A stretch of 57,921 nucleotides of DNA. Source: Alphaproteobacteria bacterium (lineage in GTDB: Bacteria; Pseudomonadota; Alphaproteobacteria; UBA8366; GCA-2717185). The DNA lies in the NCBI GenBank assembly GCA_040905865.1, contig JBBDQU010000008.1, forward strand, positions 1 through 57,921. The letters run 5' to 3'. A program made the translations under genes and the position numbers. The notes beneath the pieces are model-generated. The model saw only the letters and a program-made list of their open reading frames with translations. It was not told the origin of the DNA and made no database searches. Below are positions 1 through 57,921 of the stretch, one piece after another (the stretch's first letter is position 1; every line of letters begins with the position of its first letter).

Positions 1-13
1 TTAGAAATCCGGT

Positions 14-784
14 TTAATTCTGACGCGGCGCGTCGGCGTCGTTCCGCGCCGCCGCGACCAGATATTCGATATTTCCCTTCGCGCCGGCGATCGGGCTTTC
101 CGTTACGCCCAGAACCGACCATCCGGGCTGGCTGTCCAGCCACTGTGTCACGAAATCACAGGCTTCTCGGCGCCGCTCGGGATCGCGGACGATACCGCCC
201 TTGCCGATGGCGGCACGGTCCAGCTGAAACTGCGGCTTGATCAGGGCAACCAGGCGCGCGTCGGGCGCGGCGAGTGACATCGGGGCGGGCAGGACCTTTT
301 CCAGACCGATAAAACTTGCGTCGCAAACGATGAGATCGACGGGGTCGGGAACGTCCCGTTGCGTCAGATGGCGGGCGTTGACGCCCTCCATGACGGTGAC
401 CCGCCTGTCTTCCCGCAGTTTCCACGCCAGTTGGCCACGACCGACATCGACCGCTATTACGCCTGCCGCATTCCGCGAAAGCAGGACATCGGTAAATCCG
501 CCGGTGGATGCGCCTACGTCCAGGCAAAGCAGGCCCTTGGGGTCAATGGCGAAATGGTCCAGCGCGCGGACCAGTTTCAATCCGCCTCTTGAAACCCAGG
601 GGTGCTCCGGGCCGCGCAGGGTCAGCGGCGCATCGGCATTCAGCGTCTCACCAGCCTTGTCGATCCTGCGGTCGCCGGAATAGACGAGCCCGGCCATGAT
701 CGACGCCTGCGCCCGGGTCCGGCTTTCAACCAGTTCCCGTTCAAGGAGGAGAACGTCGACCCGAACCCGCTTTACAGCCGGCAT
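14..784 (-). CDS. tlyA: TlyA-family rRNA 2'-O-methyltransferase (hemolysin A family)
   Basis: 256 residues, the usual TlyA length. The N-terminus (about 8-65) is an S4-like RNA-binding domain with the signature RVDVLLLERELVESRTRAQA. It is followed by an FtsJ-like Rossmann methyltransferase with the SAM motif CLDVGASTGGFTD (about residues 87-99), then DVGRGQLAWKLR and the catalytic-loop region VALIKPQFQ. Characterised family members 2'-O-methylate rRNA cytidines; the name hemolysin is historical. In many alphaproteobacteria tlyA lies directly after dxs, but here dxs ends 3.2 kb away with unrelated genes in between. The start is the ATG at 784; no strong ribosome-binding site is visible. The gene ends 13 bases from the window edge. 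Confidence 0.93.
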   Translation of the reverse strand: MPAVKRVRVDVLLLERELVESRTRAQASIMAGLVYSGDRRIDKAGETLNADAPLTLRGPEHPWVSRGGLKLVRALDHFAIDPKGLLCLDVGASTGGFTDVLLSRNAAGVIAVDVGRGQLAWKLREDRRVTVMEGVNARHLTQRDVPDPVDLIVCDASFIGLEKVLPAPMSLAAPDARLVALIKPQFQLDRAAIGKGGIVRDPERRREACDFVTQWLDSQPGWSVLGVTESPIAGAKGNIEYLVAAARNDADAPRQN

Positions 785-1235
785 TTTTTCAAATGATCGT
801 TCAATATTCTGACTGACTTCCGGCTGTGTGGCTGGCCTGCATGGAACCCGCCCCAGGGCCGGGTTTCGACGCTACGGTAACAAATATCGCACAGGGTACT
901 ATACAATTTTGCAATTCCCGGTACAGTTATGCCCGAAACGGGTGGGGCAATGAATCACGGCGATCCTCGCAATAGGTGACGGGCTGGGTGGCGACGGGGG
1001 AATCGGTTTTCCAGATAGAAATTACGATAGCATCGTTGCGTGTATTCCCATGTCTGCTGGAATAATAGCGAAATATGGGCAAATCATTTGACTAGGGAGT
1101 TTCAACAACAGAAATGGAATAGTTCGTGGCTGTTCGGTGCCAATATTTAATTCATAACCTGGAATATGGGTTTCACAAGTACCGGCACGTAATAATAATT
1201 CAATTTTAATCGTGTTGTTATATATTCGGCTGATT
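785..1235. other. Intergenic region, AT-rich
   Basis: About 450 bases between the divergent tlyA and the first PAS-like gene. I see no coding region. Bases from about 1020 to 1240 are visibly AT-rich compared with the GC-rich neighbours, with runs such as ATAATAATT and TATATATTC. It probably holds promoters for both directions, but no box pair stands out. The base composition fits the idea that the adjacent PAS block was acquired. Confidence 0.5.
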
Positions 1236-1784
1236 ATGGAAAAAATACTAGAAACAGTACTTGGCAGAGACGGTAGCGATGTACAAAAGAGGGTATTGTA
1301 TGACCTCGTAGCTATTGAAACGAGAGAGGCGGATACCTTACTCGATTTTCTGCATTACTATTGGAGCGCCCTGAACGGCGGCGGTACGCAGGTACCCAGA
1401 ATTTCTGATTTCCAGGTTGAGAACATCCTTCAACCGGCGGCCCGCGAATATACCGGGTGGATCGATACCGCACCCGACGATCCCCGCTACTTCGTTATCC
1501 ATCATAGTCCGACAATGAAGGCGCCGGGATTCGGCGAGGAGTATGGCAATATTCGCCTGCTCGACCTGCCGAATAAAATGCATTCCAGTTCGCTTGTTCT
1601 GGAATTCTTGCGTTGCAAGCGCTGGAAAATCCCCCTTTACCATGAAATCGATCAGCGGATCGGCGGCGTCAGGCGGCATTACACAAGATTGTTGCTGCCG
1701 CTGGCCAATGACGAAGGCGAAGTGACGCGGATTTTTTTTGGCTTCCGGTTAATTTCCCGTATTTCGCTGTCGCCTGAAGGATGA
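1236..1784 (+). CDS. PAS_5-like sensory domain protein, copy 1 of 3
   Basis: 182 residues from the ATG at 1236. An in-frame upstream start at 1212 is possible, but the 1236 start lines up with the N-termini of the two following paralogues. It resembles the stand-alone PAS_5 type (DUF1457-like) of alphaproteobacteria: an N-terminal helical segment, a central WxxL..P..DF region, and a C-terminal beta hairpin reading YTRLLLPLANDEGEV followed by RIFF. The motif YHEIDQ (about residues 141-146) is shared with both neighbours. There is no output domain, signal peptide or membrane segment. The family's function is unclear; a small-molecule sensor or partner protein is inferred. Confidence 0.6.
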   Translation: MEKILETVLGRDGSDVQKRVLYDLVAIETREADTLLDFLHYYWSALNGGGTQVPRISDFQVENILQPAAREYTGWIDTAPDDPRYFVIHHSPTMKAPGFGEEYGNIRLLDLPNKMHSSSLVLEFLRCKRWKIPLYHEIDQRIGGVRRHYTRLLLPLANDEGEVTRIFFGFRLISRISLSPEG

Positions 1785-1880
1785 CGCCTTGCCGCGAGCG
1801 TTTCGGGCATCAACGTTTCTTCTTCGTTGCGTTGGACGCGTCATGTACCTAAAATTGTAAAATTATTTAATGAATCTCGA

Positions 1881-1887
1881 AAGGAGG
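1881..1887 (+). promoter_or_regulatory. Strong ribosome-binding site that fixes a TTG start
   Basis: AAGGAGG lies 5 bases before TTG at 1893. The nearby ATG at 1897 is out of frame, and the next in-frame ATG (1914) is too far. Starting at 1893 makes this protein begin MYAPLESMFET, matching the MYGVLKRLVET start of the next paralogue, so the TTG is very likely the real start. Confidence 0.7.
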
Positions 1888-1892
1888 CAGGT

Positions 1893-2462
1893 TTGTATGC
1901 GCCTCTGGAATCAATGTTTGAAACGTCGGGTTTCGACGAACAGGCCCGCTCCCGATTCTCGATGGATGTTTTTTTCGAGCGCGAAGGCTGTGGTTCGGCG
2001 TTGTGGCACCTGTACCGGCACTGGAAAGCCCTGCCTAAGAAACAGCACGGACTGCCGGCGGCCAGTATGTGCAACCCCAAGCCGGCACTGCCCCGCGACG
2101 TCGCGAAATGGATCGCCTGGATCGATACGACCAAAGACGATCCGACACAGTTTATTATCTGGGAGCATCCGGAAAGCCATATTCCCGGAATGGGCGTGGA
2201 ATTATCCGGCAAACTGCTCAATGATATTCCCGTGGCGCAACTGCATATCAGCGCATGCGCCATTGAGTATCTTTACTGCAAACACGAGCGCATACCCATG
2301 TACCACGAAATAGATCAGATTCTATGCGGGTATCGGCGGCAGTATACCCGCCTTCTGGTCCCTTTGGCGGATGAGAACGGGAACGTTTCGAGGATTTTCT
2401 ATGCTATTCGGATGCTCAGTGAACTGGGGCGTGTGAACAGGCTGGCAGGTGGCGTTATCTGA
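1893..2462 (+). CDS. PAS_5-like sensory domain protein, copy 2 of 3
   Basis: 189 residues from a TTG start preceded by AAGGAGG. It is homologous along its length to the flanking genes, sharing WIDTTKDDP (WIDTAPDDP in copy 1), YHEIDQ, and YTRLLVPLADENGNVSRIFY. Its stop codon overlaps the ATG of copy 3 by one base, so the two are translationally coupled. Like its neighbours it is a single PAS-like domain with no output module. The copies are strongly diverged from one another, so this is an old duplication rather than a recent one. Function unknown; ligand sensing or protein-protein regulation is inferred from the fold only. Confidence 0.6.
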   Translation: MYAPLESMFETSGFDEQARSRFSMDVFFEREGCGSALWHLYRHWKALPKKQHGLPAASMCNPKPALPRDVAKWIAWIDTTKDDPTQFIIWEHPESHIPGMGVELSGKLLNDIPVAQLHISACAIEYLYCKHERIPMYHEIDQILCGYRRQYTRLLVPLADENGNVSRIFYAIRMLSELGRVNRLAGGVI

Positions 2463-2995
2463 TGTACGGCGTGTTGAAGCGACTCGTTGAAACGGAGGGG
2501 CGAGATCAGCAGGAGCGGCTGATGCTGTCCATCGACAAGATGCTGCCGCGCGAACAGAATAACGCGATTGGCCAGTTATTCGACTACTGGCGGTATAAAT
2601 CATTGCCGAACGGCCTGCCTTGCGTGGACGATTTTGATTACAAATCGGCTTTGCCGGCCGACGTCTTGCGCAAGATTTGCTGGGCCGACGTAACAGCGGA
2701 GGATCCGTTCAATTTTGTCACGCGCGACCATGCAAAATTGACGGCATTTCAGGACGCATCGAATCACCGGCTCCGGGACCTGCCGAGCCGCATGCACTAC
2801 AGGGCCTGCGCCAGCGAATACATGCTCAGCATCCGGATGCGGCAGCCGATATTTCACGATATCGATCAGACGGTCGGGAACATCAGCCGAAATTACATGC
2901 GGCTGATGCTCCCGGTTGCCGATGAGACCGGACGGGTGGTCAGGCTTGTTTATGCCGTCCGCATTGTCAGTGGCGCAACGTCATCCAACTCCTGA
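2462..2995 (+). CDS. PAS_5-like sensory domain protein, copy 3 of 3
   Basis: 177 residues. The ATG overlaps the stop of copy 2 (TGATG). It shares the family landmarks FHDIDQ and NYMRLMLPVADETGRVVRLVY and starts MYGVLKRL like copy 2. It is a single PAS-like domain with no membrane or signalling output. Its 3' end overlaps the convergent unknown gene on the other strand by about 46 bases. The trio is most likely one transcript; what signal it reads and whom it speaks to cannot be seen here. Confidence 0.6.
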   Translation: MYGVLKRLVETEGRDQQERLMLSIDKMLPREQNNAIGQLFDYWRYKSLPNGLPCVDDFDYKSALPADVLRKICWADVTAEDPFNFVTRDHAKLTAFQDASNHRLRDLPSRMHYRACASEYMLSIRMRQPIFHDIDQTVGNISRNYMRLMLPVADETGRVVRLVYAVRIVSGATSSNS

Positions 2996-3675
2996 GCCAT
3001 CTCGGTGTAAATCTGGTTCATCATTTCGCCGCGATGCATCCAGTAGATATCCATATCCTGTTCACCATTGCGTCCGGGATACATGCCGGTCAGCAGGTGG
3101 CGGCGGTTCAGTAGCCCCTGCCTGTGATGTCCATATTGCCGGTGGTTGGGCGTCGCCGTGATGAAACCGATATAATAATCGGTCAGGAAGTGCCGCAGGG
3201 CCAGGATTCGCGAAGTACGGCTCATGAAGCCTGCCAGTCCATTTTGCCGCCAGTCCGGATGGACCCAGCCGCCGCCACCGAAATTTATTCGGCCGCGCAG
3301 CACCGGTACCGATTCGACGAAGTGGACCGGATAGTGGCGGAGCGACGGGCATCGATTGCCGAAGAAACGATGCGTCGCGATATACTCCTCGACGAAGTTT
3401 TCCGTTTCCACGAAGCGGTTCGCCTGGCAGGCGATCGTTTCGCCCTGGTTGTCCACGAGGTGGAGCCAGAACGAATTGCCTGGCCGGATGTCGTTTAGCA
3501 GCGGATCCAGCGTCCTGGATGCGCCGACGGTACCGGGCGCGGTACTCATCAGCTTTCGCCATTTTTCCAGATCGTCGTCGATTTTTATCTGCAGATCGAG
3601 CGCCTCCGCGCGTGCTATCTGCATATCGATGAATGCCTGGATATCGATCATTTCCTTTTCGGTGAGCATCGTCAT
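2950..3675 (-). CDS. Unknown protein, possibly GNAT-like
   Basis: 241 residues from the ATG at 3675, chosen because AGGAG lies 7 bases upstream; the frame is open for a further 52 codons. The N-terminal third is charged and helical (MLTEKEMIDIQAF and following). The middle has a beta-rich stretch (FWLHLVDNQGETIACQAN). The segment VHPDWRQNGLAGFMSR resembles the acetyl-CoA-binding turn of GNAT acetyltransferases (VxPxxRxxGxG), so a GNAT fold is a tentative suggestion. It is convergent with the PAS genes and overlaps the last one. It belongs to the block that separates dxs from tlyA. No confident family assignment. Confidence 0.45.
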   Translation of the reverse strand: MTMLTEKEMIDIQAFIDMQIARAEALDLQIKIDDDLEKWRKLMSTAPGTVGASRTLDPLLNDIRPGNSFWLHLVDNQGETIACQANRFVETENFVEEYIATHRFFGNRCPSLRHYPVHFVESVPVLRGRINFGGGGWVHPDWRQNGLAGFMSRTSRILALRHFLTDYYIGFITATPNHRQYGHHRQGLLNRRHLLTGMYPGRNGEQDMDIYWMHRGEMMNQIYTEMAQELDDVAPLTMRTA

Positions 3676-3870
3676 TTTGATTCTCCTGCCTGAGTGTTTT
3701 TTGGATAACAGGAAAATCGTCTGCCTTCTGAGGTTGCAGCGAAAGCTTTTTCGCCAATTTCTTGATTCAATCCCCGGCAACGAAGCGGGGATTCCGCAAA
3801 TCAGGATCGATTCAGGCGCATAGACGATCATTTTCCGGTCGGACCGGGGATACAGAGGGAATTTAATGGC

Positions 3871-3955
3871 GGTGCTATATCTTCAAAAAGACAGACCAGT
3901 TTCACATGGTTGGTGGATCGGCCAAGGCGATTCCAACCAATCATGACCTGATCTA
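3871..3955 (+). repeat. 85-bp structured repeat, copy A
   Basis: Aligns without gaps to 7845-7929 at roughly 70 percent identity. Conserved blocks are ATATCTTCAA, AAGACAG, TTCAC, GGATCG and GGCGATT. The right half forms a hairpin: the 5' arm about 3907-3923 (TGGTTGGTGGATCGGCC) pairs imperfectly with GGCGATTCCAACCAATC. Several differences between the copies fall inside the stem. It sits in the 349-base gap between the unknown gene and dxs. It looks like a dispersed element (REP/MITE-like or a small structured RNA) rather than a remnant of a gene. Confidence 0.6.
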
Positions 3956-4024
3956 ACGCTCCGTTATCGCCTTCCGGTCTTGTTCCTGGCGATTTGGCGG
4001 AGAAGTAATTCCCGCCGTCAGGGG

Positions 4025-5941
4025 TCAGGCGCGGGCGGGTTCTTCCACCCAGTCATGGCCAAGTGCGGTTAGCGCGGTAGCGACAATGTGCCGGGCATTC
4101 AATCCGGCATTGTCGTATTGATTGAACTGGCTGTCCTGATCGATAAACCGGTCCGGCAGACAGAGGGGGCGCACCTTCAGTCCGGAATCCAGTTTTCCGG
4201 TCAATGCCAGGAACTGCAGCACATGACTGCCAAACCCGCCAATGGCGCCTTCCTCGACTGTGATCAGGACCTCATGTTCGGAGGCCAGCCGCCGGATCAT
4301 GTCCTCGTCCAACGGCTTCATGAAGCGGGCATCGGCAACAGTGGTCGACAGGCCGCGTGCAGCCAGGTCTTCCGCCGCCTTGAGCGACTCGGCCAGGCGT
4401 GTGCCCAGCGAAAGGATCGCAACCGTATTACCTTCGCGCAGAATCCGGCCCTTGCCGATTTCCAGAGGCACGCCGACACTCGGCATTTCCACACCGACAC
4501 CATCGCCGCGGGGGTACCGGAACGCCGAGGGGCGATCGTCGATCCGCACGGCGGTGGCGACCATGTGGACCAGTTCGGCCTCATCCGCCGCCGCCATGAT
4601 GACGAATTCCGGCAGACAGCCGAGATAGGTCATGTCATAGGCGCCGCAATGGGTAATGCCGTCGGCGCCGACAACGCCGGCCCGGTCGATTGCAAATCGC
4701 ACGGGCAGCCGCTGGATTGCGACGTCATGCACGACCTGATCATAACCGCGCTGCAGAAAGGTAGAATAAATCGCGGCAAAGGGCTTCATGCCTTCGGTGG
4801 CGAGACCGGCTGCAAAGGTAACACCATGCTGTTCGGCAATGCCGACGTCGAAGGTCCGGTCCGGAAACCGTTCCGCAAACAGGTCGAGGCCGGTCCCGGA
4901 GGGCATCGCCGCCGTAATGGTGCAGATCCGGTCGTCCGTCTCGGCTTCCCGGATCAGGCTCTGCGCAAAGACCTTGGTGTAGGACGGGGCGTTCGAGATG
5001 CCCTTCTGCTGCGCGCCCGTGATGACATCGAACTTGCCGACGCCATGATACTTGTCGTCGGATTTTTCGGCGGGATCGTATCCCTTGCCTTTCTGGGTGA
5101 CGCAGTGAACCAGGATCGGGCCGGATTCGGTATCGTCGCGCACGTTCTTCAGAATCGGAAGGAGGTGGTCCAGGTTATGGCCGTCAATCGGCCCGACATA
5201 ATAAAAGCCGAGTTCCTCGAACAACGTGCCGCCCGTGACCATGCCGCGCGCGTACTCTTCGGCCTTCTTTGCTGCCTGTCCCACCGGTTTCGGAAATTTG
5301 TTGGCAATGATACCGCCCAGATGCCGGAGCGACCGGTAGGGTTTGGACGAGATAAGCCGTGACAGATGCGCGCTCAAGGCCCCGACCGGGGGCGCGATTG
5401 ACATGTCGTTGTCGTTCAGAATGACGATCAACCGGGCGTCCATCGAACCGGCATTATTCATCGCCTCATAGGCCATGCCCGCACTCATCGCGCCATCGCC
5501 GATCACGCAGACCACGTTTCGCTTTACGCCCATCAGGTCGCTGGCGACTTTCATCCCGAGACCCGAGGATATCGACGTGGAACTGTGCGCCGCGCCGAAG
5601 GGGTCGTACTCGCTCTCCGAACGTTTGGTGAAACCGGACAAGCCGCCGCGCTGGCGCAGGGTCCGGATGCGGTCGCGCCGGCCGGTCAGTATCTTGTGGG
5701 GGTAACACTGGTGACCGACATCGAAAATCAGGCGATCATGAGGGGTATCGAAAACGTGGTGAATGGCGACCGTTAACTCCACAACACCAAGGCCGGCACC
5801 GAGATGGCCACCGGTCTGCGACACGGCATCGATGGTTTCGGCACGCAACTCGTCGGCAAGCTGCCGGAGCTTAGTCTCCCCCAGTTTGCGAATATCGCTT
5901 GGAAACGTTACCGTATCCAGCAATGGCGTACTGATTTTCAC
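4025..5941 (-). CDS. dxs: 1-deoxy-D-xylulose-5-phosphate synthase
   Basis: 638 residues, full length. It condenses pyruvate and glyceraldehyde 3-phosphate, using thiamine diphosphate, in the first step of the MEP isoprenoid pathway. Visible landmarks are [14 protein letters not shown] (about 44-57), [15 protein letters not shown] (74-88), the thiamine-diphosphate motif starting GDGAMSAG (148) and ending at NN (162-163), and the transketolase-type pyrimidine region with [18 protein letters not shown]. The start is GTG at 5941 with AAGGAG 7 bases upstream. It lies 19 bases after ispA on the same strand, so xseB-ispA-dxs form an operon. Cytoplasmic. Confidence 0.97.
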
Positions 5942-5960
5942 GCCGTTTCTCCTTGTCTAA

Positions 5961-6899
5961 CTAGCTGCGCCTCTCCACGACGAAAGTCGCAGCATTTCTC
6001 AATAGGTCGGCGGCTTCCTCAAACATGGCCAGATGCTCCACCGCTTGCGCCGCCAGCAGTTTTGCCTGCGCACGCGCTCGCTCTATTCCAAGTATGGATA
6101 CGAACGTGCCTTTACCAGCGCTGGCATCCTTGCCGACGGTTTTCCCTGTTTCCTCTATCGTTCCTTCGACGTCAAGCAGATCGTCTGAAATCTGAAAGGC
6201 CAGTCCCAGATCATGGGCATATCCCCGCAACGCATCCCGCGCATCCACCGATGCCCGACCCAGAATAGCACCCGCCTCACATGAAAATGCGATAATCGCC
6301 CCTGTTTTCAACCGTTGCAGGCGGGTAATCGCGCCGATATCCAGTTCCACGCTTTCCGCGGCCAGGTCCAGCATCTGTCCGCCGACCATGCCACGCGCCC
6401 CGGCGGCCCTGGCCAGCGCCGAAATCAGTTCGGTGCGGACTTCGGCATTTTCATGGGTGCGGTGATCTGCCAGAACCTCGAAGGCCAGTGTCAGCAGGGC
6501 GTCGCCGGCGAGGATCGCAGTGGCTTCGTCGAACTGCTTGTGAACCGTCGGTTTGCCGCGGCGAAGGTCGTCATCGTCCATTGCCGGCAGGTCGTCATGC
6601 ACCAGCGAATAACAGTGAACCAGTTCGATCGCCGCCGCCACGCGAAGCGCCGCGGCCTTCTGTACGGAGAACAGTTTCGCACTCTGGATGACCAGAAAGG
6701 GCCGGAATCGCTTGCCGCCGCCAAATGTCGCGTAACGCATTGACTCGAAAAGACGGGATTCGGGCCCGTCAGGGTTACTCAACATGCGATCCAGCACACT
6801 TTCCACATCGCTTGCGGCTTCGCGAAGGGACTTTTCCAGTGCGAATGTCGATGGGGCTACGCTACTCAATGTTTGCTTGCTCTGTTCTGGCGCCTTCAT
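5961..6899 (-). CDS. ispA: Polyprenyl synthetase, farnesyl/geranyl diphosphate synthase type
   Basis: 312 residues from the first ATG (6899); a TTG at 6848-6850 next to the xseB stop is another possible start and would give a more typical N-terminus. The first Asp-rich motif is DDLPAMDDDDLRRG (about 102-115) and the second is DDLLD (229-233). GGKRFRP (61-67) binds isopentenyl diphosphate. It makes the short-chain prenyl diphosphate (C15 or similar) from products of the MEP pathway, which fits its position directly upstream of dxs. It overlaps the end of xseB, indicating translational coupling. Confidence 0.93.
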   Translation of the reverse strand: MKAPEQSKQTLSSVAPSTFALEKSLREAASDVESVLDRMLSNPDGPESRLFESMRYATFGGGKRFRPFLVIQSAKLFSVQKAAALRVAAAIELVHCYSLVHDDLPAMDDDDLRRGKPTVHKQFDEATAILAGDALLTLAFEVLADHRTHENAEVRTELISALARAAGARGMVGGQMLDLAAESVELDIGAITRLQRLKTGAIIAFSCEAGAILGRASVDARDALRGYAHDLGLAFQISDDLLDVEGTIEETGKTVGKDASAGKGTFVSILGIERARAQAKLLAAQAVEHLAMFEEAADLLRNAATFVVERRS

Positions 6900-7113
6900 T
6901 GCTGAATGAAATGCGTTCAATACGGCTCTTTGCTTCGGCCAATTTGGCTTCGCAATGCTTTTTCAGGGCGGCGCCGCGTTCGTAGGATGAAATCGCTTCG
7001 TCCAGTTTTGCATCGCCTGATTCCAGGGACCGAACGATTTGTTCGAGTTCCTTAAGGGCATCTTCGAACCCCATTTTGGCAATGCCGTCCTGAATATCCT
7101 CGCCACCCGCCAT
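6862..7113 (-). CDS. xseB: Exodeoxyribonuclease VII small subunit
   Basis: 83 residues, typical for XseB. The motif FEDALKELEQIVRSLESGDAK and the helical coiled region with SYERGAALKKHCEAKL match the family. The small subunit joins XseA to form exonuclease VII, which degrades single-stranded DNA. It is the first gene of the xseB-ispA-dxs operon. The large subunit is not in the window. Confidence 0.93.
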   Translation of the reverse strand: MAGGEDIQDGIAKMGFEDALKELEQIVRSLESGDAKLDEAISSYERGAALKKHCEAKLAEAKSRIERISFSNEGARTEQANIE

Positions 7114-7394
7114 AACGTGCCTTTCAACTGCGACAGTATTCGTCCACGCCGAAGTCTAGTCATGGGGCGAAGAACTGTCCAAGGCTATGTTCCGCCGCGG
7201 CGAGGAGGTGAAAGCGGAAACGGACCGTGCTGTTGATCCGCAGGTCAACTGGCGTTGTGAGGAACCAGTGTAAACGAAATTAATCATTCATATATAAGTT
7301 GCCGTTTATCTATAGCTGCCGTTCGTGTTGCGGCAATTGCCTGAAGACTGTCGGACTGGCGAACGATATGGTCATGCGGCCGGAAAACAGAACA

Positions 7395-7778
7395 ATGAAA
7401 GCTGACGCCATGAAAACGTGTCTGGTAGTCGACGATTCTGAACCTGTTCGGATTGTTGCCCGTGAAATGCTCGAAAACCTTGACCTGAACGTCCTGGAGG
7501 CGGCTGACGGCTTAAGTGCGCTCGCAATCTGCGGCGAGGCTATGCCCGATGCCATACTGCTCGACCGCAACATGCCGGTCATGAACGGCATAGAATTCCT
7601 GCACGCGCTGCGTACGCGGGACGGCGGGGACCGGCCTGTTGTCATAATCTGCACTGGCGAAATTAACGTAAACCTCATTCAGGAGGCGATATCCGCCGGC
7701 GCGGACGAATATGTGTTGAAGCCATTCGACAGCGTCATGGTGAAGCAGAAACTGAACCGCACCGGCATTATCGGGTAA
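7395..7778 (+). CDS. Single-domain response regulator (receiver only)
   Basis: 127 residues from the ATG at 7395; the ATG at 7410 is an alternative and upstream in-frame codons are open. A CheY-like receiver with the acidic pair DD (13-14), phospho-acceptor Asp57 in ILLDRNMPVMNG, a Thr at about 87 (IICTGE) and the conserved Lys109 (YVLKPF). There is no DNA-binding or enzymatic output domain and no histidine kinase nearby, so it must act through partners elsewhere. It is transcribed opposite to xseB and interrupts the expected neighbourhood of the histone-deacetylase-family gene and xseB. A copy of the 85-bp repeat follows it. Confidence 0.88.
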   Translation: MKADAMKTCLVVDDSEPVRIVAREMLENLDLNVLEAADGLSALAICGEAMPDAILLDRNMPVMNGIEFLHALRTRDGGDRPVVIICTGEINVNLIQEAISAGADEYVLKPFDSVMVKQKLNRTGIIG

Positions 7779-7844
7779 GGCGCCGTCCCTTGTAGCACAT
7801 CAGGATTTGAAGGAACCGCAACACGTTCCATTCAAACCTGTGAA

Positions 7845-7929
7845 GGTGTCATATCTTCAATAAGACAGGTCGCATTCACGTATTGGTTGGATCGCCAGAG
7901 GCGATTCTAAACAAATACGATCTGACCCT
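7845..7929 (+). repeat. 85-bp structured repeat, copy B
   Basis: Same orientation as copy A at 3871-3955 and gaplessly alignable. The hairpin here is TTGGTTGGATCGCC, a loop of AGA, then GGCGATTCTAAACAA. On the minus strand it begins CAGGGTCAGATCG, similar in style to the GGGTCAGATC ends of RAYT/IS200-associated repeats. It lies between the response-regulator gene and the convergent histone-deacetylase-family gene. Confidence 0.6.
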
Positions 7930-7961
7930 GGGAGCAATAGCGCCCGATTCCGGCCCTCTGC

Positions 7962-8891
7962 TCATGCCTGCATCAGAGTCTTTACGTGAATGGCGGCACA
8001 GCGCGACAGGGCGGCCAGGTCATAGCCGCCTTCCAGGGCGGACACGAGGCGGCCCTCGCAGCATTCATCCGCGACGCGCGCCAGTTCGTCGGTCACCCAG
8101 CGGTAATCGTCGTCGGTGAAGCGCAGTCCGGCCAGGGGATCGTCCGCGTGGGCATCGAAACCGGCCGAAACCAGCAGGATTTCCGGCGCGAAGCGGCGCA
8201 ACGCGGGGAGCACGCGCAGGGTCATGGCTTCCCGGAACATATCCGAACCCGCGCCGGGCGGCAGCGGCACGTTGACAATATTGTTGCTGCAGCCGGTTTC
8301 ACGGGGCGATCCCGTTCCCGGATAGAGCGGCGACTGGTGGGTGGATGCGTAAAACAGGTTCGGCTCGTCGTAAAAGATTGCCTGCGTGCCGTTGCCGTGA
8401 TGAACATCGAAATCGATGGCGGCAATACGCTCCATCCCGTGCTGGCTGCGCGCCTGCGCCGCGCCGACCGCGATACTGTTGAATACGCAAAACCCCATCG
8501 GAATGGCCGGTTCCGCGTGATGGCCGGGTGGCCGAATCGCGCAAAAAGCATTTTTTACAGTACCGGCGATCACGGCATCGACGGCGGCGCAGACCGCGCC
8601 GGCGGCGCGAAGAGCCGCCTCGCCGGATGCCGGCGAAACGACGGTGTCGGCATCGATCCGCGCATAGCCCTGTTTCGGTATTTCGTCGAGTATCCGCGTT
8701 ACGTGATCGATCGGATGGACCCTCGCGATCTGCTCGATGGTTGCCAGCGGCGCCTCGATTCGGTCCAGTGACGCAAATACCTTTTCGTCAAGGGCGGCCA
8801 GGACGACCTTCAACCGGTCCGACGATTCGGGGTGCCCCATGCCGGGATCGTGCCGAATACAGGTTTCATGCGTATACAGGGCCGTTGTCAT
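7962..8891 (-). CDS. Histone deacetylase family protein (class II-like, AcuC/acetylpolyamine amidohydrolase type)
   Basis: 309 residues from the ATG at 8891, preceded by AAGGATG. The zinc-dependent deacetylase signatures are RPPGHHAEP (about 120-128), the metal and catalytic motif DFDVHHGNG (160-168), and SAGFDAHADDPLAGL near residue 255. In bacteria such proteins remove acetyl groups from small amines or protein lysines; the real substrate is unknown. In alphaproteobacteria this gene is often next to xseB-dxs-tlyA, and it keeps that neighbourhood here except for the response regulator between. Cytoplasmic; no signal peptide. Confidence 0.9.
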   Translation of the reverse strand: MTTALYTHETCIRHDPGMGHPESSDRLKVVLAALDEKVFASLDRIEAPLATIEQIARVHPIDHVTRILDEIPKQGYARIDADTVVSPASGEAALRAAGAVCAAVDAVIAGTVKNAFCAIRPPGHHAEPAIPMGFCVFNSIAVGAAQARSQHGMERIAAIDFDVHHGNGTQAIFYDEPNLFYASTHQSPLYPGTGSPRETGCSNNIVNVPLPPGAGSDMFREAMTLRVLPALRRFAPEILLVSAGFDAHADDPLAGLRFTDDDYRWVTDELARVADECCEGRLVSALEGGYDLAALSRCAAIHVKTLMQA

Positions 8892-9118
8892 GCAAACATC
8901 CTTGTGATCGATACGTTTTCTGCTGCAGTGCGGTGTGTTAATATGGCATGAGTGCAATATTCCGTGCATTGGCGTAAACGTCAAAGTTATTGCTGGAATA
9001 TCGCGTCGAACTCTGGGACTATCCGACTGTCAAGATATAGCTATTTTTACACGTAATAATGAATGCATTTGCGATACGGTGCGGGGCCGTAAGGGCGGTT
9101 CCGGTGGTGAGGTCAGGT

Positions 9119-10294
9119 ATGAGCAGATTTTGGTTGGGGTTGACGGGGACGGCAGCCGTGTTGCGTTTCGCCGCCATGGCGACCGTGGCGGTGCTGATCC
9201 CGGCGGCCGCGGCGGCGCAAGGCATGGCGGCATCGGTCAATGTCGATTTCGTCATCGAGGAACCCCTGTCGCAGACTTCGCCCGTGATCGGGCGATTCGT
9301 TTCCAAGCAATCGGGTATTGTGGCGGCTCTGATGCGCGGGCCCGTCGGGGACGTGGCGGTGGCCGTCGGTGATCGGGTCAGGAAAGGCGACGTTCTGGCC
9401 AGCCTGGTAACCGAGCGGATCCGCTGGAGCCGGGAACTGGCGGCTGCGGAACTCAAGGCCAGACAGGCAAGGCTGAGGACGGCGAAGGCGCAGCTTGCCC
9501 TGACGCAACAGGAACTGGCCCGGCTGGCGAACCTGAGGAATTCAGCCGCCTTTTCACAGGCCCGGCATGAAGACAAACGTAACGAGGTGGCGAAGTTCCT
9601 CAGCGAGGTCGGCGAGCGCGAGGCGGAAATCAGCAGTGCGGCCGCGGAATTGCGGCTGGCGGAGATCGATTTGTACAACGCGCAAATTCGCGCGCCTTAC
9701 AATGCGATTGTGTCGGAAAAGCACGTCTCGCCGGGGGTCTATCTGAATGTTGGCGATCCCGTCGTGACACTGGTCAATGGGGAAGCGCTGGAGATCGAGG
9801 CGAATGTTCCGGCGGAACGTATCAGCGGCCTCGTCCCCGGCCGCAGCGTGGATATCCGGCTCGACAACGGCATGATCCAGAAGGCGACGGTCAGGGCGCT
9901 GGTGCCGACTGAGCATACGCAGACGCGAACCCGGCCCGTTCGTTTCAGTCAGGCCTTCGACGCTGCATTCGCGACGGAACGCGCGCTGGCGATGAACCAG
10001 AGTGTGACGGTACTGGTGCCCCTTGGAAAGCCGCGCAATGTCGTATCCGTGCACAAGGACGGTGTCATTCCGCGGGGCGGACAGAACATCGTGTTCGTTG
10101 TCGAGGGCGGCAAGGCATTACAGCGTGAGGTGCAACTCGGCAGTGCGGTTGGCAATCGCTTCGAGGTGCTGGAAGGATTGCGGGTCGGCGACGCAATCGT
10201 CGTTCGCGGGAATGAGCGGCTTCACCCCGGACAGGACGTGACATACGAGGGCATGCCGAAGGACGAGACGGCTGTGGCTTCGCCAAAGCCGTAA
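9119..10294 (+). CDS. RND efflux periplasmic adaptor (HlyD/MFP family)
   Basis: 391 residues from the ATG at 9119, which places a signal peptide at the N-terminus (hydrophobic stretch ending AAAAAQG). An upstream in-frame ATG at 9059 would put 20 extra residues before it. Typical adaptor layout: lipoyl half-motif near VAVAVGDRVRKGDVLASL, an alpha-helical coiled-coil hairpin rich in Ala, Glu and Arg, the second lipoyl half with IRAPYNAIVSEKHVSPGVYL, then beta-barrel and membrane-proximal domains. It links the inner-membrane pump to an outer-membrane channel. The pump gene starts 13 bases downstream. No TolC-like gene is present. Confidence 0.92.
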   Translation: MSRFWLGLTGTAAVLRFAAMATVAVLIPAAAAAQGMAASVNVDFVIEEPLSQTSPVIGRFVSKQSGIVAALMRGPVGDVAVAVGDRVRKGDVLASLVTERIRWSRELAAAELKARQARLRTAKAQLALTQQELARLANLRNSAAFSQARHEDKRNEVAKFLSEVGEREAEISSAAAELRLAEIDLYNAQIRAPYNAIVSEKHVSPGVYLNVGDPVVTLVNGEALEIEANVPAERISGLVPGRSVDIRLDNGMIQKATVRALVPTEHTQTRTRPVRFSQAFDAAFATERALAMNQSVTVLVPLGKPRNVVSVHKDGVIPRGGQNIVFVVEGGKALQREVQLGSAVGNRFEVLEGLRVGDAIVVRGNERLHPGQDVTYEGMPKDETAVASPKP

Positions 10295-10307
10295 GCGGTA
10301 CATTGAC

Positions 10308-13300
10308 ATGAACCTGATCCGGCTATCTATAAAGCGGCCTATCGCCGTCATGGCGGCGGTAATCCTCGCGGTCCTCTTCGGCCTTGTCGCGCTGAATACG
10401 ATTCCGATCCAGTTGGCGCCCGACCTCCATCGTCCGATTATCACGATTTCGACCAACTGGTACGGTGCCGCCCCGTCGGAAATCGAACGCGAAATCCTCA
10501 ATCGCCAGGAAGAGGCCCTGAAGGGGCTGGAAGGCCTGAAGCGGATGGTCGGCAATGCCCAGGACGGCAGTAGCCAGATCGAACTGGAGTTCAGTGTTTC
10601 GCAGAACATGGACAAGGCGCTGCTGCTCGTCGCCAACCGGCTGGACCGGGTCAACGGCTACCCTGAGGAAGCCGACGAACCAAGTTTGCAGACTTCCGGC
10701 GCGGATGACAATTCCATTGCCTGGTTCCGGCTGTCCCGGGTGCCGGGCAATGACCGGCCAATTCACACCTTCGGCGATTTTGCGGAGGATATCGTCAAGG
10801 AACGTCTGGAACGCGTGTCCGGCGTCGGGCGCGTCGACGTCTATGGCGGCGCTGAACGGGAAATGCAGATCATCGTCGATCCCGCGAAGATGGCGCGCTA
10901 TGGATTGACGGTGACCGATATTGTCGACCGCCTGCGCGGTGCCAACGCCTCCATCACGGGTGGCGATGTCGAGGAAGGCAAGCGCCGCTACATCGTGCGG
11001 ACGGATAACGAATTCAAGTCGCCTGAACAGGTCGCCGCCGTGATGCTGCGATCCGACAGTACGACGGCGGCCAGCCAGGTCGGCCGGGTCACCGTTGGCG
11101 ACATTGCGACAGTCGGCTTCGACTATAAAAAGCCCGTCGCGCGGATCAGGACGCTGGGCGATGAGTCGATTGCGATGAGCGTCAAGCGAGAGACCGGGGC
11201 CAATGTCATCGACACAATGAAGGGCGTTCGCGCGGCGGTCGAGGAACTGAAGCGGAGCGCCTTGTCGGATCAGGGCCTGGAAATTGAGCAGATTTACGAC
11301 GAAACGATTTATATCGAATCGGCAATCGATCTGGTGATCCAGAACATCTATGTCGGCGGCGCCTTTGCCGTCTGCATTCTGCTGCTTTTCCTGCGGTCCG
11401 GCCGGGCGACGCTGGTAATCGGGCTGGCAATCCCGGTTTCGGTCATCGCCTCCTTTGTCGCCATGGCTGTGCTCGGGCGGTCGCTGAATGTCATCTCGCT
11501 GGCGGGTATTGCCTTCGCCGTCGGCATGGTTGTCGATGCGGCCATCGTGGTGCTTGAGAATATCTACCGGTTGCGTGAACGCGGTATGGCCCCTGCCGAA
11601 GCGGCCTATCGGGGCGCACAGCAGGTCTGGGGCGCAATTCTGGTTTCCGCGCTGACGACCGTAATGGCGTTCATCCCCATCCTGATCATGCAGCTTGAGG
11701 TGGGGCAGCTTTTCCGGGATATCGGCGTTGCGATTTCCGTTGCGGTGCTGTTGTCACTGGTCGTTTCGATAACGGTCATTCCGGCTCTTTCCCAACGCCT
11801 GCTGGGACACAGTGTGAAATCGCCGGGCGAGGGGATCCGGCTTCCGATCGTCGATACTTGTGCGCGGGGTTTCGTGAAAGCGGCAACCGCGCTTGCCTCG
11901 GCGGTCGTGCGCAGCAGGATGCTGGCCATCGGCGTCGTGTCCGTCGTTACCCTGGTAATGATCTATTCCACCTGGCAGTTTCTGCCGAAACTGGAATATC
12001 TGCCCAAGGGCAATCAGAACCTGATCATCGGATTCATCCTGCCGCCGCCGGGATATAATCTGAAGACGACCACCGATATCGCGCGGGATCTTGAAGATGC
12101 GGTGCGGCCGAACTGGGTCAAGGAAACCGGACCGGAAGATGCGTCGGACGGTACGCCAAAAATGTCGCATTTCTTTTTTGTCACCTTCCGCGACCTGACC
12201 ATCGTCGGCGCCATCGCGGCCGATGGCATGCGGGTCGGCGAACTGATCCCGGTCCTGAGCCAGCCTGTTTTCCGGGAGCCAGGCACCTTCGGTGTGATGG
12301 CCCAGCGATCCATCTTCGGACGTGGCGTACGGGGCACCCGGTCTATCGACCTGGATATATCCGGGCCGGACCTGGAGACGGTCATCGGGGTCGCGCAGCA
12401 GGCAGCAGGCCTGGTGGAGGGCGTATTGCCGCGAAGCGCGGGAAATCAGATGCGGCCGCAGCCGGGGCTTGAACTCGGGGCGCCTGAATTACGTATCAGG
12501 CCCGATCCCGTACGTCTGGCGGATAACGGTGTCACGGCGCGCGATCTCGGCGATACGGTCGATGCATTCAATGACGGGCTTCGGGTCGTCGAAATCACGG
12601 TTGGCGCGAAGCGGCTCGACCTCATGCTGACGGGGTCGCATTCCGCGGTCGCCGAAACGCAGGGAATCGGGAACATGCCGATCGTCACGCGATCCGGCAC
12701 CATACTCCCGCTACGGTCGCTGGCCGATATCGAAGTGACGGCCGGTCCGACCTCTATCCGACATGTGGAGCGCGCGCGGACGGTTACCCTCGAGATTCAG
12801 CCGGCGGACACTCTGGCGCTCGGCGAGGCGGTGGAGCTTCTTCAGCGTGGCGTGGTCGACAGGATGGCGACGGACGGGCTGCCGCCTGGCGTTCATATGC
12901 GGTTCTCGGGCGCGGCCGACAAACTGGCGGAAACCTGGGGCGAGATGCAGATCGACCTGCTGATGGCGCTGATCATCGTGTATCTGGTAATGGCGGTGCT
13001 GTTCGAAAGCTTTGCCTATCCGCTGATCATTCTATTGTCCGTTCCCCTGGCGACGGCCGGTGGCGTGGCGGGGCTGGTCGCCCTGAACGTGGCGTACTTC
13101 CAGCCGCTCGACATGTTGACCCTCCTTGGCTTCGTGATCCTGATCGGCATTGTCGTGAATAACGCCATCCTGCTTGTCCACCAGACCCTCTACCATATCC
13201 GCGACGAGGGTATGGCGCTCGAAATCGCAATAGTCGAAGCGACACGGAACCGGATCCGGCCGATTTTCATGTCCACGCTGACGAGCGTCATGGGCATGCT

Positions 13301-13499
13301 GCCGCTGGTGATCATGCCCGGCGAGGGGTCTGAAATCTATCGCGGGCTGGGTTCCGTGGTTATTGGCGGGCTGGCCCTTTCCGCCGTGCTGACGCTGGTA
13401 ATTGTGCCACCCCTCCTGGGCCTGTTCGTCGGTATCCTTGAGCGCGACCGCTCGGGCGGCGCCATCGCGAAGGATGCCGCCGTAAACCCCGCGGAATAA
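10308..13499 (+). CDS. RND efflux permease (AcrB/AcrD/AcrF family)
   Basis: 1063 residues, normal for the family, with twelve predicted membrane spans in two halves and two large periplasmic loops. It starts MNLIRLSIKRPIAVMAAVIL, the usual first span. The central transmembrane helix carries the family's acidic relay region (AGIAFAVGMVVDAAIVVLEN, about 403-422). The second half repeats the pattern with GFVILIGIVVNNAILLVHQ. It is a proton-driven exporter of amphipathic compounds or drugs, co-transcribed with the adaptor just upstream. Substrate unknown. It converges on the cyclase gene 50 bases away. Confidence 0.93.
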   Translation: MNLIRLSIKRPIAVMAAVILAVLFGLVALNTIPIQLAPDLHRPIITISTNWYGAAPSEIEREILNRQEEALKGLEGLKRMVGNAQDGSSQIELEFSVSQNMDKALLLVANRLDRVNGYPEEADEPSLQTSGADDNSIAWFRLSRVPGNDRPIHTFGDFAEDIVKERLERVSGVGRVDVYGGAEREMQIIVDPAKMARYGLTVTDIVDRLRGANASITGGDVEEGKRRYIVRTDNEFKSPEQVAAVMLRSDSTTAASQVGRVTVGDIATVGFDYKKPVARIRTLGDESIAMSVKRETGANVIDTMKGVRAAVEELKRSALSDQGLEIEQIYDETIYIESAIDLVIQNIYVGGAFAVCILLLFLRSGRATLVIGLAIPVSVIASFVAMAVLGRSLNVISLAGIAFAVGMVVDAAIVVLENIYRLRERGMAPAEAAYRGAQQVWGAILVSALTTVMAFIPILIMQLEVGQLFRDIGVAISVAVLLSLVVSITVIPALSQRLLGHSVKSPGEGIRLPIVDTCARGFVKAATALASAVVRSRMLAIGVVSVVTLVMIYSTWQFLPKLEYLPKGNQNLIIGFILPPPGYNLKTTTDIARDLEDAVRPNWVKETGPEDASDGTPKMSHFFFVTFRDLTIVGAIAADGMRVGELIPVLSQPVFREPGTFGVMAQRSIFGRGVRGTRSIDLDISGPDLETVIGVAQQAAGLVEGVLPRSAGNQMRPQPGLELGAPELRIRPDPVRLADNGVTARDLGDTVDAFNDGLRVVEITVGAKRLDLMLTGSHSAVAETQGIGNMPIVTRSGTILPLRSLADIEVTAGPTSIRHVERARTVTLEIQPADTLALGEAVELLQRGVVDRMATDGLPPGVHMRFSGAADKLAETWGEMQIDLLMALIIVYLVMAVLFESFAYPLIILLSVPLATAGGVAGLVALNVAYFQPLDMLTLLGFVILIGIVVNNAILLVHQTLYHIRDEGMALEIAIVEATRNRIRPIFMSTLTSVMGMLPLVIMPGEGSEIYRGLGSVVIGGLALSAVLTLVIVPPLLGLFVGILERDRSGGAIAKDAAVNPAE

Positions 13500-13548
13500 C
13501 CGGCGATCAATTGCCTCACCCCTGGGGGCAAGCCGGCCGGTTTGCTGT

Positions 13549-15396
13549 TCAGTTTCCCGGGCCATCGACCGTTGCCGCGTCCGCGGGCGGCGTCAGCGCC
13601 GATGCGGGCAGCCGCAGGAAAGAAACCGGCGTATCGAATCCCTTGAACCGGCTCTCCACCGCTTCGAGCGGGTAGGCGGCCAGCATTTCGGCGACGGCCG
13701 GATCCTTCACTACATCTTCCGAGAGAACGATGTCGCCGCCGTTGCTTTCACCCTGCAGGCGCGCGGCCATGTTGATTGTCGATCCGAAATAATCGAAACG
13801 CTCGCTCAGCGTTACCGCGATGCAGGGGCCGCAATGGACGCCGAGCTTGATCACGATATTCTCGCCGGAGGATTCCCTGTTGAACTCCCGAACGCCCTGC
13901 TGGACCCGTATGGCGGCGCGGACGGCGTCGGCGGGGTCGTGAAAGGCGGCCATGACGGCATCGCCGATTGTCTTGACGACGCTGCCGTTACATACGCGGA
14001 CGACCCGCGCCAGAAAGGCGAAATGCTCCCGCACCAGACCATAGGCCCTGGCGTCGCCGACACGTTCATAAAGCGCCGTGGATCCGCGCAGGTCGGTAAA
14101 CAGTAGCGCGACCCGCGAAATACCGACCTGGTCGCCGGGACGCAGAATCTGGTGCGAAAACAGGTCGCGAAACGTTTGCAGGATTGTCACCCGTTCGGCG
14201 ATGAGCGCGTCCGCCACCCAGTCACGGGATTCGACAATCAGGGTGCGCCGGAATGCGGTCCTGTTTTCCGCCTGGACCGTATCGTTGGCCGACGTGCCGT
14301 CAGACGTAACGGCGTCCGTGTCGATGATCGTGGCGGGAAACCCGCCGCCCGCATACGTGAATTCCGCCTCCCCACCGGCTTCCAGCGTTCGGACACGGTA
14401 TTCGCCGGGTGCGAGGCAGGCCGAAATATCGCGTTTTTTGCCGGGATTCAGCGAGATCTGCACTTTGACATGTGGTGTGGACATGGGCCCGAACAGGCAG
14501 AACTCGCCCTTCTGGATTTCCCGGATAGCCGGATCCGGATGAAAGGTCATTTCCACGTTGCGCGAAAAATCCGCGTCGTAATCGATGTTGCACGAAGGAC
14601 AATGCGCGCCGTGCGGCAACTGGTCGAGCGACGTGACCGTGGCTTTCGCGCCGCGGCAGCGCGGGCAAAGCAGGTCCCAGCGCAGTTCCAGAAGGCCGTC
14701 CTTGACGGCTTGCAGGCACATTTCGATGGTGTCCTGCTCCGCCGCGCCCCATTTCCGGGCCAGTTCGATCGGGCGGATGCGGGCCAGGTCGACTTCCGGC
14801 GCGGACAGTATCCAGTCGGCCAGTCGTTGCGATAACCCATGATCATTCGGCGATTCAACGATGCGCGCTAATACCCTGTCGAGGCGGCTGCGGCCGCTGG
14901 GCGCCAGCGTGGTTTCGGGGGTGTCGAACGGCGCCTCGCGCTGCCCGGCGGCCCAATCGTTGGCGCTGGCGGCCAGCAGGGCAAACGATTTTTCGACGGC
15001 GCCAAAAAAGGCCGTCTTCAGGAGCAGGGCACCAAACAGGTTGGCGGGTTCCACCTCCAGCGTGTAATGGCCCGTCGCGCCATTCGCGCCGTTCGGTTCC
15101 AGCCGCAGGGTTGCCGATAACAGCCGGAACGGTCCGGCGGAAAAGACCCGGTCGTGGCGAAACCACTGTTCATTGACCCATTCCACCGGGATCTCCTCCC
15201 AAGCCAGTGCGAAAGGGCCCTTGCGCGCCCTGGCAAAGAACCGGACCGACCCGTCCGGTTGCGCGATTTCCTCAATTACATGCTTCGGCAGACCGGCGGC
15301 TTCGTTGAAACGCGCAGTGTCCGCCATGGCGGACCAGATCGCCTTCGGGGACTGCGTAAACCGCCAGACGAAAGTTCTGGAATATCTGCGGGGCAT
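13549..15396 (-). CDS. Class III adenylate/guanylate cyclase with SRPBCC and zinc-ribbon regions
   Basis: 615 residues. The N-terminal part (about 1-150) looks like an SRPBCC/START-type lipid-binding fold (WRFTQSPKAIWSAMADTARFN). A DUF5939-like middle has a zinc-ribbon pair CPRC (244-247) and CPSC (266-269). The C-terminal cyclase domain (about 425-600) has the metal-binding Asp in FTDLRGST (433-440), KTIGDAVMAAF (475-485) and the transition-state Asn/Arg in NMAAR (542-546), so it appears catalytically intact. No membrane segment is visible, suggesting a soluble enzyme making cAMP or cGMP. It is the last gene of an operon after the GFA gene and a small ORF, starting 14 bases after the latter. 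Confidence 0.88.
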   Translation of the reverse strand: MPRRYSRTFVWRFTQSPKAIWSAMADTARFNEAAGLPKHVIEEIAQPDGSVRFFARARKGPFALAWEEIPVEWVNEQWFRHDRVFSAGPFRLLSATLRLEPNGANGATGHYTLEVEPANLFGALLLKTAFFGAVEKSFALLAASANDWAAGQREAPFDTPETTLAPSGRSRLDRVLARIVESPNDHGLSQRLADWILSAPEVDLARIRPIELARKWGAAEQDTIEMCLQAVKDGLLELRWDLLCPRCRGAKATVTSLDQLPHGAHCPSCNIDYDADFSRNVEMTFHPDPAIREIQKGEFCLFGPMSTPHVKVQISLNPGKKRDISACLAPGEYRVRTLEAGGEAEFTYAGGGFPATIIDTDAVTSDGTSANDTVQAENRTAFRRTLIVESRDWVADALIAERVTILQTFRDLFSHQILRPGDQVGISRVALLFTDLRGSTALYERVGDARAYGLVREHFAFLARVVRVCNGSVVKTIGDAVMAAFHDPADAVRAAIRVQQGVREFNRESSGENIVIKLGVHCGPCIAVTLSERFDYFGSTINMAARLQGESNGGDIVLSEDVVKDPAVAEMLAAYPLEAVESRFKGFDTPVSFLRLPASALTPPADAATVDGPGN

Positions 15397-15410
15397 GCTT
15401 GCGGACGCGA

Positions 15411-15575
15411 CTATGGTCGGCGGCCGAACGTAAAATCCGCCTGGACAGTCCAGAACGCGATCCCGACACCCGGCTTTGCCGGCTGCGGCGGATCATCATG
15501 ACGAAGCAGCGCGCGATCCGGGCATTGCTTCACGCAAATGACCGCATCGGATCCAGGGTTGGGGTGGTCATCCAT
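15411..15575 (-). CDS. Small ORF, 54 residues, unknown
   Basis: ATG at 15575 preceded by AGGAGA about 7 bases upstream; TAG at 15411. It lies 39 bases after the GFA gene stop and 14 bases before the cyclase start on the same strand, which is exactly operonic spacing. The peptide begins MDDHPNPGSDAVICVKQCPD, has two cysteines four residues apart (ICVKQC), a Pro-rich middle and an aromatic end (AFWTVQADFTFGRRP). I do not recognise a family. It might bind metal or the cyclase's zinc-ribbon region, but that is only positional inference. Confidence 0.45.
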   Translation of the reverse strand: MDDHPNPGSDAVICVKQCPDRALLRHDDPPQPAKPGVGIAFWTVQADFTFGRRP

Positions 15576-15614
15576 GCGGAGTCTCCTCTCTGCGTCTGCC
15601 GCGCCGGGTGCTAC

Positions 15615-16493
15615 CTACGCGTCCTGAAAATAGGCAATAGGCCGTTTATCCGGTCCTTCGCCGAATTGCGGTAAATCGTCTTCTATCGTGAACCAGGGGG
15701 CAACGTAATTCATATAGATCCGGTTGAATGGCCGGATCACCGGATCGTCATCCAGGGAGGCCAGGGGGACAGTGACGAAGGGACGGTCGCCGCCGGGCCT
15801 GACCATGCCCGAACCGCAGATCCGGCAGAAACTGTGCGTAAAGGTGATTGCATCCGGCACGCGGTAATGCACGACCAGTTCTTCGCCCCGCACATAGTGG
15901 AAAGCGTCCCGGGCGACGGACCCGTTGGTGGTATGCGCGGCGGCGCGAGCTTTCTGGCAGCGGTGGCAATGGCAGTGGTACGAAACCCGGAAGGGTGCGG
16001 TGATCTCATAGGCGACGGCGCTGCAAAGGCAACTGCCCCGCAGGGCGTCGAAAGAATCCGGCCTGTGCGCATGCTGTTGCGGAACCGGCAGCGTCGTATT
16101 TCCCGCCTCATAGGCTTCTGCGCGCGGCAGGCTGTCCGCAATCGTGTCCCATGCAGCTTTCGATCCCGTGAAGATATGCATCGTGGGCCGGATGCCCGGA
16201 TCGTCGTCCAGGCATCCGGCCGGCATATCGACATTGCCGTCATTTTCCATCGATGGCGCGACCGATCCGCAGATCGAACAGAACGCGCGGTGATATTGAG
16301 CCGAAGACTGATAGCCGGTGATATCCGTCGCGCCGGCAACCAGCCTGTACCGTTCCCGCGCTACCGAGATATAGGTCGCGAATGGCGCCCCATGCGCCTT
16401 GCGGCACATCGAACAATGGCAATGGCGCATGCGGGTGAAAGGCGCCTCCGCCTCCCAGCGCACCGTACCGCAGAGGCAGCTTCCCCTTGTCAT
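15615..16493 (-). CDS. Tandem GFA/CENP-V-domain protein (two zinc domains)
   Basis: 292 residues containing two complete GFA domains. Domain 1 (about 1-125): GSCLCGTVRW, HCHCSMCRKAHG, FCSICGS. Domain 2 (about 155-285): GSCLCSAVAYEI, CHCHRCQKA, FCRICGSG. Each half has the cysteine set for two zinc ions found in glutathione-dependent formaldehyde-activating-type proteins, but most of the family has no proven enzyme activity. Most family members have one domain, so the fusion is less usual. GGAGCAGGAA precedes the ATG. It heads the small-ORF and cyclase operon and is divergent from the FKBP-methyltransferase gene. Confidence 0.88.
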   Translation of the reverse strand: MTRGSCLCGTVRWEAEAPFTRMRHCHCSMCRKAHGAPFATYISVARERYRLVAGATDITGYQSSAQYHRAFCSICGSVAPSMENDGNVDMPAGCLDDDPGIRPTMHIFTGSKAAWDTIADSLPRAEAYEAGNTTLPVPQQHAHRPDSFDALRGSCLCSAVAYEITAPFRVSYHCHCHRCQKARAAAHTTNGSVARDAFHYVRGEELVVHYRVPDAITFTHSFCRICGSGMVRPGGDRPFVTVPLASLDDDPVIRPFNRIYMNYVAPWFTIEDDLPQFGEGPDKRPIAYFQDA

Positions 16494-16602
16494 TTCCTGC
16501 TCCGAAACCAGTTCTGTATGTTGTTTTGTATTCGCAGGTATGGTGCGCGCGCTGTCAATGTCGCGTGTTTAAAAATGTCGTTTCGCTGAGGGTGGTAGGG
16601 GA

Positions 16603-17799
16603 ATGCTGCTGGATGTGTCACTGGCTCTCGAATGGGAAAGCGGGACGCCACGGGGGACGGTCCGCCATCGCGACTGCCTGTTCGCCGGTGGAGTCGATCC
16701 GGTCCGCGATGCGCTGCCAGGTGCTCTGGCGGCGCAATTGGCGGATTTGGCGATAGGGGAATCTGTCGTACAGCCGGTATCGGCAGCGGCGCTGACCGGC
16801 TGCGCGGTGGGGGCGGTGTTCGATCTGCCGGCGGAGGCCCTGCGCAATCCGCATGCCCTGGGATCGGCGGGTAAGCCGTTTGCCGGACGGTTCTACCCCA
16901 GCACTGTTTTCGCCCTGCCGGAAGAACGTCAAGCGCGCCAAACGATTCCGGTCCGCTACCTGGGGACGGAAGGCGGCATGATGAGGCTCGATTCCCGTCA
17001 TCCGCTGACGGGTCACGACCTGCAATTGACGGCGACCGTCATTTGCCGGACCGACGGCTCATCGGTGGACCGGCCGCCCACCGACTGGGGCCGCTGGCTT
17101 GCGACGGGGCCGGGGATGCAGGCCTGCTGGCGCGGCAGGGCGACGGCGTTCATCCATGACGGCGCCTATGCACGGTCCGACGACGCGGCGGATCGTAAAT
17201 TCTACGACATGCCCCGTATCACCGCTCATATCGACAGCCGGGCGCAGCAGACCGTCGGCGATTATTACGCCGGGTATATCCCGTCGGAAGGCGATGTCCT
17301 CGACCTGATGAGCAGCGCCCATTCCAACCTGCACCCGGAACAGCGCTTTGGCTCACTAACCGGTCTCGGCATGAACGCGGCCGAACTGGCGGCCAATGCG
17401 CGGTTGACGGATTCCGTCGTTGCCGACCTCAATACGGAACCGACTCTGCCGTTTGCCGATGCACGCTTCGATGCGGCCATCTGTACGGTATCCATAGACT
17501 ACCTGACCGATCCGGTCCGGGTCATCGGGGAGGTGGGGCGCGTGCTTCGTCCCGGCGCGCCCTTCGCCATCACCTTTTCGAACCGCTGGTTTCCGCCAAA
17601 GGTAACGCGGCTGTGGACAGAACTGAGTCCCTTCGAACAGATCGGGCTGGTGGTCAGCTATTTCGAGGCAACGGGCCGGTTCGACAAACTGGAAACGGCC
17701 TCCTTCCGGGGCCTTCCACGGCCGTTGGACGATCCCTACGCCGGACAGACGAATGAATCCGATCCGGTTTTCGCGGTGACAGGATTTGCCCGCCGCTGA
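16603..17799 (+). CDS. FKBP/SlyD-like domain fused to a class I SAM methyltransferase
   Basis: 398 residues. The N-terminal half (about 1-150) resembles an FKBP-type peptidyl-prolyl isomerase of SlyD type: VPVSAA-like strand regions, an insert with many charged residues, and the closing HPLTGHDLQLTATV, which matches the HPLAGKxLxFxVxV end of SlyD. The C-terminal half (about 215-398) is a Methyltransf_11-like Rossmann fold: GDVLDLMSS for motif I, VVADLNTEPTLPFADARFDAAICTVSIDYLTDP, and EVGRVLRPGAPFAITFSNRW. The usual GxGxG of motif I is weak here. The role is unknown; the gene heads a co-directional set ending in the UGSC gene, but a 65-base gap leaves operon membership open. Confidence 0.72.
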   Translation: MLLDVSLALEWESGTPRGTVRHRDCLFAGGVDPVRDALPGALAAQLADLAIGESVVQPVSAAALTGCAVGAVFDLPAEALRNPHALGSAGKPFAGRFYPSTVFALPEERQARQTIPVRYLGTEGGMMRLDSRHPLTGHDLQLTATVICRTDGSSVDRPPTDWGRWLATGPGMQACWRGRATAFIHDGAYARSDDAADRKFYDMPRITAHIDSRAQQTVGDYYAGYIPSEGDVLDLMSSAHSNLHPEQRFGSLTGLGMNAAELAANARLTDSVVADLNTEPTLPFADARFDAAICTVSIDYLTDPVRVIGEVGRVLRPGAPFAITFSNRWFPPKVTRLWTELSPFEQIGLVVSYFEATGRFDKLETASFRGLPRPLDDPYAGQTNESDPVFAVTGFARR

Positions 17800-17864
17800 T
17801 TTCCCGTGCAGCCGTACGAGTCGCCCGGTACCGTATCGGAATAAAAGATTACGGGAGTAATTAC

Positions 17865-19310
17865 ATGATTGACGATTCCATTTTATCGGATGGCTATATC
17901 GCGGTCGTGAAGCGGGACTGTCCGACTTGCGAACTGGTGGTGCCGGTGCTGGCGCGGCTTGCCGGTGACGGCGGACTGAAAATCTACACGCAGGACGACC
18001 CGACCTTCCCCGAAGGAATCGACGGGGTGGCGGACGATCGGTCACTGGATGTATCGCACCGGCTGGGTATCGAGATCGTGCCGACGCTGATCCGTATGCG
18101 CGATGGTGCGGAGGTGTCGCGCACCTATGGCTGGGACCAGGGCGAATGGGCGGCGCTGACCGGGCTGGCCGGCATCGGCGCGGACCTGCCGCCGCTGCGC
18201 CCTGGCTGCGGTGCGCTGAATGTCGATCCCGCCCAACTGACCGAATTGAAAATCCGCCACGGTGAAACCGGGATCACCGCGCGCGAGATCGCCATCGGTG
18301 AACAGGAAGACGATATCGAGGCGTGCTTCGACCGGGACTGGAGCGACGGGCTGCCCGTCGTGCCGCCGACTGCGGCGCGGGTGATGAACATGCTGACGGG
18401 CACGTCGCGCGACCCGGGTGAGGTGCTGGGCGATATGCCGCCGCTGCTGGCCCCCTGTACGGTGGAAAAAGTGGCGATCAACGCGGTCATGGCCGGCTGC
18501 AAGCCGGAATACCTGCCGGTCGTGCTGGCGGCGGTGGAGGCGGCGCTGGACCCGCTGTTCGGGCTGCACGGGGTGATTGCCACAACGCGCTATGTCGGAC
18601 CGGTCGTGGTGGTCAACGGGCCCATCGCGAAACGCATCGGCATGAACGCAAAGGGCAATGCGCTGGGCCAGGGCAACCGCGCGAATTCGACCATCGGGCG
18701 CGCCCTGCAACTGGTGATCCGCAATGTCGGCGGCGGCAAGCCGGGCGGGGTGGACCGCGCGGCGCTGGGCAATCCGGGCAAGCACACCTATTGCTTTGCC
18801 GAGGACGAGGAAGGGTCCGCCTGGACGCCGTTGACGGTTGACCAGGGGCTGGAAGCGGGCACCAGTGCCGTGACCCTGTTCGCCGGTTACGGGCTGCAGG
18901 GCGTGGTGGATGAACGGGCGCGCACGCCCGAGGAGCTGGCTGCCAGCTTCGCCGCGAGCCTGCGCGTATCCGACAACGTGAACAAGTTTCCCGCGCCCGA
19001 CTGCATGGTCGTGGTCTGCCCGGAACATGAAATTACTTTCATGAACGGCGGCTGGGACAAGGACCGGGTGCGCCGGGAACTGATGGACCGGCTGACCCTG
19101 CCCTATGATGACGTGAAGGTGGGTGCGGGCGGCGTCGCCACGGGTGCCGGGCCGGAATGGGAAGGCAAAATGGTGCCGAAATTCGGCGAAGGCTGCCTGA
19201 TGATCGTCCGCGCCGGCGGCGGCGCGGGCAAGTTCTCGGGCATCATCGGCGGCTTCTCGCCGCGCAGCCCGGTCGCGAGCAATCCGGTGACGAAAGTGGT
19301 GCGGCATTGA
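17865..19310 (+). CDS. Thioredoxin-fold protein with a large UGSC-neighbourhood domain
   Basis: 481 residues. The first 110 residues look like a thioredoxin fold with the redox motif CPTC (VVKRDCPTCELVVPVL) and the cis-proline region IVPTLIRMRDG. The remaining 370 residues contain RPGCGALNVDP, the signature DWSDGLPVVPPTAARV and many Gly-rich turns; this type of sequence accompanies UGSC-family (seleno)proteins in other genomes, from memory. Function unknown; a redox or metal-linked enzyme is inferred. GGGAG precedes the ATG. It lies upstream of the TTT transporter genes and the UGSC gene on the same strand. Confidence 0.65.
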   Translation: MIDDSILSDGYIAVVKRDCPTCELVVPVLARLAGDGGLKIYTQDDPTFPEGIDGVADDRSLDVSHRLGIEIVPTLIRMRDGAEVSRTYGWDQGEWAALTGLAGIGADLPPLRPGCGALNVDPAQLTELKIRHGETGITAREIAIGEQEDDIEACFDRDWSDGLPVVPPTAARVMNMLTGTSRDPGEVLGDMPPLLAPCTVEKVAINAVMAGCKPEYLPVVLAAVEAALDPLFGLHGVIATTRYVGPVVVVNGPIAKRIGMNAKGNALGQGNRANSTIGRALQLVIRNVGGGKPGGVDRAALGNPGKHTYCFAEDEEGSAWTPLTVDQGLEAGTSAVTLFAGYGLQGVVDERARTPEELAASFAASLRVSDNVNKFPAPDCMVVVCPEHEITFMNGGWDKDRVRRELMDRLTLPYDDVKVGAGGVATGAGPEWEGKMVPKFGEGCLMIVRAGGGAGKFSGIIGGFSPRSPVASNPVTKVVRH

Positions 19311-19335
19311 GGTGCCGCGGCAGGAAAATTGCCGC
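19301..19335 (+). terminator. Alternative hairpins at the end of the thioredoxin-fold gene
   Basis: GCGGCA (19301), TGCCGC (19313), GCGGCA (19317) and TGCCGC (19330) can form two mutually exclusive six-base-pair stems overlapping the stop codon region. There is no U run after them, so termination is doubtful; a transcript-stabilising or attenuating role is equally possible. Confidence 0.25.
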
Positions 19336-19596
19336 AATTCCCGGTTCCATCCCTTCAGGCAAGCCGGTTGATGGACTTGCTGCAATCTTTGGTCTGGATA
19401 GCAGGCGATTGTTCCACTATCGTGCCTGATGCAGGGTTCGGAGCAGAGCGGTGTTGGCCCGCACCCCGTAATCCTGCGACTATGTTATCCGGGTTATCCG
19501 GGCGGTTTGAACTTCAACGACACATGAGGTCGGCGGATCGGCATTCGCTTTTTCACACCTCTGAAGCGGCCATGCCGCGGGTGCGAAAGGAGTGAA

Positions 19597-20742
19597 ATGC
19601 TGACGAACGAATTCTATGGGAGTGAAAGAATGAAAAAGGTCAAGAAGACGATATCCCAGGCGGCTGCCGGTCTGGCGGTCATGTCATTCGGCATGTTCAG
19701 CTTCGGGAGCGCGACGGTTGCTGTCGGCGCCGAATTAAACCTTGAAGGGGAAACCGTTACCTTCGCCATACCCTTTTCCGAAGCGGGCGGTTCGGCGAAA
19801 TGGGCTAATTTCTATGCGCCGCTGCTGAGCGAAGCGCTGCCGGGCAAACCGACCGTCGTGGTAAAATACATGCCCGGCGCCGGGTCGACCAAGGGCGCGA
19901 ACTGGTTTCAGACACAGAAATACAAGGATGGCACGCTGGTATTCGGCACGTCGGGTTCAACACAGTTTCCCTATCTTCTGGACGATCCCCGGGCGAAGTA
20001 TGAATACAACGACTGGCATGTGGTCCTGGCCTCCGGCACCGGCGGCGTGGTCTTCCTGCCGCCCGATATCGCCAGGAAATTCGACGGCGACGCGGATGAC
20101 TTGAAGGACATAAATTTCATCTGGGGCGCGCAGGGCCCCACGCAGCTTGACCTCGTGCCGCACCTCGCCTGGGAAATGCTCGGGATGAAGGTCGAGCCTG
20201 TCTTCGGCATCAAGAGCCGGGGCGACGGGCGCCTGATGTTCGAGCGTGGCGAGGCGAATATCGACTACCAGACCTCCGCCGGTTACCTGAAGAGCGTGGT
20301 CCCGCTGGTCGAAGCCGGCAAGGCGGTCCCGATGATGAGCTGGGGCACCCTGGATGATAACGGTAATATCGTTCGCGATCCGACCTTCCCGGACCTTCCG
20401 ACGTTCAAGGAAGTCTGTGAAGCGACCGCTGGCTGCAAGACGTCTGGCGAAGCCTGGGATGCATGGAAAGCCTTCTTCATTGCTGGCTTCCCGGCACAGA
20501 AGATGGTGTTCCTGCCAAAAGGCGCACCCAAGGACGCCATCGCGACCTACGACAAGGCGTTCAAGGCCGTCCTGGCGCGTCCCGATTTCAAGGAACTGTC
20601 GGAAGTGACACTGGGGGATTATCCCCAGATGACCGGGACGGCGGCGGAAACGGCGCAGAAACTGGCGACAAATGTGCCGCCGAGCGCGAAGGTCTATGTC
20701 AAACAGTGGCTGCACGACCGGTTCGGCGTGAAGCTGCAATAG
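19597..20742 (+). CDS. TTT-family periplasmic binding protein (TctC-like)
   Basis: 381 residues with an N-terminal signal peptide (positively charged MKKVKKT followed by a hydrophobic stretch to about SATVAVGAE). AAGGAG precedes the ATG at 19597; a second ATG at 19630, also with a purine-rich site, would start exactly at the charged region. The mature part has the TctC pattern: VTFAIPFSEAGGSAKWANF, the PGAGSTKGANWF loop, and a Gly/Ser loop at FGTSGSTQFPYLL. It captures an unknown, probably carboxylated, solute for the adjacent permease. A strong hairpin follows 17 bases after the stop. Confidence 0.85.
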   Translation: MLTNEFYGSERMKKVKKTISQAAAGLAVMSFGMFSFGSATVAVGAELNLEGETVTFAIPFSEAGGSAKWANFYAPLLSEALPGKPTVVVKYMPGAGSTKGANWFQTQKYKDGTLVFGTSGSTQFPYLLDDPRAKYEYNDWHVVLASGTGGVVFLPPDIARKFDGDADDLKDINFIWGAQGPTQLDLVPHLAWEMLGMKVEPVFGIKSRGDGRLMFERGEANIDYQTSAGYLKSVVPLVEAGKAVPMMSWGTLDDNGNIVRDPTFPDLPTFKEVCEATAGCKTSGEAWDAWKAFFIAGFPAQKMVFLPKGAPKDAIATYDKAFKAVLARPDFKELSEVTLGDYPQMTGTAAETAQKLATNVPPSAKVYVKQWLHDRFGVKLQ

Positions 20743-20759
20743 TCTGAGCCGAGGCTTTG

Positions 20760-20785
20760 CCCCCGGGTGTCACGGCGCCCGGGGG
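20760..20785 (+). promoter_or_regulatory. Stable hairpin between binding-protein and permease genes
   Basis: CCCCCGGGTG, loop TCACGG, CGCCCGGGGG: ten pairs including one G-U. It starts 17 bases after the binding-protein stop and ends 54 bases before the permease start. There is no immediate U run, so it more likely shields the upstream mRNA or attenuates than fully terminates. Confidence 0.55.
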
Positions 20786-20839
20786 TAACTCATTCGGCTT
20801 TTTTCCGTCTTCCAGGCGATATCCCAAGGTCGACCCCCC

Positions 20840-22855
20840 ATGGATATGTTGGCAACCGCCCTTCCTGCACTGGGGAGCGCCTTGGCGCTGATAATGCAGC
20901 CCGAACAGCTGATGTTCCTGGCTGCCGGCGTGCTGCTCGGCCTGTCTGTCGGGGTATTCCCGGGACTGGGCGGAATCGCCGGGCTGTCGCTCGTGCTACC
21001 CTTCATGTTCGGAATGGAGCCGGTGTCGGGGCTGGCGCTGATGGTAGGCCTTGTCGCGGTCGTCCCCACCTCGGACACCTTCGCAAGCGTGTTACTGGGT
21101 ATTCCCGGTTCATCGGCGAGCCAGGCAACGGTCCTCGACGGGTTTCCTATGGCTCGGAAAGGGGAAGCGGCGCGCGCCCTTTCCGCTGCCTTTGCATCCT
21201 CCCTTTTTGGCGGGCTGTTCGGGGCCTGTGTCCTGACCTTCTTTATCCTGATTGCGCGGCCCCTTGTTCTGGCGTTCGGCCTGCCCGAGATGCTGATGAT
21301 CACCATTCTGGGGCTTTCGATGGTCGCGATCCTGGCCGGCCGGATCCCCGTCAAGGGCATCGCCTCGGCGGGGCTTGGCCTGATGGTCGGCACCATCGGC
21401 GAGGCCGCCGCCGGCGGCAACCTGCGCATGGCGACTTACGACGTTCCCTATCTGATCGACGGTTTGTCGCTGGTCATCGTGGGCCTGGGTATTTTCGCCA
21501 TCCCCGAAATCGTTGCGCTGCTCCGGCATGACAGGACGATCTCCAGATCGGGCGGCCTGGGCGCTGGCTGGTTGACAGGGGTTCGTGACTGGTTGCGGAA
21601 CATTTTCCTGTCGATCCGGTGTTCGGTTATCGGCGTCATCGTCGGCGTCATCCCCGGGCTCGGCGGTTCCGTCGTGGACTGGATTGCCTATGGCCATACC
21701 ATACAGTCCAGCCGGGACAAGTCGCGATTCGGTCAGGGGGACGTACGGGGCGTGATCGGCCCGGAATCATCCAATAACGCCAAGGAAGGCGGCGGCCTGG
21801 TGCCCACCCTGATCTTCGGCATACCCGGCAGCGGCTCCATGGCTGTATTCCTGGGCGGGCTGGCGCTGCTGGGGATCGATGTCGGGCCGCAGATGATCAC
21901 CAATGACCTGGACATCACCTATACCATCGTCTGGTCTCTGGCGTTCGCGAATGTACTGGGCGCGGGGCTCTGTATCGCGCTGTCGACCCCGATCGCGCGG
22001 CTGACCACCATCCGGTTCACGTTGCTCGCGCCGTTCCTGCTGATGATGATCGCCTTCGCGGCGTTCCAGTCACGCCAGTCGCTGGGTGATCTGGTCGCGC
22101 TCTTTTCGGTCGGCCTGCTGGGTATCTTCCTGCGCCGGTTCGACTGGTCGCGGCCGGCCTTCCTGATCGGCTTCGTGCTCTCGCACCAGGCCGAGAATTT
22201 CAGCAGCATGGCGAACCAGGTTGCGCAGGCGAAATTCCGCATCGCGTTCGAGGCCGGGTTCGAGTATATCGCCTCGCCCATCGTGCTGATCATTCTGGCG
22301 CTCACCGTTGTTTCAATAATCGTGGCCATCCGGCAGGCCAAGCAGATTCTGCCGGAAGGCGATGTCCCCACCGGCAGGAAGCGGGCGCCGTTGATCTTCC
22401 TTCTGGCGATCACCGCATACCTCGCTGTCGCCTGGGTTGACGCCATGCTGATCGACCTGACCACCGACAAGATATTCCCTGTTCTGATCTCGTCGGTATC
22501 GCTTGTCTGCTGTCTGGTGCTGCTCATCCGCATGATGCGGGCGCCCGAGACGGATGGCATCTTCGCCGACCGCGAGGCCGGCCGGGAAGCCACGGACGCA
22601 ACACATGGCCTCTGGAGCAACCTGGCGTGGTTTGCCGCGCTGCTGGTGCTGTCCTCCCTGCTGGGCTTCATCCTGGCGCTTGCAATCTTCCTCGTCACCT
22701 TCATGCGGGTCCGGGCAGGGCTAACATGGGCGTGGACCCTGATTTATTCGGCAAGTGGCATCGTGTTCATGATCGCGTTGGCGGGAACGCTGAACCGCGA
22801 CTTCCCGCCGGGGCTCCTGCAGAACTTCGTCGAACTGCCCTGGCCATTCGTATGA
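20840..22855 (+). CDS. TTT permease, TctA-TctB fusion
   Basis: 671 residues, longer than the usual TctA of about 500. Residues 1 to about 505 are TctA: many membrane spans, GVFPGLGGIAGLSLVLPFMFG, LGIPGSSASQATVLDGFPMARKG, GVIPGLGGSVVDWIAYGH and FGIPGSGSMAVFLGG. From about 515 to the end there are four more hydrophobic segments with a pattern like the small subunit TctB (APLIFLLAITAYLAVAW; FPVLISSVSLVCCLVLLIRMM), so both membrane subunits appear fused. With the upstream binding protein this gives a complete TTT importer in two genes. Such fusions are known but less common. Confidence 0.85.
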   Translation: MDMLATALPALGSALALIMQPEQLMFLAAGVLLGLSVGVFPGLGGIAGLSLVLPFMFGMEPVSGLALMVGLVAVVPTSDTFASVLLGIPGSSASQATVLDGFPMARKGEAARALSAAFASSLFGGLFGACVLTFFILIARPLVLAFGLPEMLMITILGLSMVAILAGRIPVKGIASAGLGLMVGTIGEAAAGGNLRMATYDVPYLIDGLSLVIVGLGIFAIPEIVALLRHDRTISRSGGLGAGWLTGVRDWLRNIFLSIRCSVIGVIVGVIPGLGGSVVDWIAYGHTIQSSRDKSRFGQGDVRGVIGPESSNNAKEGGGLVPTLIFGIPGSGSMAVFLGGLALLGIDVGPQMITNDLDITYTIVWSLAFANVLGAGLCIALSTPIARLTTIRFTLLAPFLLMMIAFAAFQSRQSLGDLVALFSVGLLGIFLRRFDWSRPAFLIGFVLSHQAENFSSMANQVAQAKFRIAFEAGFEYIASPIVLIILALTVVSIIVAIRQAKQILPEGDVPTGRKRAPLIFLLAITAYLAVAWVDAMLIDLTTDKIFPVLISSVSLVCCLVLLIRMMRAPETDGIFADREAGREATDATHGLWSNLAWFAALLVLSSLLGFILALAIFLVTFMRVRAGLTWAWTLIYSASGIVFMIALAGTLNRDFPPGLLQNFVELPWPFV

Positions 22856-22934
22856 TCCGGAACGCCGGCATTGATGTCATGGGCTCGCCACGTGTGGTAT
22901 GGTTGGCAGCGTAACGAGGTTAAGAGGTGACAGG

Positions 22935-23477
22935 ATGAACCAGACGAGGACGCTGTACGACCCGACGTCGGAGCAGCAGGCTGCCGGGCGGCCCCGCCTG
23001 CCGAGGCCCGCATCGCTGGACGGGCTGACCGTCGGTGTGCTGGATATTTCCAAGGTCCGCGGCGATGTCTTTCTCGACCGGTTGGCGAAGCGGCTGGTCG
23101 AGCACGGCATGAATGTGAAGCGCTACAGGAAAGCCACCGTGGCGCGGCCCGCCGCGCTGGAAATCCAGCAGGCCATCGCCGCGGAATGCGACGTGATGGT
23201 CGAAGGGCTGGTGGACTGAGGCGCCTGTACGTCGTGCTGTACGCATGACCTTGCCAACATCGAAGCCCGCGGCATTCCCTCGGTCGCCGTCGCAACGGAG
23301 CAGTTCATCCAGGCCGCCGCCACGCAGGCGGGGCTGCTCGGCACCGATCCGGACTACATCTGGGTGCCGCACCCGATCCAGGACCGCACCGATGCGGAAC
23401 TGCAGGCGATGGCGGATAAATACCTGGACCAGATCCTGACGGCGCTAACGCGGCAGGTGGCGCAGGCCGCCGACTGA
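22935..23477 (+). CDS. UGSC-family protein with in-frame TGA, candidate selenoprotein
   Basis: Start ATG 22935 after AAGAGGTGAC. The first 94 codons match the UGSC N-terminal pattern (SLDGLTVGVLDISKVRGDVFLDRL, here given in parts: TVGVLDISK and GDVFLDRL). Codon 95 is TGA (23217-23219). Reading on in the same frame gives Gly-Ala-Cys-Thr-Ser-Cys-Cys-Thr-His-Asp-Leu, then IEARGIPSVAVATEQF and 60 more residues to a TGA at 23475. That is just what the family shows after its Sec/Cys-Gly-x-Cys motif. A weak hairpin (GTAC stem, loop GTCGTGCT, 23227-23242) follows. Sec insertion is strongly suggested by homology; selenium genes are not in the window. The family's reaction is unknown. Confidence 0.78.
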
Positions 23478-23500
23478 GCAGGAGCGGCAGCGCCGTGACG

Positions 23501-24238
23501 TTACGGCATGCCGCCGCCGACCCGGATATTCGCGCCCGCGACATAGGACGCCTTGGGCGACAGCAGCCACACGATCGCTTCGGCAATTTCTTCCGGCTGC
23601 GCGACGCGCCCGATAGGAATCTTCGGTCCGTCCCGCACCAGCCGGTCGGCGGGCGGCATGTCGGTTTCGGTCAGTCCGGGCGCGACGGTGTTGACCCGGA
23701 TACCCTCGCCGATCACCTCCTGCGACAACCCGATGCCGAGGCTGTTTACCGCGCCTTTCGACGCCGCATACTGGATGCCGACATTTGGATTCCCCTTGTT
23801 TGCCGAGCCGGACGAGACGTTGACAATTGCGCCGCCCGCGCCGCCATGCGCGGTGGACATCCGTAGCACCGCCTCGCGCGAACAGGTGAACAGCCCGGCG
23901 ACGTTCACCGCAAGGACCTGCATGACATCCGCTTGCGTCAGGGCATCGAGCCTGCCGCGCGGCCCGTAAATACCGGCATTGTTTACCAGCCCGGTCAGCG
24001 TGCCAAGTTCGGCGTCGACCGTCCTGAAAAGCCGGATAACGTCGCTTTCGACGGCGGTATCGACCTGTACGGCGATGCCGCGCCGGCCCGCCGCCTCGAT
24101 ATCCGCGACCACGGCCAGAGCTTCATTCTTCGCCGATTTATAGGCGACGCATATGTCGTGTCCCGCTGCCGCGCAAAGCCGCGCAGTCGCCGCGCCGATG
24201 CCCCGGCTGGCGCCAGTGATCACGGTAATCTGTTTCAT
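23501..24238 (-). CDS. SDR family oxidoreductase (FabG-like)
   Basis: 245 residues from the ATG at 24238 with AGGAG nine bases upstream. A classical short-chain dehydrogenase: the nucleotide loop TGASRGIGAATARL near the N-terminus, NNAG (NNAGIYGPRG), catalytic Ser in NVSSGSAN, and YAASK. The acidic-residue region AYKSAKNE after beta-2 suggests NADP(H), with low certainty. It ends with the family's C-terminal ANIRVGGGM. It oxidises or reduces an alcohol/ketone of unknown identity. It converges on the UGSC gene and is divergent from the TSUP gene. Confidence 0.92.
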   Translation of the reverse strand: MKQITVITGASRGIGAATARLCAAAGHDICVAYKSAKNEALAVVADIEAAGRRGIAVQVDTAVESDVIRLFRTVDAELGTLTGLVNNAGIYGPRGRLDALTQADVMQVLAVNVAGLFTCSREAVLRMSTAHGGAGGAIVNVSSGSANKGNPNVGIQYAASKGAVNSLGIGLSQEVIGEGIRVNTVAPGLTETDMPPADRLVRDGPKIPIGRVAQPEEIAEAIVWLLSPKASYVAGANIRVGGGMP

Positions 24239-24407
24239 AATCTCCAACTCCTGAATGGACGGTATCACCGGTTGCAGATCGGGCGGGTCCGGCTATGCCG
24301 TATGACGTTATTTACAGAATACACCCTGTTGCATATAGCGCGTTTTACCGTATTCATATGCCATCCTCCCGCGCGCGGCGTCGTTTCAATAATCAAAAAA
24401 GGCAATA

Positions 24408-25160
24408 ATGGACGCGGACCAGATCGCCATCCTGACGGTAACGTCGTTCTTCACCTCCATGATCACGTCCGTTGCCGGGGCGGGCGGTGGGGCGATCCTG
24501 CTGGCGGTACTGCTGCAGTTCATGCCGCCATCGGCGGCGATTCCGTTTCATGGCTCGGTACAGTTCGCCGCCAATGTCTGGCGGTTCTGGCTGTTCCGAA
24601 AGCATATGGACTGGCCGATCATCATCCGGTTCTCGATCCTGATGCCGTTCGGAATCGCGTTTGGCGTCTGGCTGTTCCGGGGCATGCCCGCTGTGCTCGT
24701 GCAGATATCGATCGGGATGTTCATCTACGCCACGCTTGCAGGGCGTTATGTGCGCCCGATGCGGACGGAGTTGCTGCCGCTCTGGACCTTCGTCCCGATC
24801 GGCTTTATCGCCGGCGCGATGAATATTGTCGTCGGAATCTTCGGGCCGGTGGTGGGGGCGCTGATTGTGAAGCGCGGATTGCCCAAGGAATCGGTGGTGG
24901 GCACCATGTCCGTCTTCGGTTTTCTGTCGAATTTCCTCAAGGTCGTCGGCTTCACCTATGTCGGGTTCAGTATTTTCGAGTACGGCCCGGCGCTGCTGAT
25001 CATGACGCCGGCGGTGCTGATCGGCACCTCGCTCGGCAAGGTTGTCCTGGGGCGGTTCAGCGAGGAAATGTTCCGCAAGGTATTCCAGGCGCTGCTGCTG
25101 ATCATGGCGACGAAACTGGTCTTCTATGACGGCATTTCCTGGCTGGTGAACAACGGCTGA
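24408..25160 (+). CDS. TSUP (TauE/SafE) family membrane protein
   Basis: 250 residues with about eight hydrophobic segments. It opens with the family's first repeat (SFFTSMITSVAGAGGGAILLAVLLQFMPP) and repeats the pattern in the second half (FIAGAMNIVVGIFGPVVGALIVKRG). TSUP proteins move sulfonates, sulfite or other small anions across the inner membrane, often as exporters. Its direction and substrate cannot be read from sequence. AAAAGG precedes the ATG. Confidence 0.88.
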   Translation: MDADQIAILTVTSFFTSMITSVAGAGGGAILLAVLLQFMPPSAAIPFHGSVQFAANVWRFWLFRKHMDWPIIIRFSILMPFGIAFGVWLFRGMPAVLVQISIGMFIYATLAGRYVRPMRTELLPLWTFVPIGFIAGAMNIVVGIFGPVVGALIVKRGLPKESVVGTMSVFGFLSNFLKVVGFTYVGFSIFEYGPALLIMTPAVLIGTSLGKVVLGRFSEEMFRKVFQALLLIMATKLVFYDGISWLVNNG

Positions 25161-25224
25161 GGCGATTGCGATATTTCATTGCATCTGACCGCAAACCGCC
25201 TGTTTTCCGCATCGCACTTTTAAA

Positions 25225-26094
25225 TCACCTCAGGCCCATATCCCGGAAGATCGCCTGCAGCAGCGGGCCGTCCGGGTTGGCGAACTGTTCGGCGACCTCG
25301 AAGTGATGCAGCCCGGGCAGGTCGAGTTCGGCGGCGACCGGATGACCGAGCCGGCGCAGTTCCTTCGCCCAATCCTTCGACTGACGGCGGAATTCCTTCT
25401 GTTCGCCCTCGCCATAGGCGATCACCATCGGCGGCATGCGGTCGGGAATATGCCGCATGGCGCTGAGCCGGCATTCGGCCGCGGCGTCCAGGTTCAGGTA
25501 TTCCTGGCGTGAACACAGCCGCACCGGCTTCAGATCATACATGCCGCTGGCCGCATAGGCGCCCCTGATGACGCCGGCGGGCAGGCCGTAATCCTTCGCC
25601 CAGTCGGTAACGGCAATCAGGCCGACCACATGCGCGCCGGAGGAATGTCCCGCAACGTAGAGCCGATCCGGGTCGGCGCCGAATTCCGCCGCGTGATGAT
25701 AGGCCCAGACGACCGACGCCTTGCACTGGCGCACCAGTTCGTCCAGCGAGACCTGCGGGACGAGGGCGAAATTCACCGGAACAAAGGTGGCGCCGGCGTT
25801 GACGAAATGCGGCGCCTGGAAACTGTTATTGTCCTTGTGCCAGCGCGTCCACGCGCCGCCATGGAAATAGACGACCAGCGGCGCGCCTTTTTGCGCGGCG
25901 GGAAAGATATCGACCTTTTCGTCGTCGCTTGGGCCGTAGGGCACATCCAGCCGGCATTCCAGTTCGGCCCGGACCTGCGCGCTCAGCACACCGTGGCGCG
26001 CCATGTATTCATTGGCGTTGGGCACCAGGATGCGCTGGTTGTACTGGTCGTCCAGCGCTTGCTGGTCGTAATGCAGCCAAACCGATTCCGGCAT
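25225..26094 (-). CDS. Alpha/beta hydrolase (fold-3/BD-FAE type esterase)
   Basis: 289 residues from the ATG at 26094, chosen because AGGAG lies eight bases upstream; the frame is open to 26118. HGGAW oxyanion motif (VVYFHGGAWTRWHKDN), nucleophile elbow GHSSG (AGHSSGAHVVG), an acid region around MVIAYGEGEQKEFRRQ, and the catalytic His at LHHFEV near the end. It resembles kynurenine formamidase-like or carboxylesterase hydrolases (an N-terminal YDQQALDDQYNQR is seen in such neighbours). Substrate unknown. It lies downstream of the class II aldolase gene on the same strand, but a terminator hairpin lies between. Confidence 0.85.
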   Translation of the reverse strand: MPESVWLHYDQQALDDQYNQRILVPNANEYMARHGVLSAQVRAELECRLDVPYGPSDDEKVDIFPAAQKGAPLVVYFHGGAWTRWHKDNNSFQAPHFVNAGATFVPVNFALVPQVSLDELVRQCKASVVWAYHHAAEFGADPDRLYVAGHSSGAHVVGLIAVTDWAKDYGLPAGVIRGAYAASGMYDLKPVRLCSRQEYLNLDAAAECRLSAMRHIPDRMPPMVIAYGEGEQKEFRRQSKDWAKELRRLGHPVAAELDLPGLHHFEVAEQFANPDGPLLQAIFRDMGLR

Positions 26095-26120
26095 CCGCGT
26101 CGCTCCTGTATGATCCATTC

Positions 26121-26160
26121 TGAAAATGAAAGCGGCGCCGTCCCTCCCGAACGGCGCCGC
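26121..26160 (-). terminator. Rho-independent terminator of the aldolase gene
   Basis: On the minus strand GCGGCGCCGT, a nine-base loop, then ACGGCGCCGC: ten perfect pairs (26132-26141 with 26151-26160) followed by TTTCATTTTC. It lies just after the aldolase stop and before the hydrolase start, so the two genes are probably separate units or the hydrolase is read through weakly. Confidence 0.7.
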
Positions 26161-26175
26161 CTGACCCGGGTTCCG

Positions 26176-26964
26176 CTAGTGGCGGTAGGACGGGTCTATC
26201 TTGTCCAGCTTGCGCATCAGCGCCGCGAATTCCATCGCTCCGATGCCGGCGCCTTCATTGTTGTTTTCCATGAAGCCGTCGATACCGGCGCCTGAGGATT
26301 GCGCCTCGTTGTCGGACAGCACGATCATTTCGCCGGCCGCTGCCGCATCAAGCTGGATCTGGCAGGCCCGTTCCAGCCGGTACAGGCGCAGGAAGGCGTC
26401 CGGCACGGTGCGGCCCGTGGTCAGCAGGCCGTGGTTGCGCAGGATCATGGCCTTGTTCTCGCCCAGATGGGACAGCAGGCTTTCGCGTTCATCCGTATCA
26501 AGGCTCGGCCCTTCGTAATCGTGATAGGACAGCTTGTTATGGAAGATCGTCGCAAACATGGACACCGGAAGCAGCCCGCCCTTCAGCGCCGCCACGGCCA
26601 TGCCGGCGCGGGTATGGGTATGCATGACGCATTTGTGCTCGGTCGAATTGGCCATGTGCACGGCGGAATGGATGACGAATCCGGCGTGGTTGATGGGGTA
26701 GTCGCTGGGTTCGACGATATTGCCGTCGCAGTCGATCTTGACCAGGTTCGACGCCGTGATCTCGTCATAGTTCAGCCCGTAGGGGTTGATCAGGAAATGC
26801 GGCTCCGGTCCCGGCACGCGCGCGGTCAGGTGGCCGTATATCAGTTCGGTCCAGCCGAAATGGTCGACCAGGCGGTAGGCTGCTGCCAGTTGTACGCGCA
26901 GTTCCTGCTCAGCATCCTGCGCCGGTAAATCGTAATAATCGGTCCTGGCGAGCAATTCATTCAT
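26176..26964 (-). CDS. Class II aldolase/adducin family protein
   Basis: 262 residues from the ATG at 26964; GGAAGGA lies seven bases upstream. Family landmarks: LVDHFGWTELIYGHLTARVPG, the zinc-binding pair in CVMHTHTRAGMAV, a third His in NHGLLTTGR, and the substrate region INPYGLNYDEITASNLVKID. Members are aldolases, epimerases or decarboxylases acting on sugar phosphates or hydroxy-acids. The true substrate is unknown. It is followed by a strong terminator. Confidence 0.9.
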   Translation of the reverse strand: MNELLARTDYYDLPAQDAEQELRVQLAAAYRLVDHFGWTELIYGHLTARVPGPEPHFLINPYGLNYDEITASNLVKIDCDGNIVEPSDYPINHAGFVIHSAVHMANSTEHKCVMHTHTRAGMAVAALKGGLLPVSMFATIFHNKLSYHDYEGPSLDTDERESLLSHLGENKAMILRNHGLLTTGRTVPDAFLRLYRLERACQIQLDAAAAGEMIVLSDNEAQSSGAGIDGFMENNNEGAGIGAMEFAALMRKLDKIDPSYRH

Positions 26965-27233
26965 GACCCATTCCTTCCGGGCAGTGGTGACGGCCCCAAA
27001 TCCTAGTATGCCGCAGCGGTGCTTGGCAATCGACGGGACGGCAGGCACAGGTAAGGTCGTTTCACCATTACTAAAGAATTCGAGGCCGGGTATTTGTCAT
27101 TTTTCAGTCGGTATTTGCGACGCTTGTTAATTACCTTTCATTAACGTTGTTCCGTTACAAGTACCGCCAGTATTGAAGCCGCCGGCGCGACCGGAACGTT
27201 TTTGACCACTTTATCGAGAAAGCGAGAGAACCA

Positions 27234-27740
27234 ATGGCGACCACGACGACGACCATGACCGCGAAAAAATCCACCGGTGCCAGGAAACCAGCTGCCCGGA
27301 AACCGGCGGTGAAAAAGGCCATACCGAAGAAGGCTGCCGCCAGTACGAGGACCGTGAAGAAGCCGGCTGCAAAAAAGGTAACGGCGAAGGCCGCGGCGGC
27401 AAAGGTTGCGCCGAAGAAGGCTGCGGCGAAGAAGCCCGTTGAGAAAAAGGCTGTTGCCGGGAAACCTGCCGTGATGAAATCCGCGCCTAAAAAGGCCGCT
27501 GCGAAGAACGCCACGCCCGCCAGCAAGACGGTAACAAAGAAATCCGTCGCGAAGAAGCCGGTCGCCCGCAAGGCGACACCGAAGAAGATTGCGTCAAAGG
27601 CGACGGCGGTGAACAAGCCGGTCGCCGGCATGGCAGCGCCGAAAAAGACGGTTGCGAACAAGCCGGTGACGCGCAAAGCCGCCGCCCTGAAGCCGAAGAC
27701 AACCAGCCGCGGCCGCACGAGCTCGCGTAAGGTGGCCTGA
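27234..27740 (+). CDS. Histone H1-like Lys/Ala/Pro-rich protein
   Basis: 168 residues, almost all Ala, Lys, Pro, Val and Thr, with many KKA, AAKK and KKP repeats (for example KKPAAKKVTAKAAAAK). There is no folded domain. Similar to the C-terminal tails of AlgP and other bacterial H1-like proteins that bind DNA non-specifically. The high positive charge and low complexity make homology hard to prove; nucleic-acid binding is inferred from composition. The 269 bases upstream are free of genes. Confidence 0.7.
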   Translation: MATTTTTMTAKKSTGARKPAARKPAVKKAIPKKAAASTRTVKKPAAKKVTAKAAAAKVAPKKAAAKKPVEKKAVAGKPAVMKSAPKKAAAKNATPASKTVTKKSVAKKPVARKATPKKIASKATAVNKPVAGMAAPKKTVANKPVTRKAAALKPKTTSRGRTSSRKVA

Positions 27741-27745
27741 TCGAA

Positions 27746-27786
27746 GTATTCCGGGCCATGTCCCCGAATAGTCTTATCCGGAATAC
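27746..27786. terminator. Inverted repeat between convergent genes
   Basis: GTATTCCGG (27746-27754) pairs perfectly with CCGGAATAC (27778-27786), nine pairs with a 23-base spacer. The right arm includes the last codons of the SnoaL-like gene. It could be a shared terminator for the two convergent genes, although U runs are weak. Confidence 0.35.
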
Positions 27787-28298
27787 GGTGGTCCTTGCGG
27801 GCCGCCGTTTTTCGTTTCCCGAGAATTGCTCGGGTAGGCTGCGACCAGCGCCTGTATATCGGCCCAACCCTTATCCTTGGTGGTCATGCAGTCGACCGTG
27901 ATCACCATCTTCGCGATTTCCCAGACGCCCGCGTTGCGGCGGAACGCCCAGTCGTAACTGCCCCATCCAACATAGGATTCGCCATTGCCCGCCTGCATCA
28001 CGAACCAATTGGCCCATCCGGTCGCCGCGTCGTCGCCGGTCACGTCGATCACCCGGTTGACGATCAAGCGCTTGCGGTTGGCGAATTTCGACATGTAGTC
28101 GCGGAAGGTTGCGACGATCCTGGCGCGCCCGACCGCGGGTTTGACCGACCAGGGGATGATTTCCGACACGGCGTCTTCGGCATAGATCGCGTTCAGTTCC
28201 GCGTCGATATCCTCGTCCACCGCGCGGGCATAGCGGGTAATCAGCCGGTCGATCTCGATCCGCGCTTCCAGCGCGCCGATGCGTTGTTCCAGATTCAT
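27774..28298 (-). CDS. SnoaL-like (NTF2 superfamily) protein
   Basis: 174 residues. Starts MNLEQRIGALEARIEIDRLITRYARAVDE, typical of SnoaL_4-type NTF2-fold proteins, with the pattern of helices followed by curved sheet (NRKRLIVNRVIDVTGDDAATGWANW). Members are small hydratases, isomerases or dioxygenase beta-like proteins without a universal active site. It starts five bases after the amidohydrolase stop on the same strand, so the two are one operon and probably act on the same compound. Confidence 0.8.
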   Translation of the reverse strand: MNLEQRIGALEARIEIDRLITRYARAVDEDIDAELNAIYAEDAVSEIIPWSVKPAVGRARIVATFRDYMSKFANRKRLIVNRVIDVTGDDAATGWANWFVMQAGNGESYVGWGSYDWAFRRNAGVWEIAKMVITVDCMTTKDKGWADIQALVAAYPSNSRETKNGGPQGPPYSG

Positions 28299-28303
28299 GT
28301 ACG

Positions 28304-29449
28304 TCAGGTTTTCAGACGATAGAAATCGACCGCGTTATCGCAAGTGATTTTCTGCACCACATCGGCCGGCAGGTGGCCGAATTGTTCGGCGATGTACTTG
28401 TCCGAATCCGGCCATACCCCGTCGCCATGCGGATAGTCGGACCCCCACATCAGCGATTCGACACCGATATCGTCGACCAGCCTGGTGCCGATCGTATCGA
28501 ACTGGAAGGTCGCCTTGCACTGGCGGCGCCAGTAGTCGCTCGGCTTCATCTTCAGGCCGAGGTCGTGGAAGCGGTCCTCCCATTCGAAATCCATCCGGTC
28601 CAGCGCATAGGGCAGCCAGCCGATACCGCTTTCGCCCAGGGCGATGCGCAGCTTCGGGTAGCGTTCCAGCACCCCCTTGCCGATGATCGCGGCGATGATG
28701 TTGACCAGATTCATCTGGAAGCCGGACACGACGGTGAAGGTTGCAGCGCGCGCACTCTGCTTGTCCAGCCCTACGCGCTTCGCCGGGTCCAGCGCCGGGA
28801 AGGTGTGGAAATGCAGCGGCATGTCGACATCGTCCATCGCCTGCCACAGGGGCTCCCAGCAGGGATGGTACATAGGCTCCATGTCCCAGGAGCAGGACAG
28901 TTCGACCCCGCGCAGGTTCAGGTCGTTCCTGACCCGGTAGATTTCCTGCACCGCCGCGTCGATATCGCCGTAGGGCAGGCAGGCGAGGCCGATATGCCGG
29001 TCCGGGTAATGCGTGCAGAAATCCGACAGCCAGTCGTTATAGATACGGTACATCTCGTTTGCCGCTTCATGGTCGGCCAGCTTGCTGGCGGCTCCCAGGA
29101 TGCCATACAGCACTTCGGCATCGACGCCGTCGATTTCCATGTCCTTCACCCGCAGATGCGGGTCGGATACGCGGCGGATATCCTTCTTGCCGTCTTCATA
29201 CAGGTTCGTCGCGGCCATCAGGTCGGCGCGTGCATGGGTGCCCGGAACGTACTTCACGCCCGCCGGGCCCAGCCCGTTCTTCAGCCCGAAGGACGTGCCG
29301 TTCCGGCAGGTCCAGTAGGGCCCGTCCGGCCCATCGGTGACATAGGGCATGCGGTCCTTCATAGACGGCCGCGCCTCGGTCACGAAAAGGTCGGGCGGCA
29401 TCCAGCAAAGATCGATATGGCAATCGGCGGAAACGCGCTTGTACTCCAT
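28304..29449 (-). CDS. Amidohydrolase family protein (Amidohydro_2, decarboxylase-like)
   Basis: 381 residues from the ATG at 29449 with GGGAGG nine bases upstream. TIM-barrel metal enzyme: an N-terminal SADCHIDL in place of xDxHxH, central LHFHTFP, and the C-terminal MWGSDYPHGDGVWPDS with the catalytic Asp. This C-terminal pattern is typical of the ACMSD/6-hydroxy-salicylate-type decarboxylases and related hydrolases. It is likely a metal-dependent decarboxylase or hydrolase of an aromatic or dicarboxylic acid, inferred only. First gene of an operon with the SnoaL-like protein. Confidence 0.88.
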   Translation of the reverse strand: MEYKRVSADCHIDLCWMPPDLFVTEARPSMKDRMPYVTDGPDGPYWTCRNGTSFGLKNGLGPAGVKYVPGTHARADLMAATNLYEDGKKDIRRVSDPHLRVKDMEIDGVDAEVLYGILGAASKLADHEAANEMYRIYNDWLSDFCTHYPDRHIGLACLPYGDIDAAVQEIYRVRNDLNLRGVELSCSWDMEPMYHPCWEPLWQAMDDVDMPLHFHTFPALDPAKRVGLDKQSARAATFTVVSGFQMNLVNIIAAIIGKGVLERYPKLRIALGESGIGWLPYALDRMDFEWEDRFHDLGLKMKPSDYWRRQCKATFQFDTIGTRLVDDIGVESLMWGSDYPHGDGVWPDSDKYIAEQFGHLPADVVQKITCDNAVDFYRLKT

Positions 29450-29589
29450 AATCCTCATCCTCCCAAAGATGGTGTGGAAACGTATCGGCGTTCGGCAGAG
29501 ATTGTAGGCATATGGCGACGTGAGCGGCAATGGGCGCCCTTGCGGGGTGGTGTATGAGATTTTGTGTCAGCAGTGTGAGAGGGGGTACT

Positions 29590-29705
29590 CGTTGGATTGC
29601 TGAAAAGGCCTGCCCCAGGGCCGTCGCCTGCCTGTGCGACGACCTCGACGAACTGCTCACCTGCTTCCGATACAAAACCACCGGACGACAGATCCGGCGC
29701 ACGGT
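29590..29705 (+). pseudogene. Remnant of IS256 (Mutator)-family transposase, C-terminal part
   Basis: The translated stretch AVACLCDDLDELLTCFRYKT followed by RQIRRT matches the C-terminal pattern of Mutator-type transposases (AVACLxDDLDALLTxxRY ... RTTNAIERR), then the similarity stops. Only about 38 codons remain, there is no DDE catalytic core and no inverted repeats are visible. It is therefore a decayed scrap of an insertion sequence lying between the amidohydrolase and orphan TctA genes. Confidence 0.6.
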
Positions 29706-29863
29706 CGTCCTCAACGCCAACCAGACACCGGAATATTCCGATATCAGGCTGGCGGGACATGAAGGCGGCGACTTCCTGTTCGTGCGGAAAAACTGGGGCA
29801 GGTCGCCGTAACAGAAGGACATTGTCCTCCCGGCGTCTGAATCGCACCGCAAATTACGCAGCC

Positions 29864-31366
29864 TCACCCCGCCTGCGCGCGGCGCGTCTGCATCGATTTT
29901 ACAAACCGCAAAATGAGCGGCAGCAACCAGATCGTCAGGGTGATGGCGCCGAGTACCGCCGAAATCGGGCGGTCGAAGAAAACGGTTGGATCGCCACGGC
30001 CCTTGGCCAGTGAGTTGAAGAAATTTTCCTCCACCATCCGGCCCAGCACGATGCCAAGGATTGCCGGGGCAACGGGAATCTCGTTCTCCTCCATGAAATA
30101 GGCGACGAGACCCAGTACCAGCATCACCGAAACACCCAGCATCGACGAATTGATGGCGAATGACCCGACAATGCAGAACAACAGGATGACCGGCACCAGG
30201 ATCTCGCGCGGCACGGTTATGACATGACGCGATATCCGGATCGCCGCCCAGCCGATGAAGACCATCGCGATATTCGAAATGAAGAAAATGACGAATAATG
30301 CGTATAGCAGATCCCCGGCATGCATGAAGATGGTCGGCCCCGGCGACAGGCCCTTCATGAACAGCACGCCGATGACGATGGCGGTGATGGCATCGCCGGG
30401 AATGCCGAATACCAGGGCCGGCACCCAGGCGCCGCCCAGGGACGCATTGTTGGCCGAGGTGGCCTCGACCATGCCTTCGGGATGGCCGGTGCCGAATTTT
30501 TCGGGTTCCCTGGAAAATTTCTTGGCCAGCGCCATGCATATCCATGCCGCCATGCCGCCACCGGCGCCCGGCAATGCCCCGACCAGCACGCCGACCACCC
30601 ATCCGCGAACCATGTTGACCTTGTACCTGATCAAGGTCGGCAGCAGGTTCCGGAAAATCGAGCCGACCTTGCCGAGTTCCGGCCGGATATAACTTTTCAT
30701 TGTTGCGGCGTTCCGGATCAGTTCGGAGACGGCGAACATGCCGATCATTGCCGGAATCAGGTCGATGCCGGCGGCGAGTTCGGGATTGCCGAAGGAGAAG
30801 CGGGGATACCCGCTCATGATATCCTCGCCTGTCGTGGCGACCATCAGACCGATCAGCAGCGAGATAACGCCTTTCACCGGGTTTCCCGTGGTGATCAGGG
30901 CCGAACAGGTGAGGCCGAGGCAGGCCAGCCAGAAATATTCCAGCGACGTGAAGTTCAGGGCGAGTTCCGCCAGGACCGGGGCGGATAAGGCAAGCGCAAC
31001 GCTGCCCATCAACCCGCCGATCGCGGAACAGACGACGGCAATACCGAGCGCGAGTTCGCCCCTGCCCGTCCGGGTCATGGCGTAGGCTTCGTCGGTATAC
31101 GCGGCCGAGGAGGGGGTCCCCGGCATGCGCAGCAGTGCCGCCGGAATGTCGCCGGCGAAAACCGCCATGGCGCTGCAACTGATGACCGCACCGATTGCCG
31201 GAACGGGGTCCATGAAAAAGGTTATCGGGATCAGAAGGGCCGTGGCCATTGTCGCCGTCAGGCCGGGAATGGCGCCGACGAAAAGACCGAAAATGGCGGC
31301 TGTAAAGATGACGAACAATACGTAGGGGTCGAAAACGAGCCCGAAGGCGGCAGGGAGGTGTTCCAA
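29864..31366 (-). CDS. TTT permease large subunit (TctA-like), orphan
   Basis: 500 residues from a TTG at 31366 (AAGGA seven bases upstream). The frame is open to another TTG at 31441, but the family normally begins just before the first span, as in MEHLPAAFGLVFDPYVLF. TctA landmarks: FVGAIPGLTATMATALLIP, RMPGTPSSAAYTDEAYAM, VGALPGAGGGMAAWICM, FGIPGDAITAIVIGVLFMKG. About eleven membrane spans. No TctC or TctB gene adjoins it, so its partner must be elsewhere or replaced by another binding protein. Divergent from a signal-less SBP-fold gene. Confidence 0.88.
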   Translation of the reverse strand: MEHLPAAFGLVFDPYVLFVIFTAAIFGLFVGAIPGLTATMATALLIPITFFMDPVPAIGAVISCSAMAVFAGDIPAALLRMPGTPSSAAYTDEAYAMTRTGRGELALGIAVVCSAIGGLMGSVALALSAPVLAELALNFTSLEYFWLACLGLTCSALITTGNPVKGVISLLIGLMVATTGEDIMSGYPRFSFGNPELAAGIDLIPAMIGMFAVSELIRNAATMKSYIRPELGKVGSIFRNLLPTLIRYKVNMVRGWVVGVLVGALPGAGGGMAAWICMALAKKFSREPEKFGTGHPEGMVEATSANNASLGGAWVPALVFGIPGDAITAIVIGVLFMKGLSPGPTIFMHAGDLLYALFVIFFISNIAMVFIGWAAIRISRHVITVPREILVPVILLFCIVGSFAINSSMLGVSVMLVLGLVAYFMEENEIPVAPAILGIVLGRMVEENFFNSLAKGRGDPTVFFDRPISAVLGAITLTIWLLPLILRFVKSMQTRRAQAG

Positions 31367-31718
31367 AATCGGTTCCTTGAACGAATACCCAAAAACGCAC
31401 CGGTTCAGCCTGCGCCGGGGCCTCGCCCAGACGGATTTCAACCGGCATTAGGCCTGATTTTCTGGTTGCGCAATTGCCGCGATTGGCCGCAGACAATTCG
31501 TCCGTTTCAGCAGGTGATTGAAACGATACGCACACTGCTGGGGTTCCCGCAATACGGATTTTGTCATGTTTGCCAGTTAATTATGCGTTCACCGGAAGTT
31601 CGCGACAGCCTCCGAATACCGGCTTCTGAACGCCGTCTTCGCCGTCTGGGCGCATTCGCCGCATGGACCGCACTTGACGGCTGGTAATATAGTTTCGGAT
31701 CGGTGCGGATGGGGAATC
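31367..31718. other. Intergenic region between divergent genes
   Basis: About 350 bases between the orphan TctA gene and the SBP-fold gene. I see no convincing gene and no clear promoter pair or operator; it presumably carries the promoters of both. Confidence 0.4.
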
Positions 31719-32621
31719 ATGACGGCGACAAACGTTAATTTTGCAGTGGCGCTGCGGGCGACAGCGGAATGCCTCGGCATGTTCGCGGCGGAGGTCGGGC
31801 TGTTCGCCGCGAACGGGATCGCGTTTCAGTTGAAGGGGTTTGAGACCGCAGCGGAAAAAGGCATGGCGGGGTTGAGCGACGGGACGTGGGATTACCTGGA
31901 AATCGGAGTAACGCCGCTGATTCCGCGCATTGCCGACGGGGAGGATCCTGTGGTGCTGCTGGCGACCACGGCGGTCAATTCGAATTTTCTGATGGGGCGT
32001 CGGGATGTGACGGATCTGGCGATGCTGGCGGGGGGCAGGATCGGCTGCCTGTCCAATACGGGCCAGACGGCCTTTGCCGCCAATACGGTGCTGTCAAAAT
32101 ACGGCGTTGCCGATGCCGTCGAACTGGTGGCGCTGGGTACCTATCCCGCCATCTTTGCCGCCGTTGCGGCGGGCGAGGTGCAGGGCGCCATCCTGGCCGC
32201 CGACTACCGTTTTCACGGCGTGGTGCATCACGGGATGAACGCGCTGGCGGATATCGGCGCGGCCACGGGCCTGCCGGGCACGGCGCTGATATCCACCCGT
32301 CGCATCGTCGCCCGGAACCCGGCGCTGACCCTGGGCATCGTGCGGACCTATGTTCAGGCTATCGAGCGCTTCAAGTCCGATCCCGGTACGGCGATCCCGT
32401 TTCTGCACCGCCATCTGAATATCGACGAAGCGGAAGTCGTTTCCGGAATCCACGGGTATTTCGCGGAAACCTTCGAGCGACTGCCTTATCCGGCAGCGGA
32501 AAACATCCGGATCGCAATCGACGAGACCGCGAAAAAACGTCCGGATGCCGCACGTCTTACGCCGGACGATCTGATCGATACCAGCTTCCTGGATAGTATC
32601 GCGTCGGAATTGCGCGGGTAG
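31719..32621 (+). CDS. SsuA/THI5 (NMT1)-like protein without signal peptide
   Basis: 300 residues from the ATG at 31719 (GGGGA just upstream). Periplasmic-binding-protein fold of the NMT1/SsuA type: FAVALRATAECLGMFAAEVGLFAANGIAFQLK, then GRIGCLSNTGQTAFAANTVLSKYGV and ALGTYPAIFAAVAAGEVQGAIL. There is no signal peptide, and no ABC permease or ATPase gene nearby. So it may be cytoplasmic, for example an enzyme of the group that includes 4,5-dihydroxyphthalate decarboxylase or THI5, rather than a transporter part. Confidence 0.72.
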   Translation: MTATNVNFAVALRATAECLGMFAAEVGLFAANGIAFQLKGFETAAEKGMAGLSDGTWDYLEIGVTPLIPRIADGEDPVVLLATTAVNSNFLMGRRDVTDLAMLAGGRIGCLSNTGQTAFAANTVLSKYGVADAVELVALGTYPAIFAAVAAGEVQGAILAADYRFHGVVHHGMNALADIGAATGLPGTALISTRRIVARNPALTLGIVRTYVQAIERFKSDPGTAIPFLHRHLNIDEAEVVSGIHGYFAETFERLPYPAAENIRIAIDETAKKRPDAARLTPDDLIDTSFLDSIASELRG

Positions 32622-32624
32622 CGG

Positions 32625-33494
32625 TCAGGCCGCAGCGAATTCATCCCGATCCGAATGAAAGCGCCGGATCTGCGTCCGGTGCATGCGGCGCTGCGCATCG
32701 GCGTCGAAGGAATCACGCCGGTGCAGGACTTCCAGGTTGCTCCACATCAGCGCATCGCCGACCCGCCATTCATGGCACATGTAGAATTCCGGATTGTCTA
32801 TATGCGCCCAGAGCCGGTCGAGCAGCCTGTCGCTTTCCGCGACCGACAGACCCGGGATATAGCTGCGCGGCCGGCGGCCGAGGAACAGGGCCTTGCGCCC
32901 GCTGGCGGGATCGGTGCGGACCAGCGGATGGTGCGCGCCGGGCGTCTGGCGGACATCGGTTATTTCCGCATAGCCCTTGCGGCGCATGCCGGCGCTGTTA
33001 TGGGAGGAATCGTGGATCGCCGCCTTGCCTTCGATTTCGGTCTTCAGATCGTCGGGCAGGGCCTCGTAAGCCCGGTACATATCCGCGAAATAGGTGTTGC
33101 CGCCCGTATCGGGAACCTGCAGCGCGTACAGGATGGCGGCCCGCGGCGGGTTGTCCTGATAGGTCATATCCGCATGCCAGACCGCTTCGCCGGCGCCGAG
33201 ATTGCCGGCCGGCTTGCCGTCCCGGACGATATTGGAAATCACGTTGATTTCAGGATGCCGCTTGTGGAACGGTTCGCCGAAGGGGTTGGGCGCCGGGACA
33301 TCCAGCGTGCCGAATTTTCCGCTGGCGGCGACGAGTTGTTCATCGGTGATTGACTGGTTCCGGAACAGCAGCACCAGGTACCGTGACAGCGCCTGCTGTA
33401 AGGCGGCGGCAACGGCATCGTCGATACTGCCGAGGTCCAACTCATTGACCTCAGCGCCGAGCGGCTGCGGCAGCGGTGATATGTCGAGGTTCAT
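32625..33494 (-). CDS. TauD/TfdA-family Fe(II)/2-oxoglutarate dioxygenase
   Basis: 289 residues. Non-haem iron motif HxD in AVWHADMTY (about 102), the distal His around DALMWSNLEVLHRRDSF, and the 2-oxoglutarate-binding Arg in MHRTQIRRF near the C-terminus. Starts INLDISPLPQPLGAEV-like after MNLDISPLP, as usual. The family hydroxylates sulfonates, chlorophenoxy acids, carnitine precursors and similar acids. AAGGAAA precedes the ATG. It converges with the SBP-fold gene only four bases away. Substrate unknown. Confidence 0.92.
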   Translation of the reverse strand: MNLDISPLPQPLGAEVNELDLGSIDDAVAAALQQALSRYLVLLFRNQSITDEQLVAASGKFGTLDVPAPNPFGEPFHKRHPEINVISNIVRDGKPAGNLGAGEAVWHADMTYQDNPPRAAILYALQVPDTGGNTYFADMYRAYEALPDDLKTEIEGKAAIHDSSHNSAGMRRKGYAEITDVRQTPGAHHPLVRTDPASGRKALFLGRRPRSYIPGLSVAESDRLLDRLWAHIDNPEFYMCHEWRVGDALMWSNLEVLHRRDSFDADAQRRMHRTQIRRFHSDRDEFAAA

Positions 33495-33527
33495 TGCAGG
33501 TGTTTCCTTTTCTTGTTCTTCTGACGC

Positions 33528-33974
33528 TTACGCTGCGGTGGCGGCGTCGAATTCACCCCATATCCGGTCTTTTTCGACCGAGAGACTGGCGCAGATACTG
33601 TCGAATTCGTGTTTTTCGCCAGCCGAAATCGTACCATCGGCGGAAATGATCAGATACGCAATGCGCAGCAATGTCCGTGCGGCCTTGTAATCGTCGGCAT
33701 AACGGGAAATCCTGCCGCGCAGGACATCGTCCCAGCCATCGGGATCGTCGCGAAGATGTTCGAGAAATTCGTTCATGATGCCTATCGCCTGGTGCGGGTC
33801 GTGCACCTGCAAACGTTCGACGGCGCCAAGGACGGCGTCGATGCGGTAGCGCTCGCTCAGGCTGACGTCGTCGTCGGCGTTTGAGGCCAGAGCACAGACG
33901 GCCATTGCCGCTTTCAGGAACGATTTGTCCCAGTAGCGCGCCGTATCGTGCCGCAATTTCTCGATAACGTTCAT
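33528..33974 (-). CDS. TerB/DjlA-N-like domain protein
   Basis: 148 residues from the ATG at 33974. All-helical, with two repeats of the TerB pattern: FLKAAMAVCALASNADDDVSLSERYRIDAVL and LLRIAYLIISADGTISAGEKHEFDSIC, where acidic residues could bind metal as in tellurite-resistance TerB. No signal peptide or membrane segment. Function in the cell is not clear; no ter genes are nearby. It lies upstream of tauD-like gene on the same strand. Confidence 0.78.
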   Translation of the reverse strand: MNVIEKLRHDTARYWDKSFLKAAMAVCALASNADDDVSLSERYRIDAVLGAVERLQVHDPHQAIGIMNEFLEHLRDDPDGWDDVLRGRISRYADDYKAARTLLRIAYLIISADGTISAGEKHEFDSICASLSVEKDRIWGEFDAATAA

Positions 33975-34135
33975 GCGGACAATATAGCAAAATCCGCATA
34001 CGCTGACAAAAGCCGCGATACATGGGACATTGCGCCGCAACCGCTGGCATGGCGCGGCACGGTTTTGTATATCTCGGCCGGGCACGAACGCGCCATGATC
34101 TGGAATGCAATTAGTATGTGCGCATAGGAAATAGA

Positions 34136-35038
34136 ATGGACCGGATCAGGTTTGCGGCGGTGTCGCGAAATTATTTCAACATGCCGCTCTGGGTGGCATG
34201 CCATTGCGGGCTGTTCGCGGAAGAAGGGCTCGACGTCGAAGTCGAACTGCATGAACCCATAGACGAGGTGACGCGGCGGCTTGAGGACGGGCGTGTGGAT
34301 CTGGCATTCGGGGTGACGGAGCATGTGATTCTCGACCGGGAGGCCGGCGGGCAAACGATTATCGTCGGCGGCAACGTAAACAAGTTGCCGTTCTCGTTCA
34401 TCGCCGGAAAGGATGTCCACTGTTTCGAGGATTTGCGGGGCAGGACCATCGGCGTGTCATCGCGCAAGGCCGGCAGTTCTTCGCTGGTCATGAAATTGCT
34501 GGCGGCGCACGGGCTGGAATACCCGAAAGATTATGCGATCGAAGAGGTCGGACCGATCCTCGCGCGCTGGGAAAAACTGCAGTCCGGTGAAATCGATGCC
34601 GGGCTGCAGGGCGCGCCGCTGAATTATATCGCCGTCGACCAGGGTTACCCCACCCTGGCGGAACCGCGCGATGAATTTCAGTTTACCGCCCTGCATGTCA
34701 ACAGCCGGTGGGCGGAGGAGAACGCTGACCTGATGGCGCGCTTCATGCGCGCCTTCGTGCGTGCGCACCGTCGGTTTTTCGCGGATCGTGAGACGATGGT
34801 TAAAATTGCCGGGGAAGAAACCGGAATCGCGGAAAAATACGCGATCACGGCATGGGAGGAATATACCGCGGCGGAAATCTTTCCGCCGGATGGCGACGTC
34901 AGCAGCGCCGGCGTGCAGGCGCTGATCGATATCAGCGCCCAGATCCGGGCGCTGCCAAACCGCCGGGGCCGGTCGGCCGAAGATTATATCGACCGAACCT
35001 GGCTGCATGTCGCGCAGGCGGAAACCGCGGGGGAATAG
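34136..35038 (+). CDS. SsuA/THI5 (NMT1)-like protein without signal peptide
   Basis: 300 residues from the ATG at 34136 (AGGAAATAGA just before). PBP fold: YFNMPLWVACHCGLFAEEGLDVEVELH, LEDGRVDLAFGVTEHVILDREAGG, and LRGRTIGVSSRKAGSSSLVMKLLAAHG. As with the other member at 31719, no signal peptide and no ABC subunits are present, suggesting an intracellular protein, perhaps an enzyme. It is followed by the dimeric-barrel gene and the acyl-CoA dehydrogenase operon on the same strand. Confidence 0.75.
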   Translation: MDRIRFAAVSRNYFNMPLWVACHCGLFAEEGLDVEVELHEPIDEVTRRLEDGRVDLAFGVTEHVILDREAGGQTIIVGGNVNKLPFSFIAGKDVHCFEDLRGRTIGVSSRKAGSSSLVMKLLAAHGLEYPKDYAIEEVGPILARWEKLQSGEIDAGLQGAPLNYIAVDQGYPTLAEPRDEFQFTALHVNSRWAEENADLMARFMRAFVRAHRRFFADRETMVKIAGEETGIAEKYAITAWEEYTAAEIFPPDGDVSSAGVQALIDISAQIRALPNRRGRSAEDYIDRTWLHVAQAETAGE

Positions 35039-35114
35039 CGGCGGGCCGGATTGTTCCGGCGGCGGGAAGGGGTATAGTCCACTTCCGAGCGGAACGAATT
35101 GAGGGAAAAGGTAA

Positions 35115-35648
35115 ATGACAAGCACGTTCTACATGGTGGAAATGCACTATCCGCCGACCGAGGATCGCCGGAAATTCGACGATTTTTACTGGAAGCATAT
35201 TTCCATGCTGCTGACGATTGACGGGTTCATGTCGGCGCAGCGATTCGAATGTATCCATGAGGCACGCTCGCCCTTCCTGGCGGTCTACAAGGTCCGGGAA
35301 CCGGGTACGATGACTGCGGACAGCTATACGTCGAAGGCCGGTCGTACCTCGGTGGCGCCGGAATTCCGCGAAAAGATGACGAACTGGGACCGGAACCTCG
35401 TGCAGGGCGATATCGAGAACATGGAAGTCGGGCTGAATGGCTGGATGATTGTGATCGACCGGCTGTCCGATAACGCGCTGCCGCTGCCTGAGGGATATGC
35501 CTCGCTGAACGTGGTCGGGCTGGATGCGACCATCGTTGAACGCGGGATAAGGATCGGACAGTCCGGCGAACCCGATGCGCCCGGCGATACGGCGGGTTGG
35601 TCGGTTCGGACCTTCCGCCCGCTGCATCTGACGCGTTATCCTGCCTGA
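35115..35648 (+). CDS. EthD/NIPSNAP-like dimeric alpha-beta-barrel protein
   Basis: 177 residues. Two ferredoxin-like halves of the dimeric-barrel superfamily can be seen: FYMVEMHYPPTEDRRKFDDFYWK and a following SAQRFECIHEARSPFLAVYKV; the second half is less clear. GAGGG precedes the ATG. It ends eight bases before the acyl-CoA dehydrogenase gene, so it belongs to that operon. Proteins of this fold are small monooxygenase-like or ligand-binding accessory proteins. Function unknown. Confidence 0.65.
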   Translation: MTSTFYMVEMHYPPTEDRRKFDDFYWKHISMLLTIDGFMSAQRFECIHEARSPFLAVYKVREPGTMTADSYTSKAGRTSVAPEFREKMTNWDRNLVQGDIENMEVGLNGWMIVIDRLSDNALPLPEGYASLNVVGLDATIVERGIRIGQSGEPDAPGDTAGWSVRTFRPLHLTRYPA

Positions 35649-35656
35649 GGAGCGCG

Positions 35657-36787
35657 ATGCAGTTCACCTTTACCGAGGAGCAGGAGGAATTCCGGCGTTA
35701 CCTGCGCCGCTTTCTCGACGCCAAATCGCCCGCGGTGGAAGTCCGGCGATTGATGGAAACCGAGGATGGTTATGACCCGGCGGTCTGGCGGCAGCTTTGC
35801 ACGGATCTCGGGCTGCCGGCAGTCCAAATTCCGGAAACCTATGGCGGGCAGGGTTTCGGCTTCGTCGAACTTGGCATAGCACTGGAGGAAATGGGGCGCG
35901 CGCTGTTGTGCGCGCCGTATTTCGCATCCGCGGTGCTGGCGTCGAACGCCATCCTGAATGCGGGAACCGAAGAACAGAAGCGGGAATTGCTGCCGCCTCT
36001 TGCCGCCGGAGAAGTCGTGGCGACGCTCGCCCTCGCCGAGGAAAGCGGTCGCTGGGACAGTGCCGGTATCGCCATGACGGCAACCCGGACCGGGAGCGGG
36101 TACACGCTGGATGGCGTCAAGAGCTTTGTGCTGGACGGCCATACGGCGGGACTGATCGTGGTTGCGGCCCGTCGCGCCGGGACCGTTGGGGATGCGGGTT
36201 TGTCCCTGTTTACTGTCGACGCCGAAGCGCCGGGATTGAACCGGCGCCTGCTCCGGTCGGCCGATGCCACCCGCAAACTTGCACGGCTTGAATTCAGCGG
36301 GGTACCGGCAGGACTGCTGGGCAAGGAAGGCGCGGCGGCAGCGCCCCTTGCGAAGACACTGGATCAGGCGGCGGTGTGCCTTGCCAGCGAAATGGTGGGT
36401 GGGGCCGAGCATCTGCGTGAATCAGCGCTGGAATATGTGCAGATGCGCATGCAGTTCGGGCGCCCGATCGCATCCTTTCAGGCGATCAAGCACAAATCCG
36501 CCGAATTGCTGCTCGATGTCGAACTGGCGAAATCGGCGGCCTATTACGCGGCGCAGGCGGCGGATGACGATGCGGATGACCTGCCGGCGGTTGCCTCGCT
36601 GGCCAAGGCCTGCGCGGCGGATGCCTATACCCGGACAGCGATAGAGGCGGTGCAGATGCATGGCGGTATCGGATTCACCTGGGACAACGATACCCATTTA
36701 TGGTTCAAGCGCGCGAAAAGTTCCGAAGTATTCCTCGGCACGCCGGCATATCACCGCGAACTGATGATGCAGCGCTGGAACGGGTAG
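35657..36787 (+). CDS. Acyl-CoA dehydrogenase family protein, subunit 1
   Basis: 376 residues from the ATG at 35657 (GAGGAGCGCG before it). MQFTFTEEQEEFRRYLRRFL start, LALAEESGRWD FAD loop region, VGGAEHLRESALEYVQMRMQFGRPIASFQAIKHK, and QMHGGIGFTWDNDTHLWFKRAK near the end. The short form paired with a second, larger subunit directly downstream (10 bases) resembles the two-gene heterotetrameric acyl-CoA dehydrogenases of steroid and other side-chain oxidation. It would oxidise an acyl-CoA to an enoyl-CoA with FAD. Cytoplasmic. Confidence 0.9.
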   Translation: MQFTFTEEQEEFRRYLRRFLDAKSPAVEVRRLMETEDGYDPAVWRQLCTDLGLPAVQIPETYGGQGFGFVELGIALEEMGRALLCAPYFASAVLASNAILNAGTEEQKRELLPPLAAGEVVATLALAEESGRWDSAGIAMTATRTGSGYTLDGVKSFVLDGHTAGLIVVAARRAGTVGDAGLSLFTVDAEAPGLNRRLLRSADATRKLARLEFSGVPAGLLGKEGAAAAPLAKTLDQAAVCLASEMVGGAEHLRESALEYVQMRMQFGRPIASFQAIKHKSAELLLDVELAKSAAYYAAQAADDDADDLPAVASLAKACAADAYTRTAIEAVQMHGGIGFTWDNDTHLWFKRAKSSEVFLGTPAYHRELMMQRWNG

Positions 36788-36797
36788 GGGGCGAGGA

Positions 36798-38054
36798 ATG
36801 AGCGAACCGACCGAAGGCTCCGTCCGGCAGGAATCGCGTAACTGGCTGGAAGCCAACTGGGACCCGGACCTCAGCCTTGTCGAATGGCGTAACCGGCTGG
36901 TCGATTCCGGCTGGGGCGCGCCGACATGGCCCGTGGCGTGGCATGGCCGGGGATTGTCGGATCCGCTGGGCCGCGTGGTCGAGGCGGAAATGGATCGCAT
37001 CGGCGCCGTCGGTGTGGCCAGGACCGGCATTCGCAATCTCGCCGCGGCGACGATCCTTGTCCACGGCACCGATATGCACAAGGAAAAATTCCTGCGCCGG
37101 ATCCTGACCGGCGAGGATACCTGGTGCCAGTTGTTCAGTGAACCGGGGTGCGGATCGGATCTTGCCGGCGCGACGACGCGGGCGGATTTCAGGGGCAACA
37201 AGTGGATCGTCAACGGCCAGAAGGTCTGGACGACCAGCGCGCATCACGCGCAGTACGGGCTGCTGCTGGCGCGCACCGACTGGGATGCGCCGAAGCATCA
37301 GGGCCTCAGCTTCTTCATCATCGATATCGAACAGCCGGGCGTCGATGTCCAGCCGCTGCGCCAGATGAACGGGCATGCCTCGTTCAACCAGGTGTTCTTC
37401 ACCGATGCGGAGATCGCGCCGGAATTCATCCTGTCTGAAACCGGTAATGGCTGGGCGGTTGCGACCACGACGCTGATGCATGAACGGCGCGGGGCGGATT
37501 CGCTGCGCCGCTACGCGAAGGCTTCCAACCGGCCGGGCCGGGTGTATGAGGAAGAAGCCGCCGAAATCGCGATCCAGCTGGAACCCTATAAATGGTACCC
37601 GCAGCGCGCCGGGCGGGTCGACCTGGTCATTGAGCGGGCGAAGGCGACGGGTGCGTTCGACGACCCGGCGGTCCGGCAGGAAATCGCGAAGCTGCTGACG
37701 CTGTCCAGGGCGGCGGAATGGACGGCGCGCCGCGCCCGCGCGATGCAGGATCGCGGCGGGCCGCAGGGACCGGAGGGATCGCTCGGCAAACTGGCGGCCA
37801 GCAATGTCGCGCGCATGGCGGCGCGGGTGCATACCTTGATCGCCGGCGCGGATGCGATGCTGGCCGGTCCGGACGGCGCGCTGGACGGCGTTATCGCCGA
37901 GGTGCTGGTTTCCGTTCCGGCGGTCTCCATCGCCGGCGGGACCGATGAAATCCAGAAGAACATCATTTCCGAACGCGTCCTGAAAATGCCGAAGGAACCG
38001 CGTTCCGATACAAAGGGGCCGTTTCGCGACGTGCCCCGCAACACGGTCGGCTGA
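36798..38054 (+). CDS. Acyl-CoA dehydrogenase family protein, subunit 2
   Basis: 418 residues. Full family pattern: FAD/substrate loop with WCQLFSEPGCGSDLAGATTRA, KVWTTSAHHAQYGLLLARTD, and the C-terminal GGTDEIQKNIISERVLKMP. Starts ten bases after subunit 1 with GCGAGGA before the ATG. An N-terminal helical part with WPVAWHGRGLSDP is typical of the larger partner. The pair probably forms a mixed tetramer. The next gene is a CoA-transferase, suggesting the acid is first activated by CoA transfer and then dehydrogenated. Confidence 0.92.
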   Translation: MSEPTEGSVRQESRNWLEANWDPDLSLVEWRNRLVDSGWGAPTWPVAWHGRGLSDPLGRVVEAEMDRIGAVGVARTGIRNLAAATILVHGTDMHKEKFLRRILTGEDTWCQLFSEPGCGSDLAGATTRADFRGNKWIVNGQKVWTTSAHHAQYGLLLARTDWDAPKHQGLSFFIIDIEQPGVDVQPLRQMNGHASFNQVFFTDAEIAPEFILSETGNGWAVATTTLMHERRGADSLRRYAKASNRPGRVYEEEAAEIAIQLEPYKWYPQRAGRVDLVIERAKATGAFDDPAVRQEIAKLLTLSRAAEWTARRARAMQDRGGPQGPEGSLGKLAASNVARMAARVHTLIAGADAMLAGPDGALDGVIAEVLVSVPAVSIAGGTDEIQKNIISERVLKMPKEPRSDTKGPFRDVPRNTVG

Positions 38055-38078
38055 CCGGAAAACCGGGGGATTGCTTAA

Positions 38079-39290
38079 GTGACTGACAGACCGCGCGGCC
38101 CGCTGGACGGTATCCGGGTCCTTGACCTTACCACCGTCATGCTTGGTCCGTTTTCGACCCAGATCCTGGGGGAAATGGGCGCCGACGTCATCAAGATCGA
38201 ATCGCCGGGCGGCGATATCGGGCGCATGACAGGCGTTGGAAAGAGCCCGGGCATGTCGGCGGCCTATATGATGAAGGGCCGCAACAAGCGCAGCGTCGTG
38301 CTGGACCTGAAGATGCCGGAAGCGCGGGACGCGCTGAAGCGCCTGGTCGAGACCGCCGATGTCTTCGTGCACAATATCCGCCCGAAGGCGACGGTCCGCC
38401 TCGGAATCGACTATGACAGCATCGTCAAATGGAAGCCGGATATCGTTTACGCGGCAGCCACGGGGTATGGCGAGGACGGTCCCTTTGTCGACAAGCCCGC
38501 CTATGACGACCTGATCCAGGGGGCCTCCGGTCTGGCGGCGCTGTTCGGCGCCGTGACCGGCACGCCGCGCTATGGCCCGACGGTCCTGGCGGACAAGACG
38601 ACCGGCATGTTCCTGACCTATGCGATCACGATGGCGCTGTTCCACCGCGAACGCACGGGCGAGGGGCAGCGGGTGCATGTGCCGATGTACGAATCTTTCG
38701 CCGCCTTCGTGATGAACGAGCACATGCAGGGCCGCATGTACGAACCCCCGGTCGGCCCCGCCGGCTACCAGCGCATGCTGACTCCGCACCGGCGCCCCTA
38801 TCCGACGGCGGACGGGCATGTCTGCGTGTTGCCCTATAACGACCGTCACTGGAAGAAATTCTTCGAAGTGGTGGGTCGTGGCGATCTGATCGGGGACGAA
38901 CGGTTTTCCAGCCAGGCGGCGCGGTCGGCGAATATCGACGCGCTGTACGGAATCGTCGCCGAGGTCATGCCGACACGAACGTCCAGGGAATGGCTGACCC
39001 TGCTGGAAGCGGCGGATATTCCCGTGATGCCGATGAACACGCCGGAAGATCTGTTCGATTGCCCGCATCTGAGCGCGGTCGGCATGTTCCCCGTGGTCGA
39101 TCACCCGACCGAGGGGAAGCTGCGCCATATCAAGGTGCCGGTGAGCTTTTCCAGGACGCCGGGCGGCTATTACCGCCATCCCGAAAGACTTGGCCAGAGC
39201 ACCGAGGCCGTGCTTGCGGAAGCCGGGTTCACGGCGGAAGAAATCGCGGCGTTGCAGGACAAAGGCGCCGCGGGCCGCCCGCCCGAATAG
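38079..39290 (+). CDS. CaiB/BaiF-family (class III) CoA-transferase
   Basis: 403 residues from a GTG at 38079 (GGGGGA about 11 bases upstream). N-terminal GPLDGIRVLDLTTVMLGPFSTQILGEMGADVIKIE and RNKRSVVLDLK are diagnostic; the catalytic Asp is expected at YDDLIQGASGLAAL. It moves CoA from one acyl-CoA to a carboxylic acid, providing the substrate for the two dehydrogenases upstream. Same operon, 24 bases after subunit 2. Confidence 0.93.
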   Translation: MTDRPRGPLDGIRVLDLTTVMLGPFSTQILGEMGADVIKIESPGGDIGRMTGVGKSPGMSAAYMMKGRNKRSVVLDLKMPEARDALKRLVETADVFVHNIRPKATVRLGIDYDSIVKWKPDIVYAAATGYGEDGPFVDKPAYDDLIQGASGLAALFGAVTGTPRYGPTVLADKTTGMFLTYAITMALFHRERTGEGQRVHVPMYESFAAFVMNEHMQGRMYEPPVGPAGYQRMLTPHRRPYPTADGHVCVLPYNDRHWKKFFEVVGRGDLIGDERFSSQAARSANIDALYGIVAEVMPTRTSREWLTLLEAADIPVMPMNTPEDLFDCPHLSAVGMFPVVDHPTEGKLRHIKVPVSFSRTPGGYYRHPERLGQSTEAVLAEAGFTAEEIAALQDKGAAGRPPE

Positions 39291-39416
39291 GCGCCCGTTC
39301 CGCCTACCGGGAGGGGCGATCAGGAACCGGCCGCCCGACCTCGCGTTCATTTTGTTGTGCTATCCGATGGAAACCGTGAAGATGGCGCAAAAGGTCGCAG
39401 CTGACGGACCGTATTC

Positions 39417-40841
39417 GTGGACGACGAAAAGCAACAGGATCAGGGGTTTCGTTTCGCAGGGCGTACCGTGCCCAGCATGAGCGAGGCGAAGGATGCGATT
39501 GGCAGTATGGTCTGGCGCTACCGCGAGGAGTCGCTGCCGTTCTGGAAGGCTGTTCTGCTGCGCAGCTTCCGCATTGGATTCGCCACTGCACGAGACCTGA
39601 TGGAAGGTCAACTCACCTTGCGGGCGATGAGCCTCGTCTACACGACGCTGTTGTCGCTGGTGCCGTTGCTGGCGATCAGCTTTTCGGTCCTCAAGGGATT
39701 TGGCGTACATAACCAGATCGAACCCGTCCTGAACAATCTGACCGCGCCTCTTGGCGATCAGGGTGGCCAGATTACCCGCCAGATCATCTCCTTCGTGGAA
39801 AATGTAAAGGTCGGCGTACTTGGCTTTATCGGCTTCGGACTGCTGTTCTACACCGTCGTGTCGCTGATGCAGAAGATCGAGCGCGCGGTAAATTATATAT
39901 GGCGGGTGACGCGGGAGCGCTCCTTCGCCCAGCGTGTTCGCGATTACCTCAGCGTCGTGTTGGTTGGCCCGGCATTGGTGTTCGCCTCCGTCGGTATCTC
40001 GGCGACCGTTGCCAATAACGCCGTCGTCCAGTCGCTGATGAAATTTCAGCCCTTCGGCTGGCTGCTGGAAGTCGCGGCCATGGCCGTTCCGTACCTGATG
40101 GTTGTGGCGGCTTTCACCTTTATCTACATGTTCATGCCCAATACCGGCGTGCGCCTTCGCTCCGCCTTTGTCGGCGCGCTGGTTGCGGGCGCCTTGTGGA
40201 ATATTGTCGGCTGGGGGTTTGCTTCCTTTGTTGTCGGTTCGACCAATTACGATGCGATTTACTCCACCTTCGCAACGCTGATCCTGTTCCTGATCTGGCT
40301 TTATATCGGTTGGCTCGTCCTGCTGACGGGCGCCTGCATCGCCTTCTATCACCAGAACCCGAGCGCCACCGCCGGGGCGCACAAGCCGCTATCCCTGTCC
40401 AACCGCGTAAAGGAGCATGTCGGCCTCATGACGATGGCTATGATCGGCCGGCGCTTCCATGCGGGCGAGCGGCCCTGGACTCTGGAGCAACTGACCAGCC
40501 GCCTGAAAGTTCCCGGCGAGGTGGCGGAACGCGCCATAGAAGCGTTGGAAACCGGGGGGCTGGTGTTGCATACGGGCGAGGTTCCATCCCGCTACATGCC
40601 GGCCCGTCCGCTGGAGAAAATAACGGTGATCGAAATCCTCGACGTCGTCCGCAACGCCGGAGAGGAGCGGGTGCTGTCCATGGAACGGTTGCCCCCGGAT
40701 CCGGCAGTGGCGCATGTTGGCGAGGACGTGAAAGAGGCGGTGATGCGGACGCTGCGCGGCCGAACGCTTCGTGACATGATACTTGACGACGGCACCCTGC
40801 ATGACCTGACGCCCGACACAAGGCGTGCAGCCGGCGGCTGA
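39417..40841 (+). CDS. YihY/BrkB-family inner-membrane protein
   Basis: 474 residues from a GTG at 39417; an ATG at 39477 is also possible, and neither has a clear ribosome-binding site. About six membrane spans: LTLRAMSLVYTTLLSLVPLLAISFSV, VLGFIGFGLLFYTVVSLMQ, and later FATLILFLIWLYIGWLVLLTGACIAF. This is the family once misnamed ribonuclease BN. The C-terminal 150 residues are soluble with a winged-helix-like pattern (WTLEQLTSRLKVPGEVAERAIEALETGGLV), seen in the longer members. Function is not well defined. Confidence 0.9.
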   Translation: MDDEKQQDQGFRFAGRTVPSMSEAKDAIGSMVWRYREESLPFWKAVLLRSFRIGFATARDLMEGQLTLRAMSLVYTTLLSLVPLLAISFSVLKGFGVHNQIEPVLNNLTAPLGDQGGQITRQIISFVENVKVGVLGFIGFGLLFYTVVSLMQKIERAVNYIWRVTRERSFAQRVRDYLSVVLVGPALVFASVGISATVANNAVVQSLMKFQPFGWLLEVAAMAVPYLMVVAAFTFIYMFMPNTGVRLRSAFVGALVAGALWNIVGWGFASFVVGSTNYDAIYSTFATLILFLIWLYIGWLVLLTGACIAFYHQNPSATAGAHKPLSLSNRVKEHVGLMTMAMIGRRFHAGERPWTLEQLTSRLKVPGEVAERAIEALETGGLVLHTGEVPSRYMPARPLEKITVIEILDVVRNAGEERVLSMERLPPDPAVAHVGEDVKEAVMRTLRGRTLRDMILDDGTLHDLTPDTRRAAGG

Positions 40842-40888
40842 CTCGGCTTTCTCTCGATCCGGACGGGGCGCACGGCTTCTGAACCGGT

Positions 40889-41554
40889 TCAGGCCCAGCG
40901 AACGTTGTCGGCGCGGTCGTCGGCGGTCAGCAGCGTCGTGGTGAATACCGACGTCCAGTCGCACAGGTCGTAACGCCGGCTCAGCTTGCGGCGCACCTCC
41001 GCCTCACCGGGGCTGTCCGGAATCTTGGACCGTTCCCACATGGCGAGGTCGGGGCGTCGGGTCATCAGCAGGGTTCGCCGCAACTCATCCGGGTCCTGCC
41101 CATCGTCGCGGTCGAGGAACCGCCACATGCCGATTATCTGCGAATCATAGGCGGATTCGAAACCGGGCCAGGCGCCGGCGCAGAGGTCCAGGAACTCTGC
41201 CCAGTGGGCCTTCGGCGTGTCGAACCAGCGGAATGCGAAATTGCCCTGGCGGCGTGGCGGCTCGATCCGTTCCGGCCGCAATGTCGGAATCATGGCGGCA
41301 TTGGTCGCAGCGCGTATCCCCGCGATATCCGCCAACAGTATCCGGTCCGATTCCGGCGCGCCGCTGCCGTCGGGCCAGGCAGTGATGACGTTCAGTTCGT
41401 CCCGCGGCGTTCCGATCTGGCTACGCCATATCCCGTAGAGAACGCCACCCTGCGCCGCGAGGCGCGCCGCGCCGGCGTCCCGCAACGTGTCGGATACTGT
41501 CTGCCACTGACGTGGCGCACAATCGATACGGTGGTGCACATAAAGGTCCGGCAT
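40889..41554 (-). CDS. NIPSNAP-like dimeric alpha-beta-barrel protein
   Basis: 221 residues with two ferredoxin-like halves (DLYVHHRIDCAPRQWQTVSDTLRDAG; second half FAFRWFDTPKAHWAEFLDLCAGAWPGFE), as in NIPSNAP-type proteins. No catalytic motif is visible. It starts 25 bases after the frameshifted DctM copy on the same strand, so it is probably the last gene of the TRAP operon. Role unknown; it may bind the transported compound or a product. Confidence 0.6.
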   Translation of the reverse strand: MPDLYVHHRIDCAPRQWQTVSDTLRDAGAARLAAQGGVLYGIWRSQIGTPRDELNVITAWPDGSGAPESDRILLADIAGIRAATNAAMIPTLRPERIEPPRRQGNFAFRWFDTPKAHWAEFLDLCAGAWPGFESAYDSQIIGMWRFLDRDDGQDPDELRRTLLMTRRPDLAMWERSKIPDSPGEAEVRRKLSRRYDLCDWTSVFTTTLLTADDRADNVRWA

Positions 41555-41579
41555 CGGGCTATTCCTTAATTACGGTCGT

Positions 41580-42861
41580 TCATTGCGCGCCAAATACGAG
41601 ATTGGGCAGGACCAGGGTGATCTGCGGCACATAGGCGATTAACAGCGTATAGCAGAGCAGCATGATAAAGAACGGGATCGAGGCGGACCATGCCTTTGTG
41701 ATCGGATAGTTGGCGACGCCGCAGGTTGTCAGCAGAACCGACGCAACCGGCGGGGTCTGTTCGCCGATGACCACGCAGAAGATGAACAGCATGCCGAAAT
41801 GGACCCGGTCCATGCCCATCTGGTCGACCAGCGGCAGGAAGATCGGGACCAGCATCAGGATCATCGGTGCGCCGTGCAGGAATGTGCCGGCTATCACCAG
41901 GAAGCTAACGATGACGAGCGTCACGAAAAATGGCGACAGACCCCAGGACATGATTTCCGTCGCCATGGCTTGTGGCACGCCCTCGGAGATCAGGTAGTGG
42001 GCGAATACAGAACTGATCGACAGCAGCAACAGGACGTTGGCCGCCCGCCGGCCGGCGACCATGAAGCTGCGTGGCAGATCGCGCACGCGCATGCCGCGAT
42101 AGACGACGATGGCGGCGAAAATGGCAAGCGAGGTGCAGATTGCCGACGCTTCGGTCGGTGTGAAGGCGCCGCCGACAATGCCGAAGATGATCGTCGCCGG
42201 GATCAGTAACGCGATCCAGGTCCGGTTGAACCGGTGGACGACGTTGCCGAAGCTGAAAGGTTCGTGCGTCGGGTATGCGCGCTTTTTGGCGATGACATAG
42301 GCAACTATCATCAGGCAGACGCCGTAGCCGACGCCGGGGATATATCCCGCAATGAACAGCCGCGCGATGGAGACGTCGGAAACGACGGAGTACAGGATCA
42401 TGCCGATACTCGGCGGGATGAGGATGCCAATCGAGGCCGAATAAGAGGTCACGATGATGGAAAAATCCTTGGCGTAGCCGCGCTTTTCCATCTCGGGAAT
42501 CAGGGATCGAGCCGACGGAGGCCGCATCGGCCACGGCCGACCCCGACACGTTTGCGAACAGCATCGAGGTGACGATATTGGCATGGGCCAGCCCGCCGGA
42601 CATCCAGCCGACAAGGGCGCTGGCGAAGTCGATCAGCCGGGCCGCGACCGCGCCGGAGCCCAGTACCTCGCCGGTCAGGATGAACAGCGGAATGGCGAGT
42701 ATGACAAACGAAACCAGCCCGTCCGTCATCTGGCCGTGGAAGTTGATCAGGTTGTGGTCGCCAACGATATAGGACAGAAGGCCTACCATACCGAGAGACA
42801 GCGCGATCGGCAGGGCCAATACGATGAGAAGGATGATCAACAGGATAAAAAAGCCGGCCAT
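41580..42861 (-). pseudogene. TRAP transporter large permease (DctM-like), copy 2, frameshifted
   Basis: Reads well from 42861 (MAGFFILLIILLIVLALPIAL) to ADAASVGSI, then continues in another frame as IPEMEKRGYAKDFSIIVTSYSASIG through to 41580. In the minus-strand sequence ATCCCTG at 42501-42507 has one C more than needed: with ATCCTG the frame is whole and gives 426 residues, against 425 in the intact paralogue at 43082-44359, which reads ATCCTCATCCCG there. Both halves keep family motifs (GIPLFILTGE-like AIPLFILTGEVLGSG; GEQTPPVASVLLTTCGVAN). Either a very recent pseudogene or a sequencing/assembly error. Confidence 0.85.
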
Positions 42862-43081
42862 TTTCGTTCTCTATGTAAGTTTTTCTGATAGTTAGGCTAT
42901 ACCTAATCCGTCATCGGCGTATAGCGATCTTTTTGGAAGGGAGACGGCGATCCCGTAAACTATCCGCGCGTAAAATCGACTCGCCGCGCCATTATAAGTA
43001 TATATACCTATCTTGCGCGTTCCGGATTTTGCGGCGTTTTGCCGGTGGGGGCGGGCGTCGTCCGGGGCTGTCTCCCGACCC

Positions 43082-44359
43082 TTAAGGACCCAGGATCAGG
43101 TTTGGCACGAAGAGCGTAACCTGCGGAACATAGGCGATCATCAGTGTGTAACACAGCAGCATGATGAAGAACGGAACGGACGCCGCCCAGGCGCGGGTTA
43201 TGGGGAGATTCGCCACGCCGCACGTGGTCAGCAGTACCGACGCCACCGGCGGGGTCTGCTCGCCTATCACCACGCAGAAAATGAAGAACAACCCGAAATG
43301 CACCCTGTCCATGCCGATCTGGTCGACCAGCGGCAGGAAGATCGGCGTCAGCATCAGGATCATGGGCGCGCCGTGCAGGAAAATGCCCGCCAGCGTCAGG
43401 AAGATAAAAATGACCAGGATGACGGCCCAGGGGTCGAGTCCCCAGGACATGATTTCGGCCGCCATGGCCTGCGGCACGCCCTCGGTGATCAGGTAATGGG
43501 CGAATACCGAACTGATCGACAACAGCAGCAGGACGTTGGCCGCCCTGCGACCGGCGGTTATGAAGCTCTGCGGCAGGTCGCGGAACCTCATGCCCCTGTA
43601 TACGAACAGCGCGGCGACGAGCGCCAGGGCAGTCGTGATCGCAGCGGCCTCGGTCGGCGTGAAAGCACCGCCGACAATGCCGAAGATGATCGTCGCCGGG
43701 ATCAGCAGCGCGATCCAGGTCCGGTTGAAGCGGTGAACGACGTTGCCGAAGCTGAAAGGTTCGTGTGTCGGATAGGCGCGCTTCTTGGCGACGAAATACG
43801 CTACCGCCATCAGACACAGCCCATAGCCGACGCCGGGAATGTAGCCGGCGAGGAACAGCCGCGCGATGGATACGTCGGAGACAACGGAGTACAGGATCAT
43901 GCCGATACTGGGCGGAATCAGGATACCGATCGATGCCCCGTAGGACGTGACGACGACGGAAAATTCCTTCGAGTAGCCGCGCTTTTCCATCTCCGGGATG
44001 AGGATTGAGCCGACAGCGGCCGCGTCCGCCACGGCGGAGCCGGACACGTTGGCGAACATCATTGCCGTGACGACGTTGGCGTGCGCCAGCCCGCCGGACA
44101 TCCAGCCCACAATGGAACTGGCAAAGGCGATCATGCGGGCGGCGACGGCGCCCGAGCCTAGAATTTCACCGGTCAGAATAAACAGCGGGATCGCCAGGAT
44201 GACAAAGGAAACCAGCCCGTCCGTCATCTGGCTGTGGAAGTTGATCAGGCTGTCGCCAGCAACGACATATGAAAAGAGGCCGACCATCCCGAGCGACAAT
44301 GCGATCGGCAATGCGAGCATGATCAGGAAGATGATCAGGAAGACGAATAACATGGCCAT
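43082..44359 (-). CDS. TRAP transporter large permease (DctM-like), copy 1
   Basis: 425 residues, about twelve membrane spans. Family motifs: LALPIALSLGMVGLFSY, VILAIPLFILTGEILGSGAVAARM, NVSGSAVADAAAVGSI, IPPSIGMILYSV, and GEQTPPVASVLLTTCGVAN. The large subunit carries the sodium-driven transport path; it works with DctQ (84 bases upstream in the operon) and the DctP binding proteins. It is clearly homologous, about 80 percent identical by eye in the C-terminal part, to the frameshifted copy that follows it. Confidence 0.95.
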   Translation of the reverse strand: MAMLFVFLIIFLIMLALPIALSLGMVGLFSYVVAGDSLINFHSQMTDGLVSFVILAIPLFILTGEILGSGAVAARMIAFASSIVGWMSGGLAHANVVTAMMFANVSGSAVADAAAVGSILIPEMEKRGYSKEFSVVVTSYGASIGILIPPSIGMILYSVVSDVSIARLFLAGYIPGVGYGLCLMAVAYFVAKKRAYPTHEPFSFGNVVHRFNRTWIALLIPATIIFGIVGGAFTPTEAAAITTALALVAALFVYRGMRFRDLPQSFITAGRRAANVLLLLSISSVFAHYLITEGVPQAMAAEIMSWGLDPWAVILVIFIFLTLAGIFLHGAPMILMLTPIFLPLVDQIGMDRVHFGLFFIFCVVIGEQTPPVASVLLTTCGVANLPITRAWAASVPFFIMLLCYTLMIAYVPQVTLFVPNLILGP

Positions 44360-44443
44360 TGTTGCGTTCCGATTTCAGAGCGGTTGGAGGTCGTACGGCG
44401 GAGAGCCGCCACTGCCGATCAACCGAATTGTTGACGGTTTCGT

Positions 44444-44989
44444 TCAGCTTTCCGCGTCTATTTCCGTGACTTCCGGATCTTCCATGCAGATGAGGTTTTT
44501 CAGGATGACCATAAACATCAGGGCGCCCCAGACCGGCATGCTGCCGTAGAAGATGAATTTTGGCGTTTCCGAGTAATCGAGAACGAATGTCCAGGTGATT
44601 CTCACGTATTCGATACCCGTCCAGAACACGACCGCGAAAAACAACAGCATGAGCAGGCTGTTGAACACAAAGATGGCGCGGCGGATTGTGACATTCTTAA
44701 TGAACAGCAGCAGGACTTCCGCATAGAACAGCGCATACCGGTCCATCAGGACGACACTGCCCGGCACGAACAGCCACAGCAGGGTGTATTGGGCGAACTC
44801 ATCCATCCACCCGAAGGTATGATTGAAGAAAAACCGGCCCGACACGTTGACGGTGATCAGGACGACTTCGATCGCCAGCGCCGTCGCCGTGATAATATCG
44901 CAAAGTCGCAAAATACTCCGGTAACCCGCATTCATTGCCGGCGGCAGTTTGTATCCCGCCCGGAAAATGCCTGCATTCTGTTCACTCAT
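44444..44989 (-). CDS. TRAP transporter small permease (DctQ-like)
   Basis: 181 residues with four membrane spans. The family pattern VSGRFFFNHTFGWMDEFAQYTLLWLFVPGS is clear, with the conserved acidic residue in WMDEFAQY. It lies between the binding-protein genes and the first DctM copy. Only one small subunit exists for two binding proteins and two large subunits, so any alternative pairing must share it. Confidence 0.93.
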   Translation of the reverse strand: MSEQNAGIFRAGYKLPPAMNAGYRSILRLCDIITATALAIEVVLITVNVSGRFFFNHTFGWMDEFAQYTLLWLFVPGSVVLMDRYALFYAEVLLLFIKNVTIRRAIFVFNSLLMLLFFAVVFWTGIEYVRITWTFVLDYSETPKFIFYGSMPVWGALMFMVILKNLICMEDPEVTEIDAES

Positions 44990-45085
44990 GACGTGATTCG
45001 CCCTTTAAGAGGGGAAGCCGGGGAGCCGTTGGACATATTCCGGGCCCGCCTTCCCAGTGTGGAGTTAGTACGTATTAGTATATTA

Positions 45086-45129
45086 GCCGGCATCCTGGCG
45101 CGCCAACCGGCGTACACCGGGATGCCGGC
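45086..45129 (-). promoter_or_regulatory. Stable hairpin between DctP-like and DctQ-like genes
   Basis: GCCGGCATCCTGG (45086-45098) pairs with CCGGGATGCCGGC (45117-45129): 13 pairs with one G-U, and an 18-base loop. On the minus-strand transcript it begins 10 bases after the DctP stop codon. No U run follows. It likely protects the binding-protein mRNA or reduces read-through, giving more binding protein than permease. Confidence 0.6.
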
Positions 45130-45139
45130 AATGGATGTT

Positions 45140-46195
45140 TCAGTTCTGAACCTTCCAGTCCGTGTAGCCGCCTTTGGCAACGGTTTCGATCGCCGTGGCC
45201 CATTCCTTGCTGGTTTCCTCAATAAAGGAGTCGTAGACCGGCTGGGCGACCGCCCGCCACTTTGGCAGATCCTCCTCCTTGCAGTAATTGATCTTGTAGT
45301 CCGGCTTTTCCACAAGCATTTTCTGGATGATCTCCACGTCAATCTTTGCGCTCAACTGGCGGGTCCAGCCTTCCGTGTCGCGGGCAGCCTGTTTCAGGAT
45401 CGGCTTGGCCCAGTCGGGCAGCTTCTGCCAGAAGGGCTGGCCGGTGGCGAGGATGACCGGATTGTACACGTAATTGCAGATCGACAGATACTGCGTCACT
45501 TCGTGGAACTTGGTGTCATAGATCAGCGATAGCGGGTTGTCCTGGCTGTCGACGACGCCGGTCTTCAGCGCCTGGTACAGTTCCGAGAAGGTGATCGTCG
45601 CCGGGTTGGCGCCCAGCGCCTGGAAGAGGATCATCTTCGACTTACCGCCGGGAATGCGGTGCTTGATACCCCGCAGATCTTCCGGGACGTTGTAGGGATG
45701 CTTGTTGCCCGTGAACTGCCGGTAGCCGAAACCGAAGAAGCCGAGCAGTTCCATATTGTATTTGCGGAAATCCACCTCCATCTGTTCGCGTAGCGGGCCC
45801 AGAACGACGCGGGAAACCGCCTCGCGATCCTTGAACAGGAATGGCAGGTCCCAGAAACGCTGTTCCTTGATCCGTCCGGTAAAGGAAGAGATGTGCAGGA
45901 ACGCGTCATGGGTCCCGGCCACTATGCCTTCCAGCTGGGTGTTCTCTTTGCCGAGCAGCGACGATGCGTAAAGTTCGACCTTGATCCGTCCGTTGGAGTT
46001 GAGGTCCACCAGGCTGGTGAAATACTCGATGTCCTTGGCAAGGATCGATGTCGGGCCGGAAGTGATGCCGACCTTCATGACGACTTCCGGGTCGGCTGCG
46101 GTCGCTGCGGAAACGAACCCGAAGGTCGCCGCCACCAGCGCCGCGCTCACCGCGGCGCCATTTAGCCAATTGGGTGGTGAACTAGTGTGCTTCAT
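45140..46195 (-). CDS. TRAP periplasmic binding protein (DctP-like), copy 1
   Basis: 351 residues with a signal peptide (hydrophobic stretch ending about VSAATAADPEV). DctP motifs: VMKVGITSGPTSILAKDIEYF, the helix-strand region GIKHRIPGGKSKMILFQALGANPATITFSELYQALKTGVVDSQDNPL with the conserved Arg that binds a carboxylate. That points to a carboxylic acid ligand. The transporter DctQ gene is next downstream, after a hairpin. GGGAG precedes the ATG. Confidence 0.93.
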   Translation of the reverse strand: MKHTSSPPNWLNGAAVSAALVAATFGFVSAATAADPEVVMKVGITSGPTSILAKDIEYFTSLVDLNSNGRIKVELYASSLLGKENTQLEGIVAGTHDAFLHISSFTGRIKEQRFWDLPFLFKDREAVSRVVLGPLREQMEVDFRKYNMELLGFFGFGYRQFTGNKHPYNVPEDLRGIKHRIPGGKSKMILFQALGANPATITFSELYQALKTGVVDSQDNPLSLIYDTKFHEVTQYLSICNYVYNPVILATGQPFWQKLPDWAKPILKQAARDTEGWTRQLSAKIDVEIIQKMLVEKPDYKINYCKEEDLPKWRAVAQPVYDSFIEETSKEWATAIETVAKGGYTDWKVQN

Positions 46196-46595
46196 GATTA
46201 TAGACTCCCTGTCTGTTCAATTGCACCGGTGATTTTTTTTGGTGCATTATAATTTTATGTGTGCCGCCGTCCGGTCAGCCGAATGACATGCAACGGCCGT
46301 TGGGACGCCAACCTGAGAATAGTAGGATTGTCGAACGACAAAGGTCAAACGAATGCGGCGGAAAACGCCTGCTCAATCGGGCGCAATGCCTGCCACAGCT
46401 ATTTTCGATTGTTTCTTCCGAATGACGGCACAATCGGGGTTGTGCATCTTTGTCGTCTTTCGTAGCGGGCGCCGCGCTTTCCTGTATCGATAAGCCTGCG
46501 CCGGATCGGGGGTATTCTCCGGGTTCCGGCCGGCCGCGATTACCTGAATGCGCGGCTCGGCCGGAATGACCGATAGTTACATATTGCCGGTTGCC
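46196..46595. other. Intergenic region between the two DctP-like genes
   Basis: 400 bases. No gene seen. On the minus strand a perfect TATAAT (46246-46251) lies about 50 bases before copy 1, but no good -35 box accompanies it. A TGCACC/GGTGCA inverted pair and a run of eight A (minus strand) lie between it and the start codon. A separate promoter for copy 1, dctQ and dctM is possible. Confidence 0.4.
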
Positions 46596-47630
46596 TCAAC
46601 CGCCGGCGGCGGCCTTCGCGATCTTATCGTACCATTCCTGGCTCGTGTCCTCGATGAAGGCGTCATAAACAGGCTTGGCGACGGCCTGCCACTTGGGGAG
46701 ATCTTCCTTCTTGCAGTAGTTGATCTCAATGTGCGGCGCTTCCTGCTTAATCTTGTCGAGAGTCTCGTTGTCGAGCTTGACCATCAGGTCATAAGACCAA
46801 TCCTCGCTCTCGCGACCGACTTCCTTGATGATCTTCTTGTACTTCTCCGGCACCTTGTCCCAATAGGGCTTGCCAACGGCGAAGATCTGCGGGTTGTAAA
46901 TGTAATTGCAGATCGACACGTACTTTGTCACTTCGTGGAACTTGGTTTCGTAACTGATGGACAGCGGGTTGTCCTGACTGTCGACGACGCCGGTCTTCAG
47001 CGCCTGGTACAGTTCAGAGAAGGTCACTGTCGACGGGTTCGCGCCCAGCGCGGTGAACAGGATCTGCTTCGACTTGCCGCCCGGGATGCGATGTTTGATT
47101 CCCTGCAGGTCCTCGGGCACGTTGTACGGGCGCTTGTTGCCGAAGAACTGCCGCCAACCGTATCCCCAGAGGGCAATCAGCTCCATGCCGTATTTGCGGT
47201 AATGCTCCTCGATCTCGGGCCGCAGCGGACCCTGGGCCACGCGCTTGACGGATTCCACATCCGGAAACAGGAACGGCAGGTCCCAGTAGCGCTCTTCCTT
47301 GACCCGGCCGGTATAGGCCGAAACATGGGCAAAGGCGTCATGGGTTCCTGCAACCAACCCTTCGATCTGGGTGTTTTCCTTGCCGAGCAGCGACGAGGCG
47401 AACAACTGTACATCGACTGCGCCGTTGGTTCTCTCTTTCATCATCTCGCTGAATTTATTGACTTCCAGCGCAGGAAGGCTGGTCGGTCCCGGCGTGATTC
47501 CGACCTTCATCACCAGTTCCGGGTCGGCCGCCTGTGCGATGCCTGAATACCCGCCAATAAACGGCGCGGCGAGCGCCAGCGTAACGATGCTTTTCTTGAG
47601 CCATCGTTTACTCAATACATGATTATTCAT
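46596..47630 (-). CDS. TRAP periplasmic binding protein (DctP-like), copy 2
   Basis: 344 residues with a signal peptide (KSIVTLALAAPFIGG, cleavage near IAQAADPEL). It matches copy 1 throughout: VMKVGITPGPTSLPALEVNKF and GIKHRIPGGKSKQILFTALGANPSTVTFSELYQALKTGVVDSQDNPL (family signature, given here as two neighbouring motifs IPGGKSKQILF and TVTFSELYQALKTG). The carboxylate-binding Arg is kept, so it should also bind a carboxylic acid. About 60 percent identical to copy 1 by eye. It is the first gene of the TRAP cluster and divergent from the GGDEF-EAL gene. Confidence 0.93.
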   Translation of the reverse strand: MNNHVLSKRWLKKSIVTLALAAPFIGGYSGIAQAADPELVMKVGITPGPTSLPALEVNKFSEMMKERTNGAVDVQLFASSLLGKENTQIEGLVAGTHDAFAHVSAYTGRVKEERYWDLPFLFPDVESVKRVAQGPLRPEIEEHYRKYGMELIALWGYGWRQFFGNKRPYNVPEDLQGIKHRIPGGKSKQILFTALGANPSTVTFSELYQALKTGVVDSQDNPLSISYETKFHEVTKYVSICNYIYNPQIFAVGKPYWDKVPEKYKKIIKEVGRESEDWSYDLMVKLDNETLDKIKQEAPHIEINYCKKEDLPKWQAVAKPVYDAFIEDTSQEWYDKIAKAAAGG

Positions 47631-47996
47631 CGATAATCCCCCTGTTGTCGTGTGCGAACGGCGTCGTAACGAAACGGTCCGCTACGAATGTTTCCCTGCG
47701 GACCGCATGCGACGAAATCAATCGCGCGCGTGCCGGAGCGCATTCCGCGTAGTGTAGTTATGTTTTCACATTATTTGCAAATGAGATCGTAAAGGAACAA
47801 CGGAGTACTGAACCCGGCGCCAACTATAAGAGTGCCAAGCATTGACGCGTATGGTCGAATTCAGGTCGATGAATAATTTGGCTGGATTAACTTTAAACGG
47901 AAAATTAACGATAGTATTCTATTTTTAGTGTTATGTGGCTCGGGCAGAGGTGCAATAAAGAGTATGGGAATACGGATGGGGGCAGCAGGGAGGTCT
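47631..47996. other. Intergenic region between divergent genes
   Basis: 366 bases between DctP copy 2 and the GGDEF-EAL gene, partly AT-rich (about 47755-47790 and 47870-47940). It should contain the promoters of both units. No clear operator or promoter pair was identified. Confidence 0.4.
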
Positions 47997-49841
47997 ATGA
48001 ACGTCGTAGCCAAAACCAAATTAGTCTACCTGGATCCTGCTGAAGCACTGCGGCGCCGCGTTCGCGAACTGGAAGATGTCGTGGCGCGCATGGAAGCAAG
48101 CGCCGCCGACAATATTGCGCAAGCCAGGGAACTCGCGACGGGCAAGGACCTGATCGAACAGGCGCGGGCCAGCGCGGAGGTCAATGCAAAGCACGTCAAT
48201 GCCATACTTGATGCGGTTTTGGATGGCATATTCTGCGTCGACGCTTCGGGAATCATCAAATCGGCCAACATGTCCGTATTCCGGATGCTCAATTGCAGCG
48301 CGTCGCAGTTGGTCGGCGCCCGGCTGCATGATTTCCTCGACGATCCTGAAGAGCAATCGCCGTCATTGCGGGCGGGCAGGACCCTGGACGACATGGTCGG
48401 AAAGCGGCTGTACTGCGTTGCCCGGCGGCGGGGCGGAACGTCTTTTCCGGCGGAAATAATCGTGTCTCGCGCGGCGATTTCGGATCAGGTCACCTTCACG
48501 TGCGTTTTGCGCGACGTTACCGAGCAGAAAAGGGCGGAGCGTGAAATTCAGCAACTGGCGCTTTTCGATCCGCTGACCTCCGTTGCCAACCGGTATGAGT
48601 TCGAGGCCCGCCTGAATGGGGCGATAAGAATGGCGGACCGGCAGGGCCTGTCGGTTGCGCTGATGCTGCTAGACCTCGACAAGTTCAAGGACGTCAATGA
48701 CGGGTTCGGGCATCCGGTCGGCGACGCCCTGTTGAAGCATACCGCCCGGGTTCTCGAGCGGTCCGTACGGCAAAGCGACACTGTTGCCCGGATCGGCGGC
48801 GATGAGTTTGCGATTATCCTGAATAGTGTGGAGGACCCGCTGAGAATTCGGCAGGTCGCGGATCGCATTGTCGAGGAACTGTCGCAACCCGTCGTACTCA
48901 ACGGCAATCTGGTGCCGGCCGGCGCCAGTATCGGTATCGGAATTTTTCCGCGAGACGCCAGGGATGCAAACGAACTTATTCGCCTGACCGACCAGGCCCT
49001 TTATGAATCGAAGAAGCGGGGTCGCGGCACCTTTCAGTATTATGACGAACTCATGGACCGGCGCGCGCGGCACGAGCGAACACTGGAAACCGACTTGCGT
49101 GTCGCAATCGTCCGCGAAGAATTCGAGCTCCACTACCAGCCCCAGGTCGATTCCAGGAATGGCGCGCTTCTGGGCGTGGAAGCGCTCGTCCGCTGGCGGC
49201 GTCCGGACGGCACGCTGGTGATGCCGGGGAAATTCATCCAGCATGCTGAAAAGACCGGTATTATTAATGAAATAGGTTCTCTTGTGCTGAGGGCGGCATG
49301 CCGCGAAGCGCGGTGCTGGCTCGATGCCGGGGTGCAGCCCTTCCCCGTCGCTGTGAACGTATCGCCATCTCAGTTCAGGAATGGTGACTTCATTGGCGAA
49401 GTCGAAACCGCGCTGGAAGTGGCCGGTATCGGTTCCGAATGGCTGGAACTGGAAGTGACGGAAAACATCGCACTGGATACCTCGAGCAACGTGCTCGAGA
49501 CCTTCCGGAGGATTGAAGGTCTCGGTGTCGGGATTGCCATCGACGATTTCGGAACCGGCTTTGCGTCATTTGCGTATCTTCGGAAATTCCCGCTCCGGAA
49601 ACTGAAGATAGACCGGTCGCTTGTTCGCAAGTTGACGCGGCCGGGGCCTGACCGGGCTATCACCGAAGCGATCGTCAATCTGGGACGCAGTCTGAATTAT
49701 ATCTCCATTGCGGAGGGCGTCGAAACGGACAGTCAGGCGGCGGCCATTCGCCTGACGCCCTGTTCGGGAATGCAGGGTTTTCTGTTCAGCAGGCCGCTTC
49801 CTGCCGAGGATTTCAGGGGATGGCTTCGCGGCCGGTACTGA
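47997..49841 (+). CDS. PAS-GGDEF-EAL protein (cyclic di-GMP turnover)
   Basis: 614 residues from the ATG at 47997 (GGGAGG three bases before it; the ATG at 47964 is an alternative). A short coiled-coil (about 15-65), a PAS domain (about 65-180), GGDEF (185-350) with intact GGDEF at 267-271 and the inhibitory RQSD at 258-261, then EAL (360-610) with EALVRW (395-400), DDFGTG (516-521), KIDRSLV and AEGVET (572-577). All catalytic residues of both domains are kept, so it could both make and degrade c-di-GMP. No membrane segment: a cytoplasmic sensor reading an unknown signal through PAS. Confidence 0.94.
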   Translation: MNVVAKTKLVYLDPAEALRRRVRELEDVVARMEASAADNIAQARELATGKDLIEQARASAEVNAKHVNAILDAVLDGIFCVDASGIIKSANMSVFRMLNCSASQLVGARLHDFLDDPEEQSPSLRAGRTLDDMVGKRLYCVARRRGGTSFPAEIIVSRAAISDQVTFTCVLRDVTEQKRAEREIQQLALFDPLTSVANRYEFEARLNGAIRMADRQGLSVALMLLDLDKFKDVNDGFGHPVGDALLKHTARVLERSVRQSDTVARIGGDEFAIILNSVEDPLRIRQVADRIVEELSQPVVLNGNLVPAGASIGIGIFPRDARDANELIRLTDQALYESKKRGRGTFQYYDELMDRRARHERTLETDLRVAIVREEFELHYQPQVDSRNGALLGVEALVRWRRPDGTLVMPGKFIQHAEKTGIINEIGSLVLRAACREARCWLDAGVQPFPVAVNVSPSQFRNGDFIGEVETALEVAGIGSEWLELEVTENIALDTSSNVLETFRRIEGLGVGIAIDDFGTGFASFAYLRKFPLRKLKIDRSLVRKLTRPGPDRAITEAIVNLGRSLNYISIAEGVETDSQAAAIRLTPCSGMQGFLFSRPLPAEDFRGWLRGRY

Positions 49842-49860
49842 TTGCCTTCCCTATCGGGGA

Positions 49861-51474
49861 TCAGTCGAAAACCGTTTCCATGTAATGCGCCGGATCGACA
49901 TAGGTTTCAATGACGCTCGGCCCGTCCTCGGTGAATGCCGCCGTGAGCCGTTCCTTCAATTCGGCGATATTGTCAACGCCAACAGCCGGCGCACCGAAAT
50001 AATGCTGCGGCGTCGGCCCGCTGTTTCCGGTTCCCAGCGCAATCCCTGAATTTCCGTATTGCCGTTGCGACTGTTTGATATGGATCAGGCTCAGCGTGCT
50101 GTCGTTTAGCACGACAAAGGGAATGGCGAGTCCCATTCGCCGCGCCGTCGCCAGTTCGCCGCAGGTCATCTGGAAACAGCCGTCGCCGATAATGCAGACG
50201 ACCGGCAGGGCGGGAAAGGCGATCTTGGCGGCGATGGCGGCGGGAAAACCGAATCCCATTGATGACCATCCATTGGTGATCAGGAATTCACGCGGCGCAT
50301 GGGCGGGCCATTGACTGGCGATCTGGTGCGTATGCGCGCCGACATCGAAGGCCAGGACACCGTTGCGCGGCAGGATGTCCCGTACCGCGTCGATAACCTG
50401 GTATGGCGTCAACCCCTGCACGGCGGGGCGTAGCGCTGCCTGGAAATCCCGTCGGTGGTTAGCAATGGCGGATTCGGTCCAGTCATTGCCGAAAGCTTTG
50501 GCGTCCGTCAGCCGCTGCAGGGAATCGTCCAGGCTGCCCGTGACTTCCGCCGCGACGGTGACCGACGGGGCGACATCGACAGCTTCGATATCGATCTGCA
50601 GCAACGGCACATCGGCGATCCAGGCCTCGAATTCCACCTCGACGGTGTCATAGCCCAGCCCGACGATAAGATCGGCGCTGCGCAGCAGCTTGCGCTGGAT
50701 CTGCCGGCGGGCGCGTTCGATGCAGCCAATCGACAGCGGGTGGTCCTCGTCGATCATGCCCTTGGCCATGGTGGTCGTGGCGAAGGGCATGCCGTACTTT
50801 TCGACGAAGCGGCGCAGCAGTTCGGGGTTGCGCATCCGCATGGCGGAGGAACCGATGACGGCGATGGGCCGTTTGGCGCGGGCTATCAGTTCCAGGGCAC
50901 GCGCGATCGCCGCCTCGTCCGCCTTGAGGTCGAATGCCGGCGCCGTGACCGGCGGGGGGACGTCCTCGGTCGCGGGGGCCAGCATCACGTCCTCCGGCAG
51001 GTCGAGATGGACCGGGCCCATCGGCTCGGTCAGGGCGACGCGGATCGCGTTCTGCACCGTATCGACGATATTGCCGGGGCGCAGGGCGTAGCTTGCCTTG
51101 GTGATCGGCTTGAACAGCGCATGATGGTCGATCAGCATCTGCAACCGCCGGCCCAACTGGATGGTGTTCAGGTTGCAGGTCACCGCGATCATCGGCGACC
51201 GGTCCAGCCAGGCGTTGCCGACGCCGGTGGCGAGGTTGGTGGCGCCGGGTCCCAGCGTCGCGACGCACAGGCCGGGCGCGCCGGTCAGCCGTCCGGTGAC
51301 GTCGGCGGCAAACCCTGCCGTGCCTTCATGGGCGGTCAGCACGAATTCGATGCCGCCCTTGCGCATGGCCTCTATGAAGGGCAGGACATTGCCGCTCGGA
51401 ATGCCGAAGCCGTGGCCGATGCCGGCATCCTTGAGTATTCTGATGATCAGGTCTGCGTTATTCATGGCTGGCAC
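49861..51474 (-). CDS. Thiamine-diphosphate enzyme (acetolactate synthase/decarboxylase family)
   Basis: 537 residues from a GTG at 51474 (AAGGG six bases before; ATG three codons later also possible). Three ThDP-enzyme domains: N-terminal with the activating Glu in TAHEGTAGFAADVTGRL, a central Rossmann-like domain, and the C-terminal ThDP motif GDGCFQMTCGELATARRMGLAIPFVVLND. No motif identifies the substrate: it could be an acetolactate synthase-like, benzoylformate-decarboxylase-like or oxalyl/sulfoacetaldehyde enzyme. No regulatory small subunit is adjacent, which argues against branched-chain amino acid synthesis. Confidence 0.9.
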   Translation of the reverse strand: MPAMNNADLIIRILKDAGIGHGFGIPSGNVLPFIEAMRKGGIEFVLTAHEGTAGFAADVTGRLTGAPGLCVATLGPGATNLATGVGNAWLDRSPMIAVTCNLNTIQLGRRLQMLIDHHALFKPITKASYALRPGNIVDTVQNAIRVALTEPMGPVHLDLPEDVMLAPATEDVPPPVTAPAFDLKADEAAIARALELIARAKRPIAVIGSSAMRMRNPELLRRFVEKYGMPFATTTMAKGMIDEDHPLSIGCIERARRQIQRKLLRSADLIVGLGYDTVEVEFEAWIADVPLLQIDIEAVDVAPSVTVAAEVTGSLDDSLQRLTDAKAFGNDWTESAIANHRRDFQAALRPAVQGLTPYQVIDAVRDILPRNGVLAFDVGAHTHQIASQWPAHAPREFLITNGWSSMGFGFPAAIAAKIAFPALPVVCIIGDGCFQMTCGELATARRMGLAIPFVVLNDSTLSLIHIKQSQRQYGNSGIALGTGNSGPTPQHYFGAPAVGVDNIAELKERLTAAFTEDGPSVIETYVDPAHYMETVFD

Positions 51475-51575
51475 CGATATCCCTTTTTCCTGCGTTCCGT
51501 AGGCGGGTGTGTATTACCATGGGCGCGGCGAAACAAGGGGCCGCATGGGATCGGGTGCGGGGGTAAGGGGAAGCG

Positions 51576-52589
51576 ATGAACGACCTTTTTGTTGTCGGCG
51601 GCACAATGTATCCCGATGCGGCGCGGATGAATGAATGGCGCCAGTATGAAAAGGCCGTGGTGTTGCAGGTCAATCCGGAAACCCGCGATGTCAGGCGGTT
51701 GCTGGACTATGTATCGCCGCCCGAGGTCTGCCCGGAACATCCGTCCGTAGTGTTCAAGGCAGGGGCGATTGATGCGGCGCGACTTTATCTGTGTACCCAG
51801 ACGGAAATCCTCGTCTACCGCCGGTCCGATCTTAGCGTCGAACGGTATATTTCGAAGCCGCTGTTCAACGATCTGCACCATGTCGCGCCCAGCGGCAGGG
51901 GAACTCTCCTGGTTGCGGTAACCGGGCTGGACATGGTCGTGGAAATGGCGACGGACGGTACGGTCCTGCGCGAATGGAATGTACTGGGTCAGGATCCCTG
52001 GCAGCGGTTTTCGCGCGGTATCGATTACCGCAGGGTGCAAAGCACCAAGCCGCGTCAGGCGCATCCGAATTTCGTCTTCACCATTGGCGACGATGTCTGG
52101 ACGACGCGGTGCGATCTGAATGACGCGGTTTGCCTGACGACGCCGGGCAGGCGGATCGACCTGATCGGCGATCGGCAAAATCCCGTGCAGTTCGTGCATG
52201 ACGGGGTGGCCGCAAATGGCAGAATCTACTTCACCTCGGTTGATGGACATATCCTTGTCGCCGACCCGGACAGCCTGCGGGTGACTGATATTGTCAGGAT
52301 CGGCGACATTCTCGAATACGAATTTCCGCTCGGCTGGTGCCGGGGCATCAAGGTTCTCGACAGTGACCGGGTCATCGTCGCGTTCAGCCGACTGCGGAGC
52401 ACAAAACTGAAGGACAGGGTCAGCTGGGCCAAGGCGCAGGTGAAGAAGGTCGCCGGGATCGGGAATTACGAAGCATCACTGCCGCTGCTGCCGACGCGGA
52501 TCTGCTGTCTCGACCTGGGCGCGCGCCGGATGGAATGGGAACTCGACCTGGAAGAATACGGGATGAACGCGATCTTCTCCGTCCTGTAG
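51576..52589 (+). CDS. Probable beta-propeller protein, unknown
   Basis: 337 residues, cytoplasmic (no signal peptide). A series of short strands and repeats with periodic GxDxxxVxxxxG patterns, for example LHHVAPSGRGTLLVAVTGLDMVVEMATDGTVLREW and GRIYFTSVDGHILVADPDSLRV, suggests a six- or seven-bladed propeller. AAGGGGAAGCG precedes the ATG. It is divergent from the ThDP enzyme and converges on the FAH gene. I do not recognise a specific family. Confidence 0.55.
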   Translation: MNDLFVVGGTMYPDAARMNEWRQYEKAVVLQVNPETRDVRRLLDYVSPPEVCPEHPSVVFKAGAIDAARLYLCTQTEILVYRRSDLSVERYISKPLFNDLHHVAPSGRGTLLVAVTGLDMVVEMATDGTVLREWNVLGQDPWQRFSRGIDYRRVQSTKPRQAHPNFVFTIGDDVWTTRCDLNDAVCLTTPGRRIDLIGDRQNPVQFVHDGVAANGRIYFTSVDGHILVADPDSLRVTDIVRIGDILEYEFPLGWCRGIKVLDSDRVIVAFSRLRSTKLKDRVSWAKAQVKKVAGIGNYEASLPLLPTRICCLDLGARRMEWELDLEEYGMNAIFSVL

Positions 52590-52617
52590 TAAAAAACCGG
52601 AAAAGATCGCGCTGGCA

Positions 52618-53400
52618 TCAGGATTCCCGCGTGATCGGGTTGCTCAATACCCCGATGCCGCTGATCTCGATCTCACAGACATCGCCCGCCTTCAGTTCCG
52701 GCGAGTGGCCTTCGGTGCCCATCCAGATCATGTCGCCCGGATACAACGTCACGTATCTGGTTATCGCCTCGATATAGGTGGGGATATCGAACAGCATCTT
52801 GTTGGTCGCAAACCGGATGGTTTCCTTGCCGTTCACGCGGACTGTCGTTTCCAGGCTGTCCAGGTCGACATCCGTCTCGATCCAGGGGCCCATGGGCTTG
52901 AACGTGTCGGTGTTCTTGGCGCGCCACAGGGTCCGGTCGCCGCTCTGCCACGTCCGTTCGCTGAAATCGTTGCCGATGGTGTAGCCGAACACGCAGGACA
53001 GCGCATTTTCCCGGGTCAGGTTTTTGGCCTTCTTGCCGATAATGGCGACAATTTCAGCCTCGTATTCCGTGCGCTGCGTCGCGTCCTTCGGGATGACGAT
53101 GGCTTCGTTGTGCGCGATCAGCGCATTGTTCGCCCGGTATCCGATATCCGGTTTCGGCGGGATGTTAGGCTCGATTCCCTTGGTTTTTGCCTGCTCCAGA
53201 ACGTGTTCCAGATAATTCAACCCGGCAGCGTAGAACGTGACCGGTTCTATCGGGACCAGCGGTCTGGCGCCGGCCAGCGGCACGGTTTCACCGGTTTTCT
53301 GCGGGTTTTCGTAAAGATTCCCGGATGTGAGGGCGATAGTATCGCCCTCTATAATTCCGTGAACCGGCTTGCCGTTATGTTCGATACGTATCCAACGCAT
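52618..53400 (-). CDS. Fumarylacetoacetate hydrolase (FAH) family protein
   Basis: 260 residues, GGGGGAG before the ATG. FAH fold with the metal-binding EYEAEIVAIIGKKAKNL, FGYTIGNDFSERTW, and the C-terminal GDMIWMGTEGHSPELKAGDVCEIEISGIGVL. Members hydrolyse or decarboxylate diketo acids or hydrate 2-oxopent-4-enoates in ring-cleavage pathways. It lies 39 bases after the GST gene on the same strand, a pairing seen in aromatic catabolism (maleylpyruvate or maleylacetoacetate type routes), though that pathway is only inferred. Confidence 0.92.
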   Translation of the reverse strand: MRWIRIEHNGKPVHGIIEGDTIALTSGNLYENPQKTGETVPLAGARPLVPIEPVTFYAAGLNYLEHVLEQAKTKGIEPNIPPKPDIGYRANNALIAHNEAIVIPKDATQRTEYEAEIVAIIGKKAKNLTRENALSCVFGYTIGNDFSERTWQSGDRTLWRAKNTDTFKPMGPWIETDVDLDSLETTVRVNGKETIRFATNKMLFDIPTYIEAITRYVTLYPGDMIWMGTEGHSPELKAGDVCEIEISGIGVLSNPITRES

Positions 53401-53439
53401 TTTTATTCTCCCCCATAAGGCCCGCCCGGATCGGGCTGG

Positions 53440-54072
53440 CTACATATTGATGCCGCCCAGCGTCGGCATGCCCTTTTGAACGGCCGGGCGGGCGCCGACG
53501 GCGTCATACCAGCGCTTCACGTTCTGGTATTCGTTCAGGTCCACCTTGTGGCGCTGGTGCCGGTGCGCCCAGGGATAGCAGGCGATATCGGCGATCGTGT
53601 ATTCGTCGCCGGCCAGATATTCATTGTCCTCCAGGCGGCGGTCCATCACGCCGTACAGGCGCTTCGATTCCTTGACATATCGTTCGCTGCCATAGGGGAC
53701 CTCGACGTCCAGGCCCAGGAAATGATGGGCCTGTCCCAGCATCGGGCCGAACCCGCCCATCTGCCACATCAGCCATTCATAGGTGGCGATTTTCCGGCGG
53801 GGATCCGTCGGCAGGAACCTGCCGGTTTTCTCCCCGAGATAAAGCAGGATCGCGCCGGTTTCGAAGACCGATACCGGTTTGCCGCCGGGCCCCTCGGCAT
53901 CGACAATGGCGGGAATGCGATTGTTCGGCGATATCTTCAGGAAGTCGGGATTGAACTGCTCGCCCTTGGATATGTTTACGGCGTGTTCGGTATACGGCAG
54001 TCCGGTTTCCTCCAGCATGACGGAGATCTTGCGGCCATTGGGCGTCGCCCAGGTATACAGATCGATGCTCAT
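53440..54072 (-). CDS. Glutathione S-transferase family protein (Ure2p/YfcG-like)
   Basis: 210 residues. Thioredoxin-fold N-terminal domain with YTWATPNGRKISVMLEETGLPY and the glutathione-binding NNRIPAIVD and FETGAILLYLGEKTGRF; all-helical C-terminal domain with YTIADIACYPW. This N-terminal pattern (TPNGRKISVMLEE) belongs to the Nu/Ure2p type, which has disulfide-reductase or peroxidase activity. GAGAGGA precedes the ATG. Upstream gene of a two-gene unit with the FAH-family hydrolase. Confidence 0.92.
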   Translation of the reverse strand: MSIDLYTWATPNGRKISVMLEETGLPYTEHAVNISKGEQFNPDFLKISPNNRIPAIVDAEGPGGKPVSVFETGAILLYLGEKTGRFLPTDPRRKIATYEWLMWQMGGFGPMLGQAHHFLGLDVEVPYGSERYVKESKRLYGVMDRRLEDNEYLAGDEYTIADIACYPWAHRHQRHKVDLNEYQNVKRWYDAVGARPAVQKGMPTLGGINM

Positions 54073-54338
54073 GATAATTCCTCTCGTTGCCGGCCTGAAC
54101 CGCGGGGCGTCATGCCTCCGGGTCGGTGCTCAGGCCAAAACCCTTAAAGGGATATTTCGCCATGCAACCATGAATGCCGGAAGGTTCAGGCGCGGATACT
54201 AAATTCACACATCACGTGTGTCCAACGGCGTGGAAAATCCGCCCGCCGCACTCTGCCATTGCTTGAACCTGGAATAACTTCAACAATCAAAAAGGCGTTC
54301 CCGGCGCCGCACGGTTTCGCCAATATAACTTGACTACG

Positions 54339-54366
54339 TTGACACAGGGGGCAAAAGCATTATCGT
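54339..54366 (+). promoter_or_regulatory. Candidate sigma-70-type promoter for the TctC operon
   Basis: TTGACA (54339-54344), a 16-base spacer, then TATCGT (54361-54366), about 135 bases before the start codon. The -35 box is perfect, the -10 box is partial. A long 5' leader would follow. Confidence 0.4.
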
Positions 54367-54468
54367 CGTGGTGTGAAAAAAGGATTGGGTCGAAGTTGCC
54401 TCGCGGGAGGTTTCCAGTGTCAGAATACACCGGCAATGTCCTGTTGGTCTGCTTTCGATCCTAATAAT

Positions 54469-54480
54469 GTTCAATTGAAC
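54469..54480 (+). promoter_or_regulatory. Perfect 12-bp palindrome in the TctC leader
   Basis: GTTCAATTGAAC, just before the ribosome-binding site AGGAGAGG of the binding-protein gene. It may be an operator. The minus-strand leader of DctP copy 1 contains a similar CAATTGAAC at about 46219-46227 followed by AGGGAG, so the similarity may be shared leader sequence or chance. Confidence 0.3.
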
Positions 54481-54500
54481 CGGATAGGAGAGGATACACC

Positions 54501-55484
54501 ATGAAACCAACAATTCGTGCAGCAGCGGTCATTACGGCCGGCTTGGCATTTACAGGGTTAACGACCGCATCGGCCACCGCCGTGGAAATGCCCTGCAACA
54601 CGGCCCGTCTCATTGTGCCATGGGGCGCGGGCGGTGAATCCGATATTTTGATGCGCATTGTGCTCGAAGGGTATAACCGCCTGGGCGGCAAGCCCGAACT
54701 GCAGGTTGTGACCATTACCGGTCAGGGCGGCGTCAGGGGGACCAGGGAAGCGAAGGATGCGAAGCCCGACGGATGCACAGTCTTTTCGACTTTCGAGCAT
54801 CTTCTGGCGGGCAACCTGACCGGTCGCCTGGATTTCTCGTGGGATGCGTTCGAACCCATCGCCAGGATTACGACCACGGTGTCGCTGATGGGCGCCGGCC
54901 CCAATGCGCCGTTCGACAACTACAAGGAAATGAAGGCCTGGGCGAACGCCAATCCCGGCAAGCTTCTCGCGGCCGGCACGCTCGGTTCGACCAGCCATTT
55001 CTCGCTGCTGCAGATCCAGGATGCGCTCGGCATCGAGGATATGAAGGTGGTGTCCTATGACGGCACCGCCGACCGGATGAAAGCGATTCTCGCCGATACC
55101 GTCCATTTCGGGCAGGTTTCCGAATCCACTGGCGCGGAACATGCGCGGGCCGGCCGGATCAAGCTTCTCGGGATCAACTACCACAAGCGTTCCGAGGTGG
55201 TGCCGGACGTTCCGACGGCGGCTGAACAGGGCTTCCCGGTGAATATCACGTCGAACCGCGGCTGGGTGCTGCCGAAGGGCACGTCGCCGGAAATCGTGCA
55301 GTACTATGCCGACATGATGGAGAAGGCCGCGAATGACCAGAAGGTCATCGATGCGATTGAAAGAGTTGGCAGTTTCGTCGAGTTCGAGCGTGGCGAGGAC
55401 TACGTCAACTGGTGGAAGACCACCCATGAGGACTGGACGCGTATCGCGAAGAAGCTGGGCGTCTACAGGGCGGCGACCAATTAA
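54501..55484 (+). CDS. TTT-family periplasmic binding protein (TctC-like)
   Basis: 327 residues with a signal peptide (MKPTIRAAAVITAGLAF, cleavage near ASATAVE). TctC pattern: ARLIVPWGAGGESDILMRIVLEGYNRLGG, GQGGVRGTREAKDAKPDG, and NPGKLLAAGTLGSTSHFSLLQIQDALG. AGGAGAGG precedes the ATG. It is the binding protein of the complete TTT importer whose two membrane subunits follow. The ligand is unknown. Confidence 0.93.
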   Translation: MKPTIRAAAVITAGLAFTGLTTASATAVEMPCNTARLIVPWGAGGESDILMRIVLEGYNRLGGKPELQVVTITGQGGVRGTREAKDAKPDGCTVFSTFEHLLAGNLTGRLDFSWDAFEPIARITTTVSLMGAGPNAPFDNYKEMKAWANANPGKLLAAGTLGSTSHFSLLQIQDALGIEDMKVVSYDGTADRMKAILADTVHFGQVSESTGAEHARAGRIKLLGINYHKRSEVVPDVPTAAEQGFPVNITSNRGWVLPKGTSPEIVQYYADMMEKAANDQKVIDAIERVGSFVEFERGEDYVNWWKTTHEDWTRIAKKLGVYRAATN

Positions 55485-55502
55485 CACAGGACACTGACAA
55501 GG

Positions 55503-55538
55503 TTCGGCCCGTCGCGGAATTGTCCGCGACGGGCCGAA
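55503..55538 (+). promoter_or_regulatory. Perfect hairpin between TctC-like and TctB-like genes
   Basis: TTCGGCCCGTCGCGGA, loop ATTG, TCCGCGACGGGCCGAA: 16 perfect pairs, starting 18 bases after the binding-protein stop and ending 68 bases before the TctB start. Only two or three U follow. Very stable; likely an mRNA-protecting or partial-termination element. Confidence 0.65.
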
Positions 55539-55606
55539 TTTCCGGAGGATACGAATTCGGGCGGCCGAAGGCGCCGCCGATACACACAGGGAGGTAGCTG
55601 ATCGAA

Positions 55607-56092
55607 ATGCGCTCACTGAACAAGGATGTCGTCATTGCGCTGGTACTGCTTGCGGTCACCTGTGCCTATTTCTGGGAATCGTTCAACATCGTCGACCCCG
55701 GCTACGGCAGCATGGGGCCGAAGCTCTGGCCCCGGGTCATCCTGGTGCCGCTTTTCATCCTCTGCGTTGTCTATCTCATACAGTCGCTGCGGCGCGGCGC
55801 GGCGGAAAAGGGGGAACCGTTCAGCCTCGGCGCATGGTTTGTCAAATACCGCAACCCGATCTACTGTTTCGCCATATTCTTCGTGTTCCTGCTGGTGCTC
55901 GATTACCTCGGCATGCTGATCGCCGGCGTCCTGGTGACATTCGCGCTGCTGACGGCGATCGGCGAGCGGACGCCGCGGGCGCTCGCGATGCACGTTGTTA
56001 TCTCGGTGGTTTCCGTCGGCGTCGTCTGGGCATTGTTCACTTACGTTCTTCGGGTCTACCTGCCCGAGGGCGAACTGATTCGCGTCTACTGA
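55607..56092 (+). CDS. TTT permease small subunit (TctB-like)
   Basis: 161 residues with four hydrophobic segments: DVVIALVLLAVTCAYFW, WPRVILVPLFILCVVYLIQSL, YCFAIFFVFLLVLDYLGMLIAGVLVTFALL, and HVVISVVSVGVVWALFTYVL. PGYGSMGPKLWPR is the typical TctB loop after span 1. GGGAGG lies 12 bases before the ATG. The large subunit starts 31 bases downstream. Confidence 0.9.
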   Translation: MRSLNKDVVIALVLLAVTCAYFWESFNIVDPGYGSMGPKLWPRVILVPLFILCVVYLIQSLRRGAAEKGEPFSLGAWFVKYRNPIYCFAIFFVFLLVLDYLGMLIAGVLVTFALLTAIGERTPRALAMHVVISVVSVGVVWALFTYVLRVYLPEGELIRVY

Positions 56093-56123
56093 CCCTTCGC
56101 GGCCTCAAAGGAACGCAAAAGAA

Positions 56124-57821
56124 ATGTTAATAGAAAACATAGGCCTTGCCGCGGAGCAGGTCTTCCAGTTGCACAATCTGGGCCTGATGCTGATCGGCGT
56201 GTTCTTCGGAATCATCGCCGGCGCCATTCCCGGTTTCACGGTGACGATGGCGGTGGTGCTGTCGCTGCCCTTCACTTTCGGCATGCCGCCGGTCAACGGG
56301 CTGTCGACGATGCTGGGTATTTATGTCGGCGGTCTGTCGGGCGGCCTGATCTCGGGCATGCTGATGGGGATACCTGGTACGCCGGCCTCCATCGCAACCA
56401 CCTTCGACGGCTTCCCGGCGGTGCGTCAGGGCAAGGCCGGGCTGGCGCTCGGGCTTGGCGTGTGGTCGTCGTTCTTCGGCGGTCTGATCGGCGCCGTGGT
56501 GCTGGCGACGCTGGCGCCCGGCATCGCGGTGATCGGGCTTGAGTTCGAGCCCTGGGCGCTGTTTTCGCTGATCATCTTCGCGCTGACCATCACGGCAAGC
56601 CTGGCCGGCGAAAACATGATCAAGGGGTTGATCGCGGGCTCGTTCGGGCTGCTGTTCGCGGCGCTGGGGGCGGAGGAAATCAACGCCATCGACCGGCTGC
56701 ATTTCGGGTTCGAAGCATTGTCGGCCGGTTTCGCCTATCTGCCGGTGCTGATCGGTTTGTTCGCGTTCAGCCAGCTGCTCGGCGATATCGAGGACCCGAA
56801 GGTGGCGCGGGCGCCGCTGATGGTGCAGCCGAAGGACGGCCTCAGTATCAAGATCGAGCACTGGAACGCCATCAGGGCCATCGCGAGCGATTGGGTCAAC
56901 CTGGTGCGGTCGTCGGCGATCGGCGTCTTCGTCGGCGTGCTGCCGGCGGCGGGCAGTTCGATCTCCAACATCCTCGCCTACGATCAGGCGAAGAAGGCCT
57001 CGAAGACCCCGGAAAAATTCGGTACCGGCCATACCGAAGGCATCATCGCACCGGAGGCGGCGAACAACGCCACGGCCGGCGGTGCGCTGACGACGATGAT
57101 GGCGCTGGGCATTCCGGGATCGGCGCTGTGCGCGATCATGCTGGGGGCGCTGCTGATCCACAACGTTGTGCCGAGCCCGCTGTTCATCACCGAACAGCCG
57201 GTCCTGGCCTACGGCATCTTCACCGCGTTCTTCCTCGCGCATTTCATGATGATCGCGATGCAGACGGGGGCGCTGAAGGCGTTCCTGTATATCACGCGGG
57301 TGCCGATGTACACGATGGCGGCGGTGATCCTGGTGTACTGCGCGGTGGGGACCTTCGCGCTGAACAACAGCAGCTTCGACATGTGGACGCTGTTCTGGTT
57401 CGGCCTGCTGGGCTTCCTGATGAAGAAGTTCAACTTCCCGCTGGCGCCGGTGGTGCTGGGGGTGGTGCTGGGTGACCTTGCGGAACTGAACCTGAACCGG
57501 GCCTGGACGATCAGCGAGGATGTGTCACTGTTCTTCACCCAGCCCTGGTCGCTGTTCTTCGTCCTGCTGTCGGTGTTCTCGATCGCGTTCCCGTGGTACC
57601 AGAAGCATCGCGGCAAGCAGACCTGGACGCTGGGTTTCATGCCGGCGATGGTGATGATCCAGTCGATTCCCCTGTTCATGATGGGCAGTCCCGTTCGGAT
57701 GGGTATCGGCTCGTTAATGGTGGCGCTCGGCCTGTGGATGCTGTGGCGGACGCATCAGAAAGGCTGGGCGCTCGACCCTGCCGACGGGATGCTCATCAAA
57801 CCGAAGATCGAACCGGCCTGA
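56124..57821 (+). CDS. TTT permease large subunit (TctA-like)
   Basis: 565 residues, slightly longer than most TctA, with an extra C-terminal hydrophobic stretch (GFMPAMVMIQSIPLFMMG). TctA motifs: IAGAIPGFTVTMAVVLSLPFTFG, LMGIPGTPASIATTFDGFPAVRQGKAG, GVLPAAGSSISNILAYDQAKK, and EAANNATAGGALTTMMALGIPGSALCAIMLG. Forms the transport path for the solute delivered by the binding protein at 54501. The operon ends in a strong terminator. Confidence 0.95.
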   Translation: MLIENIGLAAEQVFQLHNLGLMLIGVFFGIIAGAIPGFTVTMAVVLSLPFTFGMPPVNGLSTMLGIYVGGLSGGLISGMLMGIPGTPASIATTFDGFPAVRQGKAGLALGLGVWSSFFGGLIGAVVLATLAPGIAVIGLEFEPWALFSLIIFALTITASLAGENMIKGLIAGSFGLLFAALGAEEINAIDRLHFGFEALSAGFAYLPVLIGLFAFSQLLGDIEDPKVARAPLMVQPKDGLSIKIEHWNAIRAIASDWVNLVRSSAIGVFVGVLPAAGSSISNILAYDQAKKASKTPEKFGTGHTEGIIAPEAANNATAGGALTTMMALGIPGSALCAIMLGALLIHNVVPSPLFITEQPVLAYGIFTAFFLAHFMMIAMQTGALKAFLYITRVPMYTMAAVILVYCAVGTFALNNSSFDMWTLFWFGLLGFLMKKFNFPLAPVVLGVVLGDLAELNLNRAWTISEDVSLFFTQPWSLFFVLLSVFSIAFPWYQKHRGKQTWTLGFMPAMVMIQSIPLFMMGSPVRMGIGSLMVALGLWMLWRTHQKGWALDPADGMLIKPKIEPA

Positions 57822-57881
57822 CCGGCGGATACCGGTATAAAACGAAACGGCGGTCCCGCGGGGCCGCCCAGACCGCTGACA

Positions 57882-57914
57882 AACCCCGTCGGATTTCCGG
57901 CGGGGTTTTCCTTT
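57882..57914 (+). terminator. Rho-independent terminator of the TctCBA operon
   Basis: AACCCCGTCGG, loop ATTT, CCGGCGGGGTT: eleven pairs with one G-U, followed by TTCCTTTT. It lies 60 bases after the TctA stop codon. Confidence 0.85.
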
Positions 57915-57921
57915 TGAGTAC

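Follow-up and report, generated by a model that had tools for sequence, protein, structure and literature searches.

A UGSC-family selenoprotein gene of an alphaproteobacterium, its constant partner protein and a probable kinship to the glycine reductase subunit GrdB

The gene found at positions 22935-23477 of the window, the 57,921-nucleotide stretch of alphaproteobacterial DNA that was analysed, almost certainly encodes a true selenoprotein of a known family, UGSC. A first-pass annotation of the same DNA had already identified the gene, correctly; what is added here is a constant partner protein and a kinship to GrdB, the latter probable. UGSC may belong with this partner, which carries a thioredoxin domain, in a two-part selenium-dependent reductase.

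As the annotation had stated, the family is known from marine surveys: it is the "UGSC-containing protein" of the GOS survey, whose table places it among the commonest selenoprotein families of aquatic metagenomes, with 255 selenocysteine (Sec) forms and 21 Cys forms (PMC2398784). A 2026 review counts UGSC as one of the families with largely uncharacterised functions (PMC13188914).

From the ATG at 22935 the reading frame is open to 23475, except for a TGA at 23217-23219, and coding is conserved on both sides of this in-frame UGA (Table 1). The peptide that follows it reads GACTSCCTHD...IEARGIPSVAVATEQF, beginning with the ten residues (Gly-Ala-Cys-Thr-Ser-Cys-Cys-Thr-His-Asp) that had been read there before. 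Aligned to the models of the family, the protein passes both curated cut-offs: it matches Pfam UGSC (PF24696) with an E-value of 3.4e-43 and 148.2 bits (cut-off 25), over residues 7-172 of a 181-residue translation that includes the final stop (profile positions 2-171 of 172), and NCBIfam NF041046 (UGSC_fam) with 140.5 bits (cut-off 125). UGAC at residues 95-98 occupies the family's [U/C]GxC position, a column common to the 47 aligned members, so that the U of codon 95 falls on the family column; the motif in the window is UGAC, whereas the motif that names the family is UGSC. Since a single UGSC match covers both halves of the gene and homologues carry TGA at the same column, the arrangement is not due to chance, and the earlier claim of a UGSC-family gene whose frames before and after the TGA are in phase and both family-like holds, down to its coordinates and peptide. 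Mechanical ORF calling stops at 23219, the split that the annotation had foreseen, and the truncation of such genes at the UGA is a concern for annotation in general.

Table 1. Positions of the features discussed, numbered from the first nucleotide of the window
Feature	Position	Strand	Details and basis
Partner protein, 481 aa: thioredoxin-fold N-terminus (CPTC, residues 1-101) and domain of about 330 aa	17865..19310	+	Pfam/NCBIfam, alignment, model
Gene between partner and UGSC	19597..20742	+	No Pfam/NCBIfam match at 1e-3
TctA-type tripartite transporter membrane protein, weak TctB-like tail	20840..22855	+	Pfam TctA E 5.1e-113
Shine-Dalgarno-like AAGAGGTG	22922..22929	+	Ends 5 nt upstream of ATG; read from sequence
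UGSC-family selenoprotein gene	22935..23477	+	180 aa, Sec codon 95, ordinary stop TGA 23475-23477; Pfam, NCBIfam
Sec-UGA codon, motif U-G-A-C-T-S-C (UxxCxxC)	23217..23219	+	Sequence; homologue column
Possible lower stem of the SECIS-like element (23220-23223 with 23252-23255)	23220..23255	+	Fold of window sequence
Bacterial SECIS-like apical hairpin, 7-bp stem GTCGTGC/GCATGAC, loop TGTAC	23231..23249	+	MFE fold; comparative pairing

The occurrence of the in-frame TGA was surveyed in 98 genomes, the source genome included. UGSC was found in 26 of them, with 125 matches. A single TGA is present in 123 of these, one of which has a TAA as well, whereas the remaining two end before the Sec column; in this survey TGA was counted anywhere inside the match, and the column itself was checked in the loci examined. 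These loci include the best 80 of at least 582 confirmed places that were recovered from the genome collection with the partner profile. A UGSC gene lies near the partner in 78 of these 80, and as the set was selected by the partner, this figure tells how often a window-type partner has a UGSC and not the reverse (L100 holds only the start of UGSC, at a contig end, and L128 none in the sequence examined). One locus, L062, ends before the Sec codon, and in the 77 that remain of the best 80 the Sec column holds TGA in 75 and TAG in two. Over all loci examined, TGA stands at the Sec column in 110 matches, with G next in all 110; these provide 105 distinct 60-nt stretches, about five being duplicates or running off the end.

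The two TAG loci belong to Candidatus Blastococcus massiliensis (L090) and Geodermatophilus obscurus (L134, 7662-7664). Both genomes have a tRNA-Sec-like gene (RF01852, 64-65 bits) with the anticodon CTA (L136, L137), on account of which ARAGORN labels these genes Pyl. UAG-encoded Sec in UGSC-motif proteins of the Geodermatophilaceae has already been published (PMC5330540, citing Mukai et al. 2016).

The annotation had let its claim depend on homologues with Cys or Sec at this column and on the presence of selB and selC in the genome, and had suggested a search for all four sel genes. The homologues carry UGA, or UAG in two genomes, and no Cys form of UGSC was found among the loci examined. 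The source genome (4.37 Mb, 85 contigs, 100% complete) possesses selA, selB, selC and selD. Its tRNA-Sec gene, at C25:28379, scores 68.3 bits with RF01852 and is called tRNA-SeC(tca) by ARAGORN, hence with the anticodon TCA (the second RF01852 match above cut-off in the genome is a tRNA-Ser); SelB is matched with 461 bits, SelA with 563 bits on the same contig, and SelD with 300 bits. In each of the five UGSC genes of this genome there is one in-frame TGA. One of the paralogues (C25:30706) is found, together with its partner gene, no more than 3.3 kb from the tRNA-Sec gene, a LysR-type regulator standing between them. Three further genes (C10:29187-29816, C5:150177-150785 and C36:69374-70036) match TIGR01918 (GrdB/PrdB-type) below its cut-off and have one in-frame TGA each; together with the UGSC copies they probably make eight selenoprotein genes in this genome.

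UGSC and the decoding machinery also occur together across genomes. SelB (E up to 1e-60) was detected in 23 of the 98: 21 genomes contain both UGSC and SelB, 70 neither, five UGSC only and two SelB only, and the five UGSC genomes without SelB are all at most 88% complete. When only the 61 genomes with a completeness of 90% or more and a contamination of 5% or less are counted, UGSC occurs in nine and SelB in ten, including all nine. A SelA-type gene begins 40-67 nt after UGSC in six of the best 80 loci (of at least 582), followed by a SelB-type gene in four of the six. In the clustered neighbourhoods, which comprise the 80 loci, four loci of the source genome and a stretch of the window, SelA is present in nine and SelB in seven; these neighbours were assigned by cluster, and NCBIfam confirmed two SelA, one of them the SelA-type gene of L065, and one SelB.

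Folding of the RNA past the TGA, which the annotation had proposed as a check, yields a SECIS-like hairpin. The minimum free energy (MFE) structure of 23217-23262 (46 nt, -12.1 kcal/mol) has a 7-bp stem with arms at 23231-23237 and 23243-23249, and a loop UGUAC (23238-23242) that starts 18 nt past the TGA. Published rules for bacterial SECIS elements give a loop of 3-9 nt located 16-37 nt past the UGA and with a G in its positions 1-2, a stem of 4-16 bp and an MFE of -7.5 kcal/mol or lower (PMC13188914). The hairpin at 23231-23249 lies within these constraints, with a loop of 5 nt, a stem of 7 bp, G in loop position 2 and a distance of 18 nt. Taken alone, the window sequence is no more stable when folded than shuffled versions of it (z -0.52), so that the support for a SECIS element is comparative.

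This comparison covered 104 distinct homologues, namely the 105 without the copy fused to its partner (L025), whose divergent sequence at this place led to its omission. Pairing in the stem amounts to 95.9% of cells, compared with 94.3% for shuffles, none of 500 being as high, and nine cells of the stem are changed on both sides. At the base of the stem A-U replaces G-C in six sequences, and at its top C-G is replaced by G-C (L036, L053) or U-A (L069), with a single unpaired cell in L052. Two pairs show double change, a number that 31 of 500 shuffles reach. When the stem was slid by +2 the covariation score was 0.144 against 0.113 for the real stem, with only 51.0% of cells paired, and a slide of +3 gave 11 doubly changed cells against nine, with only 41.1% paired. 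All 104 homologues have xGT as the loop codon, and where it encodes Ser it is AGT in 76 of 76 cases, compared with 71 of 805 Ser codons elsewhere in the same genes; the sequences being related, a p-value of this comparison should not be read as a probability. When the 45 nt past the UGA were randomised synonymously, the mean z was -1.81 (109 genes), against -0.12 to -0.42 for five control stretches (107-109 genes). The possible lower stem lacks conservation, only 45.0% of its cells being paired across the 104 homologues, and an Rfam scan of 22800-23600 with E up to 1 returned no match.

The annotation had picked another hairpin, formed by GTAC arms (23227-23230 with 23239-23242) and a U-G pair, and had judged the spacing to be closer than usual. 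This hairpin can form in the window but shows no covariation in the 104 homologues: 85.4% of its cells are paired against 85.3% in shuffles, 232 of 500 being as high, and 63 of the 104 lack its middle pair; it was rejected as the SECIS element. The spacing had seemed abnormal because of that choice, and the loop of the conserved hairpin, at 18 nt, is inside the published range. On the comparative evidence, the UGA at 23217 would be decoded as Sec by SelB and tRNA-Sec(UCA), with the hairpin at 23231-23249 as the directing signal.

At 1e-3, neither Pfam nor NCBIfam gives a match to the partner protein encoded upstream. Comparison of 46 members with Pfam (E up to 1) gave TraF for 23 (best 1.4e-5), Thioredoxin_2 for 14 (best 5e-4), Thioredoxin for nine, and other families for at most three members each; the domain of about 330 aa has no family match in Pfam or NCBIfam, the 46 members against Pfam included. 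In the AF2 model of the protein (pLDDT 89.5, pTM 0.82), residues 1-101 align with 6z7o with a Z of 10.1 and an rmsd of 2.1 A over 90 residues. The structural matches are filled by the thioredoxin domain, the large domain being barely covered, and a PDB sequence search with the partner profile gave nothing up to E 10. The N-terminus shares with thioredoxin the fold and the CPTC site, whereas the protein as a whole differs from it by the attached large domain without family match and by its weak Pfam scores. Alignment also reveals a partner subfamily, of the L017 type, without the thioredoxin domain.

UGSC and the partner (E up to 1e-10) are present in the same 23 of 59 genomes, and the other 36 lack both. 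Each of the five UGSC copies of the source genome has a partner, which is directly upstream in three, separated by two genes in the window and fused to UGSC in the fifth, on contig C40 (L025). In loci from other genomes the partner is within 1.5 kb of UGSC in 28 of 29, the exception being L047, where it is split over two frames and about 5.3 kb away. The window, with its partner 3.6 kb upstream, differs from many of the fetched loci, in which UGSC directly follows the partner. Mean column identity is 63% for the partner and 61% for UGSC. Three partner copies stand in tandem beside one UGSC in G009:C151, G007:C146 and G010:C330, which means that the stoichiometry is not fixed. In a record of the same genus (L163, 2315-3755) the partner gene is split over two frames with residue 378 at the junction, either by an assembly error or by a frameshift.

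In the fused paralogue L025, the alignment lacks two partner Cys that are nearly invariant elsewhere, and the sequence after the UGA is different. The GOS survey describes a UGSC/Unknown_1 fusion, in which UGSC is joined to an uncharacterised domain (PMC2398784). L025 is likewise UGSC fused to an uncharacterised domain, and Unknown_1 is likely to be the partner domain. Apart from this fusion, no named partner and no link to GrdB were found in the UGSC passages of a largely open-access literature.

UGSC itself was modelled by AF2 (pLDDT 90.8, pTM 0.84) with five strands alternating with five helices, Sec95 being placed immediately before helix 96-111. The best structural match, 8s7v_H, has a Z of 11.8 and an rmsd of 4.4 with 138 residues aligned; a designed protein comes next, and after it numerous receiver and other alpha/beta domains with Z around 10, which indicates that the fold is a common one. 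The 50 matches listed are receiver, flavodoxin-type, Rossmann and other alpha/beta domains and include no thioredoxin, a listing that does not exclude such a match. Foldseek gave query-normalised TM values of 0.36-0.50 among the 50 matches listed, and a PDB search with the UGSC profile gave four weak matches to NAD-binding domains of 3-hydroxyacyl-CoA dehydrogenases (best E 0.11). The prediction for UGSC is a small domain of flavodoxin-like (Rossmann-type) fold in which Sec95 opens a helix. As far as the model goes, this differs from the likely Trx-like fold given in the surveys (PMC2398784, PMC13188914).

Sequence comparison makes UGSC a probable relative of the Sec part of GrdB. With E-values of 0.1 or lower, TIGR01917 (glycine reductase selenoprotein B; best E 7.4e-5) is matched by 38 of 47 UGSC members and GrdF, NF040794 (best E 3.2e-5), by 33 of 47. 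The window protein itself is below the cut-offs of TIGR01917 (21.8 bits vs 602.2), TIGR01918 (17.4 vs 65.45) and NF040794, and has no match to PF07355. Alignment of UGSC with 11 GrdB-like proteins by hhalign gave 91% probability and an E of 1.1e-6, with Sec on Sec; a second GrdB-like pair gave 39%, and the partner against GrdB 0.7%. Removal of the motif columns lowered the 91% to 30% (reversed controls 0.5-1.9%), and gave 13.5% against the GrdB-like protein of L140 alone. A HMMER search of 13 GrdB-like proteins found only that of L140 (E 9.6e-4, database size 20,000), and the HMM without the motif columns found nothing in the same 13. Given this drop and this null result, the relation to GrdB is probable and not proved. 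PDB searches returned nothing up to E 1 with the GrdB-like profile, and nothing better than E 0.14 with the L140 protein alone.

UxxCxxC is the motif of GrdB, the substrate-binding subunit of glycine reductase (PMC13188914), and is fitted both by UGACTSC in the window and by UGTCTRC in the GrdB-like protein of L140. With the Sec domains of GrdB, GrdF, GrdH and PrdB (TIGR01917, TIGR01918, PF07355), UGSC shares the motif UGxCTxC and the Sec column, and about 80-100 residues around and after Sec align; it differs by its weak overall similarity, by having no GrdB N-terminal region and by its different partner. A pyruvoyl partner of the GrdE/PrdA type was considered and rejected: Pfam scans of the partner contain no such family, and the fused form is without the pair of Cys that is nearly invariant in the large domain. 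In the GrdB-like gene of L140 (1501-2865, minus strand) the match to PF07355 hits the last model position (347) at residue 369, one before Sec. This Pfam GRDB model of 347 positions seems to be truncated at the UGA, and its end before Sec may have hidden the relation between UGSC and GrdB.

Taken as a whole, the explanation towards which we lean, by a modest preference, is that UGSC and its partner act together as a Sec-dependent reductase with a GrdB-like Sec site. Sec decoding, the SECIS element, the constant partner, the thioredoxin domain of window-type partners and the UxxCxxC motif are shown by comparison; in the proposed reductase the partner would hold the substrate, Sec would serve as nucleophile or reductant and thioredoxin would recycle it. 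UGSC is found in association with the partner and would work with it, the thioredoxin-fold domain being the likely electron source. Most likely, the selenolate of Sec95 would attack an activated substrate held by the partner domain, leading to bond cleavage or to reduction of a group; this would leave a Se-S bridge between Sec95 and either Cys98 or Cys101, which the CPTC site would re-reduce, by analogy with GrdB and PrdB. The TctA transporter gene in the window faintly hints that the substrate may be a carboxylate. By way of background only, a GrdB-related operon has been proposed for fluoroacetate handling (PMC10838667), and GrdB-type proteins may accordingly act on compounds other than amino acids.

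A wider claim can be put forward only tentatively, namely that UGSC and the partner are a widespread and so far unrecognised Sec-dependent reductase, kin to the catalytic part of glycine and proline reductase and performing reductive cleavage of the GrdB/PrdB type, as a module of Sec protein, substrate domain and often built-in thioredoxin that reaches up to ten copies per genome (G035). Such cleavage is known from amino-acid-fermenting anaerobes, and if the claim is true this chemistry extends to lineages far from them. The constant partner and the GrdB motif together provide a testable biochemical hypothesis for UGSC.

Other explanations were weighed against the joint reductase. We give very little credence to the TGA being a true stop or a sequencing error in a broken UGSC pseudogene, as the end of the mechanically called ORF at 23219 would have it: sequencing error does not explain TGA at the Sec column in 110 matches with 105 distinct stretches, the four other UGSC copies of the source genome each have their one TGA, the half downstream of the TGA keeps the family sequence, and the genome has the sel machinery. 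It is rather unlikely, though a serious alternative, that UGSC is a selenoprotein of another kind, a Trx-like thiol-disulfide oxidoreductase or stress enzyme with no role in substrate cleavage. The surveys' description of a likely Trx-fold redox protein (PMC2398784, PMC13188914) and the thioredoxin domain of the partner speak for such an enzyme, whereas the five strand-helix alternations of the UGSC model, with no thioredoxin among the 50 matches listed (which does not exclude that fold), and a large partner as conserved as the Sec protein argue against it.

It appears improbable that UGSC, instead of being the catalytic subunit, transfers electrons to the partner, as an unrelated enzyme, or assists in its assembly. 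Those loci in which a single UGSC is accompanied by three consecutive partner copies would suit such a role, but UGSC and the partner occupy the same genomes and are once fused, and the motif UxxCxxC is that of GrdB, itself a substrate-binding subunit (PMC13188914).

As for the neighbouring genes, that at 19597-20742 may encode the substrate-binding protein of a tripartite transporter, judging from its look and its place before tctA. The TctB match in the TctA gene that follows (E 3.3e-4) is below cut-off. TctA and TctC were also recognised by Pfam near the UGSC copy on contig C25. An association with transporters as a rule was rejected, since by tblastn (E 1e-10) the window TctA protein matches one of 85 loci (L017) and the 19597 protein none of the 85. 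A genome of the same genus has other genes between partner and UGSC, including an aldo/keto reductase and a nitroreductase. Downstream of UGSC, a gene of the acetyl-CoA C-acyltransferase type occurs in ten loci, all from proteobacterial records, and the call was confirmed by NCBIfam for L117 (8030-9214). Further along the window, at 27234-27740, lies a Lys/Ala/Pro-rich ORF with KKPAAKK repeats that resemble histone H1, a name given from its look only.
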